Origin: Monosiga brevicollis MX1
Lineage: Eukaryota > Opisthokonta > Choanoflagellata > Craspedida > Salpingoecidae
Assembly (NCBI RefSeq): GCF_000002865.3
Contig: NW_001865045.1
Location: 685,594 to 749,593, forward strand
Length of the DNA stretch: 64,000 nucleotides
Direction of reading: 5' to 3'
Part shown: piece by piece, positions 1 through 64,000 of the stretch
How the letters are laid out: each line of letters begins with the position of its first letter
How positions within the stretch are numbered: position 1 is the stretch's first letter
Notes under the pieces: generated by a model
The model's input: only the letters and a program-made list of their open reading frames with translations
Told to the model about the DNA's origin: nothing
Database searches by the model: none
Translations under genes and position numbers: made by a program

Positions 1-2822
1 GTCCAATGCATATAAAACCAGAGATGGGGGCCTGCTCCCCACGGGTTTGGCGTACCGGGTTGTGAGCCAGGGCAACCAAAAACCCGGCAACGTCGGGGGT
101 GAGCAAGAACGTTTTGACTGCAAATGGACACTGGTGCATCCACATCAGCAGGACAATCAGACGCGAAGCTTTGGAGCGCGGGTCGTTGGCACTGGCCAGC
201 GACATGACAATCATGCTCAGCAGAGTAGAGCGCTCCGTTGTATTGTTGGGCGTCAACGCCACCTTGAGCAATGTCTCCTACACACGCACACCATCATCAG
301 CACACCCATGGTCACGGCCAGGAGTGCCAGACCCTTGTGGGGAGGGTGCGAGGTACATACGCGACAGGCTGTGCTCCCAATCACCAAATGCGCCAGGGCT
401 AGGCCGCAAAGCCAACTGATGGTGCCCTTGTTTGTACTCAGAATGCCTTGCACCAAGAGAATGCATGGATTTTGAGATGGCGGTACGCTTGTCCCAGCCA
501 TCAACAAATTGGTCAGCTCCTGCTGCTTCTACTCCACCATGTATTCCCATGCCGAGCCACGCCAGAGTGAGGTTGTCACATGAAAGCCAAGACCACAAGG
601 AGATTGCATCTCGACACCACCGCGGCCCAGCAAGAGGGGCGAGCGTGCTTGCTGATTCACAGAAACGCACCGAGCTGCTATCGTGGACACAGGACTCGAA
701 AATGTACATGGCAGCACGTCGCGTGTCAAAATCATACGTCTCTGTGAACGCAATGGCAGCCGCACGATACAGCCACGAGTAGTTGGCACTGGTCATGACC
801 GCTTGGTTCTCCGGGTGACCTGCGCAGGGGCATCGCTGGTTAAGACTTGCTGGGACGTTTAACAATCCACACCAGCACCAGCGTGGGGCGGCATGTTCAA
901 CGGACCACGGATGGTTTCGGCAACTGCCAACAGGGCCTCCTCGCGTTTGGGCAGGGAGGAAGCTAGCGACAGGTTCATGAGCTGCTCCAAGAGACCACAA
1001 CTTTGCACGGTCGCCTGCGCAGCCAAGCGCGAGTTGGGGGTGTTGGTGGGCGAAACCAGCAGGCGCACAATGTGCAGCATGGCTTGGATGTTATCCACGG
1101 TGGCTTCGGGCCATTCCTGTTTCTGAAAGGATTCGAGCACGGCAAAAAAGCCGGGGATCTTTTGCACGCAGCTATGTGTGTGTGTGAGAGAGGGAGAGCG
1201 GGCGACATGAGAAGGTGGGCGCACAGAGAAGAAAACATGGTGTACGGCCGACAGCCAAGTTGGGTCGTACCTCAGTTCACGAAAGTAGTTTTGATTGGAT
1301 GGGTTGAGGTACAATAGGTTATGCATCAAGCGAAGGCAATCAAGCACAATGACGCCACCATCGCAGTGACCCTCCTAGACGAACCAAGGACCAATTGGCG
1401 ATGCAAGCATTTAGGTGTATCAGCGTGCTTTGAGGAACAGGAATGAACGGGCCTGGGCACATTGTTGGGAATGTATTCACAACTGATACCTCAGCAATGA
1501 TGCGAAACATTCGCTCGAAGGCGTTTTCAAAAGCCACAATTTTTTGCACGTCTGCATTGCCGCGGGTGAGCTCGTAGATGATCAAGAGACCCTGGGAAGG
1601 CAGACAAGCGACGCGGTCCCATCAGTAAGCCCTTGACTGCGGCCGTGCAAGCGCCAACAAGCCCACGCCGTTGTCACGCGCAAGAACCTGATTGCGGATG
1701 ACTTCGCGCCGATCGTCCAGCAGGTCCATTAGGCGTGAAATGCCGACGGGCTGCTGGATAATGCATTGCTGTGTTCAAAGACATCGCGCCAAATATGAGT
1801 TAAAGAGAACGCGGGATATTGTATGCGCACACTGCCCCTCGCTGCTGCAACCACACGCACACGCACAGACACAGGCACACAGGCACACAGACACAGACAC
1901 AGACACACACACACGCGTGCGCGCCACTCAGCTAACCTGCATCTGCTTGGGTCGATTCTCAAGCAGGATGGTGAGGAGTCGTGATAGATTGTAGCTAGCA
2001 GTCCAATTAAAAACGGGGTGAAACCACAATCTTCTTGCCTGGCACAGCGACTGATGCGCTTCAGAGTCTGGTGAGTTTGAGAACATGATAGCTCTACGTA
2101 CCGCACATGAAAGTCAACGGTGCTGAGCCGCGAAAGAAGAAGTAGAACATTGTCCTATGCATGGGCATAAGACAACAACAACAACAAAAAAGTGCAATCA
2201 GCCATAGGCAGGGGTTTTTGGTCCAAGGTGCATGCAGGAACTGCTGGTCAAATGTGTGGCGCAAAGTGCAACAAAACAGGAGGATGATGGGACCTACCGT
2301 ATCTTTGACAAACATTTCTGTAAACATGATCCCAACATCACCATCATCATTCTTGTCCTGTCAAGGTCGAGGTCGGGGTGAGCGTGCTGATCCAAGCCAG
2401 TGGGAGGAAGCGCGAGGGAGCGAGCCGAAAGCATGAAAGGACAACCTTGGCAGTGGTGACTTGGATCAAGGCCTCCAAGGCATGGTTGGCAATCTCTGTA
2501 TCCTGATGGTCGTGCCGCAAGACGTCGACCAGGTGTGTCATGCCTTGAGAACCAACTTCAACCTGATACTCTTTGGCCAGTGCGCGCAGGCCCTGGACGG
2601 CGGAACGGCGATCCTCAAGCAGCGAAGCCGACTCGAGCCGCACGCAAAGTTTTTCCACCTATACCATGATATCCGGCAAGAAATCAGATCAAGATGGCTA
2701 GACAACTGATGGAACCAGTCGCATGCAGCCTGTGTGGCCGAGCGGGCAATCGTGGGACGAACCGTCTCAGCACCCGTGACGGACGCATCGGGGCGATCCC
2801 CGCCAAACATGCTCCCGAACAT
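1..2822 (-). CDS. USO1: General vesicular transport factor p115/USO1, partial (3' end beyond window)
   Basis: This is a long coiled-coil tether that docks ER-derived COPII vesicles at the Golgi; only the N-terminal armadillo-like head is in the window. The start ATG is at 2822 (MFGSMFGGDRPD). A first intron (about 2655-2773) joins ...GAET to VEKLCVRLES, followed by LLEDRRSAVQGLRALAKEY and MTHLVDVLRHDHQDTEIA, which closely track the head of animal p115. Later exons encode MFTEMFVKDT (around 2290), the hallmark GNADVQKIVAFENAFERMF (around 1540), DCLRLMHNLLYLNPSNQNYF (around 1310) and GILSTNKGTISWLCGLALAH (around 420). At least six introns are present; one holds a CA-rich stretch near 1850-1920. 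The acidic tail and coiled coil lie beyond position 1. The family call is firm. Exon ends in the 1-900 stretch are uncertain. Confidence 0.88.
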
Positions 2823-3439
2823 GATGTGTGGTTCCACCAATCAGGCAGACCTTTGGGACTTTAGACACGAAAAGGCAAGGGAAAGAACCAAGAGGCGCAA
2901 TGGGTGAGGTGCAGTCCTCTGAGCGTAACAGCGCGACACGAGCGGATTGTGAGCCAACGTCAGCTCCAGAAACAGGAATGCCCCCATGCACGCAAGCTCA
3001 CAGACCCAACAAAGATCCACAACCCCCCACTCCCTTTAACCTGCTCCAACACTACCCTCAGGCCCCAGCCACACTCAGCGACACCTCGTCCCTGCCCCAG
3101 ACCGCCAAGAGACCGGACGCGCGCGCAGCCAGCTCGGCCCTTGCCCCCACTGTCACGGACACGTACTGAAAGCAGCCACCTCCGACAAATCCGGAAAAAA
3201 ATACGGTGTTACATGCGATAGTGTGATTTGAAGCACACTTTTATACACTCAAGCAACGTGTCACTATGGCACCAAGAGCCTGGTCAATACTGTTGTATCG
3301 ACGAATTGGTAACAAAAACACGCTGGAGGCCCGTGTCCCATCGCATGATTTACCGAACAACAGCTGTTGTCACATCTAATTCATTCTGTCTGACAAGTGA
3401 TCGGTCGCACAGAAAATTTTGACGACGAACCACCCAACG

Positions 3440-3491
<52 letters not shown>

Positions 3492-4280
3492 TATCATCAG
3501 TGAACCTCCTGCTCCTGCTCCTCCGCCGCCGCCGCCACCTCCTCTTTCCTCCTCCTCTTTCCTCCCATCGGATCACTTTCTTTGCCCGCGGCACCAGAGG
3601 GTGGGTGTGGCATTGAACATATCGTTGTGCGGATCGGATCTGTATCGACGCGCAACAGGTTGCTTGGGTATGTCACATGCTGATGATTGTTGATTTGATG
3701 GAGCTGCCACATGTGCACCGCCGTGTGTTGCCGTGTTGGCCAATTCAGGTCGCCCTTCCTAGGCATGGTCAACTGACTAACAGGGGCGTGCTCAATCCGA
3801 TCTAGATTGTCAACATCAGGGCTAGTCCGTTTCCGTTTCTTGGTGTTTCACCCGCACCTGTCTGGACCTCAAGCTGCGTGCGATCACGCGGCGTCCTGGA
3901 TGCCCTGAGAGTGAGCTTTGCGTCTGCTCGTTTTGCCGCCGTCCGGGCAGCTGGGCTTAATTCTGCCCCCAATCCTCTCAACACCGCCCATCTACGCATG
4001 CCATTGATTTGCGCAGCAACGCTTGGCGCCTGGGTGGTCATCACCGGCCGATATGCTTCCCACACACATCAAATCATCGCGGGGTCCAGCGAGCTCCTTG
4101 TTCAAGTACGTGCCAGTCAATGTGCCCGCGTGCATACGCGCGCTGAAGTTTTGTTGTTCTTGCTTTTCTCCTTTCTCTTTCTTTCAGCTGGCGGCGAGGT
4201 TGACTCTGCTTCGTCTCGGGCTCATGTTGGCCGCTGTACTTCACCCCTGCCCCTCTGACTTTGTGAGTAGACAACAGGGC
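2823..4280. promoter_or_regulatory. Divergent intergenic region between USO1 and the GH47 mannosidase, with a (TG)n tract
   Basis: This 1.46-kb stretch separates two divergently transcribed genes and must hold both promoters. A pure TG microsatellite runs from 3442 to 3490, followed by a CT/CCG-rich stretch to about 3565. Open frames crossing the stretch are repetitive (VCVCVC, THTHTH) or lack similarity and splice context, so no gene is called. A 5' UTR intron for the mannosidase could lie in 3900-4270, where a pyrimidine-rich tract ends in TTTCAG near 4187. Confidence 0.45.
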
Positions 4281-7664
<3,384 letters not shown>

Positions 7665-8242
7665 GGCGCCCCCCTGGTAGGGGCTGTAGAGCAAGAGGGT
7701 TTGCAGCATCAAGAGGCTTGACGCCGGGCGAGGACTGACGCTGGTTTTTGTTCTACAAAAAGCAGAGGTCGCCATCTTGCTTGTGTCGGCCTTTCTTCTT
7801 ATTTCAAAGTTATGTGACAAGTGGCTCTTGAACACTGAGGATTTTGCCTTGATGTGGTCAATGCGTGGGTTGTGTGTATGTGTGTGTGTTTGATGGTTGC
7901 ACATTGCACATATGGGTGAGCAATGGGAGTGCCTCACAAAAGCTGAAGACTGCAGCTAGCCGACTCGATTGAATGCTACGATTCACAAAGGAGAAAAATT
8001 GACAAAGTTTAGTTCGCAAAGCGAAGGAGAGGTATCTAAGCAAGAAGGACGTGATGACGAGGCGAGCGAGATTCGTCGGTTGACGACCAGGAGCGCCAAA
8101 GGCCCGCGCTGGGCGGTACATAATATTTACAGATGCACGTTCAAAGGTTTATCCTCATCTTGATGCATCACACAGAAACAGTGGCTATGGACAAGGATAC
8201 AAAGAGTCTTTACAGGCGCGAATCGCATCGCGCTGGTACTTC
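7665..8242. other. Intergenic region between convergent genes
   Basis: This 3'-to-3' spacer holds the 3' UTRs of the mannosidase and the PH-domain gene. A short TG-rich stretch lies near 7868-7890. An alternative C-terminal exon of the PH gene ending at 8185 cannot be excluded. Nothing else is recognisable. Confidence 0.4.
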
Positions 8243-8913
8243 TTAACCAGTCTGCAGCGAGTTCCTGGTGTCCTGTGCGCTGTGTGCGGCCAGCTGTCAA
8301 GTCAGCCGGCAAGCATGTGCGATGACCACAGAAATTAAGTTTGTATTTACATGTTGAACAACAAGGCAGGGAAAAGAGTAGCAAACCAGATTCAACGTGA
8401 GTCGACGCACCACTTTGTTTTGAAGAAACTTGACCCAGGCTTTGGCTTCGTCGGGCCGCTCGGCACTCATGATGTACGTACGGGAGGGCAAGACCACACT
8501 ATGCGGTGGGAAGAACATGACAAAACAACGGCAATATACGATCGATGGTGAGTCGAGGTCGCGTTGCTTGGCCGTACACATATCCAAGGCACTCGCATGG
8601 CCGGGATTTGCTGATATCAGACACACCGAAAGCAGTTGGGGCGCGCAATCTGGTCTTCAAGGGCCACGTCGGAGCAGAAGCAAAGGTCAAGACTGTGCAA
8701 AGGCGCGGCTTGCTCGTCCGTGGCGTAGCTCAAGACGTTGCGCTCGCAAGTGAAGAAGCGTCGCTTCCAGTTCTGAGTCGAGGAGCCAAGAATGGGCTCA
8801 AACGGTGAGCTGGACGCAGGGGGGTGCAAGCGTGACTTTCTTGAACTCGATAAGCGAGAAAGGCTGGTCTGTACCTTGCGAAAGCCACCCAATTTGGTGA
8901 GCCATCCGGCCAT
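8243..8913 (-). CDS. Small single pleckstrin-homology (PH) domain protein
   Basis: The start ATG at 8913 gives MAGWLTKLGGFRK, the classic first strand of a PH domain. A GT-AG intron joins it to NWKRRFFTCERNVLSYAT. The next exon carries DVALEDQIARPNCFRCV, and after a second intron comes VVLPSRTYIMSAERPDEAKA followed by WVKFLQNK, which supplies the invariant Trp of the C-terminal helix. The product is about 120-140 residues and contains little beyond the PH fold, so it probably binds phosphoinositides as a stand-alone adaptor. The last exon is unsure: one reading ends at 8243 (LAAHSAQDTRNSLQTG), another at 8185 (LVKKYQRDAIRACKDSLYPC). The PH family is clear; no named orthologue is recognised. 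Confidence 0.65.
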
Positions 8914-9886
8914 GGAAGTCTAGGGGACACAATGCGAGTCGGTGCAAGTTGCCGGAGGGAGAGTCGGGCTGTGAAACAAGGTATACGGCAATACAGATGA
9001 CCACCACATGTGCTTTGACGGACGCGGGCTGACCTGTGTGGTTGACATGATTAACACTCAAAAAAAAAGCCTGGAACTCAGTGACCAAGAAGAGGCGCCA
9101 CCCGCTGCAGTCCTGGTAAGCACAGCACCCAGCACAAGGGCCACAACGAGCGCTTGAATCGTAGGAGCGGGGCCGCTCAAGAAGAGAACGACAGTGATGA
9201 TCGAGGCCAGCGATGAGGGGCATGCGCCGGGAACAAAAATGACGAAATGCTGAACCCGACAACAATCACATCAACAACAACAACAAAAACAACAGCAAGT
9301 ACTTGTTAAGTTGAAACATCTACTAAGCTTGCTTTGATTATATGTTCTGCATAAACTTTATTGACAGGTGCAAGATCTCATCAGACGCTGGCGAGTTGGC
9401 GTTGATTCCGCTCTTCCCGCAGAACCAAAGAACCACTTGTTGATTTGAAGAACAGCGTCAAGCGGGCAGGGAAGGTTCGGGGAGCTCAACGTCGTTCGCC
9501 AAGCCACGGATAGGGTTAGAAAGGCAGACCATGGGAGCGGGCGGGCAAGGCATGGGACAATCCATGTTCAGGGGCAGGGGGCAGAGTGGAGGCCGATGGT
9601 AGGGGGTCCAAGGCAGGTGACTGCTGGCGTAGATCACGCGATGGTGTCAGCATGACGGATGTTGCCTTTGACCCGTGCCACACCCATCTCGCAAGCTGCC
9701 CACACATGTGAACCTTTTTTTACCATGGTTTTACGCTGATTCGACCACACGTATACGGGCCGAGCATCACACATGACCGCACCGACAAACGGGCCTAGAT
9801 CGGTTCTGGGGATGAGCGTGCCATCTCGTAATATAAAAGTATTTTACTTTAGGAAGTGTTGTCAGATGTCATCATTTTAGGGCTCA
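8914..9886. promoter_or_regulatory. Divergent intergenic region between the PH gene and NAA80
   Basis: This 0.97-kb spacer lies between two divergent start codons and should contain both promoters. It holds short CAA-rich (near 9270-9300) and A-rich stretches. No open frame here shows similarity or a splice context. Confidence 0.4.
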
Positions 9887-10938
9887 ATGATGGCGGTGCC
9901 AGTCAAAGGTGGACGACGATGGTGTCTGCTGCATGAGGCGCCTGAGCATGGACTGGCGACTGCCGAGCTGCTGAATCAGCAGTGGCCGCGATCCCTGGCA
10001 GCTCGGTGTGTGATGGTGTATGGATCCGTTTGCATGGGACAAGCTGGGATTGTGTGGACGTAGCCTCAAGCCTGCACTTCATGGGTTGGTAGGCAAAAGA
10101 GTCTGGCCGAATCAACCGCCAACCTGCCTTGGGTGTTGGTACTGCTCGCCGAGGAGGACGCGAGCGTCATTGGGACGGCTCGTGTCTCGCGCGCCGCTCA
10201 CGACGCCGAGGCCGTGGTCATTGAGTCTGGTAACCTTGGCTCTGCCCATGAACTCTGCCTTGTCAATACTGATCCCTTGCGCCCCTTTGACGCCGCCTGT
10301 TGTGCCCATGCTTTGTCAAACTTGTGCAGTTTTGGTCGCACCTGCCCGACGGGGTCAGGGTCTCGGGCGCTGCATCATGTTGGAGCTAGAAGCTCGATTA
10401 CAAAAGTGTGTGGTACTGTGCCAGCAAACTTGTGTTGATGTGGCGGATCTCCTCTGACCCTTGACCGTTTCCGCACTGGGTGTTGTTGCAGGCGCGGCAC
10501 CAAGGTGATCCACCTGAGCTCACACGACGCGGTCCCCTTTTACCGTCGCCTGGGCTACGTTGATGGGCCGGCCGTCACGGTTTGGAATCCACTCCTTGCT
10601 CGACTCGTACGTCCCTCTACTGAGCCTGCCTGTTTTGCTGCGTACAGGATTTCTCAACGAAAGACAAAGAGTGAACAGCCTCACCAATGTCCTTTCGTGT
10701 CGACACGCAGTCACCCGCTGCCCTGGCTGCTCAGCCCACCAAAACTACCCAAAACCCGCCGGCTGTACAAACAGCCGCAGTCCACGTGGCCTCCAACGCA
10801 ACTTCCCTGCCACCCCCGCCACCCCCGGCGCCCCCGGCGCCCCCCGCTCCCCCGACACAGCAACCTGACTTGCCCGCGCATAACAGCGCAAGCAGTCTCC
10901 CCACGGTTTGGCTCCAGAAGATTCTAGCGCCCGCTTAG
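9887..10938 (+). CDS. NAA80: N-alpha-acetyltransferase 80-like actin acetyltransferase (GNAT family, polyproline insert)
   Basis: NAA80 (NAT6/FUS2) acetylates the processed N-terminus of actin in animals. Exon 1 (9887-10005) encodes ATAELLNQQWPRSLAAR, matching the ADLINEQWPRS region of human NAA80. Exon 2 (10093-10229) encodes LPWVLVLLAEEDASVIGTAR VSR. Exon 3 carries the acetyl-CoA loop VLVAPARRGQGLGRCIMLEL (motif RRGQGLG). Exon 4, from about 10492, encodes TKVIHLSSHDAVPFYRRLGY, matching LHLTTHDQVHFYTHLGY. The last exon, from about 10710, has a run of prolines (PPPPPPAPPAPPAPP) followed by TVWLQKIL, like the polyproline and FWMEKDI end of the human enzyme, which binds profilin. The stop is at 10936-10938. 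Domain order and intron phases fit throughout. Calling it NAA80 rather than a generic GNAT rests on the whole-length match recalled from memory. Confidence 0.85.
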
Positions 10939-11095
10939 TATTTCACTCAGCCCAAGCCTCGTGTGCAATTTTTACGGGATCGATTGCTGCCGCTGCCGCC
11001 GCCGGGCACCACTCGAGTCCCGGTCGACACCGCCTCACTTCTAGCAGGACAAAACCATGAAAGAAGGTCAAAGGCTCACATCGCCACTGGCAGGC

Positions 11096-14000
11096 CTAAG
11101 GCTGACGCGGGTAGCAGCTACCCGGCGAAATGGGGCTGGCGGCAATGCCCATCGCGTTGAGCTTGCATACCATACGCGCCAGGCGCGGAGCGGCCTCATA
11201 TGGATCGTTGACGGCCTGCGAAGACCACATGCGCTCGGCAAAGGCTGATGCACGTGGCCAGGCCTTGCCCATGAGATTGCCTGCGTGAATCTCTTCGCTC
11301 CACAAGGACACCTCGCCTACAGTTGATGGGGTCCACGTGAGAAGTGCCTGCCAATTCATGGTCGAAGCTTCGTGCCACACTGGCCGCTGGGAATTGATGT
11401 GTTCATAATGCCCCTTCTGCTCAACAAGCATTCATCCCAAAACGGCGTGTTCTTCCGCAGCTCACCGCCAAGAACACGAGCTGCCTCAGCAGGGGTCAGA
11501 TCTCCCTGCCCAGAAAAGGGTTCAAGCCCATAAACGTCCGTCCAGAGCTGGTAAATGTCACCGTTGCCAAAGCCATCTGTGCCGCGTTGCAAGCAAGGCC
11601 AAATGAGTCGGCTCCCGCGCCGAGTACAATGAGAAAACACAAGGCTTGCATGCGATACGCACCGTTGAGGTACCACTCGCCGTTGGGGCCATTGGCCAAG
11701 ATGGCGCGATAGCCTGCTTTGACCAGAGTGTACAGCCTACAGGTGCACAAGCGTGGTGAAACAGGGACCGCCGGTTTGGCAAGCAAAGACTCTGAATTCT
11801 CATAGCACGGAGAGGAAAAACGTACTCATCAACGACGTCTGCGCCCTTCCAGGCGTCATAGACGACATCTGTGGAGAGATTGACGCCGTTGTCAAAGGTG
11901 TCCTGATAGATGACTAGGGTTGCGTTGGGGAAAATATCCCGCGCCATCTTGAGCAGGCGTTCATTGTAATATTGTTGCAACTTGCTATAATCCTGTCAAC
12001 AAAGGCGCAATGAGACCCTGCATGGTTATTTTCTCCGCGCGCTCACGCATGACACTACGTACGCCGTCGTAGCCCTGCTTGTTCATGAACGCCGTCACGC
12101 GCGCCGACTCCTTCCAGCAGGCATAGAACACCTCGTCTCCTGCAGACCACACATGCACAAATGCCAAGGATGAGGCGCAGCATAGTGCGAAGAAGCACAC
12201 TGTCGACCCTCGCTCCAAACCCTAATTACGACGAACCGCCCATGTGGATAAAGGGGTCTTCGATGATCTTGCTCAAGTCGGTAAAGAGATCGCTCAGGAC
12301 CTGATGAAGATGTGAGGACCACGACCGTGTCAGGCGGGACTTGTGAGCTTGGATATGCCACAGCATCAAGGAAAAAAAGAAAAAAAAAAAAAAAAGTGAA
12401 AGAAAAAAAGAGGGGGGCGGGGCTAGGAACATGGATAAACTGATACCTGGAATGTTTCTTCCTGGCTTGGATCAAGCGTAGTCATGCTGATTGTCGACGA
12501 GTAGGTGGCAATGGTGTTGGGACAGTCGGTGACCACGTTGGGGAAACCGTACTTCCACGAGTCAGCGTGGCCGGGCGTGTCAATCTCAAACATGACGCGT
12601 ACGCCACGTGCTTTGGCAAACTCGACCACATACGTCAGATCATCGGCCCTACCAGAGCCAACAAAATGCAACTCCTCTCACTGTGAACAACAGATCCGGA
12701 ATAAAGCCGGAAATCGGCAGGTGTCCTGGGGTGGTTGAACGTACGAGTATTGCTCAAAAGTCGAATAAGCACCCTTGCCGAGGTTGGCAGCATCGCCACG
12801 GGGCTGATATGGGAAGCTCATCTCGTCAACCAAGTGCCTGTCGAGTGCACATGATGTCAGAAGCTCGTTGAACTTTGATGATGAACGATGCAACGCACAC
12901 CGGTCCAGCCTTGCGAAGCAATGGTCGATTCATTGAGGTGAACAAACCAATGCAAGAGCGAGAGCTTGTTGAAGCTCATGGCACGGATAAAGTCGCAAAT
13001 GGTATCGCGAGGAATAAAGTGGCGAGAGGTGTCAATCAACACGCCGCGATGAGCAAAACGTGGGGCGTCTACCGAGAACAGAGGGTAGGCACAATGACAC
13101 AGGCGTCAAGGCGGCAAAGAACCATGCGCTTCTACTGGTACTATGCTGGCGCGAGGGCACACCATGAATGAACCAGGGGGCACCGCGAATGACCACTGTG
13201 CCGTCCACACGCTGCTCCATGAGCTGTTGCAGCGAGGTCAAGGCGTGCATGGCGCCATATGCGTTGTTGGCAAGGATAGTAACGGAAGTGGTTTGGCCAC
13301 TGGTGGTCATCTACCGGTGGCCGACAAGTGAAACAGGACCATCGGGTGCAATGAGGGGTGAGCTGGGAGCATGGTGGGCTGCAGCATGTAGCCAGCTCTG
13401 ACCTCAAGGCTGTAGGAGTTGTTCGTGTTCTCATTGAGGGTCAGATCCTGTGAGTCGAGCTGCACCTGGACGCTGGTCAATGAGGACGTTGCGGGCACTG
13501 GTTTGTGGCAAAAAAAATTGGCGCGATCATTGAGTGAGGGGCGGCAAGGGCCTGTGCCTGGTTCGCTGCGGCGGGGACGGTTTGGACGATTCTAGCAGCC
13601 TACCTCCGTGGGTATGGTCCGGGCCAAAGACCAAGGTTTTGTTGCCGATTGCGGCGCGAAGACGACCAAACGCCGCGGTCACTTGGTCGTTGGTGTTGCC
13701 GTTCCCGCTCAGTGCAAGGTTGCCAACCGTCACGACCTGAGTGCCGTTTTGGAAGTAGGAGGGCTTGGGCCAAGGCGTAGTCTAAAAAGGCGCGCAAAGA
13801 CACGTGAGCTGCACAGAGAGGTGACCGACGACACTCGGGGTACGCAGGTACGGCCAATAAAGAGCGTTGCTGGGCAGATCAAACGCGCAGACACTCAAGG
13901 GAGGCTGGGGACAAGGGCCAGGGCGGTAGCACCTCATTTGACTGGATCAGCGTTCGGGGAAAGACAAATCCATTGGCAACACCTAAGAATATAGCATCCG

Positions 14001-14138
14001 CACACGTGAATCAGCTACCCGCTCCCATCCTTGTCCTGGCGAGTTGCGAGTCGTAACCATGCAATGTAACCCACCCAGACAAGTGCTAGCCACCAGTACC
14101 AAGGCCGCCAGGACCTTGGGCAGTGGGCACACCGCCAT
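11096..14138 (-). CDS. Beta-N-acetylhexosaminidase (GH20, HEXA/HEXB type), secreted or lysosomal
   Basis: The enzyme removes terminal beta-linked GlcNAc or GalNAc from glycoproteins and glycolipids. The start at 14138 gives a signal peptide (MAVCPLPKVLAALVLVASTC). The mature N-terminus contains PWPKPSYFQNGTQVVTVGN and the GH20b-like domain. Catalytic-domain exons read downstream: RHFIPRDTICDFIRAMSFNK, NKLSLLHWFVHLNES, ARGVRVMFEIDTPGHADSW and DPFIHMG joined to GDEVFYACWKES, which supplies the catalytic Asp-Glu pair (near 12126-12139). Then come NATLVIYQDTFDNGVNLSTD and LWSEEIHAGNLMGKAWPRAS followed by AFAERMWSS. The stop is at 11096-11098. At least nine introns were seen. The gene is convergent with NAA80, with only 157 bp between their stops. 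Confidence 0.9.
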
Positions 14139-14592
14139 CAATCCGATCTTGACAGTGAGCGAATGAGAGAGAGAGAGAGAGATTTGCGCGCGCGCGTGTG
14201 TGTGTGAGTGGATGAAAAGTGGAGGACTCCTCTTAAACATACGCTCTCTGTTGATGATTTTGTCATCATAATCACTGTTCTGCTGCTTTCATAGTCTGGC
14301 TCTCTGTGTCGCAAGAGTGCTGTGCGCTCTGCATGCATGGATGGGATGGGCTGAGGATCGTTTTTGAACGGGGGAAGAGAGGAAGGGGGTTTGTCTTCAT
14401 GGGCGATTTGGATTTTCGATTGAGCGGCAGAATGCAGCCGATACCGTATCATCACGCTTCATTCACAGCCGGACGGTTTATTTATAACGCTCAGCGTTTC
14501 TCATGTTCAGACAAGGCTTTGCTATCAAACCCAAGCATTCAAACGCAGCTCCTAATAGAGGCTGCAAAAGTCAAAAGGAGATCGCTCCAGAT
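14139..14592. other. Spacer between hexosaminidase 5' end and H2B 3' end
   Basis: It contains a GA/GC-CA simple repeat (about 14165-14210) in the probable 5' leader of the hexosaminidase. Just past the H2B stop, on the minus strand, there is a short GGAG-CGAT-CTCC hairpin (about 14573-14584). Its four-base-pair stem is shorter than the six-pair stem of animal replication-dependent histone mRNAs. Nothing else is recognisable. Confidence 0.35.
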
Positions 14593-14955
14593 TTACTTGC
14601 TGCTGGTGTACTTGGTGACGGCCTTGGTGCCCTCCGACACGGCGTGCTTGGCCAGCTCACCGGGGAGCAAGAGGCGGACGGCAGTCTGGATCTCGCGGGA
14701 CGAGATGGTGGACTTGCCGTTGTACTTGGCCAGACGGGATGACTCGTTGGCAATGCGCTCAAAGAGGTCGTTGACAAACGAGTTGAGGATGGACATGGCC
14801 TTGGAGGAGACACCAGTATCGGAGTGCACCTGCTTCAGGACCTTGAAGATGTAGATCGAGTAAGACTCCTTGCGGCGCTTCTTGCGACCCTTCTCGCCGA
14901 CGGCCTTGGCCTTGCCGGCCTTCTTCTCGCCCTTCTTGGAAGCCTTGGGGGGCAT
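14593..14955 (-). CDS. Histone H2B
   Basis: This intronless 120-residue frame encodes a complete core histone H2B. The basic tail ([18 protein letters not shown]) is followed by [20 protein letters not shown] and [20 protein letters not shown]. Then come [40 protein letters not shown] and the C-terminal helix ending AVTKYTSSK. The Lys near the C-terminus that is ubiquitinated in other eukaryotes is present in AVTKYTSSK. The gene is solitary: no H2A, H3, H4 or H1 lies nearby. It is the only clearly intronless gene called in this window, as is common for histones. Confidence 0.97.
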
Positions 14956-15092
14956 GATGTCAGTTCTTCGTGTCTAAAGTTGACTGCCGTTTGCGCTGGA
15001 AAATGCCTCACTTGGGCAAATGCTTTCCACGACCTGAAGAGCCATCAAAATCGCCTTTTGGAGCCAAAATGTTTGTCTGTCTGGTTTTAAAA

Positions 15093-15115
15093 AAGTCCCC
15101 TCAATAAGTCCCCTC
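15093..15115. promoter_or_regulatory. Direct repeat in the H2B upstream region
   Basis: The decamer AAGTCCCCTC occurs at 15093-15102 and again at 15106-15115, about 140-160 bp upstream of the H2B ATG. An A/T-rich TTTTTTAAAA (minus strand) lies beside it and could act as a TATA-like element. A promoter role is inferred from position only. Confidence 0.25.
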
Positions 15116-15190
15116 TGAAAGTCGATTTTCTAAGTTTTATGTTGCGTGCGAACGCAGTGAAATACGAATTTTTCTTTCATTCTTTTTTGT

Positions 15191-17880
15191 TCATGTGCTT
15201 GGAGCTTCGGTAGGAACTGTCGTCGCCGGGCTTGGATCAGTTGGTGATGATTTGGACGCCGCCGACTTGCGGGCCCGATCGGGGCGGTTGCCTGCAGCGC
15301 GACTGCGGCGTGGTGGTCGGTGCGAGGGATGATTTGGCGTCCACGGACCCAAGCTATGCACCCCAGTCCCAAGCACGAGTGAGGAGGGATGCAACACTGG
15401 GGCCAAGCCACCCTAATTCTACTTTGGATGTTTGGCAAAAGCAGCACACACATACACACCTATCCTTGCCCGCATAAAAGTCCATGGGATAGGTCGCTTG
15501 CCACGAGACGCCGTCTAGACGGAAGAAACATGTGTTCAGAAGCATGAGCTAGCGGGTCAGGTCATTCGCAATCCCCAACCAGGTGAAGCGGAGAAGAAGC
15601 CGGCGTGGCTCGGCGCCAGAAGACGGCACGTACTGAGGCAGACAGCCGCCTCATAAGGGTTGAGTAGAGGCCGGGGAAAGGCAGTGCCCCAGTCAATGGA
15701 GAGGCGCGGGCAAGCAATTTGGATCCACGCGCCCACGTCCTCAAACAAAGCCAGCTTGGAGGGGAAGATCTGCGAGCAGGAGACAATGCAGCGCAATCAG
15801 AGGCAAGCCGAGCCCTGGAGTCTCAAGCGGGCAAGCTCCGGGAGAGAGAAGGCCTGGACACGTACCTCGGAAAGCAAAACGACAATAAAGTCTTTCCCAG
15901 CATCCCGCAGCAACTTTTTGAGCGATTCAAGCACTGCCGGGCTGCCTTGCCGGCCCAACGTGCCTACCCAAGGAGCGCAGCGCACATGAGACTCAGACAC
16001 GTATACCGGCTCGGCCAAAGCATGGTGCATTCATTCGGGACCTCGTGTGCACCGAAAGCGCCAAGTCGCTTTACCAACATACCTAAAACAATACCAAAAC
16101 GTGTGGCCTGACGAGCAGTTTCAATGGCGTGCTGGCGATTCTGATGCATTTTCTCAGTGTCATAGCCCTCACGGCTCAGCACCTGGTCCCGCGCATATTG
16201 CCAAACAGTGAAGAAGATAAATAAAATGAAAAAAAAAACAGAATGGCCGCATAGACTTCAACCCTGGAGTCAAAAACACGGTCCTTCCTTGCATATGAAT
16301 ACACCGACCTTGGCATAAGGGTCGTAGCGGTAGGCTGCCAAGGCCGGATTAGCAATCATGATCGACTCGAGGTGGAAACGACCATCACCGAGGTACACCA
16401 AGGCATCCACGTCCTCGGCGATGCGTGGTGAGGTGCAGCCCTAAGCGTAGCCCACGACATGTCATCAGCAAAAAAAAAAAAAGCCGCTAAGCCAAAGGTC
16501 GCGTGCAGACTAGGCACAGTATCGCATCCCGGTGCCATCCAGCAGCCCTTTACCAAGATTTCGCCGGGGGACAGAGGATGTGCTCGTGGAATGGTGACTT
16601 TGTAACCAGCTGCCTCCAACTCCAACCGACTGCTCTGCAGCGTGGACACAAATTGAACGGTCGAGACCAGTGCCAGGTGGCTCTGTGGAGCAAAGTTGAA
16701 CTTGACCGTGTCTAGAAAGTGTTTCATGTCAATCTTGGAGAAAGTGTGGTGCAAACAAACAAACAAACAAACAAGGAGATCAACAGACCGCTCAGCATTT
16801 CTCAACCCGAAAGCGACCATGGGGAGGCGGGGGGCACCTGAATGTCGACAAAGACATAGAGCATGTTGATCGAGGTCCGGTCAATCGGCACCAAGCAGCT
16901 GTGACCGTAGTGAATCAAAAAGTCTGCCCCCAAGGCACGAGCCTGACAGGATCCGAAGGGCACCACAACAGCGACCGAGGTGAGACGTGCCCTTGAATGC
17001 CGACACATGCACATGAGCTTGAGGAGGGCCAAGACCCACACACCGAGTAGTCATCGACACAGCACGCCCCGTAGGTCACATCCCCCATGATGAGTGTCTG
17101 TACGCCGGCAAACCTGCAACATCCGAAAAGAACAAAAGTGATTAAGCCTGTGGTATCTCTTTCGACCCTGTCTTCTGCCCATCAGGGCGCCGATCGTACT
17201 TTTGCAAGATGTCCGCAATTGGACACGCAAAGATGAGCAGTCCTTCGGGAAACTGCAACGCCACTGTTGCCCATAAAGTGATTCATGAGGGGTTAGCCAT
17301 GGCATGTCCTCTGGGGCCATGTGCGCCAAAAGAGCTAGATGGTACGAGGCCTGTGCATGCCCGCCTGACCTGTCTTGGCCTGCTTCTGCTGCAATCGCCA
17401 GATGGACTTTTCAAGCTCAAAATTGTAGTTGCCCGGCAACTAGCCATGCATGTTCGGAAATAGAACAGCGTGAGTGCCCAGAGTGGCAAGACATCAAGAC
17501 CGGCCTTGCTCGAGAACTACCTGAGCAATGGCTTGCTGGAGCTCCACGTTCTCGGTGATTTCTGGTGGCACTTGCTGTTGCACTAGCGCGCCGACCCGAC
17601 GCGGCGTGCGCTTGCTGGCTATCGGACAGAGCATGTGCTGGAATTGAGCATGGGATAGCGACCACCAAACACCCAACCGCATCGGGCCAAAAACTCAAAG
17701 GCTCGATGCGTGCAACCCTCGAGTCTGCCTGACCGCCATCGCGCCATTCGAACACAGCCGAAGACTCGGCTTAGGCGTACCAACAATCGTTCCCTCTGGA
17801 CCGGCACCTGCAGCCTGCGCCTCGAGCTCGGATGCATGGCCAGTGCCCGCCACGAAGCGTTTTCTCGGTGTCTGTGCCAT
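15191..17880 (-). CDS. DPH1: 2-(3-amino-3-carboxypropyl)histidine synthase subunit 1 (diphthamide biosynthesis)
   Basis: DPH1 with DPH2 forms the non-canonical radical-SAM [4Fe-4S] enzyme that starts diphthamide synthesis on elongation factor 2. The start ATG is at 17880 ([12 protein letters not shown]). Exons encode [20 protein letters not shown], then [16 protein letters not shown] (first cluster Cys, near 17052-17090), [19 protein letters not shown] (second Cys) and [20 protein letters not shown]. Further exons give [50 protein letters not shown] and [18 protein letters not shown]. The last conserved block is [20 protein letters not shown] (third Cys), then YPMDFYA and LGPWTPNH before a low-complexity tail ending at 15191. 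Domain order and length match animal DPH1 throughout. About ten introns are present. Confidence 0.93.
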
Positions 17881-18034
17881 TGTACCCCGTGCCCTGATCA
17901 GACCAATGCAATGTCAGGGCGTTTGCTTCGAAAACGTGTTGATGAAGAATGACGATGCCGTGACTTGTGAACTCGCCACCACATGCACCATCGGGTTCAG
18001 AAAATCTGACGTCAGACAAATTTGGTCATGGAGG

Positions 18035-18056
18035 TTTTTTTTTTTTTTTTTTTTTT
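18035..18056. repeat. Poly-T tract
   Basis: A 22-base T run lies between the DPH1 start and the 3' end of the epimerase gene. On the minus strand it reads as poly-A just downstream of the epimerase start-distal end's neighbour, so it may mark UTR or spacer sequence. No function is evident. Confidence 0.6.
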
Positions 18057-18094
18057 GAATTTTGAATTTTGATCAGATTTATTGTTCATGGCAT

Positions 18095-19735
18095 TTAGCG
18101 GCGGCGGCTGACGGTCAGGACCTGGCCAAACTCCATGCTTTCACCGCCTGGGAGCAGCTGATCTTGGGCCACGGCCCCCGCTTCCACACAGACAAACTCC
18201 TTGTACTGAAAATAGTAGGGGACAGCACGTGAGTCAGATCGCGAGGCAATGCAGCTGAAAGTGCGCACCCAAAGTCGGACCAGCCTTCAAGGGTTTTGCG
18301 ACAGACCTCCTCATCATCAAGATCGCCCATGGCCTTGGCCTTTTCAATCCAGGGGTTCCAAACAACTGTGCAGGGTTCGGTCCCACCAGTATTCAACAAA
18401 TCATGAGCCATCGACAAGCCCCATGATCCGCCCACTGCTGATTTCCCACACATGGCCAACTCGGGCTGCTGAGGGACGAGACGTACCAGTGTCGGGCAAA
18501 TTGGCCTTGGCAATCAGCATGTCTGTGGAAGGTGTGGCTGACGAGTGATCTTCCTTCGTGACCGGACGCGAGCGTGCCACATTGCGCACTGTGGTCGCAC
18601 CCACGGCATTCATATAAATGCTATTTTTATTTTATTTTATTTTTTTTTTTTTAAGAGGGGGAAATGGTGGGTTGATAACGCTATGGGTGAGCACATGACC
18701 CTGTCGACGCGCGCCCCTCCAAAAGGGTGGAGCTCACCTGTCGACATTTTCGGCAAACGTAATGTCCTCCGCCTCTTGCTGGATCTCCTTTTGTCCTTGC
18801 AGCTGCCAAGCACAGCAGCGTCAGCCAGACAATGATTTACACCTCAGCAGCTGCAGCTCCGTGGCGAAAGGGGCAAGAAGGTGCAAGAGCGGCAACCCAC
18901 CTGGTCGCGGTAGACATGACCCTGTAGACCATGCACGGCCACCTTGGAGATGTGGGGCACCCGGAAATAAGTGTGGAGCAGGGTTTTAAAGCCAAAGGCC
19001 TCCGTGCCGGTGTTTCGGATGCGAAGCGTGCACGTCAGGCGATGATCGCTGAGGGCCACGGTGTAGAGGAGCTCAAAGCCGTGGGGCCACATGGCCCGCG
19101 TTTCCTCATTGTCTGTCAGGCGGAAAGTGGCTGTCACATCCCCGGCCACAGTAGTGCCCGAGTCGCAGAGCTCCCACAGGGAGACACGAGCAAACCCATG
19201 GTTGGGTCCGAGCTTCCAGGCGCCAAACTCGGGGAAGACCTAGGATTCAACGGTTCAGAGAGCGTGACAGCAAGCAATACCGCCGCGGAGCAAGGTTCAG
19301 GGTTGAGAAACAGCTTGTATGAGCCATGGTTCACTGGGCAACAACGTGTCAGCCAGGAGCCGGTCGTCACTCACGAGAGGGATGCCTCCGCGAATCGCCT
19401 TCTTGCCATCCAGTACCGCCTTTGAGCTGGAGTGAAAAGCCGAGGCAACGCAACAGAGAGGATTCACCACACGTAAGACTCGCGAGCGAGCAGGGTACTT
19501 GTGCCTGCTGTTTGCGATCGCACCTGAGAAACAAAAACTCTTCGCTCTTGATGGTCCAGGAGGTGACAGTGGCACCATACAGGTGGACCGTGGCTTTGGC
19601 ATCACCACGGCGCAGCTCAACCACAGGGCATGGATGACCACCCGTTCCAGTCACGGTGGTCTCAGTGACCCCGTCTTGCAGGGCCTTCTTTTGCGTCGGT
19701 GTGCTGGCCATGTTGAAAAAGTTTTGGTCTGTCAT
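18095..19735 (-). CDS. Glucose-6-phosphate 1-epimerase (aldose-1-epimerase-like, YeaD family)
   Basis: The family interconverts alpha and beta anomers of hexose-6-phosphates. The start at 19735 gives MTDQNFFNMASTPTQKKALQ. The first exon continues VVELRRGDAKATVHLYGATV followed by TSWTIKSEEFLFLR. Later exons give AVLDGKKAIRGGIPLVFPEF, FGAWKLGPNHGFARVSLWEL, ETRAMWPHGFELLYTVALSD and LLHTYFRVPHISKVAVHGLQ, in which His is the likely catalytic residue. The end reads VVWNPWIEKAKAMGDL, then FVCVEAGAV (the likely catalytic Glu), and closes with FGQVLTVSRRR and a TAA at 18095-18097. The product is about 300 residues, normal for the family. Six or so introns are present; one near 18640 has an A/T-rich run. 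The family is clear; substrate is inferred from the closest eukaryotic relatives. Confidence 0.9.
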
Positions 19736-20149
19736 GCGTGCGGTTCCGATTGACCGTGAGCAGCCGCCCTCAAAGCAAGAGAGAAGAAGCAACATGTGGA
19801 ACCAGGGCAAGAGGCAGAAGAGTGTACAGTGCACACAAGGAGCAGCCTGCGGATCATAGCTAGCCCTGCTGCTCCGAGCACGACCTCCAGCCCCTGCCCA
19901 TGGGATCATGCCCCCAAAAGGCCGTACCTTTTGAATCAAAAACGCAGAAGCAGAAATTACTACAGATGATGACAATCGAAGAGACAGAGACAGAGAGAGA
20001 GTTCAAACAACAAGAAAAAGTTGGAGCCCTGCAATTTTTTGTTGTTGTTGTTGTTTTATGATGATCGGATTGCTCACAGCGTCCTCAAAAGTGGGAAAGA
20101 GGAGCGGGAGAGTGGGAGATGCACTTCATTGTATACACCAGCCTCAAAC
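19736..20149. other. Spacer between GNL1 3' end and epimerase 5' end
   Basis: This 414-bp spacer contains a GA-rich stretch (about 19980-20002) and a GTT simple repeat (about 20036-20056). It should hold the epimerase promoter and the GNL1 3' UTR. No gene is seen. Confidence 0.4.
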
Positions 20150-23100
20150 TCAGTCATCAATGGCGAGCATGGCAAAGGCGTTGCGCGGCGCAGCCGCAGA
20201 AGAATTGTCTTGGTCATCCTCATCGCTACTATCATTCTCATCGGAAGAGACGAGCGGCGGTGGCGCTTGAGGAGCGGATAGTCGGACATAGGCCGTGGGC
20301 TTGGCGGCAGCCGCCGCCGCCACTTCATTTTCCAAGATGGCAGCCGCTATTGATAGAGGAACGAAGAGACAAAGATGAGCTATTTGGCGTGGACGAGGAA
20401 ACAAGTGGCCTTTTACTCGCAACACAAAAGTGTGTGCGCTGTTATCGTACCCAGGTTCTGATGCTGGTCCACAACGTCGGTGCCATATCGATCAAAATAA
20501 CCCGGCGGCTTGATGGAAAGAACAATGCGTCCCTCGACTGCGTGCCGAAGGAGGTCGTTGGCAGCACGATAGACATCAGGCCGCGCCGCTTTTGCCGTAA
20601 AGTACTGGCGTGCGTAGGCCCAAGCCTACACATCAAAGATGTGAGAATGGATGAAGATCGTGGCGGCTCCCACGATGAACGAGAGAGGCCCGGCAAGTCG
20701 AGACCTAAAACAGAACAGTCAACGGACAACAGAGGGGCCAAATCGTACCTCGCAAATGTCCCACGGCGTCCACTCCGGGGCCTTCCGCTCCTCGTTCTTA
20801 CCCTTGACGTCCATGAGCTCAGGGTGTTTAATCTTGAGCATATTGACCAAGTCAATGCGCTCCGCCCTGATGTCACATCGAACAAAAGCAAGTGAGAAAT
20901 GGAGTCTCGCACGAGGTCCGCCTCACGGCGACAAGTGTACGCACACAAATCCAATGGGCGTGTAGGGGTCCCGCACTTGAGCCACGGGGTACTGCCCGGC
21001 CACAATCTGTACAACCAGCCAAGCGGCGTGGTCAGCTCTTGTCCAAAAAGACTTATTGGCCCACAGTGCAGCGCAGTGACGAAACTTGCCTGCAGAGGTC
21101 GTGGGACAAGGGAAGGAAAGATTAGGCCGGGACAATCGCACAAGCGAATGTGACTGGAAAGAAAGTTGGTCTACGTGGGCAAATCATGGTCGTGAGCGAA
21201 AAAAGGGAGACCTTGAACGTGGCACCCGGGCTTGATGATTGAAACAACAGCAGACGCAAAGTTTCTTTGCGGTATGCACAGCTGTCAGGCAGGACTGGCG
21301 CACCTGAAAGTGCTTGGTGTGGCCGGGAGTCTGGCTTGTTGAAACTACCGGGCGCTTGACCAAGCTATTGATGATGGTGCTCTTGCCAACGTTTGGTTGT
21401 CCAATCATACCTATGTGGATATTGCTTAATCAATGCGAGCGCCACTCTGAACCGGCTAAAACTGGCACACAAAAGGGATCACAGTGCGCACCAATGGTGA
21501 TAAAGTTGGTATCCCGTTCGACGAGCTCGGGGCGGGTGGGGCAGTCCTTGCTTGCGTCAGCCTTGGAGGCCTTGGCAGCCGCGGCAAGTTTGCCGTCAGT
21601 GGCGGCAGCAGACTTTGAGGGAAAGTTGGCATCAAGCCAGTCCCGGTCCGCCGCATTGAGGCCCTGCTCAGACTCACGCTGAAGCAGTTGCTGCTCCGAC
21701 ATGTTGGCCTCTTCGTCAAAATCTGGGTCATCCACTATATAGCGGCCAGAGGGGATACACATGTGCGACAATCAGATGGCAAGGTGCTGGCAAAGGCATG
21801 GGGAGCCTGAGTAGCATCGCGCACCATCATCGTCGCTGTCATCCCCCACATCCAAGCTCAGAGCCTCTTCCCACTCATCCAAGTCTAGTCACAGCAATGC
21901 AAAGACCGCGTCCAAGTCGACGCAAACACCGATGATGATGAGGAGACCGTGCTGGCGAGGCTTGAAGCGTGTCAAGCAAGACAGAACCACAAAGAACGAT
22001 GGATAGAGCGGTATAGAGGATGGGCGTAAGGCATGAGTTGATCGTGTTCGGGTTGGATCAGTACGTACGAGGCAACCCCAGGTCCCGCCAAGCAGTGATG
22101 AGCTGATCCAGCCCAATAGCTTGCCGCAACATGCGCTTGTGTTTGCGACGTGATTCTGGGTTGCTACAGGAATAGGATTGAGCCATTCACGGAGCGGAGA
22201 TAATGTGAGCACCTACGTCTCATCCCTTCGCCATCTCAAGACATGAACGGGGGTTATACCCCCGGTACAAATCACCCGTGGTCTAGGACTCGTCGTCTCA
22301 GCCGGATGGCCTGCACAAGACACAACTCACCCCGACGTTGCAGTACGGAATGAGGTGAAGGTGACCACATATACGCCAGGAAAGGTCTTGATAAAGTATT
22401 CTTTCCAAGCCGTCGTGGTGGGCTCCCCCACAAGGTCACACTACGCAAGGGTGGCGACGCCAGCCCGTGTCGCTTATGAGTGCAAGAAAAGTGGGAAGGC
22501 TAGTTGATGGTAGCATCGCGATGCCACCCCAATCGGAAGCGAGGTCAGCCGGAACAAAGCCCACCTTGTTCAAAATGATGAGAACCTTGCGTCCCAGCTC
22601 CTTGGTCACGTAGTCGAAGAGGGCAGGAGAAAAGTGAAGCGGCTGCAAAACAAGGTTGAGTCGGGGGCAGCAACAGTGCAATGAGAAGGGGAAGAAAAGA
22701 TAAATAACACGTCGAAAGCAGTCGTTCATCATGCACATAGGGCAAGGCTAGCGCAGGGCACGAGATGTGGCAGGGATTTGCATCAACATACCGCATAGCG
22801 AATATCAACGATGATAAAGAGTATATCTGAGACCTCAAGCACACGCCACAACTGACGCCAGGTCTGGAGTGGTCATGGTGGCCCCGGCAAGCATGAGAAG
22901 AGCAATCGCTGACCATGCACAACCGACTGGAGGACCGTGCGCTAGTTGGTTTGTCAGCAGAGGAACAAACCTCGAGATTCAGTTCAAAGTACGAGAGTTC
23001 GTCTTCGGCAAAGGATTGACGAAGACGGAAGAGATATTCCTTGAAACTACGCTCCTCCTTTTCCAGGACTTGCTCCTGGTCAGACAAAGAGGTTTGAGGG

Positions 23101-24113
23101 GCAAGACAGACAAGTCAGCCGAGCGGATAGCACAAACGGTGCTTTGGCTTGTGCGCGGATGTCGAGGGCTTTGCTACTGCAGGATTATTTCCGACTGAAA
23201 TGAGGTGACCCACCTTGGTCTCGCCATAGGACCATTCGGGGCGTTTGGGGAAGTCTAGTGCTGAGCCTTGGCGATAGCACTGTTCGACGGAAATTTCCAG
23301 CCCCTCCCGCTGATGGTTTTCGACAACACAGCGGGCGATAACAAAGCATTAGCACGACGCACACGATCAATGATATGACGGGCAAAATTACAGGGTTGCC
23401 CAGGAGCCGGCAACCACCTCAAGACAACCAGGGTGCTGCTGTGCTGGCTTTGGCTGTACTTGACGTACCAAAGGGAGCTGTCGAATTGGACGCTCTTGGG
23501 CAATCTTCTTGTTGCGCTCAAGGTCTGCCCGAGACTCCTTGGCAAAGCGCAGCTTAAAGCTATTACAAGGGAAGAACGGGCGGGGTGATTGCGTTGCATC
23601 ATGAGCAGTGGTGCCAGCATTCTAAAACGAGAGCGGGACTCAAGGAAAGGGAGTGCCTTGGGTTGGGAGGCCCAGGGTGTTGCTCACCGTTTAGGGTCCA
23701 TTTGGGGCTGGGTGTTGACAGTATCATTCTCAAGGACGCCGTCAATGGTGGCCTCGTTGACACCTAGATCCACATCCTGTTCGCCCAAGTTGGATATCCG
23801 GTAAGTGAGATGGAGTACCTGACAAGGGAGCTGGAAGCACTGGGGACAAGACGTAGGCTCTAAGGGTTAGGGTTGCGCGGCGTGCTGACCATGCGGTTTC
23901 CACGAGGTCCACGGCGGCCTCCATCCTCAACCAACCGCGTGCCCAAGTCTGCCGACCCAGCGCCCAGAAGATGAGACGATGGGACCGGCACTAGATTGAG
24001 AGGGGGGGAGGCAGAACCAAAGAGAACAAACCCTCATTTTGGCGGCGTCGGTCGCGTTTGGCTTGCATTTGCTGCTTCTTTTGTTTTTGGCTGAAAGGTT
24101 TTTTCCGAGTCAT
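20150..24113 (-). CDS. GNL1: GNL1-type circularly permuted GTPase (HSR1/MMR1 family)
   Basis: GNL1 is a circularly permuted GTPase of the YlqF/Nug family, related to ribosome-assembly GTPases. The start at 24113 gives MTRKKPFSQKQKKQQMQAKR, matching the basic head of human GNL1. Then come KEERSFKEYLFRLRQSFAED followed by ELSYFELNLE, the G4 segment KVLIILNKVGF, the G1 loop MIGQPNVGKSTIINSLVKRP, TSQTPGHTKHFQ (G2 region) and LCDCPGLIFPSLVPRPLQ (G3). Downstream are AGQYPVAQVRDPYTPIGF, WTPWDICE, AKAARPDVYRAAND and an acidic tail (SSDENDSSDEDDQDNSSAAA) ending NAFAMLAIDD, like NPYALL at the human end. The order G4-G1-G3 shows the circular permutation. One oddity is that the G4 motif reads NKVG where NKVD is expected. 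About twelve introns are present. Confidence 0.92.
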
Positions 24114-25269
24114 GATACTGATTTCAACAAGTATGCACTGATCTACGGAAACCCCAAAAGCTGCATGCATGAGTGAGCGCTGCCCGCGTGCGCACACACG
24201 CAACGCATGCGGCGAGCTTGGTCAAGGCCTGCCGGCAGGTCTGCTCACCCCCTTGGCTTCTGCTTTTTTTTTGATTGAAGGGAAGAGTTTGTTGAGGAGA
24301 AGACGACCTGTCGTGTGTCACTGATTTAGTTGATGGTGGCAGCCACGCTGGGGACAAGCAGGAATGACCAAGTCGATGCACGGAAGGTCCGGGCAAGGCG
24401 GATCGAGAACGGAACGGAAAGGGCTCCCCAGAGAGAGAGGGAGAAATTGCAACAACAGCAAACAGGTTGCAGTGGCTTTGCATAACAAAAATGATGACAT
24501 CCAAGACAGCCAATAATTATCTGACATTCAGATGGTTGGCAGTAGGCGAATGCAGTCGATGCTCCGGGCTCGAGCCAGGTGATCATCCCAAAATAGACGA
24601 GAGGCTTGGCGCAGCATCATGGGCAATTTGTCCTTACGCACGACAAAGTGTTGCAGGCTTTCTCAACGATGCCCCGCTCCACACCTGCACGCGCTCTTTG
24701 TATGTATGACAGCATGCCAAGACCCACACAGACGAACAAGCACACGTGTTTTTCGTGTGTTTTTCGTGTGTCCACACACACAAAGCGATACCCACAAAGA
24801 CCTTGAAACCTGACCTCAGCGACTATTGGCCAGGCCAACACAAAGTCGGTCCTTTGCTAAGCCTGTTTATTCAAGTGCGCGGCGAATACGATGGTCCTGG
24901 CTACACTAGGCTCGACGACGGCCAGCTGGATCTGACACGATCGTTTCCAGGGGTCGGTTCGGAAAAGCAGATGAAATGGCAGGAAGTGTGTGTGCTGGGG
25001 CCAGCTGTAAGGATGATTGTTTTTATCGGCGAAACGACGAGCCACGAAAAAAAAAAAGAAAGCACTATGACCCTCACCCTGAGCGCGGACATGCTTCATA
25101 TCCTCGCTCCTCCTACGCAACCAACAGGCGCAGCGACGTTTGTCGAAATGTGGTGGTGTGTGCTCAATAGCAATGTGCGGCTCCTTGAAATTGTTGTTTC
25201 CTCCCACCCGCGCGCAATTGCCCATTCTTATTTCATTGCGCTGTGATGCGTCATCGGCATTGTGGCGCC

Positions 25270-25273
<4 letters not shown>

Positions 25274-25315
<42 letters not shown>

Positions 25316-25366
25316 TTCTATTCATTCTCTCTCTCTCTCTCTATTCATTCTCTCTCTCTCTCTCTA

Positions 25367-25421
<55 letters not shown>

Positions 25422-25452
25422 TCTCTCTCTCTCCCTCTCTCTCTCTCTCTCT
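25274..25452. repeat. (CT)n microsatellite with interspersed TATTCATT units
   Basis: Near-continuous CT dinucleotides run from 25274 to 25452. They are interrupted three times by a TATTCATT block spaced about 27-28 bp apart, which suggests a higher-order duplication. The tract lies about 660-840 bp upstream of the giant gene's ATG. Open frames across it (SLSLSL) are artefacts. Confidence 0.9.
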
Positions 25453-25743
25453 TGGTCCATTTTTGGGCCGCGTCTTACATCAAGTGGGATTGCATTATTG
25501 AGAAATGTACAGCATATGGACAGAATAGGACTTTTTCACTCTCTCTCAAATTTGTCCGCGTTCTGTCAAACTCTCTGAAACCCCTTCTCTTTAAGCTGAA
25601 CCTACTCTCAATAGACTTTACTACCCATCTCTCCCTCTCAACCCGCTCACGCACCACGCGCTCTCTCTCCCTCCCTGTCTTCCACAAAAAGAGAGAGAGG
25701 TGAGGGCAGATGGATTATTTTCAAGGTGGTGGATTTTGGGTCG

Positions 25744-25808
25744 CTCTGCTCTGCCCTCTGCTCTGTTGCTGCTCTGCTCCGCCCTCTGCTCTGCTCTGCT
25801 TTGCGCTG
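25744..25808. repeat. CTCTG/CTCTGC-rich imperfect repeat
   Basis: Short imperfect repeats of CTCTG and GCTCTGC occupy about 65 bp in the probable 5' flank of the giant gene. Confidence 0.6.
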
Positions 25809-26112
25809 CGCTACTTGTCCTGGTGATGGAAAAGGCGTGTGCATTCATCATCAGGTTGCGCGCTGGGATCATAGTGAGGGGGAGAGTCGAAAGGCGAATG
25901 TTGGCGAGTGTGTCTGTCTTTTCCTGGCAGGGGGGAACCGATGACCTGCGATGCCAACAACAGACAGTGGCGCGCTTGTGACAACTTCTTTGCCTCACGT
26001 GCCAATCGCTCCGTCCCGTGCTTGCTTGCCCTTCTGCAAAGTAGACGCTGCCTCTTGACCAGCCTTTCTCGGAACTCGTTTGCGCTTGCCTCGCATTTGC
26101 CTCACGCCAGCC

Positions 26113-29100
26113 ATGGCGGCACGGCACGCCCGGGCCGCGATCCTGGTTGTGGCGGCCCTCCTGTGCGGCAGTGCCTCGGCCTTGGTCGTGTACGAAGCTG
26201 ACTATATTCTCGATGACCCCATGGTCTGGACGCCGCAAAACTCACCCTACGTCATCGAAGGCAACTTTTTCATCGAAAGCAACGGGTATCTGCGCATCAC
26301 GGCCGGTGTCGAGGTCATCACCCGCCCAGACGCTTACATCAACGTCAAGAACATTTTGCAGATCGAAGGCATACAGGGGCTGCCCGTGCGCTTCCATCCC
26401 AACACCTCCACCACCACGGTGGGTCAGTGGCGTGGCGTCATCTTCACTACGGGAGCCAAGCCCTACGTCCCCGACACCACGGGCGCTGCACGTGGCTGCC
26501 TTTTGGAACATGTCACGTTTGATAACCCGGGACGCTCCGCCACGCCGGCCATCAACGTTCAAGGCTCTGCCCCTCGAATGCTTGGCCTCACCGTCAACCA
26601 CGCCCAGGATCATGGTGTGTACATTGCCAACTCGGTCGAATCCTTTGACATCGAAAACAGCACCTTTTACAACAACTACCGTGCCCTCGATTTGCAAACC
26701 AGCACCTCGTGCCGCACTAGCCCCTGCTCCCTTTCTGGTATTACCGTTGAAAACGATCGTGAGTACGGCATGTACCTGTCTGGCCTCTCCGGCAGCAGCA
26801 CACTCACCGTTCGTGACAGCGCCTTTATCAACACACAGTCCAATCTGTACGCCTACACCACCTACGGCTCCCTCTCCTTCATCAACACCCTCTTTGACGG
26901 TCGGGGTGTTCGTTCACGGGGCCTTTTCGTCTACTACGGCGGTGTTCGTCTCGAAAATTGTACTTTCACTGGCTTCACCTCGTGGGCCGTGTCACAACAG
27001 TACAGCACCACCGCCCCTTTTCAGGCGCGCTACAACCACTTTGTCGACACGGCCTACGGTCTCGAATACACACCTCGCTCGGGCTACAGCTCTCAATCCG
27101 TTTTCTCACATAACACCTTCCAGCGCCTCACCGAGCAAGCCCTGAGTCTGTCCGTCTGCGCCCCCGCCGATGACCGCCTTGAAATCCGTCACAACATGAT
27201 TCGCGACTCCAGCTTTACTGCTGCCCAAGCCATATCGATCACCGAGACTTGCAGCGCAACCAACTCTTCCTTGCCTTTTGAGAACAATCGCATTGTCAAT
27301 TGTACCATCATTCAAGAGGTAAAGCACGAACAAGAACTTGCAAAAATCGTATCTCTGTGCGCCCTCACCTTGCCCGCTCGCCCCATTCGCCCCTTGCTCC
27401 TGACCGGTCTGTCTGCATTTGCCTTGACCCATCACCAGCTCCTGCGAGTTCAACCAAGTGCCGCAACCTCCATGACCCTGCGACACAATTCTTTCGAGGA
27501 CATTACATCGACCTCCAGTGCTTCAACTGCCCTAGCAGTACAGTGGGCCCCTCAAGCTGATGACAACATAGAGGTCAGCATTCATGCCAACCCACAGCTC
27601 GCTCCATTCTCGGCCAGTCACGCTACTCTTAGCTCTTTTGGCCTCAAAAACTTGATGCCTCTGTCTATATGATGCTCCCTTGTAGATTACATATAATCGC
27701 TTTGTTAATGTCTCGCTGCCCACCTATTTTTACCTCTTCGGCTCGGGCGTGGCTGCCCTTCGAACAAGCGCACGCTTTCAGCTGGGCGTCAACTTTATGA
27801 ACAACATCAACAACATTGATGCCTTCCGTTCACGTGTCCTCGATCGCCGCACTGATATATACGGAGCCTATGTTGAGTCCTTTGCCATCCTTTTGGCAGA
27901 TCCGCAAGACTGCCAAGCCCTCGACACTTGTTCGGCCCTTCCCACCGCCATGGACACCCGTCCCTTTCTACAGGTCAATGCCTTTGCAGTGCTTCGCCGC
28001 TCCACCACCGACGTTCTTGATTTCCTGGTTCTATTGTTTTGGCAATTCTGTTGCTGCCTTGCCCCAGCTGTCCCCAAGCGCCTTTCATGGCACATTACGC
28101 CCTGTCCCCCACAACTGATATTATGGCCCTTTTCCGCCTCGGCTTTTCTTTACTTTTATTATTTTTTTTTTTTAACATAGGACAACGTGCTGCATGGCAT
28201 CCTCCGGAACGATCTCACCCTCTCGCCTGATACAACCTATGAACTGAACGAAGCCATCTTGATTCAGTCCAATGTTACACTTACCATCCCTGAGGGTGTG
28301 CGCATCGACGCAGGAGGTATCACTTGCTTGCCAGAACCAACTTGTTCTTCCCCACCCCCTCGTTCTCTATACTTGCTGCCTCTTGCGCGCTCTGTGTCTT
28401 TTGCTATTGCATACAAGTCACAACGCGTGGAACATTTTGGCATCTTCAAACAAGCATATCTAACACATTGGATGTTTGTGCCGGAACTAGTCAATGGCAT
28501 GATTCTCGTCGCGGGGCAGTTGAACATCCGAGGCACGGCGACCAAGCCCGTGGTCATGACTTCAAGCGCAACTCGTTTGGCGGCTGGCACCTTTCTTGAC
28601 TGCGTCACCTACACGGCCGGCGCGGACATCTCACAAGTTACCGGCACCATGACCACATCGGCGCATTGCACCAACCTCTGCCGTCGCGCTCGCCAAGCAT
28701 ACGCGAGCGTTCAGAACAGGTCAGGACAGTCTTCCGCTCAGCCTTGTCTACATTCAAATGGGACGGTCAACATGGCCCCGTGTCCGCTGCGTTGTCACTC
28801 ATTGCCTTTTTTGACCTCTGGTCTATTTGTTGATGATCCTCTGTTTCTCGGCACCACTTTGTGGCCTTGCGTTGCTCGCCCTGACCGCCACCTTCCAATT
28901 CCCCGTCTGGGCACGTAGCAATCGCTGCATCTGTGCCAACGTCCATGCAGCGGACCAGTCGCGCTCTGATTGTACTTACAGATGCCAGGGTGATAACAAT
29001 GAGTTTTGCGGTGGCTACAGTTCCATGCGCACTTATGCGACAGGTGAACCACTTGCTTGGCGGGGCATTGTCTTCCTCTCGGATGCCAAATCGGCCAGTG

Positions 29101-32100
29101 TAGCCCACCTCGATATTTCGTACACTGGTGGCACCGTCTACAACCTGGCTGCCATTCGCTCGTACGCTGCCACCGCAATTAACCTGACTGCCTCCACCTT
29201 TCACGACATGCGAGGCCCCGCCCTGCAACTGGATGGCACTGTTGCGCAGCGCAACGTGTGGACCAATCTCACGTTCTCCAACATTGCCCACCACGCAATC
29301 CACTTGACGAACCAGGCGTGTCGGGAAGGGTGCAGCTTGGAACACGTGCACGGCAATAACATCAGCCTGGCCTTGGTCTACACTAGCTTCGACACATCCG
29401 GGACTGCAGATAGCACCGTGAGCATGAACCATGTCACCATGGACACTGTTGGTGGTGGTCGGCTCTGGGGCTTTGGCTCAACGTCGGCCGCCTTGAGCAT
29501 CACTCGTGCTCGTGACTTTCAGTACGACAACGGCCAAGCAACTCGCACCTACGCATCAGCCATTGCCACCAGCTACAGTGCGGCGAACATCACCCGCTCC
29601 GTTTTCACCGAGTGTGGCAAGGAAAGCGGCAACTTTGCCGTCTACCTGGATGACTTTTCCCCTTACACCCAGCTCGCTCAAGTGACAGACAATGTGTTTC
29701 GTGACAACGTCGGGGCTCTATTTATGCAAAACCTGTACAACTATTACCACCGCATGCTTGTAGCACACAATGAGTTTACCGCCAACGGTGGCACCTATGT
29801 GCTCGACCTGTCTCTAACTGGTCGTTTCCGCAATACTTTCGAGCACACTCAGATTGAAGTTCGCGACAACATCATTGCCAACAACACGGCAACGCAAAGC
29901 ATCATCAACCTCGCCTGCACAAATGTATACTCGTCGTCAGTTCTGTCCTTTGCTGGCAATTCCATCCGCAACAACACGGCCGTGGATGCCATTTTTAGCC
30001 TCTCCACCTCGAGCAACATGCGTCCCGAGGTCGTCGCCAACGAGATTGTGGAAAATTCGGCTGCCGTGGGCATTCGTTTGGCTCAGAGCGGTGCCGTGGC
30101 TGGCCGCCGACCCCAGCTCTGGCATAACCGGTTTGCTAACCTGCTCAGCACGGGCTACGAACTTGAAACTTCCATCGCTGATGCACAGCTTCCCATTAAT
30201 GCCAGCCTCAACTATTGGAACACCATTCAACTTCGCAGGGTCAATGACAAGGTCTATGATCTTTTGGACAGCGGCAATCTAGAGCTGGTGAGCGTCCAGC
30301 CATTTCTAGATGCCCTTGGTCAAGTCGTCGTGATCGCTGCCGAGGACGAGCTGTTACAAGCTGATGGCAGTCTGTCGGGCCTCCTCTCGCAAGACTGGAC
30401 CATTCCCGCCAACTCAACCTTTGTTGTTTCCGGCATGATTGTGGTCCAAGCCGACGTCGTGCTGCGGGTTGAAGAGGGTGTGACCATGCACTTCACCGAG
30501 GCGGGTGGTCTCAAGGTACAGGGTGCGTTACAGGTCCTGGGCACTGAGGCCAACCGGGTCGTTTTTACTCATGCCAACGTCTCACGCGCTGCGGCCTTGA
30601 GCAATGCGCTACCCGCCTTCCAACCAACCTACATTGGCTGCTTGCCCGATGCTGACTTTGACATGTTCCTGCCCATCACACTCTCCCGGCGCACTGCCGA
30701 CGCCTGCGTGGCTGCCTGCTATGCGGCCGGCTTCCCCGTGGCCGGCGCGCGCCGTAGCTCGCAATGCTATTGTGGCCGTGGTTGGTCGGATCCGACTGCT
30801 GCTGTCAGCGATGGCACCTGCTCGTACCAGTGCACGGACAATAGCACGCAGCGCTGTGGTCAATACTACTACTCCTCGGTCTATGCCACGGGCCTTCCAA
30901 AGCGCTGGCAGCAAGTTGATTTTGCCGACAATGCAGCCGGCTCTTTTATGGACGGCAACAGCTTTATCAATGGGTCCTTTGTAAACCACCTTCATGTCTC
31001 GTACACAGGTCTCACTGCGCTGGCCGTCAACGGTGCTGGCGTGGCCATGCACCATGTGGATGTACACGCTTCAGCCGGGAACTGCGTTGCTTTTTCGGGG
31101 GATTCACAAGGCACACCTGTGGATCTACGCAATTTGACTCTGACGCGATGCTCATCATATGGGCTGGTCATGAGCAGCAACGCCTTGGAAGACGGCGGTG
31201 TGCTTGACGGCATTACAGCCCGGCACGTGGGGAACAACGGTCTGCGCCTGCGCGACAAGAACAGCAACACACACCGCCTTAGTGTTCGCAATGTTCTGGT
31301 TGAGGACGGCGCGAGTACCGGCGTGTACCTCTATACAATCTACAACCTTGAAGTGCAAGACATTGTTGTACGCCGCACTGCCGGGCACGGCATCTATGGC
31401 TATGATTTGGGCCCGTTTGACTTGATGCGCGTCCACATCGTGGACGCTCAGGGTGCGAGCAACAACTACGGTGTGTTTATGGAAGACATGCAATCAGCTT
31501 CTCAAATGTTCTCCAATGTCCGTGTGTTCAACAGCCAGGGAGGCCTGTACTTGTCCCCGAGGTATGGATTCTCCAATCATATTGTCGTATCCAATCTCGT
31601 CGTGGACAATTGCACTGGCGACAAGGGCTACTACTTTGATTCGACCCGCATTTACGGTGGTACTTTCCGATTCGAAGACAGCACCATCGCCAACAGCACC
31701 TTGATCAATGCGCTGCACATCGACATTAGGTATCAGAATAACCAGCAGCACTCCTACACCCGCAATCGCATCGAGCACAACACTTTGAGCGACAGCGTTG
31801 TTCGACTGGAGAAAACGAACTACAATGGTGGCATTCAGTTCAATCTAACTCACAGCGTACTGCGCAACAACTCGGCGCCATATGGCATTTATCTACCACA
31901 ACCAACGACATCCTCAGGTGGCATACAGAGGCCTGATTTCTTTTACAATGTTTTTGACAACAATGTTGAGTATGAACTGTACACCACCATTACGGACGCC
32001 AACATCCCGGTCAACGCAACCCACAACTATTGGGGGACGGACATTGAGTATGAAATTGTGGTGGACAAGTTGCACGATATCAGTGACGACAGCAACTATG

Positions 32101-35100
32101 AACGCATCATCTATTTTCCCTATTTCGTGGATGCCGCGCTTGACAGCTTGATAGATTTGGATGCACAACGCCTTACAATTGTTCTGCCGGATGGTTCTCT
32201 TGGCGGCGTGGTCACGGGTCATGAGATTCTGTCCAGCGCACGTGCTACCAATGGCACTTTTTACGTCAACTCGTCTCTGGTCGTCATGGAAGGCGCCATT
32301 CTCGAGATTGAGCCGGGACTGCGCTTTGTGCTTCGCCCGGACGTTGCCATCAATGTCAAGGGCACCATTATCAGCCATGGCACGACGAGCAATCCCATTG
32401 AGTTTACGTGCGACCCCGCCTCTGCTTTTGCTCCAATGCAAGCTCTGGGCTGCACGGGCTCGTCGAGTACCAGCACGTATCCTTGGTACCGCGACTCGAC
32501 GAGCATGACTCACGAGAGCTGTGTCAACTTTTGCGCAGCACGTGGTCACGCTGTCGCATATGTGCAGAGAGCATACGATTGCTTCTGCAGCAATGGCGCG
32601 CCCGCCGACCTGAGTGACTCGCTGAGCGCCTGCACCAGCACCAGCTACCGCTGCCGGGGTAATTCCTCGCAGTTTTGCGGTGCCTATAGTGCTGGCTTGG
32701 TATTGGGTACGGGTGTGTGCCAACACTGGGGATCGTTGACCTTTGATGCCGCGAGTCAAGGCACGGAACTTCACCCAGACTTCTCTTACAAGAGTGGCAA
32801 CATCCTCAAGCACACTCGACTGTCCTATGGCGGCAATGCGGTGGCCCCTTTTTCCGCTACGGTCATTGTAGAGGGTGACACGGTGCTGATGGAGGATGTT
32901 GAGGTCGTCTACTCGGGATCGCACGGCATTGCACTCCAGCCAAGCAATGCTCAGGTGCGACCAAGCGTTCTAAACCGCCTCAACATGACGCTCAACCAGG
33001 GTCATGGTCTCTCGGTCACGGCTCGGGCTTGCGAGGTGGCTTGTGAATTTGAGGACATTGATGCACGGCTCAACCGATACAACGGCTTGTACATTGACGC
33101 CTCCGGCTTCAACTCACCCATCTCACTGAATGGAGCCAACTTCATTTCCAATGGATGGAATGCCATCCACAAGGATGTGTCACAGGGTAACTCAACCGCT
33201 GCAGGCGAGGCTGGTCTGCGTTTGAATTGCCACTCTAGCTCAAGTGTGCCAGTAGCGATGGCTCGGCTTGTGGCTCAGCAAAACTATGGCGCTGGTATCT
33301 ACTTTCAAAGCTGTCTTTTTCACCTGCTGGACAGTGACGTCCAGGAGAATGGTGATCACGACAATGACTATGCCATTTATGCCGAGTCCCCGGCGCCGGG
33401 CACCATCATCTCCCGCAACAACGTCAGCCACAGTAATGGTGGCATTTATATCACCAACGCACGAGAGTTGACTGTTGCAGACAACGAGGTATGCACCGCT
33501 TGCCGTGGGCCTGCTTTGTTTTTTGATTTTTTGTTTTTTTGTTTTGTTTTTTTTGTTGTTGTTTTCTTGTTTTTTTTGACCCCAGTGCCAGCGGCGGTGT
33601 CTCATCCTGTCCTGCCATCTGCACAGCTCATGCAACTTCAAGGTACACATGCGCTGTATCTCTCTGTGCATTACAACTTCTACAGTGCCACCATTCGAAT
33701 CACTGGAAATACACTGCAGAACAATGACGTCTCCCATGTGGCATACATCTCCGGCTCGTGGCGCACCTCATATGCGGCTACGCTGGAGATTAGCAACAAT
33801 GATATCTTGGACAATATTGCTTCAGACAGCATTGTGTACCTCTCCGGATACGGTGGCTGGCCGGTCATCTCCACACACCAGTATGCATTCACGGGCAACC
33901 GCGTCTTGGGCAACCGCATCGATGACATTCGCAAGGGCGCCCTGCAAATCGATGGATACACCCCCAAAGTCGACTACAACTTCTTGGTCAATCCAGACCT
34001 TCTGACCGAGATCATCAGCGCTGTACGATGCACATCCGGTTGCTCGAGCAACTGTCCCTCACAATGTGCAGGCAATCTGACCGCCACGGACAACTGGTGG
34101 GGCTCAGCAGACCCCGCCTTTGTCTCGACCCGAGTCGTGGATGCAAGAGATGACACACAATTCCCCTTCATTATCACCACCCCGCATCTGACCTCAGCTT
34201 CTTTTGACTGCTCGGCCGTTAACAACTGCTCGGGCCACGGCACGTGCAGCCGCCCACAAATGTGTACCTGCGACTCAGGTTATACGGGCACGGACTGCTC
34301 GAATTTCACCTGCACGGACGTGTTTGGCTGCAATGCGAACAACGCAGGCGGTGTGTGCATTGGACCCAACACTTGCAATTGCACCGAGTCCTGGGAGTCA
34401 GCCTACTGCACCACGCCAATTTGCCGCCAGAGCTGTGAGCAGGGCATCTGTGTTCGCCCTGACCAGTGCCAGTGCATTCAAGGATGGGCCGGGAATCGCT
34501 GTGACGAGTGCGCGCCTGACTACGCCGGCAACCGCTGCAATATCCGCTGCCCCGCGTGTGCCAACGGTGGTCATTGCTTGGATGGACGCAATGGGACAGG
34601 CCAGTGCGTGTGCCCTGCCCCATTCACAGGCTTGTCATGCACCAATTGCCTCGAGGGCTTTTTTGGGACGAGTTGTGGGGCTCTGCCGGCCACCCGAGCG
34701 GTGGTTCCAGCGTTCGGCTTGGATGTGGGTGGGTACACAGTGGCAGTCCGAGGGTACAACTTGTCGCCCTTTGACAACCACATGGTGCGATGGGGCCCTG
34801 GGACGTCTCGAGACCGGGCCTGCACCTTTGAAGCCACTGATCGCTTGCTGTGCGAGGTGGCGCCCAGCCCGAGTGGCGCCACAGATCTGACTAGTGTGAC
34901 CGTGACGCTCTACATCAACGGTTCGCTTGTCCAGTATGGTAATTCCCTTACCTTTCAATATCAAGCTGTCTGCCCCGATGATGCATGCGTTCATGGCACT
35001 TGTTTCCAGCGACAATGCGCTTGCTTGCTTGGCTGGAGCGGCGCCAACTGCTCTATTCCTGTTCTGGCGCCCGTGTTGGTGCCGGTGACCCGCGTGACTC

Positions 35101-38100
35101 TGCGCGAAGGCGAAGTCGTCTATGAAACACCGTTCAGCGTGTCCACAGGCACGTCTCCTCTGTTTTGGCGCATGACCGGCGCACCTTCCGGTCTCACGCT
35201 GGGAAGCTCGTCAGCGGCTTTGTCGTGGAACAAAGCTGTGGCGCGTGCTGATCCCTATGGCGTGCGCGTTTATGTGCGCAATTCCATCGCTGAGGTCTTC
35301 ATGGACGTTCTCATCGATGTCCCGCTACAATACGCCGCCTCGGGGGACGTCGTCGATGTGGGTGGTCAAGTTGTATCTGGTGGTCCTCAACAACTGGAGG
35401 TCAAACCAGGAAGCTACGTGCAAGTTCGTGGATCACTTACACCCACCTTCAACGATAGCGCAGTAGGTGGCCAGGCTGTCTCAATCTGGCTGCTGCGCCA
35501 AGGTTTCACACCGCAAGAAGTGGTGGTCAACAGCATTTTCAACGGAGTCTTCAGCTACTATTGGACTTTTTCGCAGTACGTTCCACTCTTCTCCCTGCTA
35601 TCTTATGTTAGATGTGCCGTTGCTCAAGGCGGTTTGTCTGTCTTTGTCTATCTTTGCACTTTTATTATTATTTTTATTATTCTTATTCTTATTATTATCC
35701 CATTTGACAGGAACCAGGCCGGACGTTTTTTCCTGGGTACCACCCACCCAGCCAACCGACTGCGCTCCGAAATGCAGAGCACGGGCTACTCGCTTGTGTT
35801 CCACAACCTGCGTATCACCAGTGGTATCTCTATTTCAGGTTACCCGGGCCTGAAAATGGGACGCGGGCGCATCGAGAATCTTGGGGATTTGCCGTTGACG
35901 AACTTGACCTACCGCTTGCCCGAGGGCCTTCCAGCAGTGCTGGCAAACATGACCGTGACGTTCGAGTCCGCACAGCTAGCTGCGCGTAGCTCAATGAACG
36001 TTGACATCTCGTGCCATGCTCCGGGGCCCTTTTTTTCAGCTAGTTTTTACATCGTTATTCAGACACAGGAAACGGGCAGTCGCGAGTTTGGGCTGTACAC
36101 AACCATAACCGTGCGCGATCCAGAACCTCGCCTTGAGTTGAGCCCTTCGCGACTGGCTGTGGACATGACACGTGGGGAACAGCAAACCTTCGCCATCACC
36201 GTCAGCAACACGGGTGGTGCGGCTACTGGCCCTTTAAGTGTGCGGCTCGCACAGAATGCGGTCGTGTCCTTAGGCTCGCCCCCGGCCATTAGCAACATTG
36301 CACCTGGCAACTCAACCTCCTTTAATGTCGTTGTCTACCCTAGCCTCTATCAGCCCATCGGACGCATTGGCGGCACCCTAGTTGTATCCAACAGCCTTGT
36401 GAGCAAAACGCTGAGCTATGACGTCAACATCATTAGCTCCTCAGTGGGTAATCTGACCATCGTGTGCGAGGATGAGTTTACCTTTTTTGACCCAGCTGAG
36501 CCACGCCTCGAGGGTGCGTATGTACGAATTACCAGTACCGACGGCCGCATCAACACATATGGCTACACGGATGGAAATGGTACCATTGTGTTTCCTGATA
36601 TCCCGGAAGCTTACTACAACATTCGCGTAACGGTACGTCCTTGCTCGTCCAGCTGCGTGAAGCCCTTCGAAATGTGATATTTTGAACGCTTGGGTCATAT
36701 TTTACTGCCCCCTCCTTCCGTGTTGCGTGGTGTACCTTTGTATTTTCTAGGCATCTGGACACGCGCCCCATGCTGAAACCGTGCGTCTAGTGCCGGCGGG
36801 CCGCACGGTGCGAGCTTTCCTTGCGCGTCAAGCCGTGTCCTACACGTGGTCGGTGACTCCTGTCACCATCACTGAATCGTAAGTCTACCTATATACACCT
36901 TGGACGATGCGCCGTATCTGGGTGAAACCTACAGTCAGCACCCTTGTACCGTCCACGCCTCATGCGGATTGGCGTGGCATGCTGCAGATACAAATTTACG
37001 GTCGAAGCGACTTTTGTCACCCGAGTGCCCATGCCAGTGGTGACGGTTGAACCCATTGTTGTGGACCTCACGGCTCTTGAGCTTGAAGCAACCGAGCTTG
37101 GTGTGACCTACTACAACTACGTTGTTACGAACCACGGCCTCATTCGCGCCAACGACTTCAACCTTGTGCTACCGGCCGGCCACCCCTACCTCGAGTTCAG
37201 CTACCCCACGCCGATTGGTGGTATTGAGGCCAACACCTCGGTGGTCGTACCCGTCACCGTGACCTACGTCGGGGATGCTCGTACCCGCCGCTCCAGCGGC
37301 GGGTGTCACACCGGCGCGGCTGCGTATTCGGTTGAATGTGCCGGTACTCGTTGTAGGTTACACTGCACCCATCGAGACTTGCAGAGATTGCGGGGAAAGG
37401 CAGAGGCTGCCGCTCTTAACTTTTAACTTTGACACAAATTACTCACAAAGTTCCCTTGGGTGCTACCTTCCTGATCTCGCCTTCCTGATACCCAGATACT
37501 TTCATTGGCCTCACCTTTTCGGGTGGCGCCCCTTGTTTTTCATCGGGTGATGGACGAGGCTGTACGTCGTAGTCGTTGTCCTCCTCCCTCTTCACAGTAC
37601 AAACGACGCATCTGACTCATAGACCTGGCCAAATGTGGCATTCTCTGCAGATGGTCACTTGTGGTTGGGTGGCAATGGCGGTGGCTCGAGTTCATCGCGC
37701 CGCACCGGCGAGCCCAATCCGGGGAGCTATGCAGTCGTTCCTTCAAATACGAAGACGTTGTCCTTCTGCGACCCCTGCGTCAAATCCCTTGTGCGTTTCG
37801 GACCCCCGCACAGGAAGGAAATGACGGCCCAGAACATTTGCTTAATACTGCTTGTTATGCTCAATACCATGTCTTTTGCTCCGTGCCCTAACCATTGCAG
37901 CTGGAGTGCCTCATTGGCTTCGTACCTGGTGCAGGCTGCGCTTACGGTTGGTGCTTTGTGTTTCGCATCCTACCCCCTCTCACACACTCTCTTACTCTGC
38001 TTATCGCGGTTTGACTGCACTTGATTTTACTTCTCGTGTACCTCTTGGTGCTTCAACGTAATTGCAACGTATTCAGCTTGTGGTGAAGGTGCCTCGGCTG

Positions 38101-41100
38101 CCCCTGGACGCTCACGCTGGGGCAATTTGTATGGCGGTACGTCCATCATTTCACGTGCGCTCTCGCTGCAAGCAAAGTCAAAGTCAAATTTTATCCAATC
38201 ATCTCTCGTCGTGGGATCAAGAGCTTGTCTTTGTACTTGATGGTTGGCTTTCACGTGGCACTAACACTATTTCCTTTTGGTCACTCTGACTACTGCACAG
38301 TGTCCAACTGCGTGCTGGCTTGTTTGGGGGGGCCTGTGGCCAGTGCTGCCATGTGTCTCTGGACCGTGGGCCGTGACTGTCTTGGCCTGCCCTTGCCCGC
38401 AACGCCATCGCGCCGTCGCCGCGCAACCTCACCCTTGGTGCAAGCCCGTATGGAGCAGACTGTTGCGCTGAGCGAAGCGTACCGAAATCAATTGTCCATT
38501 TTTGCCCTCATCTACTCGGGCCCATTGTATTTCACAACCGCTGATGGCCTCACACTCAATGAAGATGCCAACAAGTGGTTGAGCCTTAACGACAAGGAGT
38601 GGCAAACCCGCGTGGGTGCCTTCTGGGCGGATACCTCGGACGGTGGCATCATGTTAACCCCAGCCGAATGCCGCAACCTGACTGATGCGCCCCCGGCCAC
38701 TTTCTCGGTTGAAGGCGTTCTCAGTGCTGAAGCAGTCGCACACTTTTGCGCACGGTGGAACAACACACAAGTTTATTTCGACCAAGGCATCACCTCCATG
38801 GCCGATGTACCCGAGGGTTGGGATACCAACTTCATTCCCCATGATGAATACTATGCGCGCTGGCAGCAACTCCAAGCCGATTACAGCAAGCTGCCACACA
38901 ATCCTGATGGAACGGCCAGCTTTGACGATCAAATGTATCGTAGCTACATTGCCACCGAGGACGCGGCCCTTGAAGATGAGGTAGGCAAGTGCGTGGAGGT
39001 GCGTGTTCGAATTGAACAGGAAATGACGCTCACGCGCACAGCCTTTGAAGGCTCACTTGAGCTTACCAACGATGCCGAGGACCCGCTGGAGAACATTCGT
39101 GTTGTCCTTTACATGCTGCCTCATGAAGAACGCAATGTCAGCCGCAATGTGACACATCTCTTTGTCATTGGTCAGCCGAGCCCCGTTTTTGCTGGAGGCG
39201 TTAATGGCAATGGCACGGTGCCTGGTGCAAGCTCGGGCAAGGCCACGTGGCTCTTCATGGCGTTGCGTGACGCCGCCCCGACTGAAGCGGTGCTTTACGA
39301 TGTAGGGGGCGAAATCACATATACTGTGCGTGGTACAGAGTTTCGCATCACCATGTATCCAGATACCATCACCGTCTATCCGGACCCGCGTCTGCAGATC
39401 AAATACTTTTGGGATAGCATCGTGTATTCTGACGATCCTTTCACAGAGGAAGTTGAGCCGGCCATTCCATTTAGTCTGGCAGTCATGATTCATAACGACG
39501 GAGCGGGCACAGCGCGGGACATGCAAATTGTCTCTGGCCAGCCCGAAATTATTGAAAACAAGGATGGCCTTCTGGTCAGTTTCACCATTGTGCGGTCTCG
39601 CCTCAACTATGAGGAGATTTCAACTTCGTTGAGCGTGACGGTTGGTGAGGTGGCACCATACAGCAGCTCGGTGGTGCGCTGGGATATGGTGTGCCCCTTG
39701 CAAGGCCAATTCAAGGACTTCAATGCCACCATGGAGTACGAAAGCCCCCTGGGAGACCAGCGTCTTTCTATTGTGGACAATGTAACCATCTATCCTCTTG
39801 TTCGAATTGTGAGGTTTGAAGCAGAGAACGACGACGTGCCCGACTTTTTGACAGATGATTTTCTTGGAGATGCCATCCCAGACACGCTGCACAGCAGCTA
39901 TGATAATAACGAGTACCCGCTGTGGACGTTTGTGGACCATTCTGCCGTCAACGTTTCGGGCCGCGTCGCCAATCCCCAAGGTGGTTTTTCAATCACAGTC
40001 ATGGTTCCCATCACCAACGCTCCTACCTACGTTCGCATCGACGACCCAGTAGAAGATACGGTGCGCCTCTCATCAGTGCAACGTCTTGCCGACGGCTCGG
40101 GGGGCACGCTGCCCGGCGAGAACGTTTGGCGCACATACCGCGTCAAACGATCCGCCTCAAAGGTCACGCCGCTGGATTACCTGCACCTCTTTGATCACGC
40201 GTCAGCGGGTGTATATGTTTTGAACTTTGACGACTTGGCCCCCGTTTCACAGCTTACCGTGATTGATGTCAGCGAGTCTGACGCCACGGTCAGTGTCTTG
40301 GCTCATCAACTGTGAAATGTGCAAACTGCCGAAGCGTTCACCACCCGCTGAGTGTTTTCGAGCGCCTGCGCACCACTGGAGGCTCTCGGTGGTTTGGTTT
40401 GGTTTTTGGTCTTGTTTTTCACTTTCTTTTGTTTTTGCCTTGGTAGATTTTGTGGCTGCCATCGATTGGTGCCAACACGTACCGCATCACGGCTCGCCAA
40501 GCAGGAGCAGGGCAGGCATTTGCACCAACCTCAAACAACAGCGTCACAACTGCGGAGAGCTTTACGGGTGAGTTTGCGCCCATCTCATGTGCTGAGTTGC
40601 GTTTTTCACGTCATTTGCTGCATTTATTCGCAATTCACCGCTGCAAGGAGCGTTGCTGTTTCTCTCAACCATGTCAATGGCATGTGCGCCAAGAGTATCT
40701 GTCGCTGATGATTGTGTGTGTATGGTAGTTGAGGCGCTGCAACCAGCAACCACATACGAGGTCCGCGTACAGGCGGGTGTGGATGGTCAATTCGAGGCGG
40801 CCGGTCAGACGGTGCAACTCCTGACGCCTGGAACGCGGCCCTCCACCACGCCTGAAGCCACAGCCACACCAACACCAACTGTCACCTCCACGCAGACGGC
40901 GAGGAGCACGAGCACCGATGGCCCTGGTAGCACGGGAGGACACATTAGCTCGACGACGAGCCACACCAACGCTGTGGGCTCGACCACTTCGGTAGTTGGT
41001 GGTTCAACGCCCCACGGTGCGAGCACGTCGACCCCTGTGCCTGCCTCGACCACAGTAGCCACTTCAACCACGATGGCGTGGGCATCCATCACGCTCGACT

Positions 41101-41686
41101 ACGACATTGCCGCAACAGCCAATCGCTCCCTGCTCAACGATACAGCCGCCATGCGCTCGCTCATTGCGGAGCACCTAGCCAAACTTGATGGCTGGTCTAC
41201 ACTCGATGCCTACGAAATCGTCGTCTCCCCCCTTGGTGGGGGCGTCTCATTTTATCGCATTCAAGTCCGCTTTCGTGGCGCAGGGGCCGCCACGCTGGAA
41301 TCTGAGGTGCGCGGTTCTTCGCGGTCATGTCTTGTTGTGCTTGTGCGTTTGTTGTTTCGGTCGGTGCCTGTTTGACGTTCACGGCTCACTGCGTCTGTAT
41401 ATGGTGCCGGTCTATCTGTAGCTGGAAGAAGAGGGCTTGGAGCTCAGCGAGCTTGGGCTGGCGTCGACTGGCCACACCCCATCAACCACACAAGCTGCCA
41501 ACGAGGCCTCTTCGGATGACAGCAACACTGGCATTGTAGTGGGTGTGGTGGTTGCTATTGTCGTAGTACTGATTGCTGTTATCGCGTTTTTCGTCCATCG
41601 AGCTCGCTCCGGGTACGTCTGCGAACAAAATGCGTCTATGACTTGACGTCACTTGGCTATGCTCACTTGCGTTGCTTTTCTGTTTT

Positions 41687-41752
<66 letters not shown>

Positions 41753-41942
41753 TGCCTGTCGCCTTGGTAGGCCACACAAATCGGCCACGAAGCTTGGAGA
41801 CAGCAACACCAATGAGTACGCCAATCCGGTGTATGCGTCCAACATGCAACTGGAGAATATGTCTGAACCGCCCCTGACGCGCACACCGTCGGTGGTTCTC
41901 CGCGGCTACGACGGCCCAGTCTGTATGTCTGACTCTGTATGA
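26113..41942 (+). CDS. Giant single-pass surface protein: parallel beta-helix/WSC modules, EGF, IPT, CARDB-like region, TM and NPxY tail
   Basis: The first ATG (26113) opens a signal peptide (AAILVVAALLCGSASA). Four tandem modules follow, beginning near 26.19, 28.19, 30.37 and 32.19 kb. Each starts with a hydrophobic strand series and a GT-x3-PV-x-FT-like strand, continues as parallel beta-helix rungs, and ends in an N-Y-W-G-like block (LNYWNT, HNYWGTD, DNWWGSAD). Modules 2-4 carry a Cys-rich WSC domain (28.59-29.04, 30.62-30.89, 32.44-32.71 kb). EGF-like repeats (34.21-34.68), an IPT/TIG-like domain (34.70-34.96), another EGF, CARDB-like beta domains and a carboxypeptidase-regulatory-like domain (36.44-36.83) follow. 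A long beta-rich region (38.3-40.3), an FN3-like segment, a Thr/Ser mucin-like linker (40.83-41.07) and a SEA-like domain (41.08-41.31) come next. The TM segment (GIVVGVVVAIVVVLIAVIAF) lies near 41.53-41.60. The tail contains EYANPVYA and ends MSDSV. The total is roughly 4,400 residues in about 15 or more exons; exons between 37.27 and 38.30 kb are unresolved. The role is probably adhesion or recognition (inference). Confidence 0.8.
41689..41750. repeat. 62-base poly-T tract in the last intron of the giant gene
   Basis: An almost pure T run sits in the intron (about 41612-41769) between the TM exon and the cytoplasmic-tail exon. It would serve as an extreme polypyrimidine tract. Its length may be inexact because long homopolymers assemble poorly. 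Frames of poly-F or poly-K across it are artefacts. Confidence 0.9.
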
Positions 41943-42356
41943 ACCTTTCTGTCATCAAGGCCACCACCCCTTCCTGACTCCACCTTCATTCCGCCTGGGC
42001 CTGTCGATACGTAGCTGATGTATAGCTGTTTGATCAAGACAGAACAATCAAGTGGCAACGCACGTGACGGCTCGGGGCAAAAATTACATAGGCCCGTCAC
42101 ACTGGCTGTTGTCATACCCACCATGTCTTGCGCGTTCTGAATGAATACACGCGCAAGTCAAGTTGCACATTGGCGGTGACATGACGTTTAATTTTGCACA
42201 AAAGTGATAAGTCTTCTTGCCAACTCGTGGCTGTTTCCCGCCCCATCCTGAAGCAGTCCTTTTGCGCCGCTGCTGTTCGTTGTGATCTTTTGTTGCATGT
42301 CCTCTGCTCTTGTTTGTCAATTGATTTTTTAATTTGGAGGAGAAGAAGCATTAAAA
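41943..42356. other. Spacer downstream of the giant gene
   Basis: This is probably the 3' UTR and spacer. No similarity or convincing coding frame was found. Confidence 0.35.
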
Positions 42357-42774
42357 TGTGTAAGGGCGTGTTTGGAAAAGCATAAATCTGTATTTTGTGG
42401 GTTTCTATGTGGATTGGGTGCATGTGTGCTCTTTCGCCTTGTCTTTGAACGAAGGCGTTGGGACCAAAACTGATGCTGTTACGCCTCAATCACTTTGATC
42501 TGTAAACTGGTTGTCAAAACACAAAAGTTGTCAAGAACATGGAGAAATGATCAAAATAAAAATCTGACACTCTCTTCACAAAGTCGCTGTAGACAAAACT
42601 GCATATCGATTGGTCTAGTGACAATACCACTGTGGGGACTGGACTGCCAGAAACATAAAACTCTGTTCTTCCAAACTCGTTTCCCATCTTAAAACGCCCA
42701 AATTCAGCTTAAAATGCGATTTTCTCAGTTCGACCAAAAGCAGATTTATGCTTTTCCAAACACGCCCTTACACA
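42357..42774. mobile_element. MITE-like element with perfect 34-bp terminal inverted repeats
   Basis: Bases 42357-42390 (beginning TGTGTAAGGGCGTGTTTGG) are the exact reverse complement of 42741-42774, giving two perfect 34-bp arms around 350 bp of AT-richer, non-coding sequence. The flanks are A/T-rich (TTAAAA on the left, AATTTT on the right), so a target-site duplication cannot be fixed with confidence. The size, long perfect arms and lack of an open frame suit a non-autonomous DNA transposon. Perfect arms suggest recent insertion or selection for the hairpin. The right arm ends 43 bp before the fucosidase ATG. Confidence 0.6.
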
Positions 42775-42817
42775 AATTTTGTTTGTGTTTGATCTGTCTG
42801 CCCGTGCCACCAAAAAC

Positions 42818-45143
42818 ATGGGCGGGATAGTGCCCGTGCAAGCGCTCCTACTGGGGGTATTGGCGTTGTGTCTCGTCAGACAGTTGCCATGCGCGGCGGC
42901 GGATATGCCTTGCGTCCTCGATGAACGGGGCATGGGAAGCTATCGGTTCCCAGAGCTGCCCCAGCTCAAGGGTTGGGTGGCTTCCCAAGAAACACAGATT
43001 GTGGCCATTGATGACCATCGAGCCGGCTTGGCCGTGGTTCAGCGTCATCCTGCGACAGCGGTAAGCCCGCTGCTTATGGCATTTCGCGCTGGTGGGAGCA
43101 CGCGACTGAACTCACGATCTTGATCTTGTGAATATTGAATCAACTTTTGCTCGATTGATTGAGTAGACCTGTCCAAAGGGTCGGGCCACCGTCACACAAT
43201 ACGTGTGTGACAGAGCGCTCACTGGAGTGCAGCCCCGCGGCGCCGAGGGCTGGCTTGACCCGTGGTGCGTGACAGTCCAGCGCCACGAAACGCAGGCTGC
43301 CTGTCGCGCCGAATGGAGCAAAATGCCATGCGCCACGAACCAAGTCCCCGTTCCTACCCCTGAACAAGCCGCATATCAGCGTCATGAGATTATGGGCGTA
43401 AGTTTGACGCCGAAACTATTGCATTGACCTTGATCTTTTCATGAGGAATATCGCTGCAGATCCTGCCTTCTGTGTGATTGCCGCTTGCTTTTGAACGACT
43501 CTTTTTCTCCACTTACCCAAGACCTGCCCCGCTCTGGCTTACGTCTTGACTTGGCGGCGTTGCTTGATCGCATGGTAGTTGACACACTTTAACATGGCTA
43601 CTTTTGTGGAGGACGGCGATCCAGCTTGCAACCCCACCAACTGGAATGTGGGTGTCCATAGCTCACACGCCTCCCTTTTTGACCCCACACGGCTAAACAT
43701 CTCCAACTGGGTTGAAAACTACCGGGCTGTGGGTGCCAAGCACGCCGTCCTCACCGCCAAACACGGCTGCGGCTTTTTACTCTGGAATACCTCGACCACC
43801 TTGCCAAATGGAACGGAGTATCCCTTTGCAGTGGCACGCAGTTCCTACCCAAGCTTTCAGCGCGACGTCATTGCCGAATTTAGCTCCACCTTGGGGGCAG
43901 CCGGCCTGGGATATGGCTATTACTACAGCACTGGCAACAACTACTTTCTCAACCGAGATGGCTTCAAGCGCATTGGCAACCCCTTGCCAGGCCAAGTAGA
44001 TTTAACTGACGAACAATATAATACCCTGGTCTTTGAGCACGTCAAAGAGCTGTGGACGCGCTTTGGATCGCTTTTTGAAATCTGGTTTGATCATGGGGTC
44101 TCTGCGGATCAGGATCAGCAGCTAGCCGCTTTGCTCAAGCAGTATCAGCCCCAAGTCGTGGGCTTCAACGGACAGGGGATCATGACCAGCCCCATCAAGT
44201 TCGTACCAAGCAAACCCGCTGCTCGATGCGCTTTTTTGCTTCACTCTTCTTGACTTCACCTGCGTGTGGGTTTTGTGCTGGTCTTTCAATTGTGGGTGAA
44301 ATGTGCCGCTACACTGCGTACTTTCCTTACCTGTGTGCCTGCAGGTGGGTGGGCACGGAAAGCGGCTTGGCTGGTTATCCCACTTGGGCGACGGGCTGCT
44401 CTGTTGCCCAAGGCGATCCAACTGCCAGCGACTACTGTCCCGTTGGGGGTGACACCTACGTACGTCCAGCGATTGAACAGGGCATCCTGACGCCTTTTCA
44501 TCTCACTCTCGTGCTGCATCGCAATGAACACTCCTAAACTTTGAACCCTGCAGGTGCAAAATGGCCATTGGTTTTGGCGGCCTGGATTTGCTCTTCGCTC
44601 CGTGCAGCAGATGGTGGAGGTGTGTTGGAGCGACGAGTCCTTGACCGCGGTCATCTGATCGCACTGACAAGTCATCTCACCACTCCGCGGCAGGTGTATC
44701 ACATGACGGTTGGCAACAATCAGGTGCTTGAGCTGGACTTTGCGATCGACGACACGGGCAATGTACCAAGTGATGCCTCGGCGGTGTACCACGCACTTGG
44801 TGCATGGGCTCGAGCGTGCTACGGCATGCCAGTAGCCAATATGAGTGGCAACAGTAGCTCAGTCTTGCTGACCTTGCCATCGCCAGCCACTCCTGTTGAT
44901 CGATTTATCTTGCAGGAAGACATTGACTTTGGCGAGCGTGTGCGACAATGGCACATCGATGTGCAGGTGGAAACCGGTGACTGGATGCCCTTTGCCAATG
45001 GCACGGCCATCGGCCACAAACGCATTGTCCTGGGCTCGGGGCCAAGCAGTTCGCTTACTGCAGCCCGCCTAACCGTTGACTCGGCCGTAGCTTCGCCCGT
45101 CATTCTCGCCTTTGCGGCTTTCAAGCCCTGTCCCGATCCCTAG
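42818..45143 (+). CDS. Secreted alpha-L-fucosidase (GH29 family)
   Basis: The enzyme hydrolyses terminal alpha-L-fucose from glycans. The ATG at 42818 gives a signal peptide (GGIVPVQALLLGVLALCLVR, then CAAA). An N-terminal Cys-containing domain of about 150 residues precedes PTPEQAAYQRHEIMG. The GH29 barrel follows after an intron: LTHFNMATFVED, YRAVGAKHAVLTAKHGCGFL and GLGYGYYYSTGNNYFLN. The strand SLFEIWFDHGVS (near 44070-44100) contains the likely nucleophile Asp. Later come VVGFNGQG, VGTESGLAGYPTWATG, VQNGHWFWRPG and, after another intron, VGNNQVLELDFAIDDTGNVP. A C-terminal beta domain ends FKPCPDP at 45143. The pattern resembles the plant/bacterial GH29 subgroup. About six introns are present. 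The promoter sits against the inverted-repeat element. Confidence 0.87.
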
Positions 45144-45607
45144 TTGTGCCACCCAATCGATGGTGCACCTGGCGTCGTATTGTATCGGAATTGATTGGTT
45201 ATCAATTGTCTCAATCCTGTATTTGATGCTATCGAGCGTGATCGCGGCCTGACTGCGGTGCCAATCGGCTTAGCTGAAGCTGGACGACTCTCTATTATCT
45301 CTTGACATCTGGGTCCGAGCAGCGGGGCGCGCGTGATTGCGGCGACGCTCCGAGCTCCACTTTTTTCCTTGGGTCGGGTGGCCATGCCGCCCAAGCGCAG
45401 TGCCAAGGACACAGTACACGAGTGTGTGAAGACAAGAAGCAAAAAAACAACACCTCTTCGTCTAATTATAGCGTATGTCGCTGAGATTGAAATGGACCGT
45501 CGAACATAAATAAAAGTCAGTCATTTCCATTTTCCATTTTCATTTTTTTTTTTTTTTTGAACTTGGTTGCTGTTTTTTTTTTTTTTTTTTAATTGGCACC
45601 GAGCATC
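45144..45607. other. Spacer with two poly-T tracts
   Basis: Two T runs (about 45545-45560 and 45573-45590) lie just ahead of the next gene's first ATG and may be part of its promoter or of a 5' UTR intron. Nothing else is recognised. Confidence 0.4.
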
Positions 45608-47899
45608 ATGGCTGAATTTTCAGCATTGATGGAGCAAATGAAGCAAATGCAGCTCCAAAGCACAAGCGAGGAACAACATCGCCACATCCAAGCTCAGATC
45701 CAAGCTCTCATTGAGCTTGAGCAGCAGAGGCTGGCCGCGGAAGCCGAGGAGCGCAAGCTCGAGCACGAAAGGCTGGCCGCGGAAGCCGAGGAGTGCAAGC
45801 TCGAGCACGAAAGGCTGGCCGCCGAGGAGCGCAAGGAAGCACAGCTCAAACGGAAAACAGGTCGCGACAAGGTTCGTCGTGTTTCGTCTCGATTCGTTAC
45901 AACCGACAAGGCCTGCTGCCTCTGTTGCTCACGTGGTCCGGTTGACAGATTAAAGTCTTGAAGGGCATGTTTGCCAACCTTGGGTGGCAACACGAAACGG
46001 CTTTATGGAACAAGTTGATGGCAATGGATGATGCTGGTTTTGAAGCATTTGTCGACGAAGTCGACAACATGCCCTCTGCCGAGAGGATGAACGAAGTGTA
46101 CCCCTGGAAGGTGTGTTTGTCGTGACCTGGCCCCACATTACGTCTGCACTTGGTCATTACTGTACCCGCGCGCGCCTACTACAATCGGTAAGCACCTGTC
46201 GGGCAAGACTCACGCGCAGGATCGTCTTATGGTTGACATGCGTGTGCAGGCTTTATATGGACAATGCTACCACCGTCCGACTCACGTGGCCGGATGCCTT
46301 CAAAGGCGCCCTCACAAACCTTGTCTCTGACCACTGCAAATGAAGTTCTTGGCTCCGTGGTCGCAGAGCTTCCCTGCAGCCACCACTACCTTGCAGCAAA
46401 AATTGTCAAGCGCATTGATGATCTTTGCGCGGATGACCAGTGGGAGCGCAGCGAGGCGCTGACGAATGGCCTTCAGTGGGCGGCCAAAGCTCAACGTGAC
46501 TCCCAGCTGACTGAACTCCAGCAGGAGCCCAGCATTTCTTCGCGAGTTTCCATCGTGTTGCAGCGCTACTTTGGTCTGAATGTTGTCCATCAGTACGCCA
46601 TCGGTTCCCACAGCACCCACGTTGATTGGGCGGGCTTTGACGACAACCACCACGTTGTCGTCATGGGTGAGTGCAAAAAGAAGGAGCAGCCGTTCCATGA
46701 ATACGGGGGCCAGGTTGCCAACGAGCTCTTGCGACTGGGGGCCATTCCAACGTTGTATGAGAGCAACAGCAACATACCGCTGCCTCGGCGGAAGGACATT
46801 TTGTGGCCCATCATCAACATCAACGTGGTGGGAGACCATGTCAGCGCCTACCTGGCTTTGCATGTGATTGATATTCCATGGGAGCAGTTTGAGAGTTGCC
46901 TGGCAGAGATTCTGCCATTGTTTGAGATTGACGGTTTGAACGCGAAGCCGAAGACATCGGGGCTGTTCTTCAGGTGCCGCGAACTTTGAAAAAAATCCGC
47001 GGCAGGTAGAAAGCATCTTGCGAGCTTGCAAGGAATTTGTGCAAGAGGATTTGGCGTACTTGCTGGATCGGGCAGATGCTCGGACTGTATTGCGGCCACG
47101 GCTGCCTCCACAACCATTTCCTTGCCCTTTTGACCACCTCTGCAAGTGGAATCTGAAGGATTCGTATGGTCCCAACGTGCAGGTCTACAGCATCGGGAAG
47201 CAAAACAAGGTGTTCAAGCACTTTGACTACTGGGGACGCACGGCAAATCTCTGCAGCAGCCTCTCGGCACAGTGTGTGTCTTACCAAGATCGCCGCTACC
47301 CGCCTGACGACCGAATCTTGACAATACTCAGTCAACTGGATGTGGCAGGCTCATTCTATCAGAAGTGGGAGGTGGCGAGGCTTGCAACTGCCGTGGATGT
47401 GCTCAGCTACCCTTACGTGAAGCCGGCAGACACCGTCGAGATTGAGCAACTGGTCCAGGTCATCTACCAACTGAAGGCCATCCATAGCGTTGACTTTGTG
47501 CACGGCGACATTCTTCCTCGCAACATTCTTTTTTGCAGCGACTGGGAAGGGCATCCTGCGGCCTTTCTCATCGACTTTGATCTCGGCAGGTTTCTTGCTG
47601 CTAATCCTGCCCACAACCCCGTCTATGCCTCCAATTTTGCCAGGGAAGGAGAGCCGCTGGAGCCTTTTCGTCACCCATTTGCCCGGCGGAATTTGCCAAT
47701 GCAGAAGGAGCACGATGGCTTTGCCTTGGCACGTGTCATGGAGAAGTTTTTGCAGGACGACGAGGCTCGTCAGCAGCTGGTGGCTGCGTTGGAAGAGCTG
47801 CAGCTGGATGACGCTGCCACGCTGTGTCAGAGGTGCTCGCTTTTGCCGCCAGACAATGTTGCTGGGCTTGGCAAGGCCACGGGAAGTCCTCGACGTTAA
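45608..47899 (+). CDS. Coiled-coil / PD-(D/E)xK nuclease-like / protein-kinase-like fusion (Crinkler-type architecture)
   Basis: The first ATG (45608) opens a Gln/Glu-rich helix with a duplicated EAEE-KLEHERLAA unit (45733-45820), a probable coiled coil. After introns near 45.87-45.95 and 46.11-46.25 kb, a domain contains YFGLNVVHQYAIGSHSTHVD, with WAGF next and VVVMGECKKKEQPFHEYGG at 46648-46710. The D...ExK spacing (VDWAGF, GECKK) is that of PD-(D/E)xK folds. A further short intron near 46.95 kb leads to a kinase-like domain. It keeps HGDILPRNILF (47501-47533) for the catalytic loop and LIDFDLGRFL (about 47568-47597) in place of DFG, but no clear HRD. The stop is at 47897-47899. I recall this nuclease-kinase pairing from Crinkler/CR effector families of oomycetes, fungi and protists. 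Function here is unknown; defence, conflict or signalling roles are guesses. The domain calls are motif-level only. Confidence 0.65.
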
Positions 47900-53408
<5,509 letters not shown>

Positions 53409-53612
53409 ACCTTGATAACAGCCGTTGAGTTTGAGGTCCTCTGCAGTGCAGTGCCTATCATGTACGCTTTAGCGAATCGATTGGTATTTCTCTCTGACTA
53501 CGTTCTCAACTCTATCCTCCGGCCTCAAGCAAACTTGTTCCACATCAAAATTACAAATATGGAAACGAAGCATGAGTTGCTTCACAGCAACGATTGTTGC
53601 CAACCAGCCTGT

Positions 53613-55982
53613 TTAGGCCTCCGAGTCAGAGCCTTGGAAGCTAGCACCTGGGCCCGCACGGCCACGTGACAGAAACGTCAAGGTTTGCGAATCATCCGAA
53701 GGGATGGCCGCGTCTTCATCATCGTCATCCGTCATGTCCACACCCGGACTGGTGGGCGTGGTGCCAGCCATGTCTAGGTCGGCCAGGGCCAGTGCGCTGC
53801 TGAGAGAATCGAAAAAGTCCAGCTCAGTTCCACTTCGCGGTGGCTGAATCTGGTTCCCCCGGTGTGCCTGAGGCACGGGGCGTGGTGCGCTGCGCGCTGC
53901 GCGCGCCTTGGAGGTCCCAGTGTCAGTTGGGGTACCCACACCATGGTGAGTGGGAGTCAAGGCCTCAATCGACTGTTCACGCGACAATGGTGACGGTCGG
54001 CCTTGCGTCGTTGAAGGAGCCAGTAATTCAGTATTCTTGACTGGGGGAGCATTGCTCATACTGGTGCGATTGCTGTTCGGTTGTAAATGAGTACTGATCT
54101 TGGCACCAGCCGACTTTAGCAAGCCTATGATGGCAGCCAGTCGTTGCTGTTGAGCTCGGTCAAGTGGCGTCTTGCCATCATGGTCAATCTGATTGAGCGG
54201 GGCCTTAGCCCAGATTAGGCGCTGGACCCAAGGCGCATCGTCCTTCATGACCGCCACGTGCAAAGGTGTAGCACCGGAATCAGGATCTTCTTCCCCTAGC
54301 ATTGGGGCTGTGCAGCGCAGAAAAATGGCCAAGGCTACTTCAAGATCATCCTCGATGAGGGCATCAGAGAGGGCCTAAAAGCGAGCTAAAAAGTTAGACA
54401 AAGGAAAAAAAAAGCACGAGTCTTCACAAACGCCATTGATCAAGCCCCACTTCGCTCCGCTTACCTGGCCTGACACAGTCTCGGCCGGTGCGACCATGGA
54501 ACGCCGAACATATTTTTGCTCGATCCATTCTTTGATGAGCGCTGGGTCTGAATCAGGGCTGGGCTTGGCATGTTCAGGTCGTGCTTCGTACACTGAGTTG
54601 ACCAGTGCGTTGCCTGATTCATACATGAGTTGTAGTTGCTCCTCCGACCAGTCGTCCAATTCAATAGAGCGCACGCGACTAACGTGCACACCCTGCCATG
54701 TTCGAAAATCAGCCGAATCAGATCAGATCATATGAAAGCATTCCCACGGCCTTCTCGCGTCAGGGTGACCAAGTTCAACATTGTATCGCTCACAAAATTC
54801 ATACCAGGTTTCGATGCACGCCAGAGCACTTGATGCAAATGAGTACACCGTGGTTGAGGGAGGCCCATGACGGATGTGGGGTGCCACAGTCGGCACACAT
54901 ATCGTTTCCGGCTACGGCACGAAGGCGCGCGTGATCCTCCGGTGTCAGCATGCGAAACGTGGTCATTCCAGCTTGTGAGGGCCGCGAGGCATTTTTCACG
55001 CCGGCAGAAAGATTTTTGTTCAAGCACGCCATTATCTCAGCTTCGATCGCCGCCACCCTACAAAACAGGCAGTTCATCAGGGTCGTCTGCATGTGACATA
55101 TACATTGACTATTGCATGACGGCGACCGAGGTGTCAATCATTGGACGCACCAGTCATTCAGCTCATCGGACGACTTGCACTCGAGGCACAGTGTCGCGCC
55201 AGCCATGGTATTGAGGGTAAATGTATGCTTCTCGCGATTGGAAATCGATGCATTTGGCTTCATGGCACGAAGTCGTTGGGGCACGCGCAAGCTGGCATGG
55301 GCCAGGTCGATGGTTTTGCCCACGGCACCATTCATGTAGTCCACGTGATTGCGATAGTACGAGAGCTTGCCGGACACGAGTGTGACCCAACGACGCAGCT
55401 GCGAGGATCCTTTAACTGACATGCGGTTGCCAACCTTTTTGAGGAAACCCTGGAGTTGATTGCCACATGAATGAGCTTGATTTCGAACCTCAGCAGCAAA
55501 CACGCAGCCAGCCCCCCCTCCCCCCCNNNNNNNNNNNNNNNNNNNNNNNNNNNNNNNNNNNNNNNNNNNNNNNNNNNNNNNNNNNNNNNNNNNNNNNNNN
55601 NNNNNNNNNNNNNNNNNNNNNNNNNNNNNNNNNNNNNNNNNNNNNNNNNNNNNNNNNNNNNNNNNNNNNNNNNNNNNNNNNNNNNNNNNNNNNNNNNNNN
55701 NNNNNNNNNNNNNNNNNNNNNNNNNNNNNNNNNNNNNNNNNNNNNNNNNNNNNNNNNNNNNNNNNNNNNNNNNNNNNNNNNNNNNNNNNNNNNNNNNNNN
55801 NNNNNNNNNNNNNNNNNNNNNNNNNNNNNNNNNNNNNNNNNNNNNNNNNNNNNNNNNNNNNNNNNNNNNNNNNNNNNNNNNNNNNNNNNNNNNNNNNNNN
55901 NNNNNNNNNNNNNNNNNNNNNNNNNNNNNNNNNNNNNNNNNNNNNNNNNNNNNNNNNNNNNNNNNNNNNNNNNNNNNNNNNN

Positions 55983-56067
<85 letters not shown>

Positions 56068-57967
56068 TTTGCGGCTTACCCGCGACGCTTGGCGTGAGGG
56101 TGGCGAGCCAACGGGCGCAGCAGCTTGGCTGTTACCCATGAGTGAGCCCACGCGGCCTGCAGTGGTGGTTTCAAGCGGTACTGCCTCCAAAGCAACTTGC
56201 ATGGCTTGTTGGAAGACCTCAAAAACTTTTCGGTTGGCAAAGGGGTTGGCTCGAAGGTAGCCACGACAGTCACCATAGTCAGCCACGAGCTGCTGAGCAT
56301 CTTTTTCATTCACTTCCTGCAGTTGCCATCATATTGTTGCAGAGCGGCTGGCAGTTGAGCATAGCTGCAACAGCCACATGTGGCAAAGCCAGGGCAAAAA
56401 AAAGGCTGTACCATGAAACATGGTACACGGACCTGAGTGGTGGTTTCTAGCCCTTCAACGCCCACCAACAAGCACGGCAGATCTGCCAAGCGACGATGCT
56501 TGAGCATCTTGTGATGTACCTGCTCCAGGACTGTTCGATAAAAGAGCAAGTTAAACGGGAGGCCATAAAGAGACCACGAAACATTTGATGCTGAAGAATC
56601 ATCTTCTTCGAATGGGCCCATATGTGCACGAGTAAGACGAACAAACCACGTACACTTGAAGCTGCTTGGGTTACTTGCGTCGAAAATCATCAAGAAGGCA
56701 TCCGCCCAAAGAAGCACCTGCGTGACAATCGTTGGCACGTATTAATAAGCAATGTGTTGAAGAAAATTTGGTTTCCTTCCCACCCATGTGACCAAGAGGT
56801 CATTTGCAACTGCTGCGTCAAACCGAACGTTTTCTTCGGCAATGGGAGACTGACATCAGGATTAGCGTCATCGCATGAAATGCGAATGCGCATGTCCACC
56901 TCACGACCGTTCCACGGCACACGGATAAGGCGCCGAGGTCCCTCCTGTTGTTGCGGGCTCACCACCCCCGTCATCATTTCCAGTGGATTTTTGTCACGAC
57001 TCGACGCTACATGCGGCATGAATGTACGTGCGTGAGCTTGCCTGACCAGTGTCAATGCCAAGAAAATGCATGTCATGTCTCAAGGGGACAGAGGCATGGC
57101 AAGTTACTGACCAAAGCCATCAGGAGAGCCAGTTTGAAAGGAGTTGATAAGCTGGATTTGCCCTGTCGTAAAAGGCAAAAGAGTGTCAAAATACCGAATG
57201 TCCCAGAGGGGACACAGGAAATATGGCATTGAGTGGTGAATCGAAGTCGATGGGTGCAAGAGGAAAGACCAGACAACAATCAGACTCATAAGCGATAGGA
57301 GAAAGCCTGAAGTGATATGGAGCTCCAGCAATCGCCTCACACCCCACGCGAGTGGGAACAAACCTGCATTGCTCTGGCCCAGAATGGCCTGGACACGTCG
57401 TTCCCCAAAAGGTTTCAATGCACGTTCCAGGCACGACACCATGATGCGTGAGCACGCTGCGCAGGCCTGACCCGAGCTCTCAACACGCAAACGGCCAGAC
57501 GTACGATGCGCAAGATGGGGCGATCTGGCGTGGACAGATCCCAATTGCCATCGTCAAAAATGGCCTCTGCGAGTGCCATGAGGGCCACGGGAACGGCCAA
57601 CAAGTGGATGAATGCGGATGCAGTCACGATCATGTCACGAGCTTCAAATACAGGTTGTCAATCTCGGCCAATGACGCGCAGCGCATATCCATACCTTCCA
57701 GATTGCCCAACTTCTCCATCAACCGGCTTGTGAGTTGCGACACTTAGAAGGCAGTATTGTATCAGATGCCGTCCGCATTCGAGCATCACAAGTGAGCCAT
57801 TGCGGTGAGAAACGGACGTGCAGAAAGCGCAGCGCAAGGGTAAAAGCAGGCAAAAGCTTGCGTTGCGCACCAGGCAGAGCCTCAGCTTGGGTTTTCACTT
57901 CAGCTAAACATGCGCGCACGCTGGCCATCTGATTTGACGTCCAGATATTCCGCTTCGTTGAGGCCAT
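53613..57967 (-). CDS. AGAP-type Arf GTPase-activating protein (GTPase-like, PH, ArfGAP, ankyrin)
   Basis: AGAPs switch off Arf GTPases at endosomes and the Golgi. The start at 57967 gives [20 protein letters not shown] and about 150 helical residues I do not recognise. A Ras-like domain follows: [72 protein letters not shown] and [14 protein letters not shown]. The PH domain includes [20 protein letters not shown] and ends [10 protein letters not shown]. The ArfGAP zinc finger reads CADC-x16-CIKC with the Arg finger in [20 protein letters not shown] (about 54640-54900). Two ankyrin repeats ([37 protein letters not shown]) precede a Ser/Pro-rich tail ending at 53613. The P-loop reads GQSNAGQIQL where GxxxxGKS is expected. 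The N gap at 55527-55982 falls in an intron or linker between the GTPase-like and PH segments, so some coding sequence may be missing. Confidence 0.82.
55527..55982. other. Assembly gap (456 Ns)
   Basis: The gap is flanked by a C-rich run on the left (about 55508-55526) and a pure AG repeat on the right, so it most likely spans a difficult simple repeat. Its true size is unknown. Confidence 0.99.
55983..56065. repeat. (AG)n microsatellite at the gap edge
   Basis: About 83 bp of uninterrupted AG dinucleotide directly follows the gap, inside an intron of the AGAP gene. Open frames reading RERERE or SLSLSL across it are artefacts. Confidence 0.95.
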
Positions 57968-58300
57968 GGTGCCGGTGGTCTCACTTTTTCTTGCTCGGGC
58001 GGCTGCACAGCCGCCGCTGGTCTTGCCCTGATCTTCGAGCACCACGAAAAAGCCAGCGTGGCAAGGAACACACGTGAATCACCTATTCGAATAACACCAT
58101 ATCATTACGAGCAGCACAGGTTCAGCACCAAGCCAGTACAGACCTAGATACGTTGAGCCCTGCTGCTGCCACAAGTGCCCGCCACCATGAACGACACAGT
58201 CACACGACGTTAACCCACAACACACACAGTCAGTCAGTCAGCCACACAAATTTGATTGAGACTGCGCAAAATTGATTGATTGCGAATGTCAGAGAGTTAT

Positions 58301-58342
<42 letters not shown>

Positions 58343-58497
58343 AGAGAGAGAGAGAGTGTGTGTGTGTACATGTACTTTCAGAACAACGCTACGAAAACTA
58401 TGATGGGGATGGATGGCGCTTGCACCGGGCTAATTTTGCTCACACTGGGTTTCGATTATGGCTCAAGGGTGGGAGCGATTGCAAACCAGTTTCAATG
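57968..58497. other. Spacer between AGAP 5' end and PTB 3' end, with (AG)n
   Basis: It contains an AG microsatellite (about 58304-58338 and 58342-58356, then TG to 58367) and a CAGTCAGTCAGTCAG run near 58228. It should hold the AGAP promoter and the PTB 3' UTR. No gene is seen. Confidence 0.45.
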
Positions 58498-60994
58498 TTA
58501 TGACTGTTGGCGGGAAAAGGCAACCTTTAGAATGCGGTCCGCAACACCGGGCAAGGGCATGTTGTTGGCTTTGACTACCGCGACCAATGCATCATGTTCC
58601 GTCGAAAACGTCAGCAGACCATGTTGGGTTGGTTTGCCCGCTACTCCAGCAGTGCAGCAGGAGCGAGTGGCATGAGGTTAAGTTTGCCAACCCTGTGCAA
58701 CACACGTGGCTTGTCCCGTATATCAGACCCACCTTGCGTCAGATTGCGGATTGAGACGGGCGCGGGGGCTCCTCGCGCAGCCATGGCCTACAGACGAGTC
58801 AATGTGAGCCGAAACAACGCAGGAAGGGTTCAGTCACGCAGAGAGAGAGGGGAGGTGCAGTGCGCCGGTTACGCACGGCCAAAAGCGTTTCCAGGGATAC
58901 GGCTTGGGGAACGTTGTGAAAGTGCAGCGTGTTGGACGGTGGGGTGCGACCGCCACGCTCATTGGGCTTGAATCGGCGAAGCTTGGCATCCTTAGATACG
59001 TCCACGCCCTGAGGCGAGCCATCCTCAAGCGTGCGTTTGCTCTGCACGCGCAGCTCCTCCTGCTTGCTCGTTCTAAAGCCAACGGGGAAAAGAGGTACAA
59101 AGCTGAGACAACGGAGGCAGAATATGGGGGCAAGAAGCCGTTGAACAAAACATGCATAGCGCACGCACGTGACATTCAACTGCGATCCCAACAGCTGCAG
59201 CTTTGAAACGTGTTGTGAAAATGCCTAATGCCAGGGTGAGTCCATCAAAATGAACAATTCGCACCATTCGTGACATCGCGGCAAACTTTACATACCTGTT
59301 GACCGGCCTCATCTTGAAATTGGATCAGGATGGTTCGTGAACTCGGGACCATCACGCATTTGTCAACGTTGCCGTAGACGCAGGCCAATGCGACGGCGTG
59401 GTGAACGTTCAGACCAGTGGGCCAATTGTGCAGCAAGACTGTTGTATGCTGAGGACCAACGCGCATCTCAGCAAGTGCCTGACCGTCCGTGCGCGTCACG
59501 ATTGATGTCGTTGCACCGTTGACAGTAAAGTCACGAGCACTCGAGGTGTTGTTGCGAATCGACAACGTCTCATTCTGCCAAATGCACGATCAATGTACAA
59601 ATAAGCGCTTAAGCTGGGCACTCCCAATGCGACTTTCACGACCAGCAGTGACTTGCAGGTGCACGCGTACTCACAGTCGAATAGTTGCAGCGAAAGATCC
59701 CAAGCTGCTCATGCAGATACACGTGCTGCATTTGGCCATCATCAACAACACGTTAGTTTTTGTGAGGTGCATGCACCAGCGCAGCGCGCGCAAAGTCAAC
59801 AATCTTACCTGTAAGGCATTCAATGCCACCGTTGCCTCTGATTGTTGGGCATACTCTGCGAGCACCTATAGGCCACAAGTAACTCTCATGAGGGGTGGCT
59901 CAAATGTAGGGGATGACACATCAAGAAGGAAAGACGACCTCACCTGCATGTCACCATCCTTGCGGATCGTTACAATGCGCAGTACTTGGCCATAACGTGC
60001 CATCTGGGCATGCAAAAATTCCAGAGTTGGGTCAAAGGGGCAGTTGCAAATGTTAATCGAGAGGACCCGGGAAGGGGGGTTGGTCACTTCATTTGTTCCT
60101 GACATTTCACACCGGCGTAAGATGCAAAGAGACATGTGAGCGAGGTCCGAGGAGTATGGGCCTGCCGGCCCTTTCGAAAGACAGTGAGGTAAGCCAAATC
60201 AGCAAGCGCCACCATACGTGTCAGAGCAAGAGCGATATGATCATGACTGCTGAAGATGACGGTAGCACTGCGATTGAATTGCCGAAGCGACCCCTGTGGC
60301 AACAAGGTACAATGGTGAGTATGCTCAGCGGGCTGAATTGTGCCAAAGAGCGTGCACAGTGTCTTACCGATGCCACCAATGCCTCGGCAGAAGCTTGGCT
60401 CTACAAATCCCCGAGCGAGCGAGAGTGAGCACGGGCGTGTGGCCCCACTGACACACGGGAAGAATTCTGGGTACACACCATGTACTCCGCCAAAGCCTTC
60501 GTTTTATCCTTCAAAAAGGTCATGTGACTGCAAGGGGTCCCCGTCAGACCAGGGTGAGCTAAGAATTTGTATTTTTTGTTGAGATGATGGTGCGAGCTAC
60601 GGGCTTGAGCCAGCATGAACACAACTTACCGAACAGGGCCGTAGTAGGAGAGCAAGGCAGCCAACTCTGTGCGAGACGACACCTCCAAATTACTCAAAAG
60701 AATCACAGGACTGGGCTCTCCGGGATCGGCCTGTGGGTAAGAGCGAGCGGGTTAGAACAGGTACTCGCAAGCTCGCTGCCAACTTCTCCACGTGGTGCTC
60801 GCGGGCCATCATACCTTGGCGGTCGTGCGTTTTTGTGAATCACGCCGCGACGAGTTACGCCGCACTCCAACCCCTTTGCTTGAAGCCTGTGCCTTCCCAT
60901 GATTAGGCGTCCCCTTGCCCCGCTTTGAAGAGGCACCGCCCTTCTTGGCTGGGTGTGCCCCGACGGCCGCCTTGCCAGGTGTGTTCGTGCGCAT
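58498..60994 (-). CDS. Polypyrimidine tract-binding protein-like splicing regulator (PTB/hnRNP L family, four RRMs)
   Basis: PTB/hnRNP L proteins bind pyrimidine-rich RNA and regulate splicing and mRNA fate. The start at 60994 gives a basic, Lys/Gly/Ser-rich head (MRTNTPGKAAVGAHPAKKGG) suited to nuclear import. RRM1 opens with SPVILLSNLEVSSRTELAAL, then SYYGPV, and includes HMTFLKDKTKALAEYM. RRM2 reads PPSRVLSINICNCPFDPTLE, then VLRIVTIRKDGDMQ and YAQQSEATVALNALQ. RRM3 is TTVLLHNWPTGLNVHHAVAL, then VYGNVDKCVMVPSSRTILIQ and FQDEAGQQ. A linker (LRRFKPNERGGR) leads to RRM4, PPSNTLHFHNVPQAVSLETL, matching the PPSATLHLSNIP block of PTBP1. The last exon ends LPGVADRILKVAFSRQQS, like the VSFSKSTI end of PTBP1; TAA is at 58498-58500. 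About ten introns are present. PTB is favoured over hnRNP L by the RRM4 end. Confidence 0.85.
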
Positions 60995-61388
60995 TGTCAA
61001 AAGTTGTCGTTCCCTCCTGCCGCGTGTGAACAATTGTCAGACAAACACAACAATAGTATTTTACTTTTGTATCAACACCCACACCCGCGACAGGAGAGAA
61101 CCGTGAACTGGAACTGCAAAGCGCCAACCTGGGGAGCGGGGTGGGTCGACCAGGAGGGGTGACGGTTAAAGGGGCGGTCTGGTCACTGTCTTGGCGTGCG
61201 CCTGGGGATAGGCAGGGATTGATGGGGCCCGGTTGGGCTTGATCCATTTGCAGTTTGATTGGCGTTAAAGAGACAGAGCCTCCCGCTCCACCGGAATGCC
61301 AGGTAGAAACCTGGACCACTGGAGTCTGGGTTGTTGATTGTGCCCTCGGTGGTCGTTTGCGTTGTTCCTGCGGATAGCTCGCCACGCG
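60995..61388. promoter_or_regulatory. Divergent promoter region between the PTB-like and IQGAP-like genes
   Basis: Only 394 bp separate the two opposite start codons, so the region probably acts as a shared or overlapping promoter. A long minus-strand open frame crosses it but shows no similarity and would overlap both 5' ends, so it is not called. Confidence 0.45.
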
Positions 61389-64000
61389 ATGGATCAAGGG
61401 GAGCTTGATCGGCTTGCGGCCGATCCTACGGCCATGCGGGCTATATGTCGAATCCAAGCTTGGATCAAGGGTGTGTGAGAACAATGCGCTAGCCTTCATT
61501 CCTTATGCAAACCGTCAAATGCTTCACTGAAGCCGTTTCGCTCACCACGAATCTACACCTCACACGTCACGCAGGATGGCTTCAGCGGCAGGATTTCCTC
61601 TTTCAGCTTGAGTTTTTCGAGGAAAATGAAGACGCTATCCTCATCATTCAGGATGCCTGGCGTCGTATGTGAAAACTTGACTTTAACATAACTCGAGCGT
61701 GCTACCCGTGATGCGGCGCCTCGAGAACTAATGCAATGCGAATTGTGTAGGCTATAAGCAACGAAAACTTGCACGAGAGCAAGAGGAAGCCGAGCGAAAC
61801 AAGAACAACGAAAATGGAAACACCAGTGGTAATGAAAAGGCAGCTGAAACCACGGTTGCGGAGCCTACAGAGGTAGCCGAAGATGTCGAAAGCGATGGCA
61901 CACAAAGACGGGCGACGACAAACATGGATGGTGCGGGGGGTGAAGGCGCTAACGTGACAAATCATGAGGAGGCGGCGCGAGCGGAGGCTGCTCGTGCGGA
62001 GGCGGCACGTCAGGAGGCTGCGGCCACGCGCATCCAGGCGAGCTACCGCGGGTTCCAGGGCCGCAAGTCTGCGGCGACGCTTCGTGAGGCCAAGGCTGCT
62101 GAGGCGGCTGCTGCTGCTGAGGCGGCACGAGCGGAGGCTGCTCGTGCGGAGGCGGCACGTCAGGAGGCTGCGGCCACGCGCATCCAGGCGAGCTACCGCG
62201 GGTTCCAGGGCCGCAAGTCTGCGGCGACGCTTCGTGAGGCCAAGGCTGCTGAGGCGGCTGCTGCTGCTGAGGCGGCACGAGAGGAGGCTGCTCGTGCGGA
62301 GGCGGCACGTCAGGAGGCTGCGGCCACGCGCATCCAGGCGAGCTACCGCGGGTTCCAGGGCCGCAAGTCTGCGGCGACGCTTCGTGAGGCCAAGGCTGCT
62401 GAGGCGGCTGCTGCTGCTGAGGCGGCACGAGAGGAGGCTGCTCGTGCGGAGGCGGCACGTCAGGAGGCTGCGGCCACGCGCATCCAGGCGAGCTACCGCG
62501 GGTTCCAGGGCCGCAAGTCTGCGGCGACGCTTCGTGAGGCCAAGGCTGCTGAGGCGGCTGCTGCTGCTGAGGCGGCACGAGCGGAGGCTGCTCGTGCGGA
62601 GGCGGCACGTCAGGAGGCTGCGGCCACGCGCATCCAGGCGAGCTACCGCGGGTTCCAGGGCCGCAAGTCTGCGGCGACGCTTCGTGAGGCCAAGGCTGCT
62701 GAGGCGGCTGCTGCTGCTGAGGCGGCACGAGAGGAGGCTGCTCGTGCGGAGGCGGCACGTCAGGAGGCTGCGGCCACGCGCATCCAGGCGAGCTACCGCG
62801 GGTTCCAGGGCCGCAAGTCTGCGGCGACGCTTCGTGAGGCCAAGGCTGCTGAGGCGGCTGCTGCAGCTGAGGCGGCACGAGAGGAGGCTGCTCGTGCGGA
62901 GGCGGCACGTCAGGAGGCTGCGGCCACGCGCATCCAGGCGAGCTACCGCGGGCTCCAGGGCCGCAAGTCTGCGGCGACGCTTCGTGAGGCCAAGGCTGCT
63001 GAGGCGCGTGCTGCTGCCGTCCACGCGCCATTACAATCCCAGTTGGCGGATAACCCTACCCTGTCCTCTAGCACGACATTGTACACTGCCCATGACATTA
63101 CTGGTTTTACCGTTGCTGAAGACTTTAATCATGATATGCGTCACATTATACAACTTCAAGCGGTTTGGCGTGGCTGTCTTCAACGGATGCGTTATCGTCG
63201 TCTCTTCGACTCGCCCGTTACGATTCAAGCCATTCGCGCGTATATGCATATCTTGAACGGCAACGCCGCCGAGTGCCAACTCGAGCTCGAGCTGAATGCC
63301 ACAAAGCGTTTTGTAATGATCAAAGCTGACGAAATTACTGCCCTTGAGAAACAACTTGCTTTACTTGACTTGGAGATTGGACGCAAGGTTCGGACAGAGG
63401 AGGCTATATTGCATGATGTGCAAGTCAAAGGCCTCTTGCAGCCAACCCTCCCTGCCAACAAAGTCGATCTTCCTTCTGATTCGGTTCGTTTCGTCGTCAT
63501 TTATTATTATGTGCGCCTGACCCCTGTCTACATGTTAATCTAAAATGAAATTTGTACATTGATAGGATGGTAGTGACAACCTCTTGCATTATCGCCAGCT
63601 GTTGTTCGTTTTGCTTCATCAACCTGCCATCTGGAATGGATTGGCTCGTGCACCTGACATCTCGGCTGGAGATCTCTTGCGCCTCTGCCGCCTTGTGTTC
63701 AATCAGGGGTCTGGTAATCACGAGCAGGCCTTGTTGCTTGGAGTTTGCGAGGTGGGTATTTCATGTGCGTTTGCAATTTGCACAATGTCCCTTCTTTGCA
63801 TCTCTCAGTTCCGACATTCCCACCGTGCCTTGTTGTTTACTTTTTGCAGCATATTCTCGAGACGGAGATTTTCGACTTTCCTGCTAGACTGGAGGATGGC
63901 TTGGCACAACTTGGTGCCAACGCCAATGTCGCTTTCGCATGGCAGGCTGCGGGCAGTGCAAATGCCAGTCTTGGGGATTCAGATGATTTCGAAGAGATCC
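61389..64000 (+). CDS. IQGAP-like protein with expanded IQ array, partial (3' end beyond window)
   Basis: IQGAPs are scaffolds that bind calmodulin or myosin light chains through IQ motifs and small GTPases through a RasGAP-related domain. The ATG at 61389 gives MRAICRIQAWIKGWLQRQDF across an intron (61471-61574), the first IQ motif. Exon 2 continues NEDAILIIQDAWRR, joined across an intron to GYKQRKLAREQEEAER. Seven near-identical 50-residue repeats follow, each with RIQASYRGFQGRK (IQxxxRGxxxR). After them come HIIQLQAVWRGCLQRMRYRR, TIQAIRAYMHILNGN and ALEKQLALLDLEIGRKVRTE, resembling the region before the GAP-related domain of IQGAP1. Then YRQLLFVLLHQPAIWNGLAR and LLLGVCEHILETEIFDF match the start of that domain (YQHLFYLLQTNPTYLAKL). 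The remaining domain lies beyond 64000. With only 394 bp to the neighbouring gene, no N-terminal calponin-homology domain fits, unlike animal IQGAPs. Confidence 0.78.
61970..63009 (+). repeat. Seven-copy 150-bp tandem repeat encoding IQ motifs
   Basis: The period is exactly 150 bp (AGCTACCGCGGG recurs at 62041, 62191, 62341, 62491, 62641, 62791 and 62941). Copies differ at only a few positions: GCG/GAG switching Ala and Glu, one CTGCTG/CTGCAG change and one TTC/CTC in the last copy. Each unit encodes an Ala/Glu/Arg-rich helix plus one IQ motif. The near identity, including silent sites, points to recent expansion or gene conversion. Confidence 0.97.

What the first reader, a model, noticed from the sequence alone, without database searches (positions are those of the whole stretch)
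26113..34200. Four tandem parallel beta-helix modules with WSC domains nested at one fixed point
Modules start near 26.19, 28.19, 30.37 and 32.19 kb and share a plan: strand series, GT-x3-P-V/I-x-F-type strand (GTATKPVVMT, GTEANRVVFT, GTTSNPIEFT), a W-x-x-I/L-x-F strand (WRGIVF, WQQVDF, WGSLTF), helix rungs, and an N-Y-W-G-like end. In modules 2-4 a WSC domain sits exactly between the P-V strand and the W strand; module 1 lacks it (LPVRFHP, then WRGVIF). This implies module duplication after, or loss of, one WSC insertion. I know of no described receptor with this layout. It could be a cell-surface recognition system for bacterial or algal glycans, since WSC domains bind polysaccharides in some proteins.
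Basis: partly seen in the sequence, partly recalled or inferred. Interest (0 to 1): 0.8.

Follow-up and report, generated by a model that had tools for sequence, protein, structure and literature searches.

The report
Anakonda-like receptor with nested WSC domains
A single-celled relative of animals makes a giant surface protein of four stacked beta-helix modules in which a small WSC domain is slotted into the same loop where the insect junction protein Anakonda (Bark beetle) carries an SRCR domain, a layout that may bear on where animal cell-contact proteins came from.

Summary
The window is Monosiga brevicollis, gene MONBRDRAFT_24936: signal peptide, four right-handed beta-helix modules, EGF and other domains, one transmembrane helix, NPVY tail. 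Three WSC domains lie in modules 2-4 between the cap's last strand and the W strand; in all three a TG is followed by four residues and the W. A module 3 model shows one beta-helix with the WSC looped out.

"No described receptor with this layout" is wrong: animal Bark beetle/Anakonda proteins share the plan with SRCR at that point (221 of 231 detected caps in 86 proteins). A rotifer Bark junction finds only this gene in the M. brevicollis genome. A second gene there, an adhesion GPCR, has a WSC-like stretch at the same point.

Bacterial tandem modules have the same cap and W strand with a short bare loop. Trees do not settle whether choanoflagellate and animal arrays share one origin, and reverse searches did not return this protein. 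It is Anakonda-like in layout, not a Bark family member. Glycan recognition is plausible and untested.

The parts
26113..41942 (+). whole gene MONBRDRAFT_24936: signal peptide, four beta-helix modules, EGF and fn3 domains, weak He_PIG, CARDB and CarboxypepD_reg resemblances (below their cut-offs), Ser/Thr-rich stretch, transmembrane helix, cytoplasmic tail (exons after 37267 approximate; P0001 ends differently)
   Evidence: spliced model to 37267; database protein P0001, 4479 aa; Pfam; 3' exon frames
26182..27973 (+). module 1, beta-helix without WSC; cap 26245-26397, W strand 26428-26445, 10-residue loop between
28181..30320 (+). module 2, beta-helix with nested WSC1; end of cap 28526-28561, W strand 29058-29075
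28583..29045 (+). WSC1, split by intron 28720-28918; only its second half is matched directly by Pfam
30321..32144 (+). module 3, beta-helix with nested WSC2; cap 30417-30569, W strand 30906-30923
30618..30893 (+). WSC2
32145..34202 (+). module 4, beta-helix with nested WSC3; cap 32256-32408, W strand 32727-32744, NWWG end 34080-34106; intron 33489-33626
32433..32714 (+). WSC3
34209..35575 (+). EGF repeats (above cut-offs), an IPT/TIG-like stretch (my reading, no Pfam hit) and a He_PIG-like stretch (18.1 bits, cut-off 24)
41530..41595 (+). transmembrane helix; with the signal peptide the only places of P0001 where a 19-residue window exceeds a mean hydropathy of 1.9
41811..41843 (+). cytoplasmic NEYANPVYASN, an NPxY-type motif (PTB-binding consensus recalled, not from a call)

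Best explanation
This is a single-pass choanoflagellate surface receptor or adhesin built like animal Anakonda/Bark. Four tandem right-handed beta-helix modules form a long stiff rod. Each module begins with a conserved N-terminal cap of a kind common in bacteria. Just after the cap, one turn of the solenoid tolerates extra chain: sampled bacteria have a short bare loop there, the choanoflagellate plugged in a WSC domain (modules 2-4), and animals plugged in an SRCR domain (three repeats as a rule). The rod holds three copies of the recognition domain in fixed register, so that weak sites act together; the NPxY tail passes the signal inside. Shown: module and insert anatomy, the shared insertion point in animals, the short loop in the bacteria sampled. 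Predicted by model: a continuous helix in module 3. Inferred: rod geometry, multivalent ligand binding (most likely a polysaccharide of bacterial prey or of the cell's own coat), tail signalling.
Against: No ligand, expression or localisation data. The WSC part of both models is of low confidence (blocks under 60; 33-65). Reverse searches with a rotifer (3223 candidates) and a nematode Bark (2486 candidates) did not return P0001, and the latter did return P0093, a beta-helix protein without SRCR that groups with Chloroflexota in my trees. The Bark junction profile A3 scores Chloroflexota caps as high (62 bits) as M. brevicollis (55.7), so the cap resemblance is not exclusive. No lectin family found in P0001. 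Signalling through NPxY is from motif only. Module 1 has no insert.
Confidence: 0.6

Rival explanations
1. On origin (compatible with the best explanation). Common descent: the last common ancestor of choanoflagellates and animals already had a tandem beta-helix surface protein; the docked domain was swapped or gained separately (WSC versus SRCR). The gene would be a distant homologue of Anakonda.
For: Only gene hit by a Bark junction in the whole genome; only Bark-type protein beside itself in 7990 candidates; in a reduced cap tree the arrangement with M. brevicollis and Bark as one clade was 9.3 log units better than the free search, p-AU 0.665; same insertion point; with one Bark-only profile the module 3/4 junction (63.4 bits) beat all other non-Bark rows of that set (best 52.2, P0093).
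Against: Chloroflexota caps score as high with profile A3. The junction tree rejects neither Bark (p-AU 0.415) nor bacteria (p-AU 0.366) as partner. Reverse searches missed P0001. The searches returned no other choanoflagellate or non-bilaterian relative. Long branches.
Confidence: 0.45
2. On origin (compatible with the best explanation). Independent origin: animals and M. brevicollis each took up a bacterial-type tandem beta-helix array and each inserted a cysteine-rich domain into the same permissive loop.
For: Bacterial arrays with tandem caps and W strands are widespread, some with NxWG ends (P0093); the loop varies in length; trees do not reject it.
Against: Needs the same unusual event twice at one of roughly 45 inter-strand turns (my count, so about 1 in 45 if turns were equal, which they are not).
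Confidence: 0.45
3. On function: the rod works as a homophilic adhesin, as reported for Anakonda, and the WSC domains mediate protein-protein contact rather than glycan binding.
For: Anakonda mediates homophilic adhesion with its triple-repeat ectodomain (PMC11698045, introduction); a yeast Wsc paper suggests homotypic sensor clustering through Wsc domains and names Kremen's complexes (PMC9024836, passages); Kremen is the best solved-structure match of WSC3 (E 3e-4; for WSC2 another protein, which I take for a fungal WSC, comes first, E 0.019).
Against: Cell lifestyle data not examined; the CTLD that with the transmembrane part binds M6 in flies was not found here.
Confidence: 0.3
4. On function: a surface polysaccharide-degrading enzyme, since the fold matches lyases, epimerases and tailspikes.
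For: Many of the top structural matches are polysaccharide-active beta-helices.
Against: No catalytic family above cut-off in the parts scanned by Pfam; shared fold shows no activity; the list also holds a non-enzyme, NosD.
Confidence: 0.05

Closest known systems
Anakonda / Bark beetle (Drosophila tricellular-junction protein; family members in insects, nematodes, rotifers and scallops)
   Same: Tandem beta-helix repeats with the same cap, W strand and NxWG end, one cysteine-rich domain nested between cap and W strand; transmembrane protein
   Different: SRCR instead of WSC; three SRCRs in 66 of 86 proteins and repeat 1 has its insert too; CUB and C-type lectin-like domains; no EGF/fn3 stem named there
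Bacterial tandem right-handed beta-helix proteins (Chloroflexota and other phyla; L027-L137, and P0093 of unnamed source)
   Same: Cap, GT-x4-I-x-F-T-type strand, W strand, tandem copies, NxWG end in some
   Different: Short bare loop: W within 39 residues in 191 of 198 caps and within 29 in 61 of 62 matches; no eukaryotic stem or receptor tail seen
WSC-domain proteins (yeast Wsc1, fungal SiWsc3, animal Kremen)
   Same: WSC domain; three copies as in SiWsc3
   Different: There WSC domains are not known to me nested in a beta-helix turn (recalled, not searched)
M. brevicollis adhesion GPCR at G000:C38, about 46-53 kb
   Same: Two beta-helix caps; first module without insert, second with a WSC-like stretch at the same point; EGF follows
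   Different: Pfam does not call the stretch WSC; then a weak HRM, GPS and 7tm_2 instead of stem and single helix

Membership tests
Bark beetle/Anakonda | tandem beta-helix repeats with cap, W strand and NxWG end | tested here: met
   (module 2 ends NYWN, module 1 without a clear NxWG)
Bark beetle/Anakonda | SRCR domain in the repeats | tested here: not met
   No SRCR at E<=0.1 in P0001; the 3 SRCR matches found in this genome lie in one frame on another contig; WSC sits at the SRCR point
Bark beetle/Anakonda | C-type lectin-like domain before the transmembrane helix | tested here: not met
   No lectin family at E<=0.1 in P0001; a diverged one could be missed
Bark beetle/Anakonda | signal peptide and single transmembrane helix | tested here: met
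   hydropathy of P0001
Bark beetle/Anakonda | modules group with Bark repeats to the exclusion of bacterial modules | tested here: inconclusive
Bark beetle/Anakonda | homophilic adhesion at cell vertices | not testable with these tools
   literature only
WSC domain (PF01822) | profile score above the curated cut-off | tested here: met
   83.3 bits in the exon 6 frame, cut-off 27.8, three stretches; 76.7 bits in P0001. Singly by six-frame search 50.3, 45 and 27.1 bits, the last for the intron-split WSC1
WSC domain (PF01822) | PAN/Apple-like fold | tested here: inconclusive
   low confidence over the insert
Right-handed parallel beta-helix | solenoid fold | tested here: met

The most novel reading that the evidence does not exclude
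A tandem beta-helix receptor with a fixed domain-docking loop predates animals. Choanoflagellates loaded the loop with WSC for capturing polysaccharides, animals reloaded it with SRCR and turned the rod into the tricellular-junction adhesin Anakonda; in choanoflagellates the same docked module was also fused to an adhesion GPCR. The loop is a natural plug-in socket for recognition domains.
Probability: 0.33. Interest if true: 0.82.

Novelty: new variant of a known kind. Interest (0 to 1): 0.6.

Why it matters
Anakonda organises tricellular junctions in flies; I recall no vertebrate orthologue. In the listings that I saw of my searches (open-licence PMC papers only, and searches showed 10 of 1,998 and 10 of 98 papers) no title or abstract start dealt with a choanoflagellate relative of it. 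A choanoflagellate protein with the same nested plan and another plug-in domain is a concrete candidate for the kind of surface protein from which it arose. It also points to one loop of a common bacterial fold as a site where different recognition domains have been inserted.

Tried and rejected
Bacterial WSC donor: PF01822 in 294 genomes of the phylum of a Stieleria locus gave 0, but none of 14 control genomes rang either, so absence is not shown. Exclusive Bark kinship from scores: supported by one profile, not by the second, so dropped as proof. Reverse searches from rotifer and nematode Bark proteins did not list P0001. Trees: 106 rows/88 columns left module 4 and the paralogue in an open fork, joined modules 2 and 3 to each other, and put module 1 beside a bacterial row and P0011 repeat 3. 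In one search I removed 5 long-branch eukaryotic rows (M1, paralogue m2, P0011 R3, P0004 R1 and R2) and 8 bacterial ones, kept every second remaining bacterial row and dropped duplicates, leaving 52 of 106 rows; that choice was mine and favours a cleaner tree. Enzyme reading: no catalytic family found. PF28492, listed in the precomputed domains of P0001, of some Bark proteins and of P0093, is not in the held Pfam, so its meaning is open. The bacterial set was gathered with patterns for the loop motif and is biased against inserts; of the 32 loci, 12 come from 8 genomes picked through that set and 20, some overlap, and at least two of the 62 matches do not look like caps. Left out of the Bark set: five SRCR proteins without the Beta_helix label (P0013, P0055, P0056, P0057, P0059) and P0093. 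Of the 16 SRCRs not within 110 residues after a detected cap 12 were printed: some models lack the cap, several start 117-132 residues after one, a few lie farther off; the 10 caps without an SRCR were not looked at one by one. The cap profile used throughout was seeded with M. brevicollis, Bark and P0093 caps, so detection of those is by construction.
Full report
What it is. The window lies in a 39.5 Mb genome. A protein search returned the window's own protein as MONBRDRAFT_24936 of Monosiga brevicollis MX1, P0001, 4479 aa. My spliced model of the first ten exons (26113-37267) has GT-AG introns and no stop over 3281 aa. In this part P0001 differs in keeping 27319-27438 as coding (40 aa); I take that stretch for an intron because it has GT-AG ends and does not look like beta-helix to me, but this is unproved. 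P0001 has two places where a 19-residue window exceeds a mean hydropathy of 1.9, the signal peptide and one helix near residue 4360, followed by a tail with NPVY.

The modules. Caps were found with a seed profile (which included M. brevicollis caps) at P0001 45-95, 602-652, 1205-1255 and 1818-1868, and W strands at 106, 752, 1368 and 1975. The distance from cap end to W is 10 residues in module 1 and 99-112 in modules 2-4. The WSC fills that space; a conserved TG at its end is followed by four residues and the W in all three. WSC scores 83.3 bits over three stretches in the exon 6 frame against a cut-off of 27.8; WSC1 is split by an intron and matched there in its second half, 27.1 bits alone. 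With WSC removed, modules align at 18-27% identity and every pair lies far above 200 shuffles; modules 2, 3 and 4 score highest with one another. This fits one insertion before the duplications that made modules 2-4, or a loss in module 1.

A second gene. The exon 6 frame against the own genome hits one other place, C38:47895-48791 (E 4.5e-11). Its frame has two weak caps (16.8 and 23.8 bits). The first module shows no such insert; the second has a cysteine-containing stretch between the strand KPVVLT and CHSWGTF. That stretch aligns to WSC1 at 31% over 71 positions (z 8.6 over shuffles) but weakly to WSC2 and WSC3 (z 3.3 and 4.5), and Pfam does not call it WSC. Downstream frames give EGF, a weak HRM (17.9 bits, cut-off 26.2), GPS (41.7 bits) and 7tm_2 (24.6 and 62.6 bits): an adhesion GPCR; the exons between were not spliced. 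In a 2025 catalogue of choanoflagellate GPCRs the words WSC, beta helix and pectin lyase occur 0 times in the main text (PMC12716839, word counts and passages).

The animal counterpart. The only other protein reaching E 0.001 among the 7990 scored candidates was a bdelloid rotifer protein with Beta_helix and SRCR (E 1.1e-7). Pairwise, two module junctions of P0001 align with it (E 4e-12 and 2e-10). A search with a nematode member returned 83 proteins, itself included, among them many named 'protein bark beetle' or 'bark beetle-like' from moths and butterflies, flies, a beetle, a bug and scallops. P0001 was not in the answers of that search or of one with the rotifer protein. [quoted passage not shown] I find the SRCR at the same place: 221 of 231 caps in 86 proteins are followed by an SRCR, 215 of those 221 then by a W-strand motif, 221 of 237 SRCRs start within 110 residues after a cap, and 66 of 86 proteins have exactly three SRCRs. 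The SRCR profile was grown from one Pfam-located stretch in a script.

The bacterial background. P0093, of unnamed source and grouping with Chloroflexota in my trees, has seven caps each with a W 24 residues on. A scan of prokaryote contigs by loop-motif patterns gave 232 relatives, 79 loci kept, from many phyla. In 198 caps of these loci 191 have a W within 39 residues; of the other seven, five have a Y or F in the same place, one is unclear and one is masked. In 32 loci fetched by the Bark junction profile (20 without any loop pattern, 12 from genomes picked through) 61 of 62 matches have a W within 29 residues. 21 of 301 genomes of the phylum of a Chloroflexota locus had a match at E 1e-9. 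So the turn is short and variable in the bacteria sampled; rare inserts elsewhere are not excluded.

Shared origin or not. Bark-only junction profiles score M. brevicollis 63.4 against at most 52.2 for other non-Bark rows in one set, but a second profile gives 55.7 for M. brevicollis against 62 for Chloroflexota. The tree of 106 units is unresolved. In a reduced set of 52 the arrangement with M. brevicollis plus Bark as one clade is 9.3 log units better than the free search, p-AU 0.665; with 23 junctions neither partner is rejected (p 0.415 and 0.366). I therefore leave common descent and separate uptake about equal.

How it probably works. Rod plus spaced recognition domains is the simplest reading. 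Fungal SiWsc3, three WSC in a row, binds beta-1,3-glucan although its single domains lack an obvious pocket (PMC9024836, passages). In flies the Anakonda ectodomain is homophilic, and its lectin-like domain plus transmembrane helix suffices to bring down with M6; no lectin domain was found here, so an M6-type partnership is unlikely. The tail motif suggests signalling or endocytosis; this is inference.

Standing. The layout is Anakonda-like; membership in the Bark family is not claimed, since SRCR and lectin domain were not found. Of PMC11698045 I read the introduction and passages; of PMC8006247, PMC9024836 and PMC12716839 passages; other papers were seen as search listings only.

Noticed in passing
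G000:C38, about 46.4-52.7 kb (L007 4275-10000, L008 2-724): An adhesion GPCR of M. brevicollis (EGF, weak HRM, GPS, 7tm_2) with two N-terminal beta-helix modules and a WSC-like stretch, a relative of the window gene.
   Followed up: partly
window 27319-27438: The public gene model keeps a 120-base stretch with GT-AG ends as coding in module 1 that looks like an intron; its C-terminus also differs from the open frame that ends at 41942.
   Followed up: partly
G000:C56:3416696-3417568: Three tandem SRCR domains in one 479-aa frame: the choanoflagellate has SRCR domains, but none was found in the beta-helix loop of this gene.
   Followed up: no
G000:C41:45719-45916 (L002): The only other WSC domain that the search listed in this genome (45.4 bits), in a 375-aa frame.
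   Followed up: no
window 43579-44250: Alpha-L-fucosidase-like frame (56.9 bits) downstream of the receptor gene.
   Followed up: no
window 46940-47896: Weak protein-kinase or Kdo-kinase resemblance (19-20 bits, below cut-offs).
   Followed up: no
P0001, P0004, P0011, P0077, P0084, P0093: All carry the precomputed Pfam label PF28492, which the held Pfam copy lacks; it may be a new family for this cap or module.
   Followed up: no
window about 55.5-56.1 kb: A run of N (gap or masked) beside a long simple repeat.
   Followed up: no
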